Part shown: positions 1-64,000 of the stretch, one piece after another
Layout of the letters: every line of letters begins with the position of its first letter
Position numbering within the stretch: the stretch's first letter is position 1
Source: Blepharisma japonicum
Taxonomy: Eukaryota; Ciliophora; Heterotrichea; Heterotrichida; Blepharismidae
Direction of reading: 5' to 3'
Assembly: GCA_949751835.1 (NCBI GenBank)
Contig: CATKHK010000010.1
Span: 310,001-374,000 of the forward strand
DNA: 64,000 nucleotides
Notes under the pieces: model-generated
What the model was told of the DNA's origin: nothing
Seen by the model: the letters and a program-made list of their open reading frames with translations, nothing else
Database searches by the model: none
Program-made: the position numbers and the translations under genes

Positions 1-553
1 CTATACTTGAAGGAGGGAGTGGCTCTTTAGACTCATAATCTATATTAAAATTATTTGGAAAATCTTCATCAATATTCGTAAGCTCATTGAATTTATCATT
101 TATTTCATTAGGTGTATACTCCAAGGTCTCTTTATTTGCTAAGGTTCATTTCAAATATTTATTTTTGAATTCGGGCACTCTCCGAGTCAAAAATGAAAAA
201 TATGGCTGTATATCATCAACGAGCTCTGACTTAGCTTTGAATGCTGAAAATATAATTAATTTTTCGTTAGCTTTTTTAAGTTTTTTAAATGGGAATTTTG
301 CTAAATAAAGTGCCCAAAGGGATAGCTCAAGCTCATTTAGCATTAAATCGTTTACTATTCTGTTCAAATTATTTCGGATAGAATAGCTTTCGGATCTTGA
401 AGAAGTAATCATTTTTAATGATATCTGATTTATCATTCGATCTAAAACCTGGGTCCTCCCATTAATTTTGTACTCAGAATTCAACTTTTCATAAGTAATG
501 TCTTCTTTTGGTTTGCAAATCTCTTGAATTTTGTCTTCGCTTTGGTCAGCCAT
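1..553 (-). CDS. Tandem family protein A, partial (C-terminus off window)
   Basis: Unknown function. About 184 codons are visible from the ATG at 553 down to the window edge, reading through a TGA (Trp) at 146-148; no stop is reached, so the C-terminus lies outside. It is a paralogue of the next two genes. Shared features are a basic central stretch, the block MLNELELSLW near residue 70, the block around FSAFKAKSELVDDIQP, and the KYLKWT block. The conserved Trp of KYLKWT is encoded by TGA here, as in the second copy. No known domain, signal peptide or membrane segment is evident. Three adjacent same-strand copies imply local tandem duplication. Confidence 0.7.
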
Positions 554-1035
554 TTTAATTTGACAAATTATAATAAGAGTTTTCTGATATAATTACCTTA
601 AATGAACTGTCAAGCTTTCGAAGAATCAATTAAGAATTAAATTGGCTTTAAAATTTTATATATTTTTATTTAGCAATTAAAGGTACCATAATGTAAATAT
701 AAATTAAAAAATGATTAATGCAGCATAAATCATGATTATCTCTTGTGAAATATGAAACCTTATTAATTTTTTCCGCCAATAATCATAATTTAATATTTAG
801 ATTTTCTATGTAATGCATGTAGCTAAAATGAAATTTCATAATTTCTAATGTAGAATATGTAAAATTTATATCATGTATAGCTAACTTACATTTATGAAGA
901 TTATAGTTGATTGCCTCATAAAACATAATTTTAGTACATTCTGAGAAATTTAGGATTATTAAATTAAAATTTCTTTATTTAAATTTTATTTTCTTATTAA
1001 ATATTGATTTTTTGCAAACATATTTGGATTGAAAA
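554..1035. other. Intergenic, AT-rich, nothing recognised
   Basis: Very AT-rich spacer between the first and second members of the tandem family. No coding-like frame, RNA gene or clear repeat was seen. It holds the promoter region of copy A and the 3' flank of copy B. Confidence 0.6.
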
Positions 1036-1815
1036 TTACGAAAAAAAATGCGATTTTCATCCATGTTTTAGAGTAATACGAGGCCTAAGAGTCATTTTTG
1101 TTCTATCATTTGATTGAAATACGTGACACCCAGTTATATCTATTCCCTCTTCAATTTCATTATTGATTTTTATGTATTTTTTGCCTAAGCTTGCTCTATT
1201 TTCTTCATTCTTATTTGATTTAGCTTCATTCTTGTAAGTAAATTTAGAAGATTTCATAATGTACTCTGAGAAAAATGCAAAATTTATAGCACTCAGCTCG
1301 TTGTCTAGATTAGCTATATTTGTAAGCTCTTTGAATTTATTATTAACATCTGCTATACTAGCATCAAAGATACTTTTATTCTTTTGAGTTCATTTCTGGT
1401 ATTTTAACTTAAAAATTGGGTATTTTTGAGATAAATAAATGAAAAAAGGTTGCGCATCATCCAGCTCTGATTTTACTCTAAACGCTGCAAAATTTAATAT
1501 ATCATTATTGCAACCTTTTTCCCTCTTTCATGATATCCTTTCTAAGTAAATGGTTCATAAGGCAAACTCGAGTTCATTAAACATGAATTCGTCCACTATT
1601 TCGCTTATAATCAAATGAAGAGGCTTATTAATTCCTGCAGGAACAATTTTCTTTATTAATAATCTTAGTATCATTGTATTGAGAAGCTCATTTCTTTTAT
1701 TTTTCTTGAACTTTGTATATAATTCTTTATATTGCTCTAATAATGCCTCTTTAGCTTTTTGAGTGTTTATTGAATGAAATGATGTAGTTTTTAAACTTGG
1801 TTCTTCGATTTTCAT
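1036..1815 (-). CDS. Tandem family protein B (unknown function)
   Basis: A 259-residue protein of unknown function. It starts at the ATG at 1815 and ends with TAA at 1036-1038. Four in-frame TGA codons are read as Trp: after FAL, in the IS-W-K block, in KYQKWT and near the C-terminus. Blocks shared with the flanking paralogues are MFNELEFALW, AFRVKSELDD, KYQKWT and FKELTNI. The N-terminal 45 residues are Lys/Glu-rich and divergent. The C-terminal tail is basic and specific to this copy. It is probably soluble, since no membrane segment or signal peptide is visible. Start choice rests on the only ATG upstream of the conserved core. Same strand as copies A and C. Confidence 0.7.
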
Positions 1816-2154
1816 ATATTAAAATTATTGCAGAATTTATGGCTGAGCAAAATGACTAAAAAATAAGAGTCAACTCAAAAAGGCTATTGTATTTTATCGA
1901 CGTCACCCGAAATTTTAGCTCATTATAATTAATGATTATATTGTTTTGCATGATAGAATATTGAATTCATCAAAAGTAATTTTTTGGACGATATTTTTCT
2001 TACCTGAATATTTATGTATTTTCTATTAATATACACGGCAAAGAAGCTGAATATAAAGATAAAAAAATACTCATAAAATATTAAATCAAATCAATAAGCC
2101 ACAAAATTTAAGAGAAGATTGTATCTTAATGTATTTAAAATTACTTCAATCCAT
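1816..2154. other. Intergenic, AT-rich, nothing recognised
   Basis: Spacer between the second and third tandem copies. AT-rich, no supported gene or RNA. It should hold the promoter of copy B and the 3' end of copy C. Confidence 0.55.
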
Positions 2155-3169
2155 CTAGAATGCTAAAAAGCTATCAGTATTGATATCATCATATCCTATT
2201 CATCTTGAGCAGCATTTTTCAAGTTTCTCTTTCTTTATTCGCGTACTTTTTCTTTTTAATCTTGCTTTTCCTTCTAGATATTTAATCTCTAAGTCTTCAG
2301 GTGAAAATCGTGAATTCATTTCAGGATCATTTTCTTCACTTGAGTAAGTGCTTCCTTCATGGATTGATGAATAAGTCAGAGATTCGTTTATCTGCTTCAT
2401 AGTATCAGCATTCCTGGTTTTCCGTTTTTTGGGAAATTGCTCAGAAGTATCAGAAAGTATTTTTTCTATGAGCTTTGAGGAAGAAATGCCTGAACTTGAG
2501 TGCACTTTGCCAACTTTAGAGTATGGAAGAGAATCTCGAAGTATGTTATCTACATAAAAATTGTAGCTTAGGACTTCAAAGTCCTTTATAGCATTAACAA
2601 TCTTTGTCAGCTCACGATATTTTTTATTAATCAGACTCGGAGCTATGTCTAAACCATTTTCAATTTTTAGGTTCCATTTCTGATATATACTTTTAGAAAT
2701 CCCCTCTTTTTTGAATTAAATGTACAAAAATTAGTTTTAAATCATCATTTAGTATTGATTTTGCCTTTATAGCTGTGAAAATTAAAATGTCCTCAAATTT
2801 TTCTTTAGGCTCTTTCCAATTCGTCTTTTCCAAAAGGATTGCTCATGCTGCAAGCTCAAACTCATTGATCATAAGCTCGTCAATTATTTCATCCATAATT
2901 CAATGGAGGGGTCTTTTGGTAATATTTAAGTTTAGCATTTCTTTTTTCAGTATTCGTTTCAGCATTCTCTCAATAACTTGAGATTTTCCACCAAGCTTAT
3001 ACCGTGCGTATTGGGCATTATATAATTTAAGCTCTTCAGATGAAGCAAGACTACTTGCGTCATTATTTTCGCTTAGCTTTGAGTCATTAATCTTTGAGGA
3101 GCTTAAGGTTTTTGAATCATTTTCTCTTTGATCACATGCATTATTAAGCAGGTTCATATTATATTGCAT
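2155..3169 (-). CDS. Tandem family protein C, one frame break
   Basis: Third paralogue, about 337 residues if the frame is continuous. The N-terminal part runs from the ATG at 3169 through MINEFELAAW and AIKAKSILNDD, then meets TAA at about 2694. The next frame continues directly with a match to the KYQKWT block and runs to TAG at 2155-2157. Aligned to copy B, the two halves join without a gap if one base of a GGGG run near 2700 is ignored. A 15/16-nt intron does not explain the shift. It may be a recent one-base insertion (pseudogene), an assembly error in a homopolymer, or a frameshift site. The extra C-terminal region is rich in Ser, Lys and Glu, with KKRK-like basic clusters. Confidence 0.6.
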
Positions 3170-4692
3170 TTTACAGAATTTTTGCTTTATAATATATATA
3201 TGGCAATAATTTCTAAACTTTTAATCAATAATGCATTGTCAATTCTTTATGAAACCTAAATTTAAGCACTAATAATTTCTTTTAACCTGTATTTAAGCTG
3301 AAAAATGCCAATCAGGAGTAATGTCTTATTAAATCTTTAATAAGTAATAAAAATTTTGTATTTTATTAAGGAAAGTTAATGCTATCAGGTTTTAACTAAG
3401 TATTATTGTGGTCTTCCACATAGAAATATGCAATGAACTGGCCAGTGATAATTATTTAAAAAATTTTAATTCGTTAAAGCAAAAGAAAAGAGTGATAGAA
3501 ATGCAATGTGAGCTAAAAATCGCTTGATTTATTTAATCTTTCAAATAATTGTATCTAATAGAGCTATTATTATATGAAGCCATAATTACCCCTAGCTTGA
3601 TAATATGGAAAAATATGGATTCAAAATAGAAGTATCAGGATAACTTTTTATATACCACTTTTTTAACTTTCATAAAAAATAATAAATATATAATTTTAAG
3701 TTGTGTAATAAAAATTAGTTTTACTGCATTACTTGACTTTCTAATAGATTTGTTTAATCCATTTATTTACTTAAATAAATCTGCTCTTAACCATAGCTTC
3801 ACATTTTTTGGATAATATTTCATAATTGACAAGACTCAGACCTTATATAAATTAAAAGTTCATAAAAATAGCAATATGATGAATTATATAGTAATGGCAA
3901 GATTAATATAAAAATTAATTAATTAAAGATTATATATTTAAGAATTCAAAAAGAATATAAAATGCAGAATTCGATTTAAAACATTTATTTATATCGATTT
4001 AAATTATTTATTTAAGCTTTTGATTTAATGCTTATCTAAATAGTAATTATTAAGATCAGATCAGCTATTAAAAATTTATGTTAATCCAATAAAATAACCA
4101 TGGTCGTTTTTATTGATTAATTTAATAATAAAGTGAAGTTTGAAATGGTTATGCTTTTTTTAATCATTTTATCGAAAAATCAATATTAAAACACAAATTG
4201 CTCTTAATCCTAACTAATAATAATTTTTTGCTCACTAATTATTTTGAAGATATAAAACGCTGAGTCTTAGATTGCTTAGAAAATTTAAGTAGCTTTAAAG
4301 TGCAACATAAGAAGATTGCCCTATAATTGAGGATAATATTTTCTCCACAGAAAAATATATGATGTGGCTATGCACTTCATGTTCGATACTTATATCGAAT
4401 ATTGGAGAATGGGGAAGAGGGGCTGCATTATTTTATAAAACATTTGTTAAGCAGAACTACCTTTGAGATTCCAACTTAATAATAAATTTTGAGATGAATA
4501 ATAGACAAGCTCTTTATATATTGCATATTATATATGAAGCAAGAAGAAAGCCTTAGAACTGGAGAATAAAATAGTCAAACTATTAATTTAATTATTTTAG
4601 ACTCAAATCTGATATTGACAAATATTTCAAAATAATAGTCTATAAATCATATTTAGTTATGCTCAATTAATTATAAAGAATGGTGACTATAA
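3170..4692. other. Long AT-rich intergenic region
   Basis: About 1.5 kb with no supported gene, lying between the divergent tandem-family and VPS9 genes. The only local structure noticed is a 7-bp hairpin near 4383-4400 (TTCGATA with TATCGAA) in a slightly more GC-rich stretch around 4330-4440. No tRNA or snRNA could be assigned. Confidence 0.5.
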
Positions 4693-6132
4693 ATGCAGAA
4701 ATCTTTAATGAAAAGCAAAGATATTCTTTCACTATTCAAATTAAAAGCTAATTTTTATGCAATAAACATGGAACCTCAGCCAAGGGTAGAAAGTGAGCAA
4801 AGTGATTATCAAAACTCTGAAGAGACTAAAGAAATCAAAGCAGCTCGCTCACTCGAACTTGAACAGTCATTGAGAAATTTTTCTGGGTCAACTCGATTCG
4901 GACAAACAGAAATCGGAAAACCAAAAGCTGGTTTTCCCTCATACAAAGTAGTAGTTCCGCTTTCCCTCTCTACAAGTTTGGTATTTGATTTATTCAAAAA
5001 TGCCTGCAATAAGCATAAATTCCAAATTTCAGAGCAAACTCAGTCATCAATTACAGCTGAGCAGCAACCAACATCATCAATAAGAAATTTATTTTCTTGT
5101 ATAGTTCCTATAAGTGAAGAAAGAAAATCTCGAAACACCTCAGAAGTGAAATTGCTAATAGCAGTCAATGAAAGAGCTTGCACTAGAGTTGTTATAGCTA
5201 AAGGAAGCTCTGGTGTCCCTAGCAAAATTCTCCCAATAATTCAAACATTTAGAGATAATTTAGAAAAAGCAATAATGAAAGAGCAGCCTTCACCACTAGA
5301 AAGGAGCAGCAGAATGCCGAGTGAATGAGAAGAAATTGAACCAGTTATGACGAGTAAACTAGAAAGTAGCTCTTATTACCAATTTTCAAAGGTTTTGAGC
5401 AGCCAGCAATATGGAGTCGGAAAATTAGTCGCAGAATTTATTGAGAAATTCAACGATGACTATGAAGACTTAGTAGAAGGCGCTGCCTTAGTTCCAAAAC
5501 CTTTAGAAGATGTTAAAAAAATTATCGAGGAAACCGTTGAAGCCTTATTTACACATTTCAATTTGAGCAATACTTCAAGCCAAAAAGTTATGCAATTCTG
5601 CCGGCCTGCAGTTGAGCGATACATATATTCCAAGCTTATAAAGCAATTATTATCAATGTACGGGCTCAAATATCAGCCCATAAACCAGCGCTTCCAAGAT
5701 CGCCGAAGTTATTTCCATACAAAGACCTCGCAAGAGCTAATGCAAAGTTTAGAAGTACATTTTATTTAGCTTAAACAAAAATACCGATTAAATTCGACAG
5801 AGCCTCCTTATATACAAGCTATCGAAACTTTAAATTCTATAGGGATTCAGCATACCCCATTAGGGAAAATTAATTGTTTATTACAAGCAGCAACGCTTAT
5901 GAAAACAGCAGTTGTCGACTACTGAAAGGGAAAAGAGGAGTTGGAAACTATGGATGATCAATTGCCTGTGATTATTTATATCGTTTCACAGACGACTGTT
6001 CAAGATTTACCATCAGATTTAAATTTCTTACAAGATTATATACATTTAGGGTTTGGGTTTGACAATGAGCAGCGACTATTAATTAATTTTGATGGCGCTG
6101 TAAAATATATTGCCGATGAATGGAATTTCTAG
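4693..6132 (+). CDS. VPS9-domain protein (putative Rab5 GEF)
   Basis: CDS join(4693..5754,5770..6132), 474 residues. The C-terminal region (about 350-470) resembles a VPS9 domain, which catalyses GDP/GTP exchange on Rab5-family GTPases at early endosomes. Visible hallmarks are the PLGKINCLL...A block, then DDQLPVIIYIV, and a terminal block with FDGAVKYI before the stop. The VPS9 family keeps a DDLLPVLIYVV-like helix at this place. A 15-nt intron (GTACATTTTATTTAG, 5755-5769) restores the frame inside the domain. Trp codons at 5329 and 5922 are TGA. The N-terminal half is Ser/Glu-rich with no recognised domain. An internal ATG at 4768 is an alternative start. The gene converges with the next at a 25-nt gap. 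Confidence 0.8.
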
Positions 6133-6157
6133 ATATGTGTAAGTAATAAAATCTTAA

Positions 6158-6526
6158 TTATTTTTCTTCCCAATAATCAATAATTTCAGTCTGCATCCAT
6201 TTTGGCTTTGTCCTTCAGTAACACTTAATAAAATTATCCCTTTCTATTTCGCATTTACTCCCATCTTCTAAGCAGTTTTCAAAAATATTGATTTCCTCTT
6301 CACAAAACCTGTTGAGCTCATCCATTCACTCATCAGTAGCATTTATGCATTTTTCCATATCATTTGTGATCTCTTTGCATTCATTTTCATAATCTCCTTC
6401 ACATTTATTAGTCTTTTGAAGCTTAGAGCAGAATTTCTGTTCATCTATTGTATATCCAAATCCTAAGCTGCCTTCTCTAGCTTCTTTGGGAAGATGAAAA
6501 TTCATCCCAGCTAAGAAAAACAGCAT
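6158..6526 (-). CDS. Small Cys-rich CX9C protein
   Basis: A 122-residue protein from the ATG at 6526 to TAA at 6158-6160, with TGA=Trp twice. It has nine cysteines. Three C-x9-C pairs are visible: CKEITNDMEKC, CEEEINIFENC and CEIERDNFIKC, plus a C-x8-C and a C-x7-C. Repeated CX9C pairs are typical of small mitochondrial intermembrane-space proteins oxidised by Mia40/CHCHD4. That is family knowledge; assignment here is inference from spacing alone. The N-terminus (MLFFLAGMNF) is hydrophobic and short, so a secreted Cys-rich protein is an alternative. It ends 25 nt from the convergent VPS9 gene. Confidence 0.6.
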
Positions 6527-6551
6527 TTAATTTATGAGAAATATTAAAATT

Positions 6552-9188
6552 TTACATTATTAGGCAAGATTCATGTCTCCTGGATCTTCTAAATGAACTA
6601 TTAAAGGATGGAAAACTTATAGGAAGCTGCGAGCTCAAATCACGAAGGATTGAATAGATATTATCTTTGTTTGCGCTAATTCTGGGGTATGGGACAAGCA
6701 TATACACATAGTAATTTATTCAATTTTCAATATCTTGGATAATAGAGGCAATTTTATTTGGAGAAATAACAGGATACGACCGCGAATCGATCAAAAAATT
6801 TGAAAATTTTACTTGGATAGAAATATTTTCCCCTTTTAGTTTAATGAGTGGCCGAATTTCTCTCACAGGATCACATGGAAAATATATATGCAAATTGTAC
6901 CCATTATAAGTGAAATATACGATATAGCTAGAAGTTATCCCAATCCCTACTGTATCTTTTGTGCCAAATCTTGGCCCACAGGCAATATTTTTGTCATTAT
7001 GAAGTATATTTCCTGTATTTCCATGATATTCTACTCCAGTCCCATCAATCCCTATTTTTATATCTTCACTCCAACCTGCTGATTTTATTTCAATTTCATA
7101 ATAAAAAATTGTTATTGGATTAATATCATCATTATAGATAATAATTTCTGTAGTGCTTGTTATGTTAATTTCCTCTGACACGTCATCACTTGAAAAATTG
7201 TATTTATTTTGTGTCCCATGTGAAGCAAAAAGCATTAAATTTGTGTATTCTTTAAGCTCACATAATACCGAAGGGTAGATGATATGGTCATGACTATTAG
7301 AACAACTGCACATTGATTTAGATGGCTGAGGGTATAATATATATTTCATTATGTGGTTTTTATTTGTAGAGGCATGAAACCTAGAACAGGTTAAGCAAAA
7401 TTGTTTTTGACACTCTGCACAAGTAATTATTAAAGGAAAAGTGTTGTATTGATAGCCAGTGGCTAAAAGTTTGCAACACTCACCGTCATTTTCTTGGTAC
7501 TGGATATTGAAAAGCTTGCAGCATTCTCCACTTCGGTTGATTTCTTGGTCTTGCTTGCTTTTGAATAGTATTTCATAGATAATTTCTAATGAAGACTGAA
7601 GGCAGGTGTGAAAATCCAAATGTAGAGTTGGGACCTCTACCATCGGATTCATAATGCTTTGTATTAAGTCCAATAAAAACTCTGGCCGCTGCCTTTTAAA
7701 ATGGATAGGGATATTGGCTAGAGCTTGTATTTTGTTGTTTTCTCCTTCAATTACTTTGAAATCAAAATGCAATTTAATTTTTTTTACTTCACAGAGTGAA
7801 AGCAAAGGGATTAGCAAATTCGACTCTTTTAAGTATTGAGGATATAATAATTCTCTTATGACCCCTTTCTTTTTAGCTAAAATTAATCCAGTTAATGTAT
7901 TTTCTTTGCAGATCAGTATTAAAAAATTAATGATTTCTTTTCTTATTTTCCCATTAGATATTCCTACTTTGTCCTTGAGCAACCTATAGATTTCTAATGA
8001 CCCAGCTTTTTGCTTTATTCAACTGTGAGTTATCATTAAGCCATTTAGGGTAGACAGCGCATTATTGTAAATATAATGGTTAGAGTCGTGATCTTCGTAG
8101 TTCGAAAAAATTTTGATTGCTTTACTTATTACTTCTACTCTGTGTGGTGATGCGTTAAACATCCTAACTGTCTCATTTTCTCTTGAGAAAAGTGCTTCAA
8201 AGCCTTTGTTTCTAGCGCTTTTATCCTCAAAATAAAAACTTGCAAATAAAGCTTTGACTTCAAATTGATCGGGAAGAGTTAAGCATGCGTCGCTTAGTAA
8301 GAAATCTCAAGTTTTTGTTAAATTATGAAATAGTTTTTCATATTGTGGATTATGGCGGTTTTTGCAGAGCATTTCAACTATCAATTCACTTATCCCGGGC
8401 TGATAATTAGATTCCATTACAACGTTGCTTCTATCACTCTGATCCATAATTCCAAAAAATGGGACTTCTTCAATTAGCAAGGAGTCTTTAGCACAATATA
8501 GGCATATCCCAGCTCCTCACAGATCTAAAATATCTTTATATTCATACGGGAAAACATTTGGGTGCTTCAAGTATTCTTGTGTTAAAAAACTTTTATTAAT
8601 CATATCAATTTTAACTTCTATACCTCTTTCTCCTAATATAGCTATCGGGTTTTGTGGATTCTTCACTAATTCGAGGCACAAAGTCTCTGGCGAAATATTC
8701 CCAATCCCTAGTCCAATTTTTTTAGCATAAAATAGGTTTTTCCCTAATTCACGTGTGATTTTTACTATTGTTTCCAATGCCAATTTAGCTTGATCTCTTA
8801 TTGCTTTTGGTATTTCTCGACAGGATTTAAAAAAATTGAATTCATTCAGAGAAATCCTAATATCTGCCTTTGTAGCCATAACAAAAGAGCTTTGGAAAAC
8901 TCCATAAGATTTAGTAACTCCAAATCTTTGAATTAGCCCTGTTAATTCAATAAATTTTCGCTCATATGATGAAATATCAGAAAGTGAAGCAGGGATACAT
9001 TCAATGAAATATTCTTCATCATGCTCATCTTTTGCTAGAAATAAAAGTTCATCAGTGTTGCTCTGCTTTTCTAATAAATAGCTGTGATTGTTGATATAAA
9101 TATTTTGTGGGAGCGAAATCTGTTTATAAGAATTTTTCTTAAGCTCTGATACAGCTTCTAAGTAATTAAGTATTGTTACTCTACTCAT
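6552..9188 (-). CDS. Kinase-like / zinc finger / SPRY protein
   Basis: An 878-residue protein, ATG at 9188, TAA at 6552-6554, with several TGA=Trp codons and no intron. Residues about 45-240 resemble a degenerate protein kinase: GLGIGNISPETL sits where HRDxKPEN is expected, and KDILDLWGAGICLYC matches the D-x-W-x-x-G kinase helix. Catalytic Asp residues are absent. Residues about 555-640 hold Cys/His pairs (CAECQKQFCLTC then spaced His), like a B-box or ZZ zinc finger. Residues about 690-805 form a SPRY domain (FYYEIEIKSAGW, VGIGI, FTYNGYNL). It is likely a pseudokinase-scaffold with a SPRY protein-binding module. It lies divergent to the aminotransferase gene with about 125 nt between starts. 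Confidence 0.75.
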
Positions 9189-9313
9189 ATATAAATGAAA
9201 TATAAAATTACAAAAATGAATCAAATATACAAAATCTATTTCTTATATCTAAATAGAATATCCCATGCATAGCAAATCTTAAATTTAATCATGGCTAATA
9301 ATAATTCCCCACA

Positions 9314-10534
9314 ATGTCAGGATCCAATAAGTTTGGCCATATCCAGCTTGCACCTCCAGACCCTATTCTTGGTACTGCAGTGGCTTACAACAAAGACCCT
9401 CACCCAGATAAAGTCAACCTTGGTGTTGGTGCTTACCGTACCAATGAAGGAAAACCTCTCATTTTCCAAGCTGTCCGAGATGCTGAACGAGCCCTCATTG
9501 AAGATCCTGCAGTCAACCACGAGTACTTAGGTATTGATGGTCATGAAGGATTTGTTAGGCTTGCCCGTCAACTCCTTTTGGGAGCAGATTCTCCAGCTAT
9601 TGCTGAGCACAGAGTTGCTTCATCTCAAGGAATTTCAGGAACTGGAAGCTTGCGCATTGGAGCTGAGTTTTTGTCAGTATATCTTCATCCTCCATGCGTT
9701 TTAATTTCCGAACCAACATGGGGAAACCATATTACAATCTTCGAAAAAGTTAATGTTCCGGTCAAAAAGTACCCATACTGGAAACTAGAAACTCGTGGGA
9801 TCGATCTTGATGGTATGCTTGCAGCACTTAATGAGGCTCCAGCAGGCTCTATTGTCCTTCTTCACTCATGTGCCCACAACCCAACAGGAGTTGATCCTAC
9901 CCACGAACAATGGGAAAGAATCTTCGAAGTCATCCTCCAAAAAGATTTATTGGCTTTCTTCGATTCAGCTTACCAAGGATTTGCCACAGGAGATTTAGAA
10001 GCTGATGCATGGGCAATCAGATCTTTTGTTAACAGAGGAGGCCAATGCTTAATCTCTCAGAGCTTTGCGAAGAATGCTGGGCTATATGGAGAAAGAATCG
10101 GAGCTTTACATATTGTATGCTCTGACAGTGATACTACAGAAAGGGCTTTAAGCCAATTAAAGATTGTTGTAAGAGCTATGTACTCTAACCCTCCACTTCA
10201 CGGAGCTTTGATTATGGCAAAAATCCTTGGAGATCCAGCCTTAAGAGAAAATTGGCAAAATGAATTGACAAGTGTTGCCCACAGAATCATTGACATGAGA
10301 AGAGCACTTTATGAAGGACTCGTTAAGCTAGGAACAGCAGGAGATTGGACTCACATTACATCACAAATTGGGATGTTCAGCTACACTGGATTAACGCCTG
10401 CACAGTGTGAGGTTATGATTAATAAATGGCACTGCTATATGCTAAAGAATGGAAGAATTTCAATGACAGGAATCAACACTCATAACGTGGAATACGTAGC
10501 AGCTGCTATCAAGGATTCTTTGGAAAGCGCTTAA
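9314..10534 (+). CDS. Aspartate aminotransferase
   Basis: A 406-residue PLP enzyme of fold type I. It interconverts aspartate + 2-oxoglutarate and oxaloacetate + glutamate. Visible hallmarks are VNLGVGAYR (residues 35-42), W136 in EPTWGNH, HNPTG (188-192) with the PLP-contacting Asn, D217 and Y220 in FFDSAYQG, the Schiff-base lysine K253 in SQSFAKNAGLYGERIG, and a C-terminal NGRISMTGIN with the substrate-carboxylate Arg. The N-terminus (APPDPILG) is closer to the mitochondrial-type enzyme, yet only about 10 residues precede it, so a cleaved transit peptide is not evident. It has no intron and no in-frame TGA, and is richer in C/G than its neighbours, suggesting high expression. Confidence 0.97.
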   Translation: MSGSNKFGHIQLAPPDPILGTAVAYNKDPHPDKVNLGVGAYRTNEGKPLIFQAVRDAERALIEDPAVNHEYLGIDGHEGFVRLARQLLLGADSPAIAEHRVASSQGISGTGSLRIGAEFLSVYLHPPCVLISEPTWGNHITIFEKVNVPVKKYPYWKLETRGIDLDGMLAALNEAPAGSIVLLHSCAHNPTGVDPTHEQWERIFEVILQKDLLAFFDSAYQGFATGDLEADAWAIRSFVNRGGQCLISQSFAKNAGLYGERIGALHIVCSDSDTTERALSQLKIVVRAMYSNPPLHGALIMAKILGDPALRENWQNELTSVAHRIIDMRRALYEGLVKLGTAGDWTHITSQIGMFSYTGLTPAQCEVMINKWHCYMLKNGRISMTGINTHNVEYVAAAIKDSLESA

Positions 10535-10627
10535 TCTAATCATGAGCTTTAAATTTATATGGTCTAATGAATAATATTTATACAATTTTTAGAGCATTTG
10601 CAGGGTTAATTGAGCATTTATAATGAA

Positions 10628-13360
10628 TTATTCATAATTACTTACGTTATTTTTATAAAAAGAAGAGTAATTTGAGGCCACTTTTCGATTTTTGTCAACC
10701 TTATCTAGCATCACATTAAGCATAATACTTTCGGCCTCACTTGGGAAAACATCGCTTAAGTCAGTTATGAATGATTTTTCAGGAGACTGAATGCTTTTGT
10801 CAGATGTCGGTGTTTTTTGTATAGATTTATCAAGTCTCATAAGTCTTTCGTCAAATGAGTCATCAATTTCGTCATTTTTCAAAACTTCACCTTTATATCT
10901 TTCGCATTGATTCTGCTTAATGTTGGCAAAATCCCCTGGCTTTTTGGGGATTTTTATTGGATTATTTTTGAGAACTGAGCTATCTCTCGATTTTCCCTGA
11001 AAAGTGCTTTGGTTTGTTTTATAAAATGATTTTGCATCAAGTGTATCTCTTTGCTTTGAGGTATAAAATTTTTCTTTTGTAAATGCTGGATCGTTATTTT
11101 CAATCATAAAACTGTCTTTAATGTTTGAAATTTCTTTGAAAACTTTGTGATTTAGGATATGCATGCTTTTTTCAAGCTCATTAATAGAGTACAAAATAGA
11201 TTTATTAGCATGATTGTATTCCTCTGCAGTCCTTAAATTTTCATCTAATCTTGATAGCTTGCTTTTTAATTCTGCTTGCAAATTTTGAGTAAGTTCTTTG
11301 ACTTTGCAAAGTTTTTTCTCATTACTTTCTAATGTCAAAAGTCTTCGTTTTACATCTTTATTGAACTTTTCTTGTTCTACGTAGTCAAATGCTCCATATT
11401 TTATTTCTGCTTCAAGTTTTGAAATTTCATCATTAATTATGCTTTCATCGCTACTATTCGTTTTGGTATTTTCTTGGCTTGAAATTCTAAGCTTAGTTGG
11501 AGGTTTGAATGGCCTAATAATTTTATTTTCAGTTGATTTTTGTGTGCGAGAGCTCACAGGCTGTTGGTATTCTTCATTTTTTTGCTGATTAATTTGCTCA
11601 GATTGAACTCTAGTTACTTTGGCAATTTTTTGAGATAGAAAATTTAGGGATTTTTCAATATCAGCTTTATTATTAGTAAATTTTTTCTGATCTGATTCTA
11701 TTTCAGCAATTCTTTCAGTTAAAGCGTTTATTGCTTTATCATTTTTTGTTCGAATTTTTGCAAATTCTTTCTTTCTATCAGAAAATTCTGCGATTTTTTG
11801 AGAAATTTCAGCAATCTCTTGGCTTTTTTCATTTTTATTCAAAACAACTTCATTCTGTAAGCTATTTACTGCAATTTCTATCCTATTTACCCTAGTTGAC
11901 AAATCTTCTAATTTTCCATCAAATTTTTCCATGGCTTGAATAATATTCTGAAAATTCTCGATCATTTGGTCTCCTTTTAATCCATCAGAAATATATGGAC
12001 TTTGACTATTCATTATATGAGATTTTTCTGAAACATATGATCTATTCTCTGCTTTGGGTGTAGTAATAATTGATGATTGTGGCGTTTCTTCAGTTATTAT
12101 AGTTTTCTGTATCATCATTTCGTTGATTGGCTTAACTTCATTGAGCAAGCTTACTCTCTCTAGCTTTTTTCTGCACAAGTCGTTTACAATGCTTTCATCG
12201 TCACTTAAATCGATATCGAAATTAATTTTCCCTTGTGATAAGGAAAACTGGGGAGTTTCAGGCATTTTCTTTGCAGATTCCTCTTCAATTCTTACAAAAT
12301 CTGAGCTGTTGGAATCATAATAAGAAATAGTTTCTCCATTTCTTAGTCTCAATACCTCTAAAAATCTATATAAATCCTGGTGCTGAGGATTTTTTATATA
12401 TTTAGGCAAATAAAAATCTTTATTAATTCTTGTGTTAGCTTTCAGGGCACGGAAAATTCTAATTAAAGGACTTCCTGGAGGCAATTTTTGCCAATTTATA
12501 GATTCAGAGACGATTGCTGTAAGAAAATGGTTATATTTAACAAGGGTGCATTCCAGCTCTTCTAGAGCCAGAATATCCATAGGATCAATATCAATACCAA
12601 TTATAACCAACCCACTGTATCTCAAAACATTTGCGAGCTGGAAAATTAATGCTTCATGCATCGTCAAAAATCCATGATGGTTTTCTTTAATAGGTGCTGG
12701 GTCACTTAAATCGATCCCATTGATCCCTAAATATTTCAAAGCTTTGTTATTAACCAGCATATCTAAAATACTAGTTATACAGTCAAATGTTAGTGGGTTG
12801 TAACTAATAGAGAACTCCTCAATAAATTCATTTATAGAGAGCCCTTGCCATATTTCAGAATCTTTTATTTCATTGCTATCTAAAATGAGCGCCTTAAGAC
12901 GTATGTCTTTAGCAATATTTGAAAGCTCGAAGATAGAGCCATCATGAAGATTGTTATCTGATAAATCTAAAACTTCAATTGTTGTGTTTTCCAGCAATAA
13001 AAAATTTATATAAGTCATCGAGCTGGTATTCAAATTGAAATTTGAATTTAAATTCAAATGCAAAATATTCATGTTCTCTTTTAATCCCAGGTACAAAAAT
13101 TTGCATGCATCAACAGAAAGATTTTGATTATGAATTTCAATGCTTTTTAAAAATCCTAAATCAGAACTTTGTAACAGTGTTTCACTAAGACAATAAAAAT
13201 CTTTATCTTTCTAATTAGTTTTTACGAGCAAACGGTTTGTGGTGATACTTATGATTTTTTCTCGGGAAATCAATGCATCGTTTATTTCTTTGATTTCTTG
13301 ACTATTGTTGGCTTTGCAGATTTCCTAATTAGGCAATACTTTATAGCTGGACTCTTCCAT
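10628..13360 (-). CDS. LRR / coiled-coil protein
   Basis: CDS join(10628..13210,13226..13324,13340..13360) on the minus strand, 900 residues. Two 15-nt introns near the 5' end (GTATTGCCTAATTAG at 13325-13339 and GTAAAAACTAATTAG at 13211-13225) connect the ATG at 13360 to the body. Residues about 60-225 are leucine-rich repeats of the ribonuclease-inhibitor type (IEVLDLSDNNL, LKALILDSNEI). Residues about 450-720 are heptad-rich and predicted coiled coil, and the C-terminal 170 residues are Ser/Lys-rich. The LRR-then-coiled-coil layout is seen in cilium/centrosome proteins such as CEP78, but the assignment is not certain. It is divergent to a small ORF with only 26 nt between ATGs. Confidence 0.8.
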
Positions 13361-13386
13361 TGTTTAGAATATAAAAATTCATTAAA

Positions 13387-13626
13387 ATGTCTGATTTATC
13401 GGGAAGTGAAGTAAACATTAAAGAACTCGGAGAAATGTATGCAGAAATCACTATACAAATTGAAGTGATCCCACCAAAAGTTCCTGAAGTTAAAGAAATT
13501 ATTCCAGATGTGCCAAGTCCTACGCATAATGAAAGAAGAAAAGCATATCATTATCAAAAACTTATAAAGGAATATGAAAACGCAGCACTCGAAGGAACCA
13601 ATTCAAAAAGAAATAATCATAGATAA
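13387..13626 (+). CDS. Small hypothetical protein (79 aa)
   Basis: Begins at an ATG 26 nt from the divergent LRR gene start and ends with TAA. The sequence is acidic at first, then has a Pro/Val/Glu-rich stretch (PPKVPEVKEIIPDVP) and a basic C-terminus with a short helix (RRKAYHYQKLIKEYENAA). No family recognised. Its placement suggests expression from a shared bidirectional promoter. Short length makes it uncertain, though amino-acid composition is protein-like. Confidence 0.5.
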   Translation: MSDLSGSEVNIKELGEMYAEITIQIEVIPPKVPEVKEIIPDVPSPTHNERRKAYHYQKLIKEYENAALEGTNSKRNNHR

Positions 13627-13672
13627 ATAATTTTTTTACATAATTAGATGGACATCCAAGTAAATGGGAAAT

Positions 13673-13966
13673 TTAATGAATTTTTTTAAGAAACCAGCTT
13701 GTCAGTTTGCAAATCTGACTAAGATTTTTGAATTGAGCTGAAAAGATAGATATAAACTATTCACCCTGCAAAATATCGTCGACTTGGTTTAGCCTTAACA
13801 ACGCGTTTGAAATAGGGCAATTATTATTTATTTTATTTCAGGCATCATATTGAATAGAGCCGAAACCTAAAATTCGGAGCACTAAAGCGATGGTTTCTCT
13901 ACAGTAGTTAAGCTTTGAATATTCAAACAATATATTTTTGCAAGGCTTAAAAGAAACTGGACTGCT
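13673..13966 (-). pseudogene. Coding-like minus-strand stretch, possible remnant
   Basis: Ninety-eight codons in one minus-strand frame, interrupted by a single TAG about two thirds along. The translation has a protein-like composition (for example CRETIALVLRILGFGSIQYD) and local GC is above that of the flanks. There is no in-frame ATG, and no 15/16-nt GT...AG intron removes the TAG, so it is not a complete gene. It may be a decayed duplicate or an exon whose partner is lost. Family not recognised. Confidence 0.25.
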
Positions 13967-14042
13967 TTAAATACACAAAACATAAAATCATTACCATTTT
14001 ACATGCTTTAAAAAGAGGGGGAAATATTACAAAATAATCTAT

Positions 14043-14078
14043 CACATAAATTTAAGAATAAATTTGTAAATTTATGTG
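14043..14078. repeat. Inverted repeat, 12-bp arms
   Basis: CACATAAATTTA at 14043-14054 and its exact reverse complement TAAATTTATGTG at 14067-14078, with a 12-nt loop. It lies about 370 nt upstream of the OST48 start. AT-rich arms can arise by chance, but the 12-bp perfect match includes GC positions. Confidence 0.6.
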
Positions 14079-14450
14079 TAAATTTATCGAATGCATTTAA
14101 TTTAAATATTTTCTAACTAAAAAATTAATCATTTATTTTAGCTATGTTTCTGCTAGATTTTTATTGTCATTGATATATTTATCTATATCAATCTAAGCTT
14201 GGATAGCGTTCTAAATGCTATTATTAAGACTTCTCATGTGGAATTCTTTTTCACATGCGAAATGCTCATACCTTTGCAGTTCAAAAGTTAGATAATCTGT
14301 TCGTAGTATATTAACTAAATTTATTGAATTTATACATTTAAAGCGCAAAAATTAAAATAAAACATAAAAGAAAATTGATTGATTTTCCTTTCTTATAACT
14401 TAAATTATCTATAAGACTGAGTGATATTATTTATTATAACCATTTTATCC

Positions 14451-15683
14451 ATGCTTTGGGTGCTCATAAGCTTAGCAATTGCAGTATCCGGTTCCAAAAT
14501 TCTTGTGTTGCTTGATAGCTGGAATATTAAAGACACTCATGCCAAATATTTCAATTTTCTCGAATCACAAGGCAATCAACTTACATACAGAATGGCAGAT
14601 TCAGCAGGAATCAAGATAGAAAAGTATGGAGAAGCTTTATATGAGGCCATCGTTCTCGCTGCACCTTCAGTAGAAGACTTAGGTGGAAAAACCACTGTTG
14701 ATGACCTACTATCTTTCTTCGACACCTATGAAGGAAGCATCATTATGTTTGCTGATACCGATGCTGGGCTTTTATACAGGAAATTAGCCAACAATTTTGG
14801 GTACGATTTTTATGAGCAAGGGGCTAGAGTTTATAATGCTGATAAAGACTCTATTGTAAAAACCACCAATGTGACAGCACCAGAAATAATCGCAGCTAAG
14901 GCAACCAAGCCGATTCATCTGTCTGGTGTGCCTTTTTATATGAAAAAAGAAACTTCGCTATCTGTATCAACACTTGTGGCATCCAACAAGGCTTTTGTGC
15001 AAAATGACTTAAAATTCAAAGACAAATACTCTGACTCTGGCTCAGAAATAATCCTTGGAGCAGCTACACAGGGAAGAAACAATGCAAGATTCGTCATTCT
15101 TGGTTCTTTAGATATATGCAAAAATGAATTTTACGATGACTCATCCAAAGGAAACAAAGATTTTTGCCAACAAATCTCTGATTGGGCTTTGAAAAATAAA
15201 GGGGTTTTAAGATACTCAGGAATCACTAACTACAGAGTTGATGAACACACCAAACCAGGGACGGTAGAAAAGGGATATTTAGAGAAAGAGTATACAGTGA
15301 AAGATAAGGTTTATTACTCAATTGATATTGAAGAGTATGACGGAAAGACAAAGACATGGAAACCTTTTACCTCAAGCAAAGTTTATATGGACTTCATTAT
15401 GCTTGATCCAAAGATCAGAAAATATTTGTCAAACAATAATGGGCTTTATTATACTGAGTTCGTAGCTCCTGATGTTCATGGGGTTTATCAGTTTAAGGTT
15501 CATTTTAACCAACCTGGATACACGTGGATCAATACAGCAACTGAAGCGTCCGTCAGACCTTATAGACATAACCAATATGAAAGATTCTTGACTTGTGCTT
15601 ATCCTTATTATTTTAGCGTTTTCAGCACAATAGTCGGATTTTTGGTGTTCAGCTTTTATTTCCTTTATCATAAAGATACTTAA
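14451..15683 (+). CDS. DDOST: OST48 / DDOST, oligosaccharyltransferase subunit
   Basis: A 410-residue subunit of the ER oligosaccharyltransferase complex that transfers the dolichol-linked glycan to Asn of nascent proteins (Wbp1 in yeast). The ATG at 14451 gives a clean signal peptide (MLWVLISLAIAVSG) followed by SKILVLLDSWNIKDTHAKYF, the family start. The lumenal domain includes the ALYEAIVLAAPSVEDLGG and FADTDAG blocks. The C-terminus has VRPYRHNQYERF, AYPYY and a single membrane helix (about 380-404) ending with a short cytosolic FLYHKDT, as in the family. Length is close to the usual 430-450. No intron and no in-frame TGA occur downstream of this start. Confidence 0.95.
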   Translation: MLWVLISLAIAVSGSKILVLLDSWNIKDTHAKYFNFLESQGNQLTYRMADSAGIKIEKYGEALYEAIVLAAPSVEDLGGKTTVDDLLSFFDTYEGSIIMFADTDAGLLYRKLANNFGYDFYEQGARVYNADKDSIVKTTNVTAPEIIAAKATKPIHLSGVPFYMKKETSLSVSTLVASNKAFVQNDLKFKDKYSDSGSEIILGAATQGRNNARFVILGSLDICKNEFYDDSSKGNKDFCQQISDWALKNKGVLRYSGITNYRVDEHTKPGTVEKGYLEKEYTVKDKVYYSIDIEEYDGKTKTWKPFTSSKVYMDFIMLDPKIRKYLSNNNGLYYTEFVAPDVHGVYQFKVHFNQPGYTWINTATEASVRPYRHNQYERFLTCAYPYYFSVFSTIVGFLVFSFYFLYHKDT

Positions 15684-15949
15684 TCAATCCTTTAGAAAGT
15701 CCTTCCTCTAATTTGCTTTATATCTTTAATAAATGGCTCTAATTAGGATATTTATAAAAGACTACTTATAAATCACCAAAATATCTGCTATAATTTTCTT
15801 GCAAACATTTCCAAAACCATAAATAGTCAAGTTATAAGCATAAATATCTTAAGATAATTGATCTAAGCAATATAATTACTCTGTCCCATTGACTCTTATA
15901 ACTCCCAATTTGTAAATGCCATTTGATAAAAAGTTGTTTTAAGAAAAGC

Positions 15950-16900
15950 ATGACAACACATAAATGTATCTGCAAGACTTGTGGACGCGGTATTACCTTC
16001 TCCGATGCAAGTGTTCAAACTGAAATGCTCTCTGAGATGCAAAGCTTCGTCGATTTTACAGAAAAAATGTGCGTTCCAGGAGCACCTTTCAAAAAAAGTG
16101 CTGTAAGGAATCAAATAATGATGGTAAGACCAAGACGGCTGAAAGGAGATTCCGGGAAAGAAGTAGAAGAACCATCATCTATGATAAACTCAGAAATTTC
16201 AGAAAAGACACAGAAGCCTATATTTATCAGCCCAAATGAGAATTTTAAAATCGAAATAAATAAGCAAAGTGAGGATTCTTCAAGCGGAAAAGACCTTGAT
16301 TTAATAACGACTGGAATGAAAGAGTCATTAATAAGCACAGCACAGACTGAAAAATATATAGAAAGCAATGTGAAATTTAATATCCCTAGCAATAAAAATA
16401 AAGAACGCAGGAAGAGCTCTAAACCCAGCCAGGGGATAACTCCAATTAATACTTTAGCAAAGTCTCAAGCTCTTCCTTTATGCAAAATACTCGGAGGAAA
16501 ATTTGATCCTATATCTGTACCAATTAAATGCACAACACCAATGGTCACTTTAAAAAGTGAAAAAACGTTTAAAAAAAACATGAAATCAAATAAAAAACAC
16601 CGGAAAAATTGAAAATTAAAGGAAAATGCAAGCACAAGCAAAGAGCTGTCAGATGAAAGCACTAATCAGTTGTCACAAAACTATGGGCTGATTTTTGATA
16701 AGCATACAAATTTGGATCCAAATGGCAGAGAAACATTTAAGCATCTTGTGCAGTTGGAGAAGCTTGGATTGAAAGAACAATTTTCGACAAAAAACTTCAA
16801 ATATGCAGAAAGAAAGAAGATTGAGACAGAAGAGTCTGTAAGTATTGATTTGAGCAATAGCTTGGACATGGATCAAATTCAAGAGTTTTTAGAGAATTAA
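15950..16900 (+). CDS. Ser/Lys-rich protein with N-terminal CxC-x2-C
   Basis: A 316-residue protein of unknown function. The first in-frame ATG is at 15950, giving MTTHKCICKTCGRG, a Cys/His cluster that could bind zinc. One TGA=Trp at 16610-16612 joins the two halves. The middle is Ser/Lys/Glu-rich and probably disordered. A C-terminal segment (NLDPNGRETFKHLVQLEKLGLKEQF) may be helical. The next gene downstream on the same strand, 42 nt away, also begins with a CxxC motif, so the two may be diverged duplicates or functionally linked. Confidence 0.65.
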
Positions 16901-16942
16901 GGCGCTAATATAATTAAAATATGAATGAATAAAAATATTTGA

Positions 16943-17791
16943 ATGAACATTCCAAATAAGTTTAAAAAAATCCCTTGCAAAGCTTGTAAGAAAAAATGAG
17001 CCTCAACAAGCTTTGATATTCAAAATCGAGACCCAAATGTTTTATTTAATAAAAAACCAATCCTTTTACAGTTTACATCTCTACAAGCAGCAAGAAATCA
17101 AGTAAAGCTCAAGAAAAACTATTCATTTTCTTCTCTTCAGGAGGCAAGATACAAGTTTAAAGCAAATAAAACTTCATGTTTATCACAAAATACCTGGGAA
17201 AATGTTGGGATTTCAGCAAAACTAGATTCTTGTGGAAATTATCAGAGGAATAGAGCCAATATAATAAAATACTCAGGAGAAGAGTATTTAATATCTCAAC
17301 AGAGCAGCATCTCTAAAAGCAAAAGCTTGTCTTCATTAGAAATAGAAAATTTTGAAACAGACTCTGATACTTCCATTTGCCTGACTCCACCAATAAGTTA
17401 TGAAAGCAGTAAAGGAGGTAATTCTATAGATTATTATAGCGATTCAACCTTTTGCAGCTCTGCAAGCCCATTTTCTTTTCTTAATTCAGCTACAAACAAT
17501 TCAGAAAACATTGGAAAGAATGAAAAAAGAATAGGTATTAATAAAAGCAATGATGAAAGCCAGGTAGGCCTTATAAAATCGCAGAATAGTGAGGATAAAG
17601 CATCATTAGATTTGAGCAGTGCCAATAAAATTGATAAATATTCAATAGAATTTAATTCAAACTGCAAAGAAAATCTTAAAAGAAAAAATAATGACGACTC
17701 AGAAGTCAATCACAGATCAAAGAGATTCAAATTTTCATCTAGTGAATTTGCACATAATAATGATTTACATAGAAATGATAGCACAAATTAA
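16943..17791 (+). CDS. Ser/Asn-rich protein with N-terminal CxxC
   Basis: A 282-residue protein of unknown function. It starts at the ATG at 16943 (MNIPNKFKKIPCKACKKKW, the Trp encoded by TGA) and ends with TAA. After the CxxC it has a basic region, then long Ser/Asn/Asp-rich stretches typical of disordered protein, and a C-terminal basic patch (RSKRFKF) that could be a nuclear signal. It follows a similar Cys-starting gene by 42 nt on the same strand. No intron is needed. Confidence 0.6.
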
Positions 17792-18087
17792 AACAAATTT
17801 GTTTCAATTAAGCTCTTCGAATTTTAGGGTCAAAACTAGGGAATTAAATTATTAGCAGACTTAAAGATGCTGACTGGTTAAAAAAAGTTTGTTTAATTGC
17901 CTAAAATCTTGAAACAAAACCCCCTTAGTCTATTCTTAAAAATCTTCGAATTTAAATATGGAGCTTGAAAACTGCCTGATCTTCCCTCAATTTGTGCGTT
18001 TCTACTACTTTTGAAACTTAAAGGATTTCCAAGCACTTTAAAAAACACAGCTATTATTTGTGATAAAACTAAATTATTTATGAAGAT

Positions 18088-18426
18088 CTATTTAAATCCT
18101 TTTCTGAAAATAGCTTCTCGATATTCCTGACATGAAGCACAAGGGCCACAGAAGCAATGAGTACAGCAGTCCCCAACAAATCCTCCTTCTATTTTGAATA
18201 TTCCTCTAAGATTTCCACGGTTGATTGCAGCTCCAATGCATCCCAAGCAGCATGCGAGTAGGCATGGGACCATACAACCTTGAGCGTTATCAGAAGCTTT
18301 TTCAATTGCTTTCCCTTGCATGCATTGAGCTCCGCAAGGTATACAGCATCCCCATAAGCAGACCATGCAGTCCTTTGTGCATCCTAAGAGTGATTCGGTG
18401 AAATGTGGTTCACTTCCACTTGCCAT
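18088..18426 (-). CDS. PLAC8-family Cys-rich protein, copy 1
   Basis: A 112-residue protein from the ATG at 18426 to TAG at 18088-18090. The pattern of Cys clusters (GCTKDCMVCLWGCCIPCGAQCMQG, split here as GCTKD, CCIPCGAQC, CFCGPCASCQEYRE) is that of the PLAC8/DUF614 family, found in plant FCR/PCR membrane proteins and animal PLAC8. Two hydrophobic Cys-rich segments (about 20-35 and 55-70) suggest membrane association. Roles in this family range from cell-size control to metal transport; none can be assigned here. It forms a same-strand tandem pair with the next gene, which has identical length. Confidence 0.88.
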   Translation of the reverse strand: MASGSEPHFTESLLGCTKDCMVCLWGCCIPCGAQCMQGKAIEKASDNAQGCMVPCLLACCLGCIGAAINRGNLRGIFKIEGGFVGDCCTHCFCGPCASCQEYREAIFRKGFK

Positions 18427-18722
18427 TTTAACTTTTATTAAGGTTGCCAAACGTTTCTCTTCTTTTGATGGACAAATAGGTTATTTATTTAAATTTTTGA
18501 ACTATGAATAATTTTTTCAAAATAAAAACAATAAGTTATTATACCAGAAATAAAATTTTTTATTAAAAAAATAGACTGAATTTTCCTTATTTTTATGATT
18601 TTAATGCTGCCTTTTTTATATATGGAAATTATTAAGAAAGAATTTCATTTCACAAGAAATAGTTTTCTTTGGTTTTTATTGAGCTTTTTAGAAAGGACTT
18701 ATTATATTTAAGTGAATGTTAG

Positions 18723-19061
18723 TTAACTTCTTTTAGTTTGATTCCTCCATTGTACTTCACGGTACATTTGGCATGAAACACAAGGCAGACAGAACCAGCT
18801 AATCAGGCAATCTACAATAAAGTTTCCATCAATCCTGTAACGATTGCGAATATTTCCACGGTTAATTGCTGAACCAATGCAACCTAAAAATGTTGCTAGG
18901 AGGCATGGGACGAAACAGCTTTCTGATCCTGCACTTGCGTCGTTGATTGCCATTCCTTGGACACACTGTGAGCCGCATGGAACACACCAGGAGATTAAGC
19001 AGCTTTTCATGTCTTTTGTGCACCCACACAAAGGCTCTTCAAAGGTATTTTCTTGCGCCAT
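18723..19061 (-). CDS. PLAC8-family Cys-rich protein, copy 2
   Basis: A 112-residue paralogue of the gene at 18088, with ATG at 19061 and TAA at 18723-18725. It keeps the GCTKD start of the domain, the CVPCGSQCVQG block, GCIGSAINRGNIRNRYRI (nearly identical to its neighbour) and the terminal CLPCVSCQMYREV. Several cysteines differ between the copies, so they have had time to diverge. It lies about 300 nt upstream of copy 1 on the same strand. Confidence 0.88.
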   Translation of the reverse strand: MAQENTFEEPLCGCTKDMKSCLISWCVPCGSQCVQGMAINDASAGSESCFVPCLLATFLGCIGSAINRGNIRNRYRIDGNFIVDCLISWFCLPCVSCQMYREVQWRNQTKRS

Positions 19062-20167
19062 CAAATTTTTATTAGAGTTTATTGGATATGAGTTGATAAG
19101 AAAATATGTCACAAGCTTTATATTATCTAAATATTTAATTCAAAAAAGATAAATAGAGATCTGCAATTTGTTGTTTATAAAATTGAAGTGAGTAAGCTAA
19201 ATAATAAATAGAATTTATAAGGAAAAATTTTTTAAACTTTTTACAAAAATTTTTTCTCAGAGGAAGATCTTAATAAGGCTCTGTGCTTATTAGCAAATTA
19301 GCTTTATTATGAGTTTCTGGTATTCATAAAATTTTACTCTGAAATACTGACCCTTTTATTTCCATTAATTTATGCTTAACTGTTTATAATACTAAATGGC
19401 TTAGTGGCAATATAATTCATGAATATAGAGTCAAGTATGACACCTTGGTTAAAGAAATTCACTTATCTAATAATCAATAAATTTAATATCAAGCGCAGGG
19501 TTGCTATTGATCTACTTTATTTTATTGTATTTCCTAGGTGTTGGGCTAAGGATTAAATTCAGTAGAAGCAGTTTACCTATATAACTGATTAATATATAAG
19601 AATTGAAGATAAAGGGCTGAATAAAAAGATGCTAGCACATCCCTCTAAATTCTTTGAAGTCTATCATGTTCATACATCTCTATAAAATAGGGCATTCAGC
19701 TTTATAGCGATTAGATAGAGACAGTAGCATCTGAGTGGTTTAAAATAAATATACCAACTATTTTCATTTTACTCAATTCTGGACAAAGGCAAGAATTAAA
19801 GCTATTAGCCAAATTTTAGACCCAGTTAAGGAATGCACTCAGAAATTACTTTAGGCGATTTAAAATTATGCATAAATAATTATAATAAATTTAAAAGCAT
19901 TTTTTTATATGAAACATTTAAAAATTAGATGAGAATTTACCAATTCTATTTTTATTTGTTCAATATTTGCAATCTATAGATAAACAACTTAACATTGAAC
20001 TATTTAAAATTAAAATATTTGATAGAATTTTTGAAAATGAAAAATAAAAATTATATCCTCATTAGAGAATGCAGAACACACACAAATAATCATCCTGAAA
20101 TTCAATTTCAAGATTAAAATAAGTCATCTAATAGGCCATTTTAATTAATTTTAAATTTAGTTCAGCA
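19062..20167. other. Intergenic region, nothing recognised
   Basis: About 1.1 kb between the PLAC8 pair and the amidotransferase pair, whose promoters diverge here. A stretch around 19500-19850 is somewhat less AT-rich and was read on both strands. No long open frame, tRNA or snRNA could be supported. Confidence 0.5.
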
Positions 20168-21403
20168 ATGTCATCTTACAGAATTCTCGCATATTCAAAA
20201 ACTGCTGGCACTTTCAAATGTTTTCTTGATGGAAACCTCATTCCTGCATTTACTGTGCAAGAATCAGATATAAATCGTTATTTTTCGGTGGTTAGAATCT
20301 TGTCAGCTTCACTTGAGCCGGCCAAGTATTCATCTCTTAACTGGGATCATATGGGTTACTTAGAAAACGAAAAGTTATGCTTTAATTTACTGAAATTAAT
20401 ATACAGCCTTTGAAGCCTGAATAAAATTGCAAAAAATAAAAAATGAGCTTAAGAGAATGAAAGTCTCTATTAATTCTGACACATATTAAGGAGCTGAATG
20501 AAGCATATAGGTTATCATTCTTTTACTATTGAAAACACTATTTATGTCCCACTACCAAATATCGAATTAAACGGTGATATCCCACAAAGATTTTTGGATC
20601 ATGAAATCATGCTAGAAAGGTACAACCTAGCAGTTTCTAACAATTTCCTAGACAAAGACTTCAGCTTTAGAACTGCTTCTTATAGCCCAGTTGCATTTCA
20701 TGAAAACCCAGATTTTTTGCTATTTCACATGCAAGACTATTTGCCATGGCCTGGGATCAGTGAGTGCTTATATGGTGGATTTTTTATTAAAGGAACAGAA
20801 AAATGAAACCATTACTTCGTCCCACAAAACAACTTGCCGCCACTAGGAAATCTCTCTAATCTTAAAGGAATTTTAATAACAGGCGCAAAATACTGTTCAT
20901 ATGATACAACTTTACCTTGGATTGATTCTCTGCTGGATCTTCTAAGAAGCATCCATGAACATTACCCACACGTAAAATTCATAGGAATTTGCCTTGGCCA
21001 CCAAATCCTTGCCAGAGCATTTGGGGGAGAAACTGGAAGAAATCCTTCAGATAGATTCATATACCATCTTGAAGAGTTTTCTGCACTAGAAGAATTCGAA
21101 GGACTTCCAAACAAGTTAAAAGTATCTGAATCACATGGTGATTGCGTGTTAGAAATTTCTCCAGAGTCTAGGATAATTTACACATCTCCATCCACTCGTG
21201 CAGAAATGCTAAGATATGGGAACTGGGGAGTCTCTGTGCAAGGACACCCTGAGTTTACTTCAATGTTCATAAAGAATTTCCATTCAAAATTCTGCCACTC
21301 TAGATATGATGATATACAAGAAGTTTTGAATACTTATACATACGAAAGGACTGACTCCGACTTGATTATTGAAGCTTTTAACAGATTTATAAGAAAAAAA
21401 TAA
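20168..21403 (+). CDS. Class I glutamine amidotransferase-like protein, copy 1 (interrupted)
   Basis: A 374-residue protein if the 111-bp insert at 20375-20485 is removed; with it, the frame meets TAA in the insert. The C-terminal GATase domain has the nucleophile Cys in GICLGHQILARAFGG and the His-Glu pair in VQGHPEFT. GATase1 members of this layout include plant gamma-glutamyl peptidases and GMP-synthase-like hydrolases. The N-terminal 170 residues, shared with the neighbouring copy, are not recognised. The Trp in GTEKWNHY is TGA. Across the insert the paralogue aligns exactly (copy 2 HDNQLRKLIKQ, copy 1 ENEKL then RSWMKH). The gene is either a pseudogene, processed by DNA excision, or present in a mixed state. 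Confidence 0.8.
20375..20485. other. 111-bp TTA-flanked insert, IES-like
   Basis: A 111-bp AT-rich segment inside the first amidotransferase gene. It begins with TTA at 20375-20377, and the same TTA recurs at 20486-20488 directly before the coding sequence resumes, so the insert is bounded by a TA-containing direct repeat. It carries in-frame TAA stops. Removing one repeat and the insert restores a gap-free alignment to the intact paralogue. Its length is far from the 15/16-nt introns of this genome. TA-bounded excised segments (IESs) are the known germline-limited elements of ciliates including Blepharisma. Whether it is excised is inference. Confidence 0.65.
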
Positions 21404-21448
21404 CTTAGAGTCACTTATAAGCTTTTTATATATAAATTTACTTGATTA

Positions 21449-22591
21449 ATGGCTTCTTTTAAAGTTATTGCATATGGAAAAGAAGGTGAAGCTTTTACTT
21501 GTCTTTTAAATGAAGATAAGAGTGTCCCGGAATATACTTCCAAAGATTCAGACGTGAACAGATATTTCGCAGCTGCAAGAGTAATATCAACAAGGCTAGG
21601 ATTTAGGCTTTTTACAGACACTGAATGGGAAAATCTTGTATTTTACCATGATAACCAGCTGAGAAAATTGATAAAGCAGGTAGTTGTGCACGGATTTACT
21701 GTAGGAAATGTCATTTATGTGCCAATTCCAGAAACAAATTTTGCTGATAATGTTCCTGGAAATTACATTGATTCTCCTTTGATGTCTGAAAGGTTCCACT
21801 TGGCTACCATTTACAACTACATGAGTCCTTGCTATATATTTGATGAAGCTAAATTTGAATCATCCCAAATCCATGAAAATCCAGAATATTTGTTACTACA
21901 AATGCAAGACTATTTGCCATGGTCGGGACTAAACGAAGCATTATATGGAGGCTTTTTCATCAAGGGCACAGAAAAATGAAATCATTACTATATCCCAAGA
22001 AATGATTTTCCTAGTGTCGATAAGTTAGGCTCATTAAAAGGAATTATGATTACAGGAGCAAAATATAGTGCTTTTGATGATTCTTTGCCTTGGCTAGAGC
22101 CTTTAATAGGATTCTTCAGAAATATCATTGACAATTTTCCAAGTGTCAAAATTGTGGGAATATGTCTTGGCCATCAAATTTTAGGGAGGGTCTTTGGAGG
22201 AGAAGCTGCAAGAAATCCTGATGGAGGCTTTGTTTACAAAACTGAAGAACTTACAGCATTAGAAGAATTTGAAGGCCTCCCAAGCAAACTTTACTTGTCT
22301 GAGTGTCATGGAGATTGTGTATCCGTAGTGCCTCCAAGTGGAAAAATCATTTATTCTTCACCAAGTTGTGCTACTGAAATTGTAAGATACGGTGATAGAG
22401 CAATTACATCTCAAGGCCACCCAGAGTTCACCACTCACTTCGTAGTGCATTTTTACACACAGTATATGCTTTCCAAAGGAGGAATATCTGACGAGCAAGC
22501 AAAAACTGCTTTAGAACTCTGCTCGAGGATAAAAACTGACTCAGAAATCCTCATTGATGCATTTAACAGGTTTTTAAGAAAAAATAATTAA
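21449..22591 (+). CDS. Class I glutamine amidotransferase-like protein, copy 2
   Basis: A 380-residue intact paralogue of the preceding gene, 45 nt downstream on the same strand. The GATase fold occupies about residues 195-345, with C239 in GICLGHQ, H324 and E326 in SQGHPEF, a complete Cys-His-Glu triad. The N-terminal part (VNRYFAAARVISTRLGFRLF) is shared only with copy 1 among genes seen here. One TGA=Trp at 21977-21979 lies in GTEKWNHYY. Likely a soluble cytosolic hydrolase acting on a glutamine or gamma-glutamyl substrate; the substrate cannot be told from sequence. Confidence 0.85.
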
Positions 22592-22603
22592 AAATCTTAT
22601 ATA

Positions 22604-23449
22604 ATGAATATTGATAACATAAAAATTAGTAAAGATTACCTACACAAGCCAGAAACTTTATTCGAAATCCGCCGAATGTCCAACGGCTCCAGAATTCAAC
22701 GATCAGGAGAAAGACTTACATTGCCTGATGAAGAACTTTATCTCACAATGAGGGTTTCTCCAAATTCCAGTACAGCAATTCATACTCCCCAAACCCGCCC
22801 TCACTCCAGTTATATGTATAAGCCAAGTACGCCTCCCAATTATTTTCAGAAGAAAACAAGACATGAAGGCTATTTTGATAGCGAAATGTTCATTTCGCAT
22901 ATGCATTTGGAGGAGAGACAGGTAAGGCCTAAATCACGAGACTATTTAACGCCAAAATTCTTTGATAAAATAGGAAGCAGGACTCCAAGCCCAGACCCAG
23001 CCAAAATGAATGAGACTTTAAAGTTTTCGTATGATTGCTGTGACAAACTAAATATTGATGATAGTTGGATTAATGCAGAAATATGTCGGCGATCTGGAAG
23101 AATAATAAAGTTTCAAGATAAGAAGAAATTATTTTCGAGAAAATATCAGCAAATGCTGTACCAGCAAAATCCAATAAATGCCAAACTCTTTACAAAAAAT
23201 AGAATAAAAAGGAACACCAGATCAAACAGAGAAATCATTCCTCAAACAAGAGCAATGTCTACAGAACCAAAACGAAGGTTTCCAAGGAAGCTGATGGTAA
23301 GTGGTACTGTAAAAGAATATACTACAAGAATACACAGCGATAGAAATAAATCAAATCAGTCTATTAAAAAAATATTGGCCGTTGTTCCCAGCCCAACATC
23401 TGGAGAAGTCTTCAGGGTTCAAATAAAATCTGCTTCTACTCATACATAA
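22604..23449 (+). CDS. Basic hypothetical protein (281 aa)
   Basis: A 281-residue protein from the ATG at 22604, only 12 nt after the amidotransferase stop. It is Arg/Lys/Ser-rich, with Pro-rich linkers (SRTPSPDPAKMNETLKF) and no signal peptide or membrane helix. The C-terminal half is strongly basic (RIKRNTRSNREII, KRRFPRKL). No known domain. Many ciliate cytoskeletal proteins have this composition, but that is only a resemblance. Confidence 0.65.
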   Translation: MNIDNIKISKDYLHKPETLFEIRRMSNGSRIQRSGERLTLPDEELYLTMRVSPNSSTAIHTPQTRPHSSYMYKPSTPPNYFQKKTRHEGYFDSEMFISHMHLEERQVRPKSRDYLTPKFFDKIGSRTPSPDPAKMNETLKFSYDCCDKLNIDDSWINAEICRRSGRIIKFQDKKKLFSRKYQQMLYQQNPINAKLFTKNRIKRNTRSNREIIPQTRAMSTEPKRRFPRKLMVSGTVKEYTTRIHSDRNKSNQSIKKILAVVPSPTSGEVFRVQIKSASTHT

Positions 23450-23949
23450 CTGACTTATTTAATTCAATTTTTAATTAATTAAGCTTAGGCTAAGACGAGC
23501 TATTTAATATATATATATCCTTATTTAATAAATGAATTAAGAAAAAATTTAATGCAACTTATGGCCTGTTGAATTTAAATAAGTTATATTTAAACTAACA
23601 TATTTAGCGTCCTTATTCTTAAAATCAATAGTCCTTATGCAATAATTTTTTATAGATCACTATTTTTGGAGATAAATAGTTTTGTAAAATATTTTAATCA
23701 TAATTATAGGTCATCTATATAGTTTCTAGAATCTAAAAATAATCCATATAATTAGCCTTCCTGACAATATAGTTTTATATCACTGCACTTATCATTAAAT
23801 AAAGAATTGAACTGAATCATCATAGTAGAAAGAAGAGAAATCACAAATATATTGATATTATGTAAAAGTCAAATAGGATCAGAAAGATATAAAAAAATAA
23901 AGACTAAAAAATAAGTAAAGAGGCATATAAGACCTGCTTAAAATAAAAA
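23450..23949. other. Intergenic, AT-rich, nothing recognised
   Basis: About 500 nt with runs of TA around 23507 and no supported gene. It includes the promoter of the repeat protein that follows. Confidence 0.55.
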
Positions 23950-26900
23950 ATGTCTAGTATTCTTGAAAGCCTGAACTCTTATAGGCATGAGATGCTAAAG
24001 CACCGACAAAAAAATAATAATTTGATATCCAGCTCTAAAGGATCACTTTTCTATAAAAGTCCTAGAGTTTTGACCAATAAAAGAAAAAGCAATTGGTCTC
24101 CTGTTATAAAAGACAACAACGCCTGAAGATCTAAATTGGGCATTGTTCTCTCTTTAAGCAAAAATGAAAGGAGATATGAAGAAAGTCCAAATAAAATTAA
24201 ATTCTCAGTGGATTCTGAAGGACTTAATAGCCACAGAAGTTCGAGGTCTCTTGGTATCTGAAGATTCTGCTCACCAAAAAAAAGAATAAAAACTTATAAA
24301 GTTGATTCAGCAAAATTGCTATATGATAGAGTCATAGCTTATCTAGAAAAGCATTTCAAGAGTGGTAAGTCCAATAGCCCTCTAGAACTTTATAAGCTCC
24401 CTCTCAGAACCGATACCTATTTATCTAAAAAACAAAGGCTTGAAAATATAAAAATAAATTTAGAAAAAAAATTCCAAGAGCGTGAAGAAAAGCTGAAAGC
24501 AAAACAATCCAATGAAGATAAAACACTATTTTTTACCCCACAAAGTTATAGCGAAATAGAACTTAGTCATAGTCCTGGAGAATTAAATGAAATAATTGAT
24601 ATTCAGCTTTCGGCTGAAAATAAAGCAAGGCTAAACGAAACCTTTAATTCGAATATTTTAACCCCAAGAGAATATGAATCTACTCAGCTTGAAGATGTAT
24701 TTTTAGACAAATTATCTTCTGATAGCATGAGCCTTGCTCCTCCATCATCTTACTCAAGCCGATTTGATAAAGAGAAAAATTTTGATAGTGGCCGTATGGT
24801 TCCAATTTCATATGAAAAATTAATTGGGATTGAAATAATCTGTAGATATTGCTTCAAAGTTATAATCCAAGCTTTTGATGGTTTCAAAAACTCTTACAGC
24901 CCAGAGCCAGACGATGATTTTTTTGAATATTTCATTTTTGATAAGCCACTGCTAGATTATGATTATTTAGAAGAACCTGATTATTATGATGAAGAAACAA
25001 ATATTGAGGTTACTACCATTCGTAAATCAGATCTGCATGAGCCTCTTACAAGTCAAGCTATTAATGAGCTTTGTGAAGTTTATGTATCATACGAAGATAA
25101 CTGTTGTGAACAAAATGATGAAATATTTGAATATAGGGATATTAAAAAAACGCTATCAAGCTATAATTGCTTAGAAGAGTCCAATGAAATAAATAAAGAA
25201 ATTGAATATTCAATTATAGATAAGCCAGAGTCAGACTATAATTATTTAGAAGAGTCAAATGATATAAATAAAGAACATGAATACTCAAATTTAAAGAAGC
25301 CAAGATCAGATTATGAATACTTAGAGGAATATGATACTAATCGGATAGAAATTGACAACTCGAAGACTTCTTATCAGAGTACGATAACACACTCTATCAT
25401 AAATTCTCCACCAGCTGATTATAACTATTTGTTGTTAAAGCCCAACACGATGTACATATTATATGATCATAAGAAAACTCTAGATTACCATCTCACTAAT
25501 AAACCAATTGCAGACTTTAACTATTTGGAAGAAGATTCTTCATTATATATAAGTAAAAGCAATCCTATATATCAACTCACCAATAAACCAATTGCAGACT
25601 TTAACTATTTGGAGGAAGATACTTCATTATATATAAGCAAAAGCAATCCTATATATCAACTCAACACAAAGCCAATCGCAGACTACAACTACTTGGAGGA
25701 AGATTCTTCTTTATATATTAGTAAAAATAATCCTACATATCATCTTAACACAAAGCCAATCGCAGACTACAGCTATTTGGAGGAAGATTCTTCTTTATAT
25801 ATTAGTAAAAGTAATCCTACATATCATCTTAACACAAAGCCAATTGCAGACTACAACTATTTGGAGGAAGATTCTTCTTTATATATTAGTAAAAGAAATC
25901 CTGTATACCATCTGGCCAATAAATCAATTGCAGACTACAACTATTTGGAGGAAGATTCTTCATTATATATAAGTAAAAGCAATCCTGTATACCATCTGAC
26001 CAATAAATCAATAGCAGATTACAACTATTTGGAGGAAGATTCTTCATTATATATCAGGAAACATAATCCTGTATACCATCTGACCAATAAATCAATAGCA
26101 GATTACAACTATTTGAAAGATTACTCGTCATTTGAATATATTTTATCCAAAGTGTTCAATAAATCATCATTTCGTTACAATAGTCTCAAAGCAAAATATT
26201 GAACTAAATTATCAAGTCGCAGAGTTATTTCATATTTTGTACTTAATAAGCCCCAGCCTTACTTTAATTTACTGAAAGATGATGTATCTTATCAGCAAAT
26301 CTTATCTCAAGCTATAAATAAACTGAATTCTCATTATAATTTCATCAAGAAAAAGTATTGAAACCAATGACTATGCTCTTATGTTTTTACTTTGTCTAGC
26401 TTGTCTAGTGGAGATGAATTTGCAGACATTTCTATGCACAAAGAAACAATTGCAAAGGCAATTAATAATTTCAATGCTTATTATGCTTTTCTAAATGTGA
26501 AGTATTGGGATAAATGGGTTCTTTATATGAGGATTTCAATACTTAAAGAAAATTCCATCAGGAAAATTGCGAGGTCAATAAGTAAATCACAAGGGAAATT
26601 GAAGTTTTCTTTTTTCCTTAAACTTTTATCATATATAGAAAAAAGAAAGTATGCTCTTTGTGTATTTAAAACACTCTTTCACAAGAGAGAAAAACAAATC
26701 ATTGATTTTTGGTATCAAATTTCTTCTAAAACTCCAATTGTAAATAATGAACACCTATTTATTGAAGAACTCAATATGAGCACATCCCATATTGATAGCG
26801 ATGCAGTTGAAAAGTTTTATAAGCCTCTGGAGTTTCTTTACAAATCAAAGCTTCGGGCTGGGTTTTCGTCTCTTTTGTCTCTTCTCATTAAGACCCAAAA

Positions 26901-27039
26901 ACCTCCTGTCAACTTATCAAATATCTCTGTCTACAAGTATCGAATGATCAAAGAAAAAATTGAAAAATTTTTGGCATGTCTAGAGACAAAAGTGTTGAAA
27001 ACTTCAAATATATACTTCCAAAAGTGGAAAAGCCTTTAA
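23950..27039 (+). CDS. Tandem-repeat protein with 28-residue units
   Basis: A 1029-residue protein, ATG at 23950, TAA at 27037-27039, no intron, several TGA=Trp. A central array (residues about 518-713) has seven 28-residue units of the form KPIADYNYLEEDSSLYISKSNPIYHLTN. Degenerate D-Y-x-Y-L-E-E units precede it from about residue 335. After it, related units become Trp-containing (YNSLKAKYWTKL, YNFIKKKYWNQW, YAFLNVKYWDKW). The Trp-containing blocks resemble the hydrophobic repeats of centrin-binding Sfi1-like proteins, which heterotrichs use in contractile fibres; this is an inference from pattern only. The N-terminus is Ser/Lys-rich. No enzyme domain is visible. Confidence 0.8.
25501..26088 (+). 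repeat. 84-bp tandem repeat, seven units, coding
   Basis: Unit starts at 25501, 25585, 25669, 25753, 25837, 25921 and 26005, with a partial eighth at 26089. Each unit encodes 28 residues of the host protein in frame. Neighbouring units differ by few bases, so expansion is recent compared with the more degenerate flanking units. Confidence 0.92.
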
Positions 27040-27070
27040 TTAACACTTATTATATATAAATTAAATAAAA

Positions 27071-29125
27071 ATGGAAGATAGATATGAACTTGCAGTGCTA
27101 AAGCCTCCAGAAAATACCTATTTTCTCTGGGTGAAGTTTTTATCAGAGCCTTATCGCCGCGAACATGTATGGTTAACATAGATAAACGACTGCCCAAAAG
27201 AGCTATTTGCAAGTGCTTTATATCACACTCATCCAAACGGAGCAATCAATCCTAACACAAAAAAGCTTAAAGTATTAGAAGAAATTATTACTGACCTTTT
27301 GGTCCACAGCTCTACAGACTTATTAGAAGAATTCGAATCCCAAGAGCTTCCTTTGGAATACAAAATCAATTTGATGAAAAAAGCAAGGGATAAAGGTGAC
27401 AACATCCTCTATTATCGATTTGTGATTAGGACTTTGATAACTGATTACAAATTTGCTAGAGAAGTGCTGCACTTAGATAGAGATGAAGAGCTAGAAGCAA
27501 TCCACCACCTTTCAAAAGTCCGCACCACAAACCCACAGATTTTATATGAGCTAGGCTTGTGAAAAGCATTAGAAGAAAATTATGCAGAAGCAGCGTACCA
27601 TTTTACTGAATTATATAAGAGCCTTCCAACAGATTATGTACCGACAGCAAATCCTAATAAAATCACGACTTTGACTGTTGATAAGCTGAAAGGGTATCTT
27701 GGAATCATCCCTGAAACGATGGAAATAGAAAAAGACGAGTCATATGCAAGAGAGCTATTTCATTACAGTAGAGAGCTAGAGGGCAAAAGAAGAGTCCAAA
27801 GAGACCAACAAGAGTAAAAGTAACATAGAAATATTCAAGTAGATTTAGAGCAAATGGCACAAAATATTGACATCATCAAATCCAAAATTGAAGTCGATAA
27901 CCTAACAGAGCAGTTTGCTGTAGCCAAAAAGTACTTGAAATATGCTCTATTTGAAAATAAAGGATACAGCTCTTTGTCAAGGAAAATATTTGAAGATGTT
28001 TTAAGCAGAATTACAGAGTCTGAGCTTTACTTGTGAACAGATTGTGTTTATTATTGTGCAGTGATAACTCCATTAGAAGAGTCACCCCCTGAAAAATACT
28101 TCGACACACTAAAAGAAATTATTGAAAAATTCGGCCCACCAAATTTAAAGCAATGGACATTCATTTTAGCACTAATATTGCAATCTCCCTACCTTGGAAA
28201 TTTTTCTACAAGAGTAAAATCATTACTTCCTGAAGATTTAGTGAACGTCCTTAATTTCGTTGAAAAAGTCCAAGTCTTAATAGCCCAGCCTGAGCCTTGC
28301 TCAAGTGACTTTTTGTCAGACGTTTACTTGAATTTCTTAGATGTCATAGAAAAAATTGATATAAAAATCCTGATAATTTTTGTAGAAAGCATTCAAATCC
28401 CGCTTGTCGTTAAACAAATTTCAAGATGGTTGTTTACCGCTGTTAGAGTTCTTAAATTTATCCATAAAGAGCGGCAGACTGAAGCAGACCAGCTTTATTC
28501 ATATTTTGAGCTTATTAGCTTTGAAAATGACTTTATGATTGATGTCCCTACTGATATTGATTATAAGATGTAAGAATTATATAGAAAGACAGGAATTCAC
28601 GATTTCTCAAAGCTGACAAGGTTAACAAAGGTTGCAATTGGAAAAACGAAGAAATTGAGCCCTGGAGGATATAATGATTATTTTTCAGGGAATATGTTTT
28701 TATTAGAAGAAAAATTTCATTTGGCTGTGAAAGATTATTTAAAAGCTGCAAGAGTGATTGAGTATCCGAAGTTCTATAAAAGACTAGCATACTCAGTCAT
28801 GAAAGTAGGAGCTCTTTTGGAAGGGATTATTTTATATCAATTAACAGACCCAGACTTTTCAGCTTCCAAGGTTAAACCTATTTTACAGACTGTTCCGCTT
28901 CAAAAATTCCTATTGCCGTTTATATGTGATGTCGAACTGCTAGAATTGATGATAGAGCAAAACAGAAACAGGGACGAAATTGTTGAAGACTTATCCAAAT
29001 TAATCGACTCCCCAGAAAGGCATCAGTCTGGAAATGGATCGAGGATGAAAAAAATTCTTCTTGACCAATTTTTGGATCTTCTGCATTTCACAGCCCAAAA
29101 CTTTCGAAAAAATAAACAAGAATAA
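27071..29125 (+). CDS. INTS8: Integrator complex subunit 8 (INTS8)
   Basis: CDS join(27071..27166,27182..27813,27829..28569,28585..29125), 669 residues. Three 15-nt introns (GTATGGTTAACATAG, GTAAAAGTAACATAG, GTAAGAATTATATAG) restore one frame. INTS8 is a TPR-like helical subunit of the Integrator, which cleaves nascent snRNA and other RNAs and recruits PP2A. Matches to the animal protein as I recall it: KFLSEPYRREHI near the start (WFEFLLDPPKLLEHL), ILYYRFVIRTLI (LLYNRWAIRTIV), and near the end a TPR-like YFSGNMFLLEEKFHLAVKDY helix pair followed by CDVELLELM (WDVTILEYL). It is shorter than the about 995-residue human protein, chiefly in the middle. Trp codons at 27560 and 28034 are TGA. Confidence 0.75.
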
Positions 29126-29146
29126 TTAGTAGATTAACTTTAATAA

Positions 29147-30661
29147 ATGTCTGAATGTACTCCTAATGCGAATTTAAAAGACATCGAAAATGCTATTCAG
29201 TACCAAATAAAACAAGCAGCAGAGCTTCTTCGGAAAGATGATTACAATCACTCTCTTTATCTCTTAAATAGCGCTTTAGATCAATCATCAAATATTAAGC
29301 AAACGGAAGTTAGAAACAAGCTCTATTCAATTGCTATGAACCACTATGGAACTTATTATAAGAAACTCAAAAACAATGAAAAAGCGCTTGAGTGCTTCTT
29401 TAAAGCTGCAGAAATTGGAAAATCCAAAGGAGAAGAGGTCAGTATCCTTGCACAATCACATTTAAATATATGTGCGATTTTATCTGAAAAGCAAGAGCAT
29501 GAAAGAGCACTGAGGCACTCTTTGAAGTCTCTTTATTTATTGAGGAATAATTTCAACGGAAATCCAGGGTTAGCAAGTCACTTAGGAATTGCTTATCATA
29601 ATGTAGGGGTCGAGTACGAATTTTTAAATCAAATGACTGATGCGTTAGACTGCTATAAGAAAGGATATGACTTATGTAGAGAAAATATAGGAGAAAATCA
29701 TGAGATTACTAAAAAGCTGAAAAATCATTATACAATGTGCGAAAGAGAAATAAAAGGACCTGAAATCCCTTCAGTGCCGTTATTGAAACATAAAATTGAA
29801 CTTACAAAAGTTGACAATTCATTTTGAAAAAGAGGAAAAAGCCGTGAGGCTAGTAGAAAGGCTGTAAAACTTCCTGATAATTTATCAGGAAATAAGCCTC
29901 TCAGAAATAAATCTCATCTTAAACTAAAAATCGAAAAAAATTCTCACCCGAATCATAACAGCTTACAAAGGCTGGGATATATCAGCAAGCCTTCAAGTGC
30001 AAATATGAGAAGATCATCTTCAGCAGCAAAGATTCTGAGAACAAAATCTCCATCTGTTAATAATGTTAAACTAAGAGAAGCCAGCCCATTTATGAATCTA
30101 AGCTGAAAATCTAACCGTAAAAGAGCCCTTAAGTTAAAAAGGCCAAGAAAGTCAATTCCAACTCCTATTCCTATTAGAAGAAAAAGAATTGATGTAGAGG
30201 AATTTAGAGCAAGAGAAAATCTTGCTGCAACAATCATTCAGGCTTGGTGAAAAGGTTGTATAGAGCGTAAGCGCTTTAAACAAAAAAGAGTCTTGAGTGC
30301 TAAAAAAAGGTTTTTAAAAGATGCAGAAATTTTGAAGGACATTATTAATCTGAGATCAGCAAAAAAAACTAAGCAAAAAAATATTAAAATTAAGCTTATT
30401 CCACGGAAAAATGATGTAAAAACCTTTGAAGAGCAAATAGTAAAAATTCAAGCTTTTTTTCGAATGCTTTTATGTAGATTTCGATATTTAAAAAAAAAAA
30501 AAGCATGCCTAGTTATTCAAAAATCAAGTAAAATGTGGCAGTGTAAGAAATATTATAAGAAGATTATTAACGCTGTAGTATTGATACAAAGAGAATACAG
30601 AAAACATATTTCATGAAGTTTCAGTGTAAAGTCTGTAAACAACAAAATTATGAATGGATAA
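29147..30661 (+). CDS. TPR protein with C-terminal IQ motifs
   Basis: A 504-residue protein, ATG at 29147, TAA at 30659-30661, with four TGA=Trp codons. Residues about 15-200 contain TPR units (ALECFFKAAEIGKSKG, ALRHSLKSLYLL, ALDCYKKGYDLC). The middle is basic and Ser-rich. The C-terminus carries IQ-like calmodulin-binding helices: ATIIQAWWKGCIERKRF, VKIQAFFRMLLCRFRYL, VIQKSSKMWQCKKYY and VLIQREYRKH. It probably acts as a calmodulin- or centrin-binding scaffold, possibly at basal bodies; location is inference. A 21-nt palindrome (29871-29891) lies within the coding sequence. It follows INTS8 by 21 nt on the same strand. Confidence 0.85.
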
Positions 30662-31564
30662 TCTAAATATTATTGTAAATTACTAAAAGCCTATTCCAAA
30701 GAATAATTTTAAAGAAGTAATTTCATAAATGTTTTTCGATTCAATTTTTTAATTTTGATGTATAATAAAATAATTTAAATACTTAGATGGTAATCAGCAA
30801 TTAAATTTATTTTTCATTGATTTATTTTATTTTTTAAAAAGTTCCAGAGACTGTTTAGCTGAGTCATTTTGACTCAAGATATGCATTAAGAAAAAATTCT
30901 GTATTTATTATTAATTATTACCTCGATATTGATACTTCGTCAATGATTTTGCATATCAATGTGCAATTTATGAATATAAGTAGATAGCATTTCAACCAAA
31001 AATAAAAAGAAATAGGTAGCATAAAACAGCAACTACCAGCAACATTAAAATAAAAAACATTTTGTTTAATTTCATATTCACTTTTCATTACAAATTAAAA
31101 ATGAACATCCATAAAGGAAATTAGTTGCAAGGCTTTTTTATGGAAATTATAAAATTAAATTTCAATTGCCACATAAGGACAGAAAAGATAAATAGCAATA
31201 TTTTGGAGATACAATCTAGAAAGAAATTTAAAATAATAGCCTGGGTAAGGCAAAATCAGTTTCGTACTAAATGATTTGCAAAATCCTTATAACAATCATA
31301 TGCAAACCAACTAGCGCTTATTAGAATTTTAAGCTTGGATTATTAATTTATTTAGATTTTTATGTCTTATCTGATTGGCCTTTCTTCATCTTTTCTAGCA
31401 TGGGAAAAACAACCCAAACGAAAGATCTGAGAACTTCTGCCCTAAAACTCAGATAAGAGTCTGATATGTCTAATGATCCTTGATATATTAAGTAAACTGT
31501 TCCAGTCGTATTTTACTAATTTCTCAGTGTCCACAAGAAGGCTTTACATTTATTGGCCAATATA
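30662..31564. other. AT-rich gap with a coding-like minus-strand stretch
   Basis: About 900 nt upstream of the P5 ATPase gene. Mostly AT-rich with no supported gene, apart from the open minus-strand stretch at 31360-31512 described separately. Confidence 0.5.
31360..31512 (-). pseudogene. Coding-like minus-strand stretch, possible remnant
   Basis: Fifty codons plus TAA, open back to a TAG-TAA pair at 31513-31518, with no in-frame ATG near the beginning. Composition is unusually protein-like (for instance SYLSFRAEVLRSFVWVVFP) compared with other gap sequence. No 15/16-nt intron joins it to an upstream exon, and upstream space is occupied by the divergent P5 ATPase gene. It may be the tail of a decayed gene. 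Family unknown. Confidence 0.25.
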
Positions 31565-34500
31565 ATGAATACATTTGACGAAGCTCAGCGCAAGAAGACT
31601 GAAGCTGTCTGCTGTGGCGGGAATAAGCTGATTTTCCTTAGGGTCAACAAATCTAAGCAAACTTTGTCCTATCTCCTCTACTTCCTTTCGATGGGAATTT
31701 TCTATCTCCTAAATTACTGGTTTATCAGTCTACAAATGCTGCAATACAACACTATTGAAGCAAGAAATGCAACACATGTTCTTGTATGCGCCAAGGATGG
31801 CACCAAAGAAATCATCCAGATCCGATCAATTGAAATCCCTCTTTCATCCCTTGGCATCTCCAACTATGAGCATATAGTAAATCTTGAAGTAAAGTATAAA
31901 TAGATATTCAATTTTAGGCATAGTCAATATTATTACTCCAAAGAGATGCGTTGCTTCGTTGCTTTGCAGTTTCCTTATACTCAAACCTATTCTCAACTCC
32001 ATGAAAAATTTGGCAAAGGCTTGACTTCAGACTCTCTATATTGGGGAAGGCTCTCACTATTTGGTCCTTGCATGATAGATGTTCCTGTACCTGGCGTATT
32101 TAAACTCTTAGTAACAGATATAATGCACCCTTTCTTTATTTTTCAGATTTTTAGTATTGGGCTATGGCTTTGGGAAGAGTACTATTATTATTCTTTTGCC
32201 ATTTTTGCATGTTCAATTGCAGCTCTCTGTGCAAGCTTGATAGAGACTAGAAATAGCATCAAAGCTGTAAGAGAATTAGCTATGTATGATTGCTCAATGA
32301 CAGTTTATAGAAATGGGTGCTGGAGCGAGCAGAAAAGTCATAGCATAGTGCCAGGAGATTTGGTGAAAATTCCTTTAAATATCCAGTTACCTTGTGACAT
32401 TGTGCTAACAAAAGGAATATGTTTAGTCGATGAGTGCATGCTTACTGGAGAATCTCAGCCAGAACTTAAAGAAGCTCTTCCAGTCTCAAATCAGCTTATT
32501 TATATAAATGATAAAAGGTATACTTTGAGTTCAGGAACTATTCCTTTAACTCATAGAGGCGATCCAGAAGGAATTGTAATTGCAACTGGGTTTTCAACTG
32601 CAAAAGGAGAGCTTGTGAAGTCTATTTTATTCCCAAAGCCAAATCGCTTTAGATTTTATACTGATTCTTTTAAGTTTATTGGGCTTATGTCTTTATTTGC
32701 ACTATTTGGGTTTTTATGATACTTAGGAAATTACATACAAGATGGAGAAAGCGTTGTAGATACATTGATGAGCTGCTTTGATTTGGTCACAACTATAGTT
32801 CCCCCTGCGTTACCGCTAGCCATGAGTGTGGGAATAGCCTTTGCTGTGGTAAGATTGAAGGAAAAGAAGATTATGTGTATTTCTCCACCATCTGTGAATG
32901 CAGCAGGAAGAGTTTCTATTATTTGCTTCGATAAAACTGGGACTATTACTGAAGATTTAATGACTCTTAATGGAGTTTGGGAGCCATCAAGCCAAGATAT
33001 TCATGAAGACTTAACCAACTGTCCTTATGAGCTTCAAGAAAATATGGCTTCGTGTCATTCCTTGATAATTCTTGATGATCATTTAGTAGGCGATCCACAG
33101 GAACTCGCAATTTTCAACAAGCTGAACTGGAAATTGACTGAAAGCGAAGAATACCGATTTCTAGTTACTAATGGACAGCACGAAGCAAAGGTTAAGCATT
33201 TATATCACTTTACCTCTCTTCTCAAACGAATGGGTGTAATCATTGAGCATAACTCCAACTTAAAGCTGCATATGAAGGGTGCTCCTGAAGTCATAATCCC
33301 ATTGTGCACTAATGTTCCTGATAATTTAAACAAACAAATTTTCCATTATACTAAGCAAGGGTTAAGGGTGTTAGCTTGTGCTACAAAAACTCTCCAAACC
33401 TTTGAAAGCCATCAAGATCTTTGCGATATTGAAAATGGGCTAACTTTTCTAGGGCTGCTAGTATTGCAGAATCATTTGAAGCCTGAATCAAAAGAAACTA
33501 TGCAAACTCTGCTAAAAGCAAAAGTGAAATGCGTTATATCAACTGGAGATGCGCTGCTGACTGGCTTATCAGTTGCGAGGGAATGTGGGCTTGTGCCTCA
33601 ACGAAACAAAGTTCTTATTGGAGATCTCATTAATGGAAAACCTCATTGGGAAGATGATGAAGGGAATATCTGCGAGCTAGCCAATGAAAAAGCAACATCA
33701 TTAGCACTTACAGGCAATTTATTGCAGCACTATATTTCATATGCGGATCCTATAGTATCAATCTTTAAAGATCAAGCTGTCGTTTTTGGAAGAATGTCAC
33801 CACAACAGAAAATTTTGGTCATAGATCAGCTTCAACATTCTGATCTACTCGTCGCCATGGTAGGAGATGGCGCTAATGACTGTGGAGCCTTAAAAGCAGC
33901 AGACGTAGGACTAAGTTTGAGCGAAGCTGAAGCATCAATTGCTGCACCTTTTACTGGGAAGAATCTAAACAGTATTGTCGAAGTGCTTAAAGAAGGAAGG
34001 GCTTCATTGGTAACTTCTTTTCAAGCCTTTAAGTTTATAGCTTTCTATAGCATGATTGAATTTGTACTAGAAAATATTCTTTTTATCCACCAAAACAATA
34101 TGCTTGACAGGCAGTTCATGTACATCGATTTAGTTTTAATACTAATTTTAGCGATCACTATGTCATATACTCATGCATATGATAAATTAACAACTGAGCT
34201 GCCCCCAGGGGCCTTATTTTCCCTTGAAATTACAGTTCCAATTTTTATGCAAGCTTGCATTTTGATGGGAATTCAGTGAGCTGCTTATTACAGTTTGCAG
34301 TATCAGAGCTGGTACAGTGTGCCTAAAGATAAATCTGTAGTATGGGCAAGCGAGGTCCCTGACAATACAGTCCTTTTCCTTACTGGAGCTGCTGAAGTAT
34401 TGTTTATATGCATCGCTCTTAGCAATGGTCCTCCTTTTCGCATGCCTTTCAGAAGTAACTATTGGTTTACTGGCTTTGTTATTTTCTTTTCCTTTATGCA

Positions 34501-34696
34501 GATTTATATGACATTAGTAGCTGACGAAATAACAAGAGAAATTTTCCAAATGGTCTACCTCGAGTTTGATTATAAGCTTCAGCTAGAAGCTATACTTTTA
34601 GGAGGATTTGCTATCATTTTTATTTTTGAAAGATATATCGTGCCGATCTTGAGCAGAAAACTGAGAAATCTCAATTGCAAGAGAAAGGCAATTTAA
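31565..34696 (+). CDS. P5B-type ATPase (ATP13A-like)
   Basis: CDS join(31565..31888,31904..34696), 1038 residues. P-type ATPase of the P5B group, whose animal member ATP13A2 exports polyamines from late endosomes/lysosomes. Hallmarks: TGES at about 289-292, PPALP in the fourth membrane helix at about 408 (P5B signature), phosphorylation motif DKTGT with D451, and GDGANDCGALKAADVGLSLSEAEAS. A 15-nt intron (GTAAAGTATAAATAG, 31889-31903) joins the N-terminal membrane segment to FNFRHSQYYYS. TGA=Trp occurs at 32717 and 34277, both in membrane regions. The N-terminal cytosolic part is short. It converges on the ADCK gene with 59 nt between stops. Confidence 0.95.
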
Positions 34697-34755
34697 TTAT
34701 TTTTGTGAATTTTAAGAAATTTATATGGTTAGATTAACATTAATAGTGTGTGATA

Positions 34756-36246
34756 TTAATGAGCAATAAAAAAATATTCAAAAATGTGCCTCCAAATCCA
34801 GAATTTAATCATTTCCCAGTAGTAGCTGATTTTGTACTTGTGGAGACCTTTAAGTGAATATTCAGTATAGAGAAGCAGCCTTTTTCTTGTGGTGCCGCCT
34901 AGTTTTAAGTTATGAAGAGCTACTAGATTGCTCGTTCTGATTATAAACAATAAATCAGGAGGAAGAATCTGCATAAGCCTCGTTATCTTTTCAAACGTAA
35001 TGTCATTAGATTTATGCAGCTTTTGCTTGTCTTCCTGACTAATGATTTCTCCTATTTGCTTTCTGCTATCTATAGTCCTATAAGTTAAAATTAGTGGTAA
35101 ATATTTGTAGTATTCTCCGATGCCTATTTTGTCACAAATTCTTTTGACTTCGGTATAGTCAAAGTAAAGCATGGCTTTTCAGATCTTGCAAAAATCAACT
35201 CTAAAATTCTTGTCCATTGATCTATAAAAGCCATGATCTAGGAGGATCAGCTGAGGATCCCCATCTTGAGCTGCTCTGATAAGAAGATTCCCAGGATGAG
35301 GATCACAGTGCACATGGCCTTCAATGAAAATCATCCTGGCGAAGGCATTCATAATGATATCAGATACTTTACTTAAATCGAACCCAGCATCAGTCATCGC
35401 ATTTGTATCATTGATTTTTATGCCTGAGACAAACTCCATTGTAAGTATCCTTTTCCCGCTCAGTTCTCCATAAATCTTAGGCACATATACCCTTTTATCA
35501 TTTTCGAATATCTTTTTGGTCTTTTCAGCATTTTCTCTTTCGTAATTAAAATCGATCTCCTTAGTACACATATCATGAAAGGTTTTCCACAACTTTAATA
35601 AATCCATTCCTTCATACTCATAATATTTCAATAGTCAATTACACACTGCAATTATATTTCTTAGCACTCTAAAATCAGACTTTGTCTGTGACTGAAGAAA
35701 AGGATACTGCAATTTCACGGCTACTTTTTCTCCAGTCTTTAAGTGGGCTACATGCACTTGCGCTAATGATGCAGCAGCTATTGCATTTTCCTCAAAACTT
35801 AAAAACCCATCTTGATACTTGGGAAGATCTGTTTCCATTACTATTTTGATTTCATCATAACTGAGAGGCGGTGCGCTATCTTGTAGCACATGCAAGACTT
35901 CTGTAAATTCTCTAGGCATGATTCTTTCTAAACTTCCAAGGTATTGGCCTGCTTTAAAGTAAATCCCACGGCTCCTTACACTTAGAGAGAGTATTCTGTT
36001 AGCTACACGATAGTGAATTTTAGATCGCGCTTCATGATATTCTGGACTTGCATATTCAAGACCTCTTAGATTATATGTGTAATCTAATACTGATAAGGTT
36101 AGTATTTTACTTGCTCGGCAAGCATTGATTGAGCTTTTAAAAAGACCTTTTAGGTCTTCTTTGTGCTGTTTGTTAGCCATTCCATAATAAGCTGCAAGTA
36201 TTGATGTACCGACAAGAGTTGATTTCCCTAAAAATCGCAATGCCAT
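34756..36246 (-). CDS. ABC1/COQ8/ADCK-family atypical kinase
   Basis: A 496-residue UbiB-family protein, ATG at 36246, TAA at 34756-34758, no intron. It carries the family KxGQ motif (KAGQ, 98-101), the Ala-rich loop AAASLAQVH (about 157-165), the ATP-site Lys in VAVK (178), HCDPHPGN (about 313-320) and LDHGFY with the metal-binding Asp at about 337. DHG in place of DFG and the general layout fit the ADCK1-like branch. These proteins are usually mitochondrial and support coenzyme Q or lipid homeostasis. Residues 8-23 are hydrophobic and could be part of a targeting or membrane segment. Trp204 and a Trp near residue 356 are TGA. Confidence 0.93.
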
Positions 36247-36425
36247 TTACCTGTGAATTTATAAATAAAATAAGGCGAGGAAAAATGAACGAAACACGCA
36301 AAGATTTATTTAATTTTTTTAGCCATAATAATGACATATAATTATTAAATTTAATTGCTTAAATTATTACCTAGATCACTGTGTGTATATACACTGTGCA
36401 TATCATTGTCTATACAAATTAAAGT

Positions 36426-37706
36426 TTATCTCTGCCCATATCCCATTCCTCTGCTTGGAGACTCTACTGCAGGCTTCGACGTTTTCACAATAGAGCTTTC
36501 AAAAATCGACCAAAACCTCAAAGTTTCATCTGCCCCGGCTGAAACAACCATCGAGCCTTCTGGGTTTTGTGCGAGGCAAAGGATTCTTGCAGAGTGTCCC
36601 ATAAAATCATTAATTTTCTTCATGTCTGGGTATCTTCATAGCGTTAATTGGTTTCTTGAGTATCCATGAGCGCTCAGCAGTTCTTTATCATGCTGATTCC
36701 ACTCTAACCCACAAACTTGGCTTTCTGAATCAATTGATTTGATGCAGCTTCCCGTTACAGAGTTTCACAACTTAATTTGTTTATCAGCAGTCCCCCCGCC
36801 AGTTGCTAATAAATTTGCCTTCCATGGGCACCATGCTAAAGCTTTTACAGCTGCTGTGTGCTCATTAGCTGTGAATTGAGGAGTAGTCGAACTTAATTCT
36901 CACAGGCAAAGCTTATTATCATTTCCGCCAGAAGCCAATTGTGTACCTTCAGGGTTTCATTTCAGACCACACACTTCTTGTGTATGTGCTTGATTTTTCA
37001 CAAAGTAATTTTGGATCCTTAAATCGTGCTGGATTATAGACGCATCCCTACTCCCTGAGCTTAAAACATAACCGTTTCACGCTAAAGAAGAAACGCGATC
37101 TGCATGTGCTGAGATACTTCTGATTTCTGACGATTTATCAATATCAAACAGCTTAATTGTATGTCCTGAGTCACCGACAGCCAGGCAAGAGCCACCTTTC
37201 ATCCATGAGACTGACGTGATTATGTCTGCTGGATATTCCAGCAATTGGCTGACACTTCCGTTAGCAGCATTTCAGAGGTATAGTCTGTTTCGCAAGGCTA
37301 CAGCTAATAGATTGGAATCTGATCAGGCCAAAACATTCAAGTAGTAGTCGTCTAGGATATCTGGGGCATCTAAAATTCGGGATGCTTGGGTTGGCAAAGC
37401 TCGATAGGAAGCAGAAGGGATGCACGTTGTAGAAGTGCTTCGAAATAGTGGAGCATCATTAGAAGTAAGTGTGGAATCTGAATAGCACAAGTGGCTGTAG
37501 AGACTTGAAGACTCGTTGTCGGTGTTTGCAGATGTGCTGATGTTAAATCCTGGAACATAGTCGATCTTGCGAGAATTGAGATATCGATCAGTCTAAATAG
37601 GAGTTACTTTGTTACTGTTGTGTGTGGATGAACTACGGCTGCTACGGGCTACAGATTGGCTTGGAGTGCTGTAGCTTGGAGTGTGTTCGTATTTTCTCTT
37701 ATGCAT
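36426..37706 (-). CDS. Cdc20/Cdh1 (Fizzy)-like WD40 APC/C activator
   Basis: CDS join(36426..37592,37608..37706) on the minus strand, 421 residues. One 15-nt intron (GTAACTCCTATTTAG) follows codon 33. The start of the propeller, [19 protein letters not shown], is diagnostic of Cdc20/Fizzy proteins, which recruit substrates to the anaphase-promoting complex. Seven WD-type blades follow, ending with [15 protein letters not shown] and GADETLRFW. Seven Trp codons within the propeller are TGA. The region just after the intron, [11 protein letters not shown], sits where the C-box DRYIPxR should be, but Ile-Pro is replaced. The C-terminus ends GYGQR rather than the usual Ile-Arg tail. Either these docking motifs have drifted or this is a meiosis/development-specific paralogue. 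Confidence 0.9.
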
Positions 37707-38731
37707 GTTATCGTTAACTTTTTTTAAATATGGGGGAAATAAGCATTTAGAACAAATAATTAATTAGCAGCAATTCCTAGATATTTGCAATTTAATCTTA
37801 TTTATTATTGATATTTGCTAATTAGAAAACACTTCAATATTTTTTGTCACTATTTTTATACTCATGATTCCAAAAAAATGACTTATATTTCTCAACTGAA
37901 TTTAAAGAATTAGGACTGCTCTACTTATTCTCTTCTTAGTATAAAGGAGATTTATTTTGAATTGTGCTGGATTGATAAAATTAATATATTTTTTGGAAAT
38001 GAATACTTAAAAATATATTTTGCTTTGGCAAGTAAATATTTAACACGGAAACAGATTCTTATTCAATGGGAAAAAGTAAAAATTGCAATGCATTAAAATC
38101 AAATAAAAATGAAAGCGTAATTAGTTTAATAATTCATAACTATACTTTTTCAGAATAATCATATCAGAGAAAAACATTGCAATATTTCAAGGGGTTTTAA
38201 CAAATACTCTAATACTATAAAAAGATTGCTATTATAAAGCTACTTCAATAGATGCAACACAATCAGAAAAAGCTGAAAAGCAGCTGTTTCTCCCCAAGGA
38301 AAGCCCAGTTTACATTTCTGATGAAGTATTCCAATATGAAAACCAAACTAAAAAGCAGCAAAGCAGAAGTATGGAAGAAAAATGATATTCAGATACTAAA
38401 TTTCTTTTCAAAGAGGATTCTTTGGGCATGTGAAGCGCATGTCGTGTAGGACATTACTGTTTTACAGTCATGATGATATATCTTAGTATATTAAAACTCC
38501 TAGAAGATGATAATCAAATCGAGGATCTTAAACAGATTCTAACCAATAGATCTTTACAAATCAAATGGCTATCTTGCTAAAAAAAATTGCATTTTAAAGT
38601 CCTAATCCGTGTATTAAATTTTAGTTTTTCATAATACTTTTCTTTATAAAACAACTAATTGCTTTTAACATTTTATTATTTTAAAATACGATCAATTTGG
38701 GATTATTATAAAATGGACTACAAATTGAAAT
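37707..38731. other. Intergenic region with one possible small gene
   Basis: About 1 kb between the divergent Cdc20-like and B-box/TPR genes. AT-rich, except for an open stretch at 38221-38580 listed separately. No RNA gene recognised. Confidence 0.5.
38221..38580 (+). CDS. Possible small gene, start unclear
   Basis: A 119-codon open frame between TAA stops when TGA is read as Trp (two TGA). Translation is hydrophilic and protein-like (EKAEKQLFLPKESPVYIS then LKLLEDDNQIEDLKQIL). The first in-frame ATG is at 38371, giving only 69 residues, so the true start may lie in an upstream exon or the gene may be decayed. A competing frame with an ATG at 38252 is less protein-like. No family recognised. 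Confidence 0.35.
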
Positions 38732-41302
38732 ATGAGCATATGCCAAAAATGTTTATTTGAAGCGACCTGCAAATGTAGATGCAAGGATATAAATTTTTGT
38801 ATAAAGCATTATAATGAGCATATAGAGAGTGAAGCAGGAAATCATATAAAAGAAGATTTTGTTGATGTTATTAATATTGAATCAAAATTCTTAATGCTCA
38901 ATAAGCTGGATAGTCTAAAAGCAGAAATTCAAACCCTTCTTGCCCAAGAAAAAACTTATATTGCTGATAAAATTAGTTCATGAACTATAAGTGAAATGCA
39001 AATACTTATAAAAAGTGCTTTAGAAGCAATCCAATTGATAAGTAAAATTTATTTATACATTCTAAGATCTGAAAAAATTCAGAAACAACCATGCCCAAGC
39101 GTAACTGATTTCTACTTAATTCAAAGTCCTGAAGTTACATCAAAATATCTTGAAGTTTTAAAAATCGAGCTAGAAAATCACACCTTAGTAGATGAAATTA
39201 ATTCAATTAGAAGAAAATTAGTGAATTTTAATTTTTTTGGTTTTAGCGAGCATTTTATATTTGGCATTACCAACACCGATATCAAAAATGAAAAGTTTCT
39301 ATCTGATGCTTTTTATCGAATGGGATATGAATTTCTCTGCAATAAAGAATATGAAAAGGCAGAAATGATTTTTTCAAGAATTAAAGATATTTATGATTTA
39401 GAAAAAACTGATGATATGATTAATATTATTAGGCAGGAACTATATTGAGGAATTTTCCCATTTCTTAAGGCTAAAGACAAAACACACTTTGTAAAAGCAG
39501 TGAGGAAAGCCAAAGCATATCTGACAGGAAAAAATAAGGTAGCATTATATTTTGAACTTGCTCAACTATATAAAGCGATTTCGCTAGAAAGAAAAGCAAT
39601 AAGCTGCTATAAAAAGGCTATTAAAATGATAGACAAATCAAATCCGCAGAAATTTTGACTGTTTTTATCAGCTGGATCTCTCTTAAAAGATGTAGGGAAA
39701 TGAGAAGTAGCAATGAAATTTTATAAAATGGGATTAAAATTTGGGAAAGAAATCAGACATGAATATATTTTTAAAGCTTATAATATCATTGCACTGTTAT
39801 ATTTAATGAACAGAAGCTTTAAAAAAGCAGAAAAATATTTTCGTATAGCTAAAAAAAAGCTTGAAACATCTAATAGTCATCTTGAAGATTATGCACTTAT
39901 TGCTTTTAATTATAGTTGCCTTTGTTTAGCTAAAAATCAGATATCAGAAGCTCTGATTTTACTCAATGAAGTAAAAACAATTTATAAAAATAAAATTTTT
40001 GATGAGGAGAAACTTGCTATGACCTATATGAATATAGGAAATACCCATAGAAGAGCTAAAAATAGCAAAAAAGCACATAAAGCATATAGAAAAGCAAGGA
40101 GTATCTATGAAAACTACTTACCACAAAAACATCCAGCTATTGCAGATGTCTATATGAATATTGCTAACACAGAATTGGATATAGGAGATATTCGAAGAGG
40201 AATTGCTCTATTAAAGCAATCTGCTGACATTTTCAAAATATATAATCATCTGTGAAAACTGGGAGATGCTTATTTTAGTTTAGCAATTGCATATTATGAT
40301 AAACAAGAATTTCCTGAATCAGAAAAATATCTAGCGAATGCTTGTCCGATTATTGAGAAGCTTGGACAAACTGAAAAATTATTTCAATTTTATAAATTTA
40401 GAGTGAAATTTTACACAGTAATAAAAAATTATTCTAAAGCTGAAGAAAATATTTCTTATGCTTCGAAATTTTTACCAGAAGAAAAGAAGGATGAAGCTGA
40501 CTTTAATTTTGAGGCCGCCTGCCTGTATGCTGAATTAGGAAATAAGAATGAAGCTGAAAATCGATTTATGAAATGCAAAGAATTGAGAGAAGATATTTTA
40601 AAAGATGAAGAAGATTTAGCTCTTTTATATCAAAGAATGTCAATTTTCTATAGAGATCTTGGGCATATGAATTTAGCTGAAAATTATGCAGTTAAGTCTA
40701 TAAATATAGCAAAAAGAATATATCCTCCCTATCATATAGACTTGGCAAAGACATATATGGAATATGGCACATTGTGCTCGATATTAAATAAGGATGAGGA
40801 AGCAGAAAAATATTTTATGAAAGCCTTAACAATTTTTCAAGGGAAAGACCCTTATCATCTTCCAGACCTTGCAACACTTTTTATGAACATAGGAAATTTT
40901 AAAAACAAAAATAAAAAAGTGGATGAAGCAAATTCTTACTATCAAAAATGCCAGGAAACTCTGAAAAGATGTGGGATGAATCTAACAGTTAATATGGGTA
41001 ACGTAACTTTCAATTTAGGGGCTTTATATTTTAATCTTAAGGATTGAAGCTCTGCCGAATCTCACTATTTAAATGCCATGAATGTATATGAAAGATTATT
41101 AGATCCTTGCAGCAAACAATTATTACTAGTATACTGAAATATTGGAAACACTTATTTTAATATGAGGATAAGAGATAAAGCAATATGTTTCTACCTAAAA
41201 TGTAAGAATATTATTGAAAATTCAGAGCCAAATGAGTATTCAGAAAAAATTTATAATGGATTGCATATCAAACTAAATCAGCTTCAATATGGAAGTAATT
41301 AA
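38732..41302 (+). CDS. B-box-like zinc finger / TPR protein
   Basis: An 856-residue protein, ATG at 38732, TAA at 41300-41302, no intron, about ten TGA=Trp codons. The N-terminus (residues 4-35) has a Cys/His array, CQKCLFEATCKCRCKD then FCIKH and H, like a B-box zinc finger. From about residue 210 to the end there are many 40-42-residue TPR units of kinesin-light-chain type (ALIAFNYSCLCLAKNQISEA, LAMTYMNIGNTHRRAKNSKKA, DLATLFMNIGNF). Such B-box plus TPR proteins are abundant in ciliates and likely act as scaffolds. No catalytic domain is present. Neighbours give no further hint. Confidence 0.87.
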
Positions 41303-41448
41303 TATATTTATAAAATTTATTTATTTTAACTCTAAAAAGCTTATTATTTTGTTATATTTTAAACCTAATTAATTTTTTCAATGTATTTATTGATATCAAA
41401 GTTAGTGGTAATTACTACTATCACAAAGTCAACTGTTAGATGTTTTTG

Positions 41449-41469
41449 ATTATTATTATTATTATTATT
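41449..41469. repeat. (ATT)7 microsatellite
   Basis: Seven uninterrupted ATT units in the 260-nt spacer between the B-box/TPR gene and the HAD-ITPK gene. Confidence 0.9.
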
Positions 41470-41562
41470 AATTTATTTTTAAGAATATATCTAAAAGGAT
41501 ATTCAAAAAATCTAAATTAAATTAATGCGTGACATAGAAAATTGGTTTCTTTTCCAATAATA

Positions 41563-43155
41563 ATGGAGAAGGGTATTCTTATTTTTGATTTAGTGAATAC
41601 CTTGGTAAAAGCTCCCCCACGTGAAGCAAGAAAAAAATCAACCCAATTATTAACTCCAATAGATGTAAAATCTGATTCTGAATTTCTGCAAGAAAGCCAA
41701 AAAGAATCAACTTCAATCGATATATCAGGCTACAGACTTTGAAAAGATACAATGAAAGTACTAAAAGGGTTAAAAAGCAAAGGCTATTTCATGATTCTTG
41801 CTATAAATTCTTCTAACATTCTGAAAGCAAACAAAATAATAGATGAGCTAGGAGATGAAACTCAAAAATTAAGAGATATTTTTCACAGAGTTTTTACATC
41901 TGTGGAGCTTGGCATAAAGAAACCTGATCCTAATTTTATCCACACTATTATATCTATATTAGGTGAAAACGCATCTTCTCTGCTTGATAAAACTTATATA
42001 ATTGGTGATATGATTGATAAAGATATTGCTTGTGGGATTAATTCTGGAGTCAAGTCAATTTGGTTAGACATTTCAGCTTCAGACCAAGTAATTCTTATTT
42101 AGGAAAGAAATACGGCAGCAATTAACTCTGGCAGAGTCAGATACCCAAGAACAATATCTTCGTTGAGCCTACTGGAAAGTGCTATTGAATTTTATGAGCC
42201 TTTTGGAGTAAAGACTGGATATATTATTCCAACAGTGAAAAAACGAGAAATAATTGGGATGAAAGGGTGCTTTGCAAGTAATAGCAAGATTTGATATAAT
42301 TTTATTGACCCTTATGTGGATTTTTCACAAATTGGGTATTACGATGTCATCATTCACAAGGCAGTTGACCTCTTGTCAATGAAGGTAAAATCTAGCTAGA
42401 AAATCCATGCTTTAGGCAACCTAATGCTCTTTGTTAACCAACATCCAGGCATCAAAATCATAGATAGCTTAGAATGCATCAATTATTTGCTGTATAGAGG
42501 AGATATGTATAAAAAGCTACAAGAAACAATCGGCTCTGGCATTTTAATAAATGAAACAAGACTAAGGCTTCCTTGGCAAATAGATATTTTACAGCCAAGT
42601 CCCAATTCAATTCCTTTTGTGAGAAATGAAATGGAAATTCATAGCATAAACTTCCCACTTTTAGTGAAAACGGACCAATCCTCGGTCTCAGAGATGTCAC
42701 ATTTCATGTGCGTGGCTTTTGATTTTGAAGGCCTAATTACCGCATTCACAAATTTCCAAGAAAAACTAATTCTTCAGGAGTATATTAATCATGACAAAAC
42801 AGTTTATAAAGTATATGTGCTAGGAGAAGATATTCGATACTTTTCTAGGCCTTCTTGCAGTAATTTAGTTTCAGGAAGTGGATCAGTTTCTTTTAGAAGC
42901 GATCAACCATGGCCTGAAAGTCTTAAATCAGAAGATGAACAAATAATTAGAGATTTAAGTATAGAAATCGTCAGATTGGGAGCTCAAATAATTACAAATT
43001 CCCTTAAGATCACTATTTTCGGCTATGATATCCTGATCCAATCCAATACAAATGACTATATAATAGTTGATCTAAATGTATTTCCAGGCTTCAAAGAATA
43101 CTCTGACCTCTCAGAGGTGATGGATCGGCATATAATTAATACTCTCAGAAACTAA
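41563..43155 (+). CDS. HAD-like domain fused to ITPK1-type inositol phosphate kinase
   Basis: CDS join(41563..42087,42103..42384,42400..43155), 520 residues. Introns GTAATTCTTATTTAG and GTAAAATCTAGCTAG are both 15 nt. Residues 1-180 form a HAD-like fold: FDLVNTL (motif I), LAINSSN (motif II), KKPDPNF (motif III) and IIGDMIDKD (motif IV). The second Asp of the usual DxD is Val11. Residues about 225-520 match inositol 1,3,4-trisphosphate 5/6-kinase, an ATP-grasp enzyme making inositol tetrakisphosphates: YYDVIIHKAVD, KTDQSSVSEMSHFM, LQEYINHDKTVYKVYVLGE and DLNVFPGF. The introns lie on either side of the YDVIIHK block, well inside the linker and kinase. As I recall, some plant ITPK4-type proteins also carry an N-terminal HAD-like region. 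Confidence 0.88.
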
Positions 43156-43170
43156 TTTTAATTATTTTAA

Positions 43171-45495
43171 ATGTCTTTAAAAGGAATCGTTGAAGTAGCA
43201 ATCCATGTGGAAAGTTTTCGGAACATCGATTTATTTCATCAAGGGCTTTATTTCCTCAAGTTCTCAGTCTACACCTCAACTCCAGCTAGCGTAACCCCAG
43301 CTCATCCTTATAATGTGATTAGCACTTATGTTGTAAGAAGCAAAAGGACACAAAAGCACGACCCTCACCATGTAATGCCAGCTGGCAAAGATGAGTCTAC
43401 CAAAGTTTACTATACCAGGGCCTTTTTGATCAGATACTGCGAAGAAGAAGTAGAACTAAATGATATCGGCTATTTTAGAACTGAAATTGACGAAGAGGCA
43501 AATATTTTGAAAAAAGAAATCTTTATTGATGTGGAACTGATGTTCAGCGACCTTGGAGGAGAAGTGACACCAGAAAAAGCTTATGAAATGGTTGATGAAC
43601 ATCAACTGGAATTTAAAAGTGTCGCGAAATCGAAATTGACCTTAAGCGCGGGAGCATCAGGAATGCATGAATTTTATCCACTTGTGTTTAGTGAAAATTA
43701 TTTTTCTATAGCCAATCTTATGGTGCATACTTCTTTGCTTGATTTTAGGTACCGCGTTCTGCCACAAATATCGTCACCGAAAAATTCAAAGCAAAAACTT
43801 GGGTACACTAGCTTTGCGGAATACTTATTTAAGGATAGCAAAGGAAAGCCGAAATCTTATGTAGGCGCTGAAGAAACTGATAAGATTTATCACAAATATA
43901 TTGAAATGATGGCAAATTCCTATGAAAAATTAAGAAACTGCTTTTTATTATTTACAGGAAAATGCTTGAATCAAAGAGAAAAAGAGTCGCTTGGACCGAT
44001 TTGCTTACCACCTCATTTAACACTTCCAGGCAGTCAAGTGCAAGTCTCATATCCTCTGAACCGTAAAAACTTTATAGACTCTATGAACGAGTCATCTGCA
44101 GCTTTAGATTATATTGATGAAAACAAAGAAGACAGGCCAGAAATCTCTTTAAGTAGTATTTCAGGCCTTGAAGAAGAAAGGCAAGGAGCAGGCTCAAGGT
44201 TTAGTGAAAGAGTAGCATCGCATGACCCTACCAAAATTGCAGGGATGCTACTGACTGATATCAATCTTATGGCAGGGCAACTCCTTCAGCTATGGCATAG
44301 ACTACTTGACTTAGTAAAACTCGCTCCAAGACCGCTCTCGACCCTCCTCCAAGAAAATTTCAGTGAGAAATTCAAAGAAAGATGAAGTGAAAGCATTATT
44401 AGAAACGTCATAAAAACTAAAGATTTTAATTTATCCTCTGATGAAAATATAGGAGTAGCTCATGACATAGTGGCTCAGCAACGTAGACAAGATAGAGTCT
44501 ATAGAACTCCTGAGCCTATGCCAATAGAGGAAGAAGGAATGCTTCCAAGTCCAGAAATTCACCCAATTTTATTTGAAGATATTTGTATAAGAGAAATCAA
44601 CAGCGCCATCAATTCAATGCATCCATTATCACAAAGTACTGGCGACAGTTTTGAAAACTTTGATAGCGAAATTTCTTTTAAGCAAAATACGCTATATAGA
44701 GGAGTACATTTAATTGTACTAGTCCATGGATTTCAAGGAAACCATTTTGATATGCGATTAATGAAAAATAATATTGCAACTGTTCATCCAGAAGCTTTAT
44801 TTTTGTGCTCGAATTCTAATGAAGACTCAACTGAAGGGGATATAGGAGAAATGGGAGTCAGATTAGCCCAGGAGGTAATGAATTTTATATCTGAGTGGTG
44901 TCCTAATAAATCATTGGGCAGACTTTCTTTTATAGGCCATTCTTTAGGAGGACTTATAATTAGATCAGCACTGCCATACTTAGAACAATACTCATCACGA
45001 ATGCATCTGTATATGTCTTTTTCAAGTCCCCACCTAGGCTACATGTACAATTCATCAAGGATAATTGATGCTGGCATGTGGCTTCTTAAGAAGTGAAGGA
45101 AATCAAGGTGTTTGCAGCAGCTTACTATGGGCGACAACAGAAATATGAGGCAAACTTTCATGTACGAGCTATCCACCAAAAAAGGTCTAGGCTGGTTCAA
45201 GCAAGTCGCATTAGTCAGTAGCTTCCAAGACCAATATGTCCCATATGACTCAGCAAGAATGGAAGTTTCTCAGCGCGCTGCAAATGACCCAGATAAAGGT
45301 GAGATTTACATGGAAATGGCAAGCAACCTCCTTTCACTTATGAGTGTTGATACACTTTACCGCCTTGACATAAATTTCAAAATCGCTGAGAAATCTCTGG
45401 ACTCGTTTATAGGCAGAGCTGCCCATATCCAGTTCTTAGAAAATCAAACTTTGATGAAGATGATTATATATAGATATCCTGAACTATTATCTTAA
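43171..45495 (+). CDS. FAM135-like protein with DUF676 lipase-type domain
   Basis: A 774-residue protein, ATG at 43171 (15 nt after the previous stop), TAA at 45493-45495, no intron. The N-terminal part (1-190) fits the FAM135 DUF3657-like start (VEVAIHVESFRNIDLFHQG). The C-terminal 270 residues are an alpha/beta-hydrolase of DUF676 type: LIVLVHGFQGNHFDMRLMK, FIGHSLGGLIIRSAL with the nucleophile Ser, SFSSPHLGYMYNSSRIIDAG, QLTMGDNRNMRQTF and VALVSSFQDQYVPYDSAR with the acidic residue, then IGRAAHIQFL with a His. The match to animal FAM135A/B is close over this domain. The middle is Ser/Glu-rich linker. Trp at 44383 and 45094 are TGA. Substrate is unknown for the family. Confidence 0.93.
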
Positions 45496-45503
45496 TAATT
45501 AAA

Positions 45504-46103
45504 ATGTCTGTAAGAGGGCTTTTTATTGTCGTTGAAGGCATCGATAGATCAGGAAAATCTACTTTCGTGCGTGCTCTAGCAGCAAGAATGGGAAATTCTG
45601 AAATAATGTCATTTCCTAATAGGCAAACTCAAATTGGCTCTATGATAAATAGCTATTTAACTAATTCGATACACATGAGTGATGAAGCCATCCATTTGCT
45701 ATTTTCTGCAAACAGATGGGAGTGCAAAGGCCTCATCGAAGAAATACTAAACTCTGGAAAAAACGTTATCCTTGACAGATATGCTTATTCTGGAGTTGTA
45801 TATTCTGCCGCCAAAGGACTAGACTTGGAATGGTGCATGGCTTCAGATATAGGACTTCTAAAGCCTGATATTGTGTTCTACTTAAAGCTTGACCCAAGAC
45901 AAGCTCAATTAAGAGGAAATTTTGGAGAAGAGAGATATGAATATTTGGATTTGCAGAAGAAAGTTAGCGATAATTATGATATATTGATGGGAAAGCTTAA
46001 TAACTGTAAAGTACTTGATGCAGCACTGCCAACTGAGGCTTTATTGCAGCTGGCAGAGTTAGGAAATGTAGATGTGACTAAAACATTAGAAAAATTATGG
46101 TAA
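45504..46103 (+). CDS. DTYMK: Thymidylate kinase
   Basis: A 199-residue dTMP kinase, which phosphorylates dTMP to dTDP with ATP in the dTTP pathway. Motifs: P-loop GIDRSGKST (12-20), the FPNR loop that contacts dTMP (38-41), LLFSANRWE and DRYAYSGVVYS. Length is close to the eukaryotic enzyme (about 212). The lid segment near RGNFGEERYE is short. It begins 8 nt after the FAM135-like stop and ends 9 nt before the stop of a convergent gene, an extremely tight arrangement. No intron and no in-frame TGA. Confidence 0.95.
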   Translation: MSVRGLFIVVEGIDRSGKSTFVRALAARMGNSEIMSFPNRQTQIGSMINSYLTNSIHMSDEAIHLLFSANRWECKGLIEEILNSGKNVILDRYAYSGVVYSAAKGLDLEWCMASDIGLLKPDIVFYLKLDPRQAQLRGNFGEERYEYLDLQKKVSDNYDILMGKLNNCKVLDAALPTEALLQLAELGNVDVTKTLEKLW

Positions 46104-46112
46104 TTAATAGCA

Positions 46113-48101
46113 TTAAAGCTCAGAAAAGCTTTCTTCGGCTAGTTGGTTCTCACCAAAGATATCTTCAAACGCAGCTGCTTCACATTGTAAGAACCCGATT
46201 AAGTCGCAGTTCTGAGCAGTGCCTTCTATCATCGAAATTTTTTCTTTAAGCTCTGCTATAATAAGAATGCTTTGAGCAAGATCTTCTCTATATTGCTCTT
46301 TTTCAGCCAAAGCTCGATGCTTTTCGGATTTTTGTTGTTCAAGGTTTGACTTTAACCTTTCCAGCTCTTTTGTCTCATTTAACTGTTGATCCAGTCTTCT
46401 CTTCAATTTTTCTTCAGAATCTCTGAAGGAGAAAACATTATGGACATGTTTTGGTGATACTAAAACATCATCAGAAAGCTGCTTTCTTACACTAAGTAGC
46501 TCATCAGAAACTTCTTTGATTTTAAATTCTACTTCTCTGTTGTTACTATCTAAGCGGAACATAACTTCAAGCAGCCCTTTAACCTCTTCAAGTGTATGTG
46601 CGCGCTGCTCAACCTCGTAATTCATCCTATCCCTCAAAGTTTGCTTATCTGCCTGCAGATTTTGGAGCATTTCTTCATAATTCTCTATAAGCTTCATACA
46701 ATTTTCTCCGAAAACCTGCTTGATTATAGTGCTTGAAGAGGAATCTAGCGATGATGCCTTATCTTTCGATAAAATTATATAGGAAAGCTGCTGCAATGTC
46801 TGCTGAGAAACGCTTTCGTCTCCTTTGGCTTCATGGCTCTGCTCAGTCTCATATATTTCGATTTTTTCTTTAAGGTTTTCAATTTCTTCCAGATGCTTGG
46901 CTTCTTTATTTTCCAAATTTTTTATTGTCTCTTTAAGCGACCTATTAAGCTTTTCAAGTGATAGCAATTCTTCTGTTGATTGCTCTATTTGAGAAAAATC
47001 TTTTCCATTTAAACTCAAGCTTTTCTTTAGGAAGGAGATCTCTTTTTCATAGCTTTGTATCGTTGCGTTCATTTCACTTATGGCAGTATCCTTAACTTGT
47101 AGCTGATTTTGCAGTTCTCTCTTCTCAATTTTGGATTCCAAGATTTCGCTTTCGATTTTGGTTTTGCTGTCTAGAAGACTTAGAAATCTTTCTCGGGAAT
47201 TTGCCAGATCTGACTCAAATTGTTCCATGCTTGCTTTGTATCGATTTTCTAGCTTCTTCAGCTCATTTTCATAATCTGTCTTTTTTGCCCTCAATTCATC
47301 CAACTCTACTAATATACTCTTAGATTGATAGTCTCTGTCGCTTGATTGTCTAAGCATTTGCGATGAAAGAGAATTGAAATCATTTCTTGTTTCTTGAAGT
47401 TTGGATCTAAGAGCAGCAAGTTCTTCTTCTTGTCTGTCACATTTATCTGATTTCTCTTTTAGCTGGTCAGAAGTCGCCCTATACAGCTCCTGCGTTTCTT
47501 GAAGAGCCCTTTTTAATTTTTTAAATTCAATTTCATCTTGTATAATAATTTCTCGATCAAGTAGATTCGGCTGTTTCACGCTAGAAAAATCGATTATTTT
47601 TTTCCCAATTGGTTGATGGATGATTTGAGCAGTTCATTCTTCGCTGACGTCTTCTTCATCTAAATTGAGACTATCCGCCATATCAGAAATCATGCTATTT
47701 TTCCCTTGCGGATACTTAAAATTCTTAAAAAGTGCCAGCTCAGCAACATATTTGCTCACTAAATTGTCTTTTTCCACTAACAAAGTCGTCAAAGATCGAT
47801 TTGTCCTCTCCAAATCTTCACAGCGATCTTTATAAACCTGCAATTGACTTTCAATTTCATAGGTTTTTTTCCTTTCCAGACTTAAAGCTGATGTAATATC
47901 TTGTATTTCTTCTTGACCAAGATGTAGCATCATGCGCAATTCTTCTACAGGTGCATCTTTTTGAGAAATTTTTATCGAGCTGTGCCTTGATTTTTCTTGT
48001 GAATTTTTGGAAGAAAAATTAATTTTTTGTAAGGCCAGCTGCTTTGAGTGCTCTTGGAGTTCTTGCTGCCTTTTAGCCCAATGATATGCATCAAATGACA
48101 T
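46113..48101 (-). CDS. Long coiled-coil protein
   Basis: A 662-residue protein, ATG at 48101, TAA at 46113-46115, with one TGA=Trp at 47634. Residues about 50-110 and 175-640 are continuous heptad-rich helix with high Glu/Lys/Leu and few Pro or Gly, so a parallel coiled coil is expected. No motor head or other domain is visible. The short conserved-looking N-terminus (MSFDAYHWAKRQQEL) precedes the first coil. It could be a centrosomal, golgin-like or ciliary structural protein; sequence alone does not decide. It starts only 20 nt from the divergent cytidylyltransferase-like gene. Confidence 0.85.
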
Positions 48102-48121
48102 GAATATAAATTAAATTATAA

Positions 48122-48853
48122 ATGGAAGAATCTCGCGATACTAGCACCCTCAATATAAATTTACGCGGCAAAGAAGTCAGAGTTCTTCTGCCTGCAAGAT
48201 TTGACTACATCCACGGAGGTCACGCCAAACTTATTACCGAAATCCAAAACAAGTTCAAGAAAGTGCATCTGATTCTTGGCTTGATCGTTGAAGACACAAA
48301 TACCTCACTTCTTTCTCTGACTGAAAAAGTAGAAACCCTAAAGCACTTTAAAGGAATCGACGAAATCAGAACACTCAAAGGAGAGGTAACGGCTGAAACC
48401 TTAAAAGCACTGAAGGTAGATTTCGTTGCAACTGCAACAGCAACTGAGATCTCGATTGATATACCAGAAAAGGTGCTGGAGTTCCCTAAAGAGCTTGATT
48501 TAGACACAGATGAAATTATCATAAGAGCCATTAGAAATTATGATACTCTAGTAGGGAAGCTATTAAATGAAGGATATGATCCACATGAAATTGGGGTCTC
48601 CAAAGCAAAGGTCATACAGATCAAGCTGAAGAAAAAACTGAGAAAGTTGGCGAGGGTGATGAAAACGAAAGGGGTGGAATATGGAAGGAAGGCTGAAGAG
48701 ATTGTAGACTACACAAGGACAAGTTTGAGGGAGTTTGTTACAGATTTAACTGAAAAAAGTGAAAATGCAGTTGCAAAGTGGGCATCGAAGTGTGGAAATC
48801 GCGTGAAAAACTTAATTACACTTGCAAAAGAAGGGTGGCAAAGGCTAGATTAG
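48122..48853 (+). CDS. Cytidylyltransferase-like protein
   Basis: A 243-residue protein, ATG at 48122, TAG stop, no intron. Residues 18-120 resemble the catalytic domain of CTP:phosphocholine/ethanolamine cytidylyltransferases: RVLLPARFDYIHGGHAKLI with the HxGH motif (HGGH, 31-34) and a following VHLILGLIVEDT strand. The usual second signature RTEGISTS is not recognisable, and the early Gly-Phe-Asp motif is altered, so activity is uncertain. The C-terminal 90 residues are basic and amphipathic helices, comparable in place to the lipid-sensing helix of CCT. It may be a diverged or non-catalytic relative that still binds membranes. Confidence 0.7.
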   Translation: MEESRDTSTLNINLRGKEVRVLLPARFDYIHGGHAKLITEIQNKFKKVHLILGLIVEDTNTSLLSLTEKVETLKHFKGIDEIRTLKGEVTAETLKALKVDFVATATATEISIDIPEKVLEFPKELDLDTDEIIIRAIRNYDTLVGKLLNEGYDPHEIGVSKAKVIQIKLKKKLRKLARVMKTKGVEYGRKAEEIVDYTRTSLREFVTDLTEKSENAVAKWASKCGNRVKNLITLAKEGWQRLD

Positions 48854-48997
48854 TCTGATGCAATTAAAGATATATAATTAGTTATGTGAAAATTAAGAAA
48901 AATAAATTTTTTATCAAAGCCTATAGATATAGAGAGAAGATCGAGCATTAATATTGCATGATCTTGCTAGCACCCTATTAATAGAAATTTTTGGAAT

Positions 48998-51016
48998 ATG
49001 GAACTCGAAACAATTGAGAACTTGAATGATGACCCAGACACAGAAATTTTCTACAACTCTTGCCAAAAAAGCTTTGTCTTCAAAAACAAAGATATCTTAA
49101 GGATTCAATCCATTTACTCAGAAAAAGATGATTCGCCTATAATTATCGAGCAGCTAAGGTACTGATTATCTAGTAATAAGAAACTAATAAGCCTGAATTT
49201 ATCTTCTGACCAAAAGCTTATAGCCTATCAAGAAACCCCTGACAGGCTTGTAAATATCATATAGGAATTTATCAACTTAGAACTCCAGCAAGATTTTTCA
49301 ATTACCTGCTCCAAAAAGAACACAATCTTAGGCTTTCATTGGACCAAAGGAGTCACTCCGCTATGTGATTTCTTTATGGTCGCTACCAACAGTATTGAGT
49401 TTTATAAGCTTTCTGATAAACAGTTTAAACTTGTCAGCATAAGAAGCTACCAACATGAAGTTTCTCATTATTGGGTTGAACCCAGCGAGTTTGTGGTCAT
49501 TGCTGCGGCCTCTGTGCCAAACCAAGGGAAGTTTTACACTTATTTCTTGAACCAAAGTAAAAGCACTAAATTCCAAGGATATAAGTTTTATATTGATGTT
49601 GGAAAAATAAATGACAGCCTTTGGGTCAATATTCCAGCCAATTCATCTAATTTGAGGCATTATTACAATTCAGCAAGCCAAGAGTCTCCACATCAAGTGA
49701 GTCTGCTGAAGCTGTATGACTCAATTTATTTTTTGCATATGGATTGCTCAAAAGGAAGGCTTGCATTTTATAGACTGGAGTACGAGAAGACTCCTCAGCA
49801 GTCATTTGAAATTGTAATTCAGCCTGGAAAGTATGGAATTCGTTCTTCTGACAATATCCTAATCCTGCAAAACTACAATTTACAGGAAAGCTATATTTTC
49901 GATATCAAGAGTGAGACTTATTTTATTCATCCTTTTGCTACAATTTGGCATGGAATGCCTCCAAGGGTAGGTGAAATCACAATTTTTATGAATCTAGACA
50001 ACCTTGACGAAAACGGAAATTTTAACACTATGTTTTTATATGATGGAATTATCATTCCAAACGAAAGACCATCTTCATTTGAAGTGCTAGATAGTGAATC
50101 ACAATACATTGACAGCTTAATGCTCCTTGAAAAAGAGCTGAAATATATTGATCATGATATTGGCTTTGATTGAAGCTCCAAAAAGCTAGTTCAACTCATA
50201 ATCCACTCAGAAACTCTGGTGAAAGACCACCACGACCAAGTAGAAGCAATTTTATTTTTACTGCGCAGAAATGGCTTTAAAGCTTATTCCTTTGAGTACC
50301 TGAAAGACTGTTTAAGAAAACGAATTGAATTATATAAAATCTCATCTTTATTCGCAACTTTTAACAAAGTTTATAAGATTGCTGCACTTGAAAGAAAGAA
50401 AAACCCAAATAAGGACGAAATGAGGAAAAGCTTAATCCAAGCACCTACCAAGAAAAGAGGGAAGATAACAGAGCCAGAACTAAAATTGGACTCAGGCATT
50501 ACCGTTATCTTACAATCTGATATGTATGGATCAGTTTTTTCATCCTTATTCAAAGAGCATATAAACTCTAAATACCTCACAGATGTAATCTTGCTCTACC
50601 ATAAGTCTTTAATTGAAGAGGACATTCAAGTCCATCAGCAGCTGCAAATACTGCTAGCAAGAGTTTTGATTAGAAGCAGAAACTTCTCAATGCTGCATCA
50701 ATTTGTGCATTTCAATGTATTTAATGACAGCTTGGAGTTCGCGACATTGATGATAGCTTTATCAGCTTCAACAAATTCTCTGTGCTATCCACCTGGCTTG
50801 CAAATAGGAATTGACATGCTTTACAGATTAGAAGCGTTTAACGCACTTGCAGAAGCACTGGTGAACAACGGAATGATTTATGAAGCACTTAAAGTGCTGG
50901 AATCTCATCCAAGCAAAGAGTTTGACAGTTGCTTGCTTTTAGCACAGGTGCACAATTCTGGCGATACAAGGTTAATGAATTTAGTCTCTCAGTTTATTAA
51001 TGAAAAATTGCTTTAA
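48998..51016 (+). CDS. RMC1: RMC1 (regulator of Mon1-Ccz1) homologue
   Basis: CDS join(48998..49249,49265..51016), 667 residues. A 15-nt intron (GTAAATATCATATAG) is read out at codon 84. RMC1 (Mic1/C18orf8) is the third subunit of the Mon1-Ccz1 complex, which activates Rab7 during endosome maturation. Matches: propeller block NTILGFHWTKG...NSIEFYKL (ANILGFCWTSS...GIEFYQV in animals), QSDMYGSVFSSLFKE (QSDVYTHVLSAFVEK), HQQLQILLARVLIRSRNFSMLHQFV and YPPGLQIGIDMLYRL. Length nearly equals the human protein (657). Trp codons at 49165 and 50171 are TGA. It converges on the CDPK-like gene. Confidence 0.92.
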
Positions 51017-51070
51017 GCAGAGCTTTAGTTCTCATATCTCTAAAAGTAAATAAATTCTTTATTAAATTAA

Positions 51071-52796
51071 TTAATTTTTTCTATGAGTGCTATTCGCTCT
51101 TGATACAGAATTAATGAATTCTTCAACTGTCAGCTTGCCGTCTCCATTTTTGTCGATGTTTTTAAACAGTCTTGCCCATTTTTCTGAGTCCACACTTGGC
51201 ATTCTTTGGATCACGTTATATAAACTCAAGTAGTTTTTGCCATTTTTAAGACAAATTTTAAGAGCAGTAGATACCCTATCCTTGTGTATTTGTAAATTTC
51301 AGTCAGTCATTGCAGTTTCAAGCTCTGAGAATTTAATTTGGTTTTCATATAGAAGATTCATTTGTTGAAGATCATAGTCAATTTCTTTATAGTGCTTAGG
51401 CTTAGTGCGTCTTATGAAATCCATAAGATCATTCTTGTGTATGAAACCACTGTGGTCTTTGTTAAGCCTTTTGAAGAGTTTTATATAGTCTCTTTCTTCA
51501 TCAACATTAGGGATTTGAGAATTTGTAAATATTAAGACAGCTTTTTCGATTTCATTACGATTCTATATAATTCTCACATAAAACTGAGGAATTCTTGCTA
51601 TTTGTTGATAGTTATACTTAAATGATGACTCTTTTCGATGCCCAAACTCTTTAATTCAAGGGTGATTAAGAATATCAATTGCAGAAATTCTCTTATTTGA
51701 ATCAAAAACAAGCATTTTCTTCAACAAATCTCGTATGTGTTCTGAATATAGTGTTAAGATATCTCCATTAATAACCAAACCATACTGGATGCTCTTATAT
51801 ACGTCGTCTGAATCTACTCCAGAGAAAGGCACCCTTCCAAATATCATACGGTATAGAAGTACCCCAATACTCCATATATCACTAGCCCTTGTTGCTCCAG
51901 ATCCATTTATGATTTCAGGCGCCAAATATTCTACCTAAATATTTTTTACAAGCTCCCCTTTTAAATATCCTTTAGGGATCTTCCAATCGAACTCAAATCC
52001 AGTCAGCTTCAATACCTCATCATCAGATTTTGATTCAAATAGAACATTTTCTGGTCTTATATTCTTATGAATAATTCCAGAGTTGTGGCAATAAATTACA
52101 GCTTCTACAATACTTTTTATATAATAACCTGCCTCTTGTTCGCTAATGTACCCAAATGAGAGCTTGCTTGCAAGATTCCCACCCATAAGATACTCCAGCA
52201 CAAAGTAGTAGCTATCTTCTGAGTCTATGATTTCATACATTTTTATTGTATTTGGGTGATCCTAAATTGGATTTTACCAGCTCTTTAAGGCTTTCGACTT
52301 CTTTAAGGAATTGGTTCACTGAAGTATCTTTTAAAAACCTCTTTTTGATTTCTTTGGTGACTCTTAGTAAGCCTGTCCTTTTGTCTTTTGCCAGAATGAT
52401 TTCGCCTAATTCGCCATGAAAAAGAGTTTTTACTGTTTCATAGTTAACTCTTATTGCTTGTGGGACGTTAATTACAAAAGAGCCACGACTTGCAACTGTA
52501 GTTCGCCTCCTATTATTTCTCCTTATAGGAAGAGATGGAGCTTCTGCTCGATTGGGGTCATTGCTGAAGGGGTTGTTTACTGATGGAGTAGATGCTCTTA
52601 TGCTAATTGGGTCTATATCTGGAGTTGAGCATTGAGTTTCTATATATTTCCCATTCTTTGGTCTATTTGTAAGTTGGTCTCCTGATAGTGTTTTAAGCTT
52701 TCTTGTTCTTCTCTTGATTAATTGTGGTTGTCCTAACATTGATTTCCTTTTGCTATCAACTTTTGAGTGATCTTCTCTAGACTCACAGCATCCCAT
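51071..52796 (-). CDS. CDPK-like pseudokinase with EF-hands
   Basis: CDS join(51071..51562,51578..51934,51950..52261,52278..52796), 559 residues. Introns: a 16-nt GTAAAATCCAATTTAG (52262-52277), 15-nt GTAAAAAATATTTAG (51935-51949) and 15-nt GTGAGAATTATATAG (51563-51577). Residues 1-4 are MGCC, a site for N-myristoylation and palmitoylation. The kinase domain (about 118-370) keeps the beta3 Lys (K148) and YLAPE, DIWSIGVLLY. The HRD motif is HKN (238-240) and the DFG motif is GFE (261-263), so both catalytic Asp are lost. Then come EF-hand-like regions: a degenerate loop near 430 and a canonical one, DKNGDGKLTVEE (533-544). It is probably a membrane-anchored calcium-responsive pseudokinase. Confidence 0.9.
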
Positions 52797-53591
52797 TTTG
52801 AATTTTTGGTTTATAATGGCATTACTGAATAATGTGGATTTGAGTTAAATGAAGAAAGATAAACACCAATAACTAAGTATCATTGAAAATAATAAAGAAA
52901 GTTATAAACACAAATAATATTTGAATAAAACAAAGTTTGCTAATTGAGATTTAATAAAAGAGCCTTGAATAGCAGCAAATAAAAATTCGTGAAAATGCCC
53001 AATTATGCTATCAAATAAAATAAATATGCTTGAAGTGTCCAAAAACTCTGAGTAATTTGCTAAATTTAAGATTAAAGTGCATATTATTTTAATAATATGA
53101 ACCTTATTTTATCAGACCAATTATTTTTCATTGATTTTTTAGTAATTTTTGACTAAATTTTCCAAAGAGAAGCCTCATTGACTGGCTTTAATTTAATTCT
53201 AAGGAAATATGCTTTAATTATCGGATTACATTAATTTGCATATGCTAGAAATTTTTGTCGACAAATTTTGTATAATCTTCTTTGCTATTGATTGATTTCA
53301 ATACATATAAGAAATACTAGACTTAGTATTGGAACTATTTCATCTCATTAGAGACGAAAAGATATAAATGCAACTCATTGCGAATTTTATATATATAATT
53401 TATTCTATCAAAAACTAAATTTAATTTGAGCATTCAAATACTTTGTATTTCATTAGTTCAAAAATAATTCTTCCTGCATTTCAGTCTAAAGAAAGAGATT
53501 AAAATATATGATTAGAAATAAAAATCCTAAAATTGCCAATCTTTTAGATTTTTAGACTTAAATTCCTCATATTTTTGGCACGGTTATAATA
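52797..53591. other. Intergenic, AT-rich, nothing recognised
   Basis: About 800 nt between the divergent CDPK-like and Pro-rich membrane protein genes. A small palindrome around GTCGAC (near 53260) is the only structure noticed. No RNA gene recognised. Confidence 0.5.
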
Positions 53592-54212
53592 ATGGGTTTC
53601 AGCTTAATTTTTCAAGTTGCCTTTTTAATAGCTCTAGTAAAGGCAAGAGTTAGAAATCATAAATCATCAGATAGTAGCAAATGATCAGCAAAGGACTGAC
53701 TCATTTTTGGTGTTATTGTGGGAATTTGTACAATCATAAGTATCATAATTGGTGCATGAAGATGATATCGTGCAAGAAAAATAAAGAGACAAACAAATTT
53801 ATCAGAAATCCCTCAAATTGCTCCCCAGAGTGATTTCCAGCAAGGAATTGTAAATTCAAATGGAATTATGCAAGTTGGGATAGTAAATCCTGTTCCAGGG
53901 TATCCTATGAACCCACAATTTCCTCAATCAGGGAACTATCCTCCAGGTTTAGTTTATAATCAGCCAGGAAACTGTCCTCCAGGTTCAGTTTATATTCAAC
54001 CAGGAAATTATCCTCCTGGCTTAATTTATCCTCAGCCTAATCCTTCCTCTGAAGCATTGAAATCAAGTCAAGTAGGAACGGGTAGTTCACCTGCACAACC
54101 TTACTATTTTTCAAGTCATCCACAACCAGGAAATAATAATCCTAGCTCTCTGCAAAATCCACATCTAGAAAGCGGGGAGCTGTATAAAATAAAGGAAGAA
54201 AATTTACCATAA
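53592..54212 (+). CDS. Single-pass membrane protein with Pro-rich repeats
   Basis: A 206-residue protein, ATG at 53592, TAA at 54210-54212, four TGA=Trp codons. The N-terminus MGFSLIFQVAFLIALVKA looks like a signal peptide. A membrane helix (about 38-58, IFGVIVGICTIISIIIG) follows a short exposed segment. The tail has three 12-residue repeats of the form GNYPPGLVYNQP, which contain Pro-Pro motifs that WW or SH3 domains could bind. The layout resembles Shisa/WBP1-type type I membrane adaptors, but homology is not shown. Unknown function. Confidence 0.7.
53931..54038 (+). repeat. 36-bp coding tandem repeat, three units
   Basis: Three 36-bp units in frame, each encoding 12 residues of the GN(Y/C)PPG(L/S)(V/I)Y-x-QP type, within the Pro-rich tail of the membrane protein gene. 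Confidence 0.85.
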
Positions 54213-54763
54213 ATTAATAATTAATCTTATAAATCTATTAGTTTTAATAAAGCTACTTATGGCTATAAATAGCATGCAACTTAAAAGAATTATATTTTTT
54301 ATATTATAATTAAATGAAAAAATTATGGGGCTGATTCCTTGTCTATCTAAAAAGCAGATTTCAAGTAGTCGAGATGCATTTTATTTTTAAATTTATATAG
54401 AAAGTAATTTATGAATTGTTATTTAATTTGAAAAATGAAAATTAATAATTCTAATTATTAATTTTATATTGGAGAAGCTTTTAATTAAAATAAATATATT
54501 TTCGCTTTAAACTAGGGGTCTTTTAGTATATTTGCTAGTTTCTACGTATTTCGAAAATAACAATATCATAAAAATTTATAAGCTGATGAGCTTTATGATT
54601 AGATTATTAATTACCTTTAACTTTGTGCCAAGTTTATACTCTAAGGAAGAAAGCTAAAGATGAAATGAAATTAAATTGTGCTTAATTCTAATTAATAAAT
54701 CAATTTATATAGATGTCTTACTAAAAGTATTAAAAATTTTTTTTTATTGAATTTAGCAAAAAT
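54213..54763. other. Intergenic, AT-rich, nothing recognised
   Basis: About 550 nt between two same-strand membrane-protein genes. AT-rich with no supported gene. Confidence 0.55.
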
Positions 54764-57700
54764 ATGAAATCGATTCACTCTCAACTCTTTATAACTCTCA
54801 TACTATTTGAAATATTTGCAGAAATCAACTCCTTAGAAATTATAACAATTTTGAGTAACACTGATAAAAAAAATGCAAATTCTGTCACTGGGTTCTGAAG
54901 TGAGCCCTTTTTAAATTCAGAGCTTACAAAGATGAAGCTATTTGTTGAGATTCATGAATGCACATTTTTAAGAATATTTCAGTGCCTTTCACTATATCCA
55001 GGTAGTTCAATCTTACTTGATTTATCGAGCAAACTTGATATTCAAATTTCGCTCTCTCAAATATGCAAAGATCATATGTTGATTCATTTAGTTTATCAAA
55101 ATTATATGAAGAATTTAGATAAGTGGACTTATTCGTTTGCACCATCTAAATTAAATCAATTAGAAGCTATGTTTTCTTTACTTAGCTATTTCAATTGAAC
55201 AGACGGAATGGTGTTTGGTCATGATATTGATTATGAGCTAAAAAATGATTTTTTTCATTTTTCACCAGCACTAAAGTTTACGGCAGTTGGATCAAATACA
55301 AACATTGATGAGCTTGTAGATAAAATAGCTTTTCGGCTGGGAGCAACTCTTTACTTAATTCTTACAGATCCTTCAGAATCAGCTAATTTGCAAATTTCCT
55401 TACAAAGATCTGGCCTTCTATCAAATGGCTCTGCCATAATTCTGGATCAGAAAAGTGGCTATAATTGCAAAATTGATGGAGCATTAATTATAACTGAATC
55501 TGGCCATGAATTAGATACTAGTCCAGAAGAGTACCTCCAAAGATCAATCTTTGAAGTTGTGTCATATTTATTAAAAAATGCTTCATCAGAAACTATTGAA
55601 GAGCTTCAACTTTTGCTTGATTTTTATTTCCCAAATCATAGCCATAAAAGTGAATTTTCTATAGTCAATATTCAGAATAGCAAAAAATTAATAATTGGAT
55701 CAATCACAAATAGCAATGTTATTATATTTGATAATATTGTTTTTCCAGGAAATGCAAGAGCTATTCCAAGGTCTTCAAAAAAAGTGCTACCGCTCAGTAT
55801 AAATGATGGTATCACAAATCCAGGCTTTGCACCCAATAGTATTCAAAAATTATTCTCAATGGCATCATGAGTTGCTATTGACAAAATCAATGAAGGAAAT
55901 AGCATTTTATCAAATTTCCAAATCAGCCTTTTCACTACAGATTGTGGAGTTACAATCTTCAACGAGTCATTTGCTACTAATTGCTATAAAAAAGATATTG
56001 CTAATTTAGGTCTTGCTCACTTCACAGCTTTTGGGTCTGCAGTGACAATTGGGACGCTGCATATTTTCCAAATTTTAAATATTACTTTACCATGCATTGG
56101 CAGCCTAAATTTGGACCCATCTTTAGGTTCTTCAGCAGCCTATCCGATGTATGCAAGAGTAACATCTTCAGCTTTCTATAGTCAACTTATTATATTAGTA
56201 AGTGTAATGGGGTGAAAAAAAGCTGCTATTGTTTATGAAAATAATGGATGGAGCATTCCTGCATATAGCATAATCACAGAAATGTCAGCACTCTTAGAAA
56301 TTGAGTTTATTAACCCAAAAAATTTGAGAGCTTTGCCTCCAGGTCTAAATTCTACTACAATCAAAGACCATGCCGACTTGTTTGAAGCGGTAATTGAATC
56401 TCAAGCAAGATTATTTATAATATTATGCCAAAATCCTACATCTGTTCATATATTAGAATATTTTTATGATTTAGGTATAAGAAAAGGAGATTTTACTATT
56501 ATCGCAGGAACTTCTGATGCTCTTACTTATTTTTTAAATAATGATACAGGGCTTTATAAAAGAGTTGAACTCGGGTACGCAGCTATACAAATTTTATATA
56601 AAATATGAGTAGGAGATATTGGAAAAGATACTAGAAAGAGGATTTTATCAAAGTATAATGTAGAACCAGCTGGAGCAAGCTGCTTTTATTATGACTCTGT
56701 TTACCTCGTGGCAAATGCTTTAGATTATATGATAAATAGAGGGCAGAATTATACAGATCCGAAAAGGCTAATGAAGGCTATAAGAAGCACCAAATTTATA
56801 GGATGCTCAGGAAGCATAAGCATCGATAATGAGAGCAATGATAGAGTTTTTGATGCCTTCTTAATTCAAGCCATTAAACGAGACCAAGATGAAAAACCAA
56901 TCTTATATGATTTTGGAGAATTAAAGCCATTCAGCACTCAATTGCTTTCTGTTATAGAGCCATATATATATTCAGACGGAACGACAAATAAACCAAGTGA
57001 CTTACGCAATGCTGATTATTTGTGTCCCTTTCCCAATAAAGAAATCAAAAGTTTCAACAAGGGAAGAGCAGCTCTCTTTGGAATCTGCTTTGCAATTTGT
57101 TTGATAACAACAGTAGTTACTTTTATTATATGAAAACAATGATGGAACATCAAAATTGATATTCTAAAGGAAAAGCATGAAATTTCCTTTCAAGATACAA
57201 TAGTAGGTTTTACAATTGCTGTTGAGTTTTTTCAATTCGCAGCTATGGGGCCAGATATTTCTCTCATTAACACTTTCTTGAATGATATAAGCAGCATTCT
57301 ATCTCTAAATTTAGGAAACATTTTTAAGCTCAGGAACGGATTATTTTGAATTTTGGTCGATACTGTCTATGGAGGTATTGCTTTGTGGGCTTTATTTTGC
57401 GTAGTGCTTTTGTTCAGGCTCGATGAAAAATGGCAATTTATATGAATTTTTAGACTATTAGGATCAGCAGAAGATTATTTAATGCCAGTATTAGGAAACC
57501 TTTGCTTCATTCCATTTATTTCAATCTGTCTTGATATATTTGTATGTGATCAGTCTATTGGGGATAGTTTCACAGAAAGTTTTCTTGCCTCTGATTGCAA
57601 CTGTTTCTGTTGGAAAGATAAGCATTTAGTTTATGCAATTTTAGCATTTATTTCATTGATCATATATGAGCCCTTGGCTGTGTTTTGTCGACCTCTTTGG

Positions 57701-58201
57701 CAGGAATTGCAGCCAACACTGCATGTAAAATCATCTCCATTATTTTTGATGGGAAAAACAATATTTCAAACGATCTTGATAGTGCTTAACAAAACAGTAA
57801 AGAGGGAATCAGTCCTTGGTCATGGGATTACATTTATTTCTATTTTAGCTATTTATATCTTATTTTCTTTTAGATTCAAACCTTATAACTATGACAGATT
57901 CAGCTTATGGCAAGGAGTAAGTTTAATTGGGGTTGCATGATTGGCATTATTGTCAACAATAAGCTTAGGAAATCAAAATGGCAATTTTTCAACTGTTTTG
58001 ATCTGGATTTTAATTTTTGGATGGGCTTTAATGATTTCATGTGGAATTTATGTGCAATACAAGAAGTACCCAAGCATGCTATACAGAGCAAAAACAAAAG
58101 ATACGAGCACGCTATTTAAATTTGCCTTTACATTTGGGAAGGTTTCAAAGAAAACTCTAGATCAATTCCAAATAAATCAAAAAGGAATAAGAAACATTTA
58201 G
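54764..58201 (+). CDS. Receptor-like protein: periplasmic-binding-like ectodomain plus multi-TM
   Basis: A 1145-residue membrane protein, ATG at 54764, TAG stop, no intron, over a dozen TGA=Trp codons. An N-terminal signal peptide (IHSQLFITLILFEIFAEI) leads to a roughly 770-residue ectodomain. Its second half resembles a type I periplasmic-binding fold as in ANF/GABA-B/metabotropic receptors (GSAAYPMYARVTSSAFYSQ, then KKAAIVYENNGW and YDSVYLVANALDYM). From about residue 771 there are roughly nine hydrophobic segments, ending in a short basic tail. It may be a class C GPCR-like or ciliate-specific chemoreceptor. The number of helices exceeds seven by eye, which does not fit a plain GPCR. Ligand unknown. 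Confidence 0.75.
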
Positions 58202-58534
58202 CTTTATAAATAGCGATTATATAATTTATTAATAGCAAATTAATTTAGAAAGAATAAAAAATAGCAGAACTGAAAAAAATAGAAATCTGCTGGTATATTA
58301 CTTTCTAGCGAATAAATTAGCAAATAAAATGAGAGCTCTATTTAATATTCTTTGTTTTGCGAGAGCATGCCAAGGGGCCATTTAATATTAAATTATACAG
58401 TTTAAAACTCAGTATTAAGATTCTAATAACATAAATTGATCGAAATATAAAAATGGTAAAAGATTAGAGAATTTATTTAAATCCCATGAAGTTTAAGAAT
58501 TTTCGAATAATTATAACTAAAATAATAAAAATTA
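58202..58534. other. Intergenic, AT-rich, nothing recognised
   Basis: About 330 nt, AT-rich, between the receptor-like and pentapeptide/WD40 genes on the same strand. Nothing supported. Confidence 0.55.
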
Positions 58535-61201
58535 ATGAATATTAAGAAAAATGACTATACGACCAACTCTTCATTTTTTCCAAGTCAAAGAGTTTTGATC
58601 AAAGAAAAATGTGAATACCTTATAAATCATATAAACTTGATCGATTTAGTGATTCAAGCTCTAGAAAAACTAAAAAAAACAATAGAATTTGCAAAGGAAC
58701 CCATTAAACGTAATCAAAATATAATAAGCTTATTTAGCCAAAATCAATCATGAGCGAGCAAAAAGTTAATCTTAAATTTTGAGAAGAATAAGCATTCACC
58801 AATCGAAAGCCAAGCTAAGTTAGACCTAGCTGTTGCCAATATTTTTAGGACAAAACTCTCCCTATGGGCTCAAGATTATAGCCAGTTAAAAATAAGTTTT
58901 ATAAACAAAATCAAGCTTTTCCAAAATGATGTTTTATGTTCAAATTTAAAGCAAATATTAGCAAATAAAGACAAAGAAATGCTATTCAAAATTGCCCTTC
59001 TATCACGAGAAGTAGATGACATTGAAATGGCTGCTTCAAATGCTATATCAATTCTAAATTTATCAGGCTATAACTTTCATAATAAAGATCTTCATGGAAT
59101 AAAAATTCCAGGTGCAAATTTATCACGATCTTATTTATACAATACAAAATTTGAGGGAAGCAATTTAACTGGAGTGGATTTTGATTTTTCATCTATAGAG
59201 CATAGCAACTTTAAAAACTGCGACCTTACAAATTGTAAGTTTGGATTAAAATTCATGATTAAATCTCTTCTTGAGCCTTGAATGTTTTCTCCTTGCAAAA
59301 ATTTCTTAATATGCAGATCTAGATATTGCGAGCAAAAGCGCTTAGAAATTTGGCACGTAGAAAAACAGCAAAGAATTATTAATTTAAATTTTAGTGGCTG
59401 CACGATATTTTCATCTTGTGATAATTACTTTGGCTATGCTACCTCTAAAGATAAGACAATAATACAAAATCTAAATACAAATGAAATAATTGAAATTTCA
59501 GATTCAAATGAGATCACATTTTCAAGAGATGAAAAATATATAGCATATAGTGCAAAAAATGATATTTGAATTTTTAACATAAAAGATAAAACAAGGGATC
59601 TCTTCTTAAAATCAACTGAATTCATTCAGAAAATTATTCTATGATCCCCATGTAGCAAATTTGCCCTATTATACAGAAGTGAGACTACTGAGTTATGAGA
59701 CTTAAGATCAAAATCGTATATAAAAAGGATAGAACACAATGATGGTTACATTTTTTCATGAAATAGCAGGTATTTAGCATCATATAGCAGCAGCCTCTAT
59801 CAAAAGAAATCAATTATATCAATAGATGTTCTGAAAAATGGCTTTTCTTACAACACAGAAATAAAAAATGATTATATTGAATCTTTAGAATTTTCTAAAA
59901 CTGTTGAGAAATTATTATTGATGTGCCTTTCAAACTCTTGCATGCTATGAAATGTAGAAACTTTTGAAGCTATATATAAAATCCCTTCATTTAATTATCA
60001 AATGAGATGCGAAATTCTATCATCTTCAAATCACATTATTTGCCATACGCATCGTGAAGCTATAATTTTAAACATTTTAAATCAAAAAAGCACTGGATGT
60101 TTTAGGCTTAGACATCATATAATATATAGTCAATATGCAGTGACTCAAAAAAACACAAAATTTTTTTTCCATGATATTTTAAAATATGCTGAGCTACTTA
60201 AGGAACATACCAATTTAAATATACTTTCAGCATGCTACTCAACATGTGGGAAATATATTGCAATAATATACGAATCAGGAAGAGTTATGATATGAGAAAC
60301 AACTGGCTATTCTCTTGTAAAAACATTATTGACTTCTTTCGATACTGCCAAGGAAATATTATTTTTTTCTGGCAATACTATTTGAATAAAGAGTCAGCAT
60401 GGACTCTCTATATGAGATTTTGAAGAAAGTAAAATGATAAAATACTGAGATGAGGATTTCAAGTTTTTTTCATTCTCTCCATGTGGAAGTTATTTTTCAT
60501 TGGGACATAATCAAGAGTTTCAAATAATAGAAACATGCAATTTTAAAACAAAGTCTAATTTAAATCCAATTTTGGATAAAAGTTTCATCATCAATTCTTT
60601 TTTCCTTGATAGAAATCGATTTGCTTACTCAAAAGATAATGGACAAATTGATATTGTTTCTTTAGACACTTTCAGAATATTGCAAACTCTAAATTTTGGC
60701 TACAATAATATTAAATCACTTGAATTTTCACTGGCCACAAATTTACTAGCAGCATCATTAAATAAAAATATAGCAGTATGAAGTTTCAAGGAAGAAAATG
60801 TCTTTCTAGAAAAATCTATTTATTTAAAGAGTTCTGACGTTTTAATCAAATTTTCTCCATGCGGACTTTATCTTTCAATTCTTAAAAATAAAAGCTGATC
60901 ATTTCTTGTCTATGATTCAAATTTGCAAAAATTGATTTTTAAATGCTCAAGGCAGAAAGAGAAAATGTCTTTGCTATTATGGCATCCATATTTAATGAAA
61001 GTCATTTCAATAGGAGAATCTGGAGCTAAAATATGAAATTTTGGAAAAATTACCTTAAAGAGCAAAAGCAAAAAAGGGAAGGATTTGAATTTATACCGAG
61101 AGTGGTGTGTATTGAAAAATGAACTCTTTATAAAAGACTGTGATTTTGAAGGAGCCTTTTTGAGTAAAGAAAATTTAAGCATAATAAAAAATTTTGGATA
61201 A
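58535..61201 (+). CDS. Pentapeptide-repeat / WD40 protein
   Basis: An 888-residue protein, ATG at 58535, TAA at 61199-61201, no intron, more than ten TGA=Trp codons, most at blade ends. Residues about 165-245 are pentapeptide repeats (NLSGYNFHNKDLHG, ANLSRSYLYNTKFEGSNLTG), forming a right-handed beta helix. From about 245 to 840 there are WD40-like blades with weak consensus (FSPCKNFL...LEIWHV, WSPCSKFALLY...LWDL, FSPCGLYLSIL). The C-terminus returns to a pentapeptide-like motif (CDFEGAFLSKENLSIIKNFG), seen at the end of pentapeptide-WD proteins. The N-terminal 150 residues are helical. It is probably a scaffold protein. Confidence 0.85.
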
Positions 61202-62526
61202 TTTATTCACTGTCTATTTAATTTATTGATAATAAAAATATTATTATTTCATTTCTCTATAAATAAAAATAAAAACTTAATTAAATTATAATTCTATATT
61301 TATAAAGGGCTTTTTGATTAGAAAATCTAATATTGATGATCTATCCAGGGTTTTAATCCTATATTTATATTGCTAGAAAATAAATAGCAATTTCCTGATT
61401 TTTCGTTTGATAAGCATCTGGTAAATTTTTATATCAAATTAATAGCCTAATAAAATGCCTGATAAAATATAATTTTAACCATATTAATTTAAATTTTTTT
61501 TTTTTATATTTTATTTAAAAAGTTACATAAATTTAAACTTTCTCTTTTTACACCTCAAAGAGTTTTTTATATATTAAAGTAAATTTAAAGCAATTAAAAA
61601 ATATATTCTTTTCTTAACAATTCTAAGAGCTGAAGAAATATATAAATATTAATTAAAGAATGATTATTACTTTATATCTGTGCAATTAACTTTATATTTT
61701 GCCAAATTCAACGTTTGATCAGCTCTTTTTATAAATTTCCTTTTTTTAATTAATGCAAAAATTTATTGAAGTTGATGCGTGATACTGATTTGATACTCAA
61801 TTAATCTTATTCAATATATTGAAGATTGTATTATTGGATAATTTCATTGAGCTATAATCTTATATAGTCTAATTTTCATAAAATCTATCTACCCGCTGAC
61901 TGACATGCCAGAAATTCATAAGTAATTTATGAAAATAGTTTAATAATCCAGATCTAATGAGCTCTTAAACACTCAGGATATTCTGATCCTTATTATTTCA
62001 ATGCTTTATGATTCTTCTTTAATCATCATTACGAATAAAGGCAGATTTATCAAAAGCGGTCACATGCAATAATAATATTTTGAGTGATTACTTGTCTCTT
62101 TTTCTTTGACAAAATTTCAAGATTTAAATATAATTGCATTATTATTTGTCTCCTAAACAACAAAAATTTCTTTTAGAATAAAAGATAATAGTAAACCACT
62201 ATTTTTATTCATTTTTATATACAAATCAGCATTAATAAGGAAAGCTCCCTCTTTAAAATTTGAACTCAAAATAGATATTCTTTGAGATTTTCATAATATA
62301 AAGACACTAGCTCAATACTAAAGCTGCCAAAACTTCCTCAGTTTACTTATTTTTCGGATTCTTATATTTGAAATTTTTAATAAATATATATTAGCGCATC
62401 TTTGCGAAATTAAATTACGACCATTTTTTATTCAAATTTAAAACTTATAAACTTGCTCGAAATAAATTCAAATAAGCTATTTGGAATTCTCTTAATGTTA
62501 AGCTAATTTAAGTTTTATATATTAAA
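61202..62526. other. Long AT-rich intergenic region
   Basis: About 1.3 kb, very AT-rich (long T and A runs near 61494-61520). Both strands were read; no gene or RNA could be supported. It includes the promoter of the Myb-like gene. Confidence 0.5.
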
Positions 62527-63189
62527 ATGGATAATAAAATGGAAGGTTGTAATGATGATCAAACAGCTCAATGCATCAGCCTTGAAGATAATGCTGCTAG
62601 AGAAGAATTAAGAAGCCCTAACGATTTTATTCAACAAAATAATAAGCAGAGAGTAGCAGCTTTAAATAAAAACTTAAACAGCAAACAAAGAGCCTCAGAG
62701 TTAGGAGAAGAATCCAAAGCAAGATGAAGCAGTGAGGAAAACTTTTTCCTAGTGAGGCTTTATAAAGTTTACGGAGCAAGATGAGGCACTATCGCTGGTT
62801 TTTTTAAAGACAGGAGCGATTTCTCAGTGAAAAATCATTTTTACTATTTAAAAAAAAGAATGTCAATAACCGAGCAAATTAAAATTAGTCAAGAACTTAA
62901 ACATAACAGAGAAAAGAGATTTCTTTTATTGCCAGACAAACAAACATTAAGGCATGATGAAAAAATGGATGAAGAGGCAATTGTAGACAGTTTTTTTGCT
63001 GATTATTTGGATTGTAAGATAAACCAAAAAATAAATGGAAAATATGACGAAATTAGCTCGAACGCCTATGAAAGTGACAAAAGTGGTAATTTACAGCAAG
63101 ATAGATTGTCAATGCTCAAAAGATTCAGTGAAATTATAGAGGACCAGCTAGCAATTAAGAAAGCAAAGGTGTCAGAGACTTTAAACTAA
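62527..63189 (+). CDS. Single-repeat Myb/SANT-like protein
   Basis: A 220-residue protein, ATG at 62527, TAA at 63187-63189. Residues about 66-115 match a Myb/SANT helix-turn-helix: W-S-S-E-E-N start, YGARWGTIAGFFKDRS in the middle, and VKNHFYYLKKR in the recognition helix. The first and second conserved Trp are encoded by TGA, so the domain is invisible under the standard code. Flanks are acidic and Gln/Asn-rich; the C-terminal region is helical. A single repeat fits DNA-binding or chromatin SANT proteins; targets unknown. Probably nuclear. Confidence 0.82.
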
Positions 63190-64000
63190 AATAATATTAG
63201 TTAAATTTAAGATAATCTTAGTTTGCTTGTAATTTGGAATAAAAGGATTTCAAATATTAATTAATTCCAATTATGATTTCCCTTTATGTTATTAAAAGTT
63301 CATAATATAAAATTTCATAAATTCACTTTTTTATTAATTGATGCATTTATTTTCTTATTAAATGGCAAAATAATTTAACAGCGAAATAATATTAATTGTG
63401 AGGATATATGTTTGATAATATATTCGATAATGAATAAATATAAATGCAACTTCAAGAAACTATAATTTAAATAGCAGGTTTTATAAGCTTAAGACTCTAT
63501 ATTATCTGATCTTATTTTGCTTTGAGAATTTTAAAATTTTAGAAAATCTTTTGTTATGCCAAGTAACCAATAATTTCCTTTTAGCAAACTAAATCTTTTG
63601 AAACTTCAAATTAGTTTAGCAGTTTTCAAAACTTATACAATGAGTAGAATTTATGTTAGCTTCAAATTTAATGATCTCAAAAATGCTTCATATTTATCTT
63701 AATATCTTTATTCTAATTAACAATAAAGAACTAAATGAAATTCTTCCTATATTTCATAAAAAGCTAATCAAACCTACTAAGAATATATAGGTTGCTGCCC
63801 ACTAGTTTTTTTCTGGTGATTAATGCTATGTTTCTGCTCCTCTGTTAAATTTATATGAAAAGGCTGAACTCAATTCTATCAAGAATGATATGTTTCTGGA
63901 TATTGTTTTAAAACTCAAAAATTGTTTTGGTTTATCTCTGTTTTATTCAATAACTCAGAGGCAAATATTTGAGGAAAGGACTTAACACATATAACAATAA
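63190..64000. other. Intergenic with coding-like fragments at the window end
   Basis: AT-rich spacer after the Myb-like gene. From about 63640 the sequence becomes less AT-rich and contains broken plus-strand coding-like pieces, listed separately. Confidence 0.5.
63640..63987 (+). pseudogene. Possible decayed gene at window end
   Basis: An ATG at 63640 opens a 20-residue frame, then protein-like pieces follow, such as NNKELNEILPIFHKKL and LLNLYEKAELNSIKNDMFLD, ending in a TAA at about 63985. Between them lie in-frame TAG and TAA codons that no 15/16-nt intron fully removes, although GTTGCTGCCCACTAG at about 63792 has the form of a 15-nt intron. It could be a pseudogene or a gene with an unrecognised structure. 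Confidence 0.25.

What the first reader, a model, noticed from the sequence alone, without database searches (positions are those of the whole stretch)
20375..20488. 111-bp TTA-bounded insert interrupts one of two amidotransferase paralogues
Directly seen: copy 1 matches copy 2 up to a TTA codon, then 111 bp of AT-rich sequence with stop codons follow, then another TTA and an exact, gap-free continuation. The insert is not a normal intron, because every other intron here is 15-16 nt. A TA-containing direct repeat at both ends is the mark of ciliate internal eliminated sequences. Inference: this is an IES retained in part or all of the somatic copies, or a variant where excision failed. As other genes in the window lack such inserts, this is probably a locus of incomplete or optional DNA elimination, a possible switch for the gene.
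Basis: partly seen in the sequence, partly recalled or inferred. Interest (0 to 1): 0.78.

Follow-up and report, generated by a model that had tools for sequence, protein, structure and literature searches.

The report
Unexcised germline DNA interrupting ciliate gene
A 111-base piece of non-coding DNA that looks like the germline segments this kind of ciliate normally cuts out when it builds its working nucleus still sits inside one gene of the assembled genome and breaks its reading frame.

Summary
In a genome with Blepharisma's features (TGA=Trp, CCCTAACA telomeres, 15-nt introns), one of two neighbouring amidotransferase-like genes carries a 111-bp insert (20375-20485) with two in-frame TAA stops and a TTA at each end. 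Of 1,195 frame-restoring excision products scored against paralogues, the exact TTA-to-TTA removal ranks first under two profile models; 15 of the 1,195 involve a TA-containing repeat of at least 3 bp. No 14-18-nt GT-AG intron fits, and the best long GT-AG intron scores worse. Length, TA-containing repeat, unique sequence and intragenic place match the short IESs described for Blepharisma stoltei (PMC9942856: about 40,000 IESs, a length peak near 110 bp). Comparable inserts were not seen elsewhere in the parts of the genome I could examine. Best reading: an ordinary short IES left in the assembled somatic copies. Against it: the repeat alone is weak evidence, there is no terminal inverted repeat, and no reads, RNA or germline sequence were available. 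Nothing tested speaks for a regulated switch. An IES retained in a MAC reference has a precedent (Paramecium mtA), so this is a new member of a known kind, of modest interest.

The parts
20168..20374 (+). Upstream coding part of amidotransferase-like copy 1 (69 codons from ATG)
   Evidence: Open frame with TGA=Trp; aligns to copy 2 at 29% identity with codon-position identities 0.54/0.64/0.38 and to five further paralogues
20375..20485 (.). The 111-bp insert, counted with the left TTA; IES-like
   Evidence: codon log-odds negative in six frames; one match only in the genome for a 181-base query holding it
20375..20377 (.). Left TTA of the direct repeat
20486..20488 (.). Right TTA of the direct repeat
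20450..20452 (+). First in-frame TAA inside the insert; reading from the ATG ends here after 94 codons
   Evidence: Translation; ORF end
20471..20473 (+). Second in-frame TAA inside the insert
   Evidence: Translation; next ORF starts at 20474
20486..21403 (+). Downstream coding part of copy 1, with the whole matched GATase domain, to its stop
   Evidence: Pfam PF00117 E = 3.9e-15; codon-position identities to copy 2 0.62/0.74/0.43
20498..20500 (+). First ATG in the downstream frame after the insert (start of a possible 301-residue protein in the split-gene rival)
   Evidence: Counted from the translation
20376..20483 (.). Alternative TAT-bounded 108-bp excision
   Evidence: Rank 21 of 1,195 with the copy-2 profile
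20374..20490 (+). Best GT-AG intron alternative (117 bp, GTT...AAG), disfavoured
   Evidence: 397.0 bits against 406.6 for the TTA excision; 321.6 against 328.4 with six paralogues
21449..22591 (+). Copy 2, uninterrupted amidotransferase-like paralogue used as yardstick
   Evidence: Pfam PF00117 E = 1.9e-12

Best explanation
The insert is a short, TA-bound internal eliminated sequence (IES) of a Blepharisma-like heterotrich that was not removed from the somatic chromosome copies that went into this assembly. In the germline the gene would carry the insert between two TTA triplets; during macronuclear development a PiggyMac-type excisase would normally cut at both TA-containing ends and the ends would be joined so that one TTA stays, which gives an uninterrupted amidotransferase-like protein. 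At this locus the cut failed in most of the copies sampled, or the unexcised form spread among the copies by assortment in the polyploid macronucleus. As assembled, the gene yields only a 94-residue fragment. Shown: the insert, its exact ends, the fit of the excised product, the lack of a fitting tiny intron, the rarity of such inserts where I looked. Inferred: that it is germline DNA, that the excisase acts on it, and that the copies that carry it are somatic.
For: TTA-to-TTA removal ranks 1 of 1,195 frame-restoring products under a profile of copy 2 (406.6 bits) and under one of six paralogues (328.4 bits). Both coding parts keep codon-structured similarity to copy 2 (0.61/0.72/0.42 at codon positions 1, 2, 3 over 374 codons), so the gene was under constraint as a whole. 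Genome features: in-frame TGA at a conserved Trp in both copies; CCCTAACA telomere repeats, 77 + 91 matches against 0 in the control; 15-nt introns with GTA...TAG, 11 of 11; PiggyBac-type (DDE_Tnp_1_7) genes present, 12 matches, three of them full length without TAA or TAG. Published B. stoltei IESs: 39,799 on a 41-Mbp somatic genome, three quarters TA-bound, about 70% intragenic, short ones largely unique, periodic lengths from about 65 to 115 bp with the most abundant peaks at 72 and 110 bp (PMC9942856, text read). Insert 111 bp, single match in the genome.
Against: The TTA repeat has a chance of roughly 1 to 3%, and TAA/TTA is named in the paper as the mark of the roughly 389-bp class, while short IESs mostly have TA, TAT or TATA. 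No terminal inverted repeat: 6 of 12 matches, reached in 76% of shuffles. Blepharisma IES retention in MAC-enriched DNA was reported as 0.02 or less (passage), so retention in most copies is unusual. No reads, RNA or germline sequence here, and species identity is inferred, not looked up.
Confidence: 0.6

Rival explanations
1. The insert is a germline IES, but the assembled sequence took it from germline (MIC) or rare unexcised reads; in the somatic nucleus the gene is intact in most copies.
For: Assemblies of mixed nuclei can hold germline sequence; PMC9942856 notes MIC contamination as a common reading of retained IESs (section 17). The gene looks constrained on both sides of the insert.
Against: Where I could look the assembly is not germline-like: of 124 kinesin matches none has a TAA or TAG in a match longer than 1,053 bp and the 2 split ones lie in open frames, although about one IES per kb would be expected in germline DNA if the B. 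stoltei density (39,799 per 41 Mbp) applies. An assembler normally follows the majority of reads.
Confidence: 0.14
2. Recent insertion of a small sequence that is not eliminated at all: copy 1 is becoming a pseudogene.
For: The frame is broken as assembled; a paralogue next door could cover the function.
Against: Apart from the insert neither part has a stop or frameshift; exact frame-true ends at a TA-containing repeat and an IES-like length would be coincidence.
Confidence: 0.12
3. Split gene: the insert serves as a short spacer with start signals, and the downstream part is expressed on its own from the ATG at 20498 as a 301-residue protein with the GATase domain.
For: The matched GATase domain lies wholly downstream; spacers between genes here are tiny: 45 bp between copies 1 and 2 and 12 bp after copy 2 (read), and 45 bp lie between the first TAA and this ATG.
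Against: The upstream 69 codons align to all six paralogues and show codon-structured similarity, so they belong to the same protein; none of the six paralogues starts downstream of this point.
Confidence: 0.07
4. An unusually long intron removed from RNA (GT at 20374, AG at 20490, 117 bp).
For: GT and AG lie just outside the repeat, and removal restores the frame.
Against: The product scores 397.0 against 406.6 bits (copy-2 profile) and 321.6 against 328.4 (six paralogues) and drops two conserved-spacing residues; ends are GTT...AAG whereas the 15-nt introns found have GTA...TAG in 11 of 11; B. stoltei introns are reported as predominantly 15 and 16 bp (PMC9942806).
Confidence: 0.07

Closest known systems
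Short periodic TA-bound IESs of Blepharisma stoltei (PMC9942856; parts 1 and 2 of the text, sections 17 and 23 and passages read)
   Same: Length 111 bp beside the 110-bp peak, TA-containing terminal direct repeat, within a coding sequence, unique sequence, AT-rich
   Different: Still present in the assembled genome; TTA repeat is not one of the commonest for short IESs; no inverted repeat seen; excision and germline status not shown
mtA IES of Paramecium tetraurelia (PMC4177680, passages only)
   Different: mtA retention is tied to mating type E and to maternal scnRNA inheritance; nothing of the kind is shown here. This insert lies inside the coding sequence and has two stops
Incompletely excised IESs of Paramecium and their assortment in the macronucleus (PMC8467633, abstract and outline; PMC6771405 and PMC8670300 seen only in a reference list)
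   Same: Partial retention of IESs in somatic copies, stable in vegetative growth
   Different: There measured by read counts; here only an assembled sequence

Membership tests
Internal eliminated sequence (Blepharisma type) | Present in the germline genome | not testable with these tools
   No germline reads or assembly at hand
Internal eliminated sequence (Blepharisma type) | Precisely absent from at least part of the somatic copies | tested here: inconclusive
   Two DNA searches of the genome found no insert-free second copy, but an assembly shows one form only
Internal eliminated sequence (Blepharisma type) | Terminal direct repeat that contains TA (three quarters of B. stoltei IESs) | tested here: met
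   TTA/TTA; chance about 1.3% among frame-restoring products
Internal eliminated sequence (Blepharisma type) | Excision restores the coding frame when intragenic | tested here: met
   Rank 1 of 1,195 products under two profiles
Internal eliminated sequence (Blepharisma type) | Length in the published periodic range with a peak at 110 bp | tested here: met
   111 bp against the text of PMC9942856; one length cannot show periodicity, and I did not see the width of the peak
Internal eliminated sequence (Blepharisma type) | Terminal inverted repeats, common but heterogeneous | tested here: not met
   6 of 12 matching bases, reached in 76% of shuffles; the paper names no inverted repeat that all B. 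stoltei IESs share, so this is not a defining feature
Spliceosomal intron of this genome | 15-16 nt with GT...AG ends | tested here: not met
   No GT...AG of 14-18 nt at 20341-20500; 15-nt introns are GTA...TAG in 11 of 11
BogoMITE / Bogo element of B. stoltei | About 389 bp with a poly-C terminal inverted repeat | tested here: not met
   111 bp; 18 bases of the published repeat have 0 exact matches in this genome

The most novel reading that the evidence does not exclude
Excision of this IES is optional and inherited across sexual generations, so that retention switches one of two amidotransferase paralogues off (or to a shorter protein from the ATG at 20498), as the mtA segment does for mating type in Paramecium; it would be the first such case in a heterotrich that I know of (recalled; no search aimed at that claim was made).
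Probability: 0.06. Interest if true: 0.75.

Novelty: new member of a known kind. Interest (0 to 1): 0.33.

Why it matters
If it is a retained IES, the assembled reference gene model is wrong or broken here, and the case points to a blind spot: IES catalogues made by mapping germline reads to the somatic reference (the method described in PMC9942856, section 23) list only what the reference lacks, so an IES retained in most somatic copies is not listed. Frame-restoring, TA-bounded inserts found through paralogues are a way to list such cases and to ask whether retention is random, fixed by assortment, or inherited.

Tried and rejected
A scan of the 264-kb stretch for frame-restoring repeat-bounded inserts by codon statistics alone gave 24,642 and 19,096 raw candidate pairs on the two strands, far too many to be of use; dropped. 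Two self-comparisons by separate HSPs missed the insert because BLAST bridged it; the gap-based version found it. The longest kinase matches with stops (C106, C44) looked like further inserts but hold only 15-nt introns. My first profile used copy 2 alone because the other paralogues lay on the minus strand of their loci; repeated with all six. No copy of the insert in the 264 kb beyond chance (best other hit 16 bp, E = 0.021). No fold of the insert beyond shuffles (z = 0.44). No Rfam family at gathering score in the window. Structure prediction was not used: the paralogues come from the genome search, which the tool does not list as an allowed source, and the window alone gives too thin an alignment. 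The reference collections of prokaryotes, phages and plasmids were not searched, as they hold no ciliates. Species identity was not pinned down: 45.2 Mb in 224 contigs does not match the published 41 Mbp and 64 sequences of B. stoltei.

Full report
What was checked. TTA stands at 20375-20377 and 20486-20488, 111 bp apart, and the repeat is exactly three bases. Reading on from copy 1 with TGA as tryptophan meets TAA at 20450 and 20471, and the insert is non-coding by codon statistics in six frames. BLAST of copy 2 against copy 1 opens a gap of 37 residues at just this place, with E = 1.7e-116.

Which genome. The window lies on contig 10 (680,194 bases) of an unnamed 45.2-Mb genome in 224 contigs. 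In-frame TGA at a shared position in both copies, telomere repeats of CCCTAACA (77 and 91 matches on the two strands, 0 in the control), and 15-nt introns fit Blepharisma as described in PMC9942806: UGA as tryptophan, CCCTAACA telomeres, introns of 15 and 16 bp. Size and contig number differ from the published B. stoltei assembly (41 Mbp, 64 sequences), so the strain or species is open. PiggyBac-type genes, the family of the presumed excisase, are present: 12 matches, three full length without TAA or TAG. An 18-base piece of the BogoMITE end has no exact match, as expected of a somatic assembly of B. stoltei, but this says little if the species is another one.

What excision would restore. I built all in-frame, stop-free products from deleting a stretch that starts within 45 bp before to 60 bp after the left TTA and ends within 60 bp before to 45 bp after the right TTA: 1,195 distinct proteins. 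Scored by a profile of copy 2 and by a profile of copy 2 and five further paralogues, the exact TTA-to-TTA deletion is first both times (406.6 and 328.4 bits; the runners-up have 405.2 and 326.5). The margins are small, since neighbouring deletions differ by one or two residues. Only 15 of 1,195 products come from a TA-containing repeat of 3 bp or more and 30 from one of 2 bp or more, so the coincidence has a chance of about 1 to 3%. A TAT-bounded 108-bp deletion ranks 21st. All six paralogues run on without an insert at this place.

Intron? No GT...AG of 14 to 18 nt lies in 20341-20500, which has GT at three places only. The best longer GT-AG deletion (20374-20490, 117 bp) loses two residues and scores 9.6 and 6.8 bits lower. 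The 15-nt introns recovered in 264 kb start with GTA and end with TAG in 11 of 11 cases, unlike GTT...AAG here. The same scan gave 6 candidates of 16 nt, less uniform, some of which may be chance.

Is the gene otherwise sound? Over 374 aligned codons copy 1 and copy 2 agree at 0.61, 0.72 and 0.42 of first, second and third positions, with the same pattern on both sides of the insert. The matched GATase domain lies wholly downstream (PF00117, E = 3.9e-15). The nearest NCBIfam models are glutamine amidotransferases, all under their curated cut-offs, so the exact enzyme is not named.

Are there more such inserts? In 264 kb around the window, 668 ORFs of 80 or more residues were compared with the same DNA: 513 non-self HSPs at E up to 1e-4, 71,867 query residues, not independent of each other. 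Of 22 gaps of ten or more residues in the query, 5 have stops in the inserted part; the other four lie in hits of 30-40% identity with E from 3e-10 to 5e-6 and unclear flanks. Genome-wide, 134 of 1,185 kinase candidates were scored, which favours intact copies; 10 rows have TAA or TAG, 4 of these were read, and in all 4 the stops lie in 15-nt introns. For kinesins 122 of 165 candidates were scored with 124 matches; 18 have TAA or TAG, the longest of these 1,053 bp against 981 bp for the whole profile, and the 2 split ones lie in single open frames. If the B. stoltei density of about one IES per kb (39,799 per 41 Mbp) applies, about a hundred would be expected in the germline DNA of these kinesin domains. 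The assembly thus looks somatic, and this insert is an exception.

How it compares. PMC9942856 describes B. stoltei IESs as mostly TA-bound, about 70% intragenic, the short ones largely unique, with a periodic range of about 65-115 bp and its most abundant peaks at 72 and 110 bp. The insert fits in length, repeat, place and uniqueness. It does not show an inverted repeat, and TTA is not among the repeats that the paper calls most common for short IESs. The paper gives residual retention in MAC-enriched DNA as 0.02 or less and calls excision a continuum. [quoted passage not shown] In Paramecium, retention levels are reported to be set at macronuclear development and to stay fairly stable later (PMC8467633, abstract).

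Verdict. Most likely an ordinary short IES left in the assembled somatic copies (0.60). Assembly from germline or rare reads (0.14), a fixed recent insertion (0.12), a split gene (0.07) and a long intron (0.07) remain. A regulated switch is not excluded but rests on nothing tested here.

Noticed in passing
window 21404-21448 and 22592-22603: Spacers between neighbouring same-strand genes are tiny: 45 bp between copies 1 and 2, and 12 bp from the stop of copy 2 to the next ATG (read).
   Followed up: no
window 19197-20134: Nearly 1 kb without an ORF of 80 residues or more just upstream of copy 1, unusual among such short spacers here; may hold further non-coding or retained DNA.
   Followed up: no
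window 18091-18480 and 18726-19196, minus strand: Two neighbouring PLAC8-family genes (E = 4.4e-17 and 5.5e-18).
   Followed up: partly
window 23947-27036: Open frame of 1,030 codons without a Pfam family whose second half, as far as read, holds a degenerate repeat of roughly 40 codons (seen from about 25,380 on).
   Followed up: no
G000:C214:4909-5954 and C112:107992-108915 (loci L041, L043, L044, L046, L047): PiggyBac-type transposase matches with many TAA and TAG codons, that is decayed copies, beside three full-length open ones on C6 and C86.
   Followed up: no
G000:C63:56090-57307 and C17:198222-199496: Two kinesins with an open, stop-free insertion of about 150 bp near profile position 97.
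   Followed up: no
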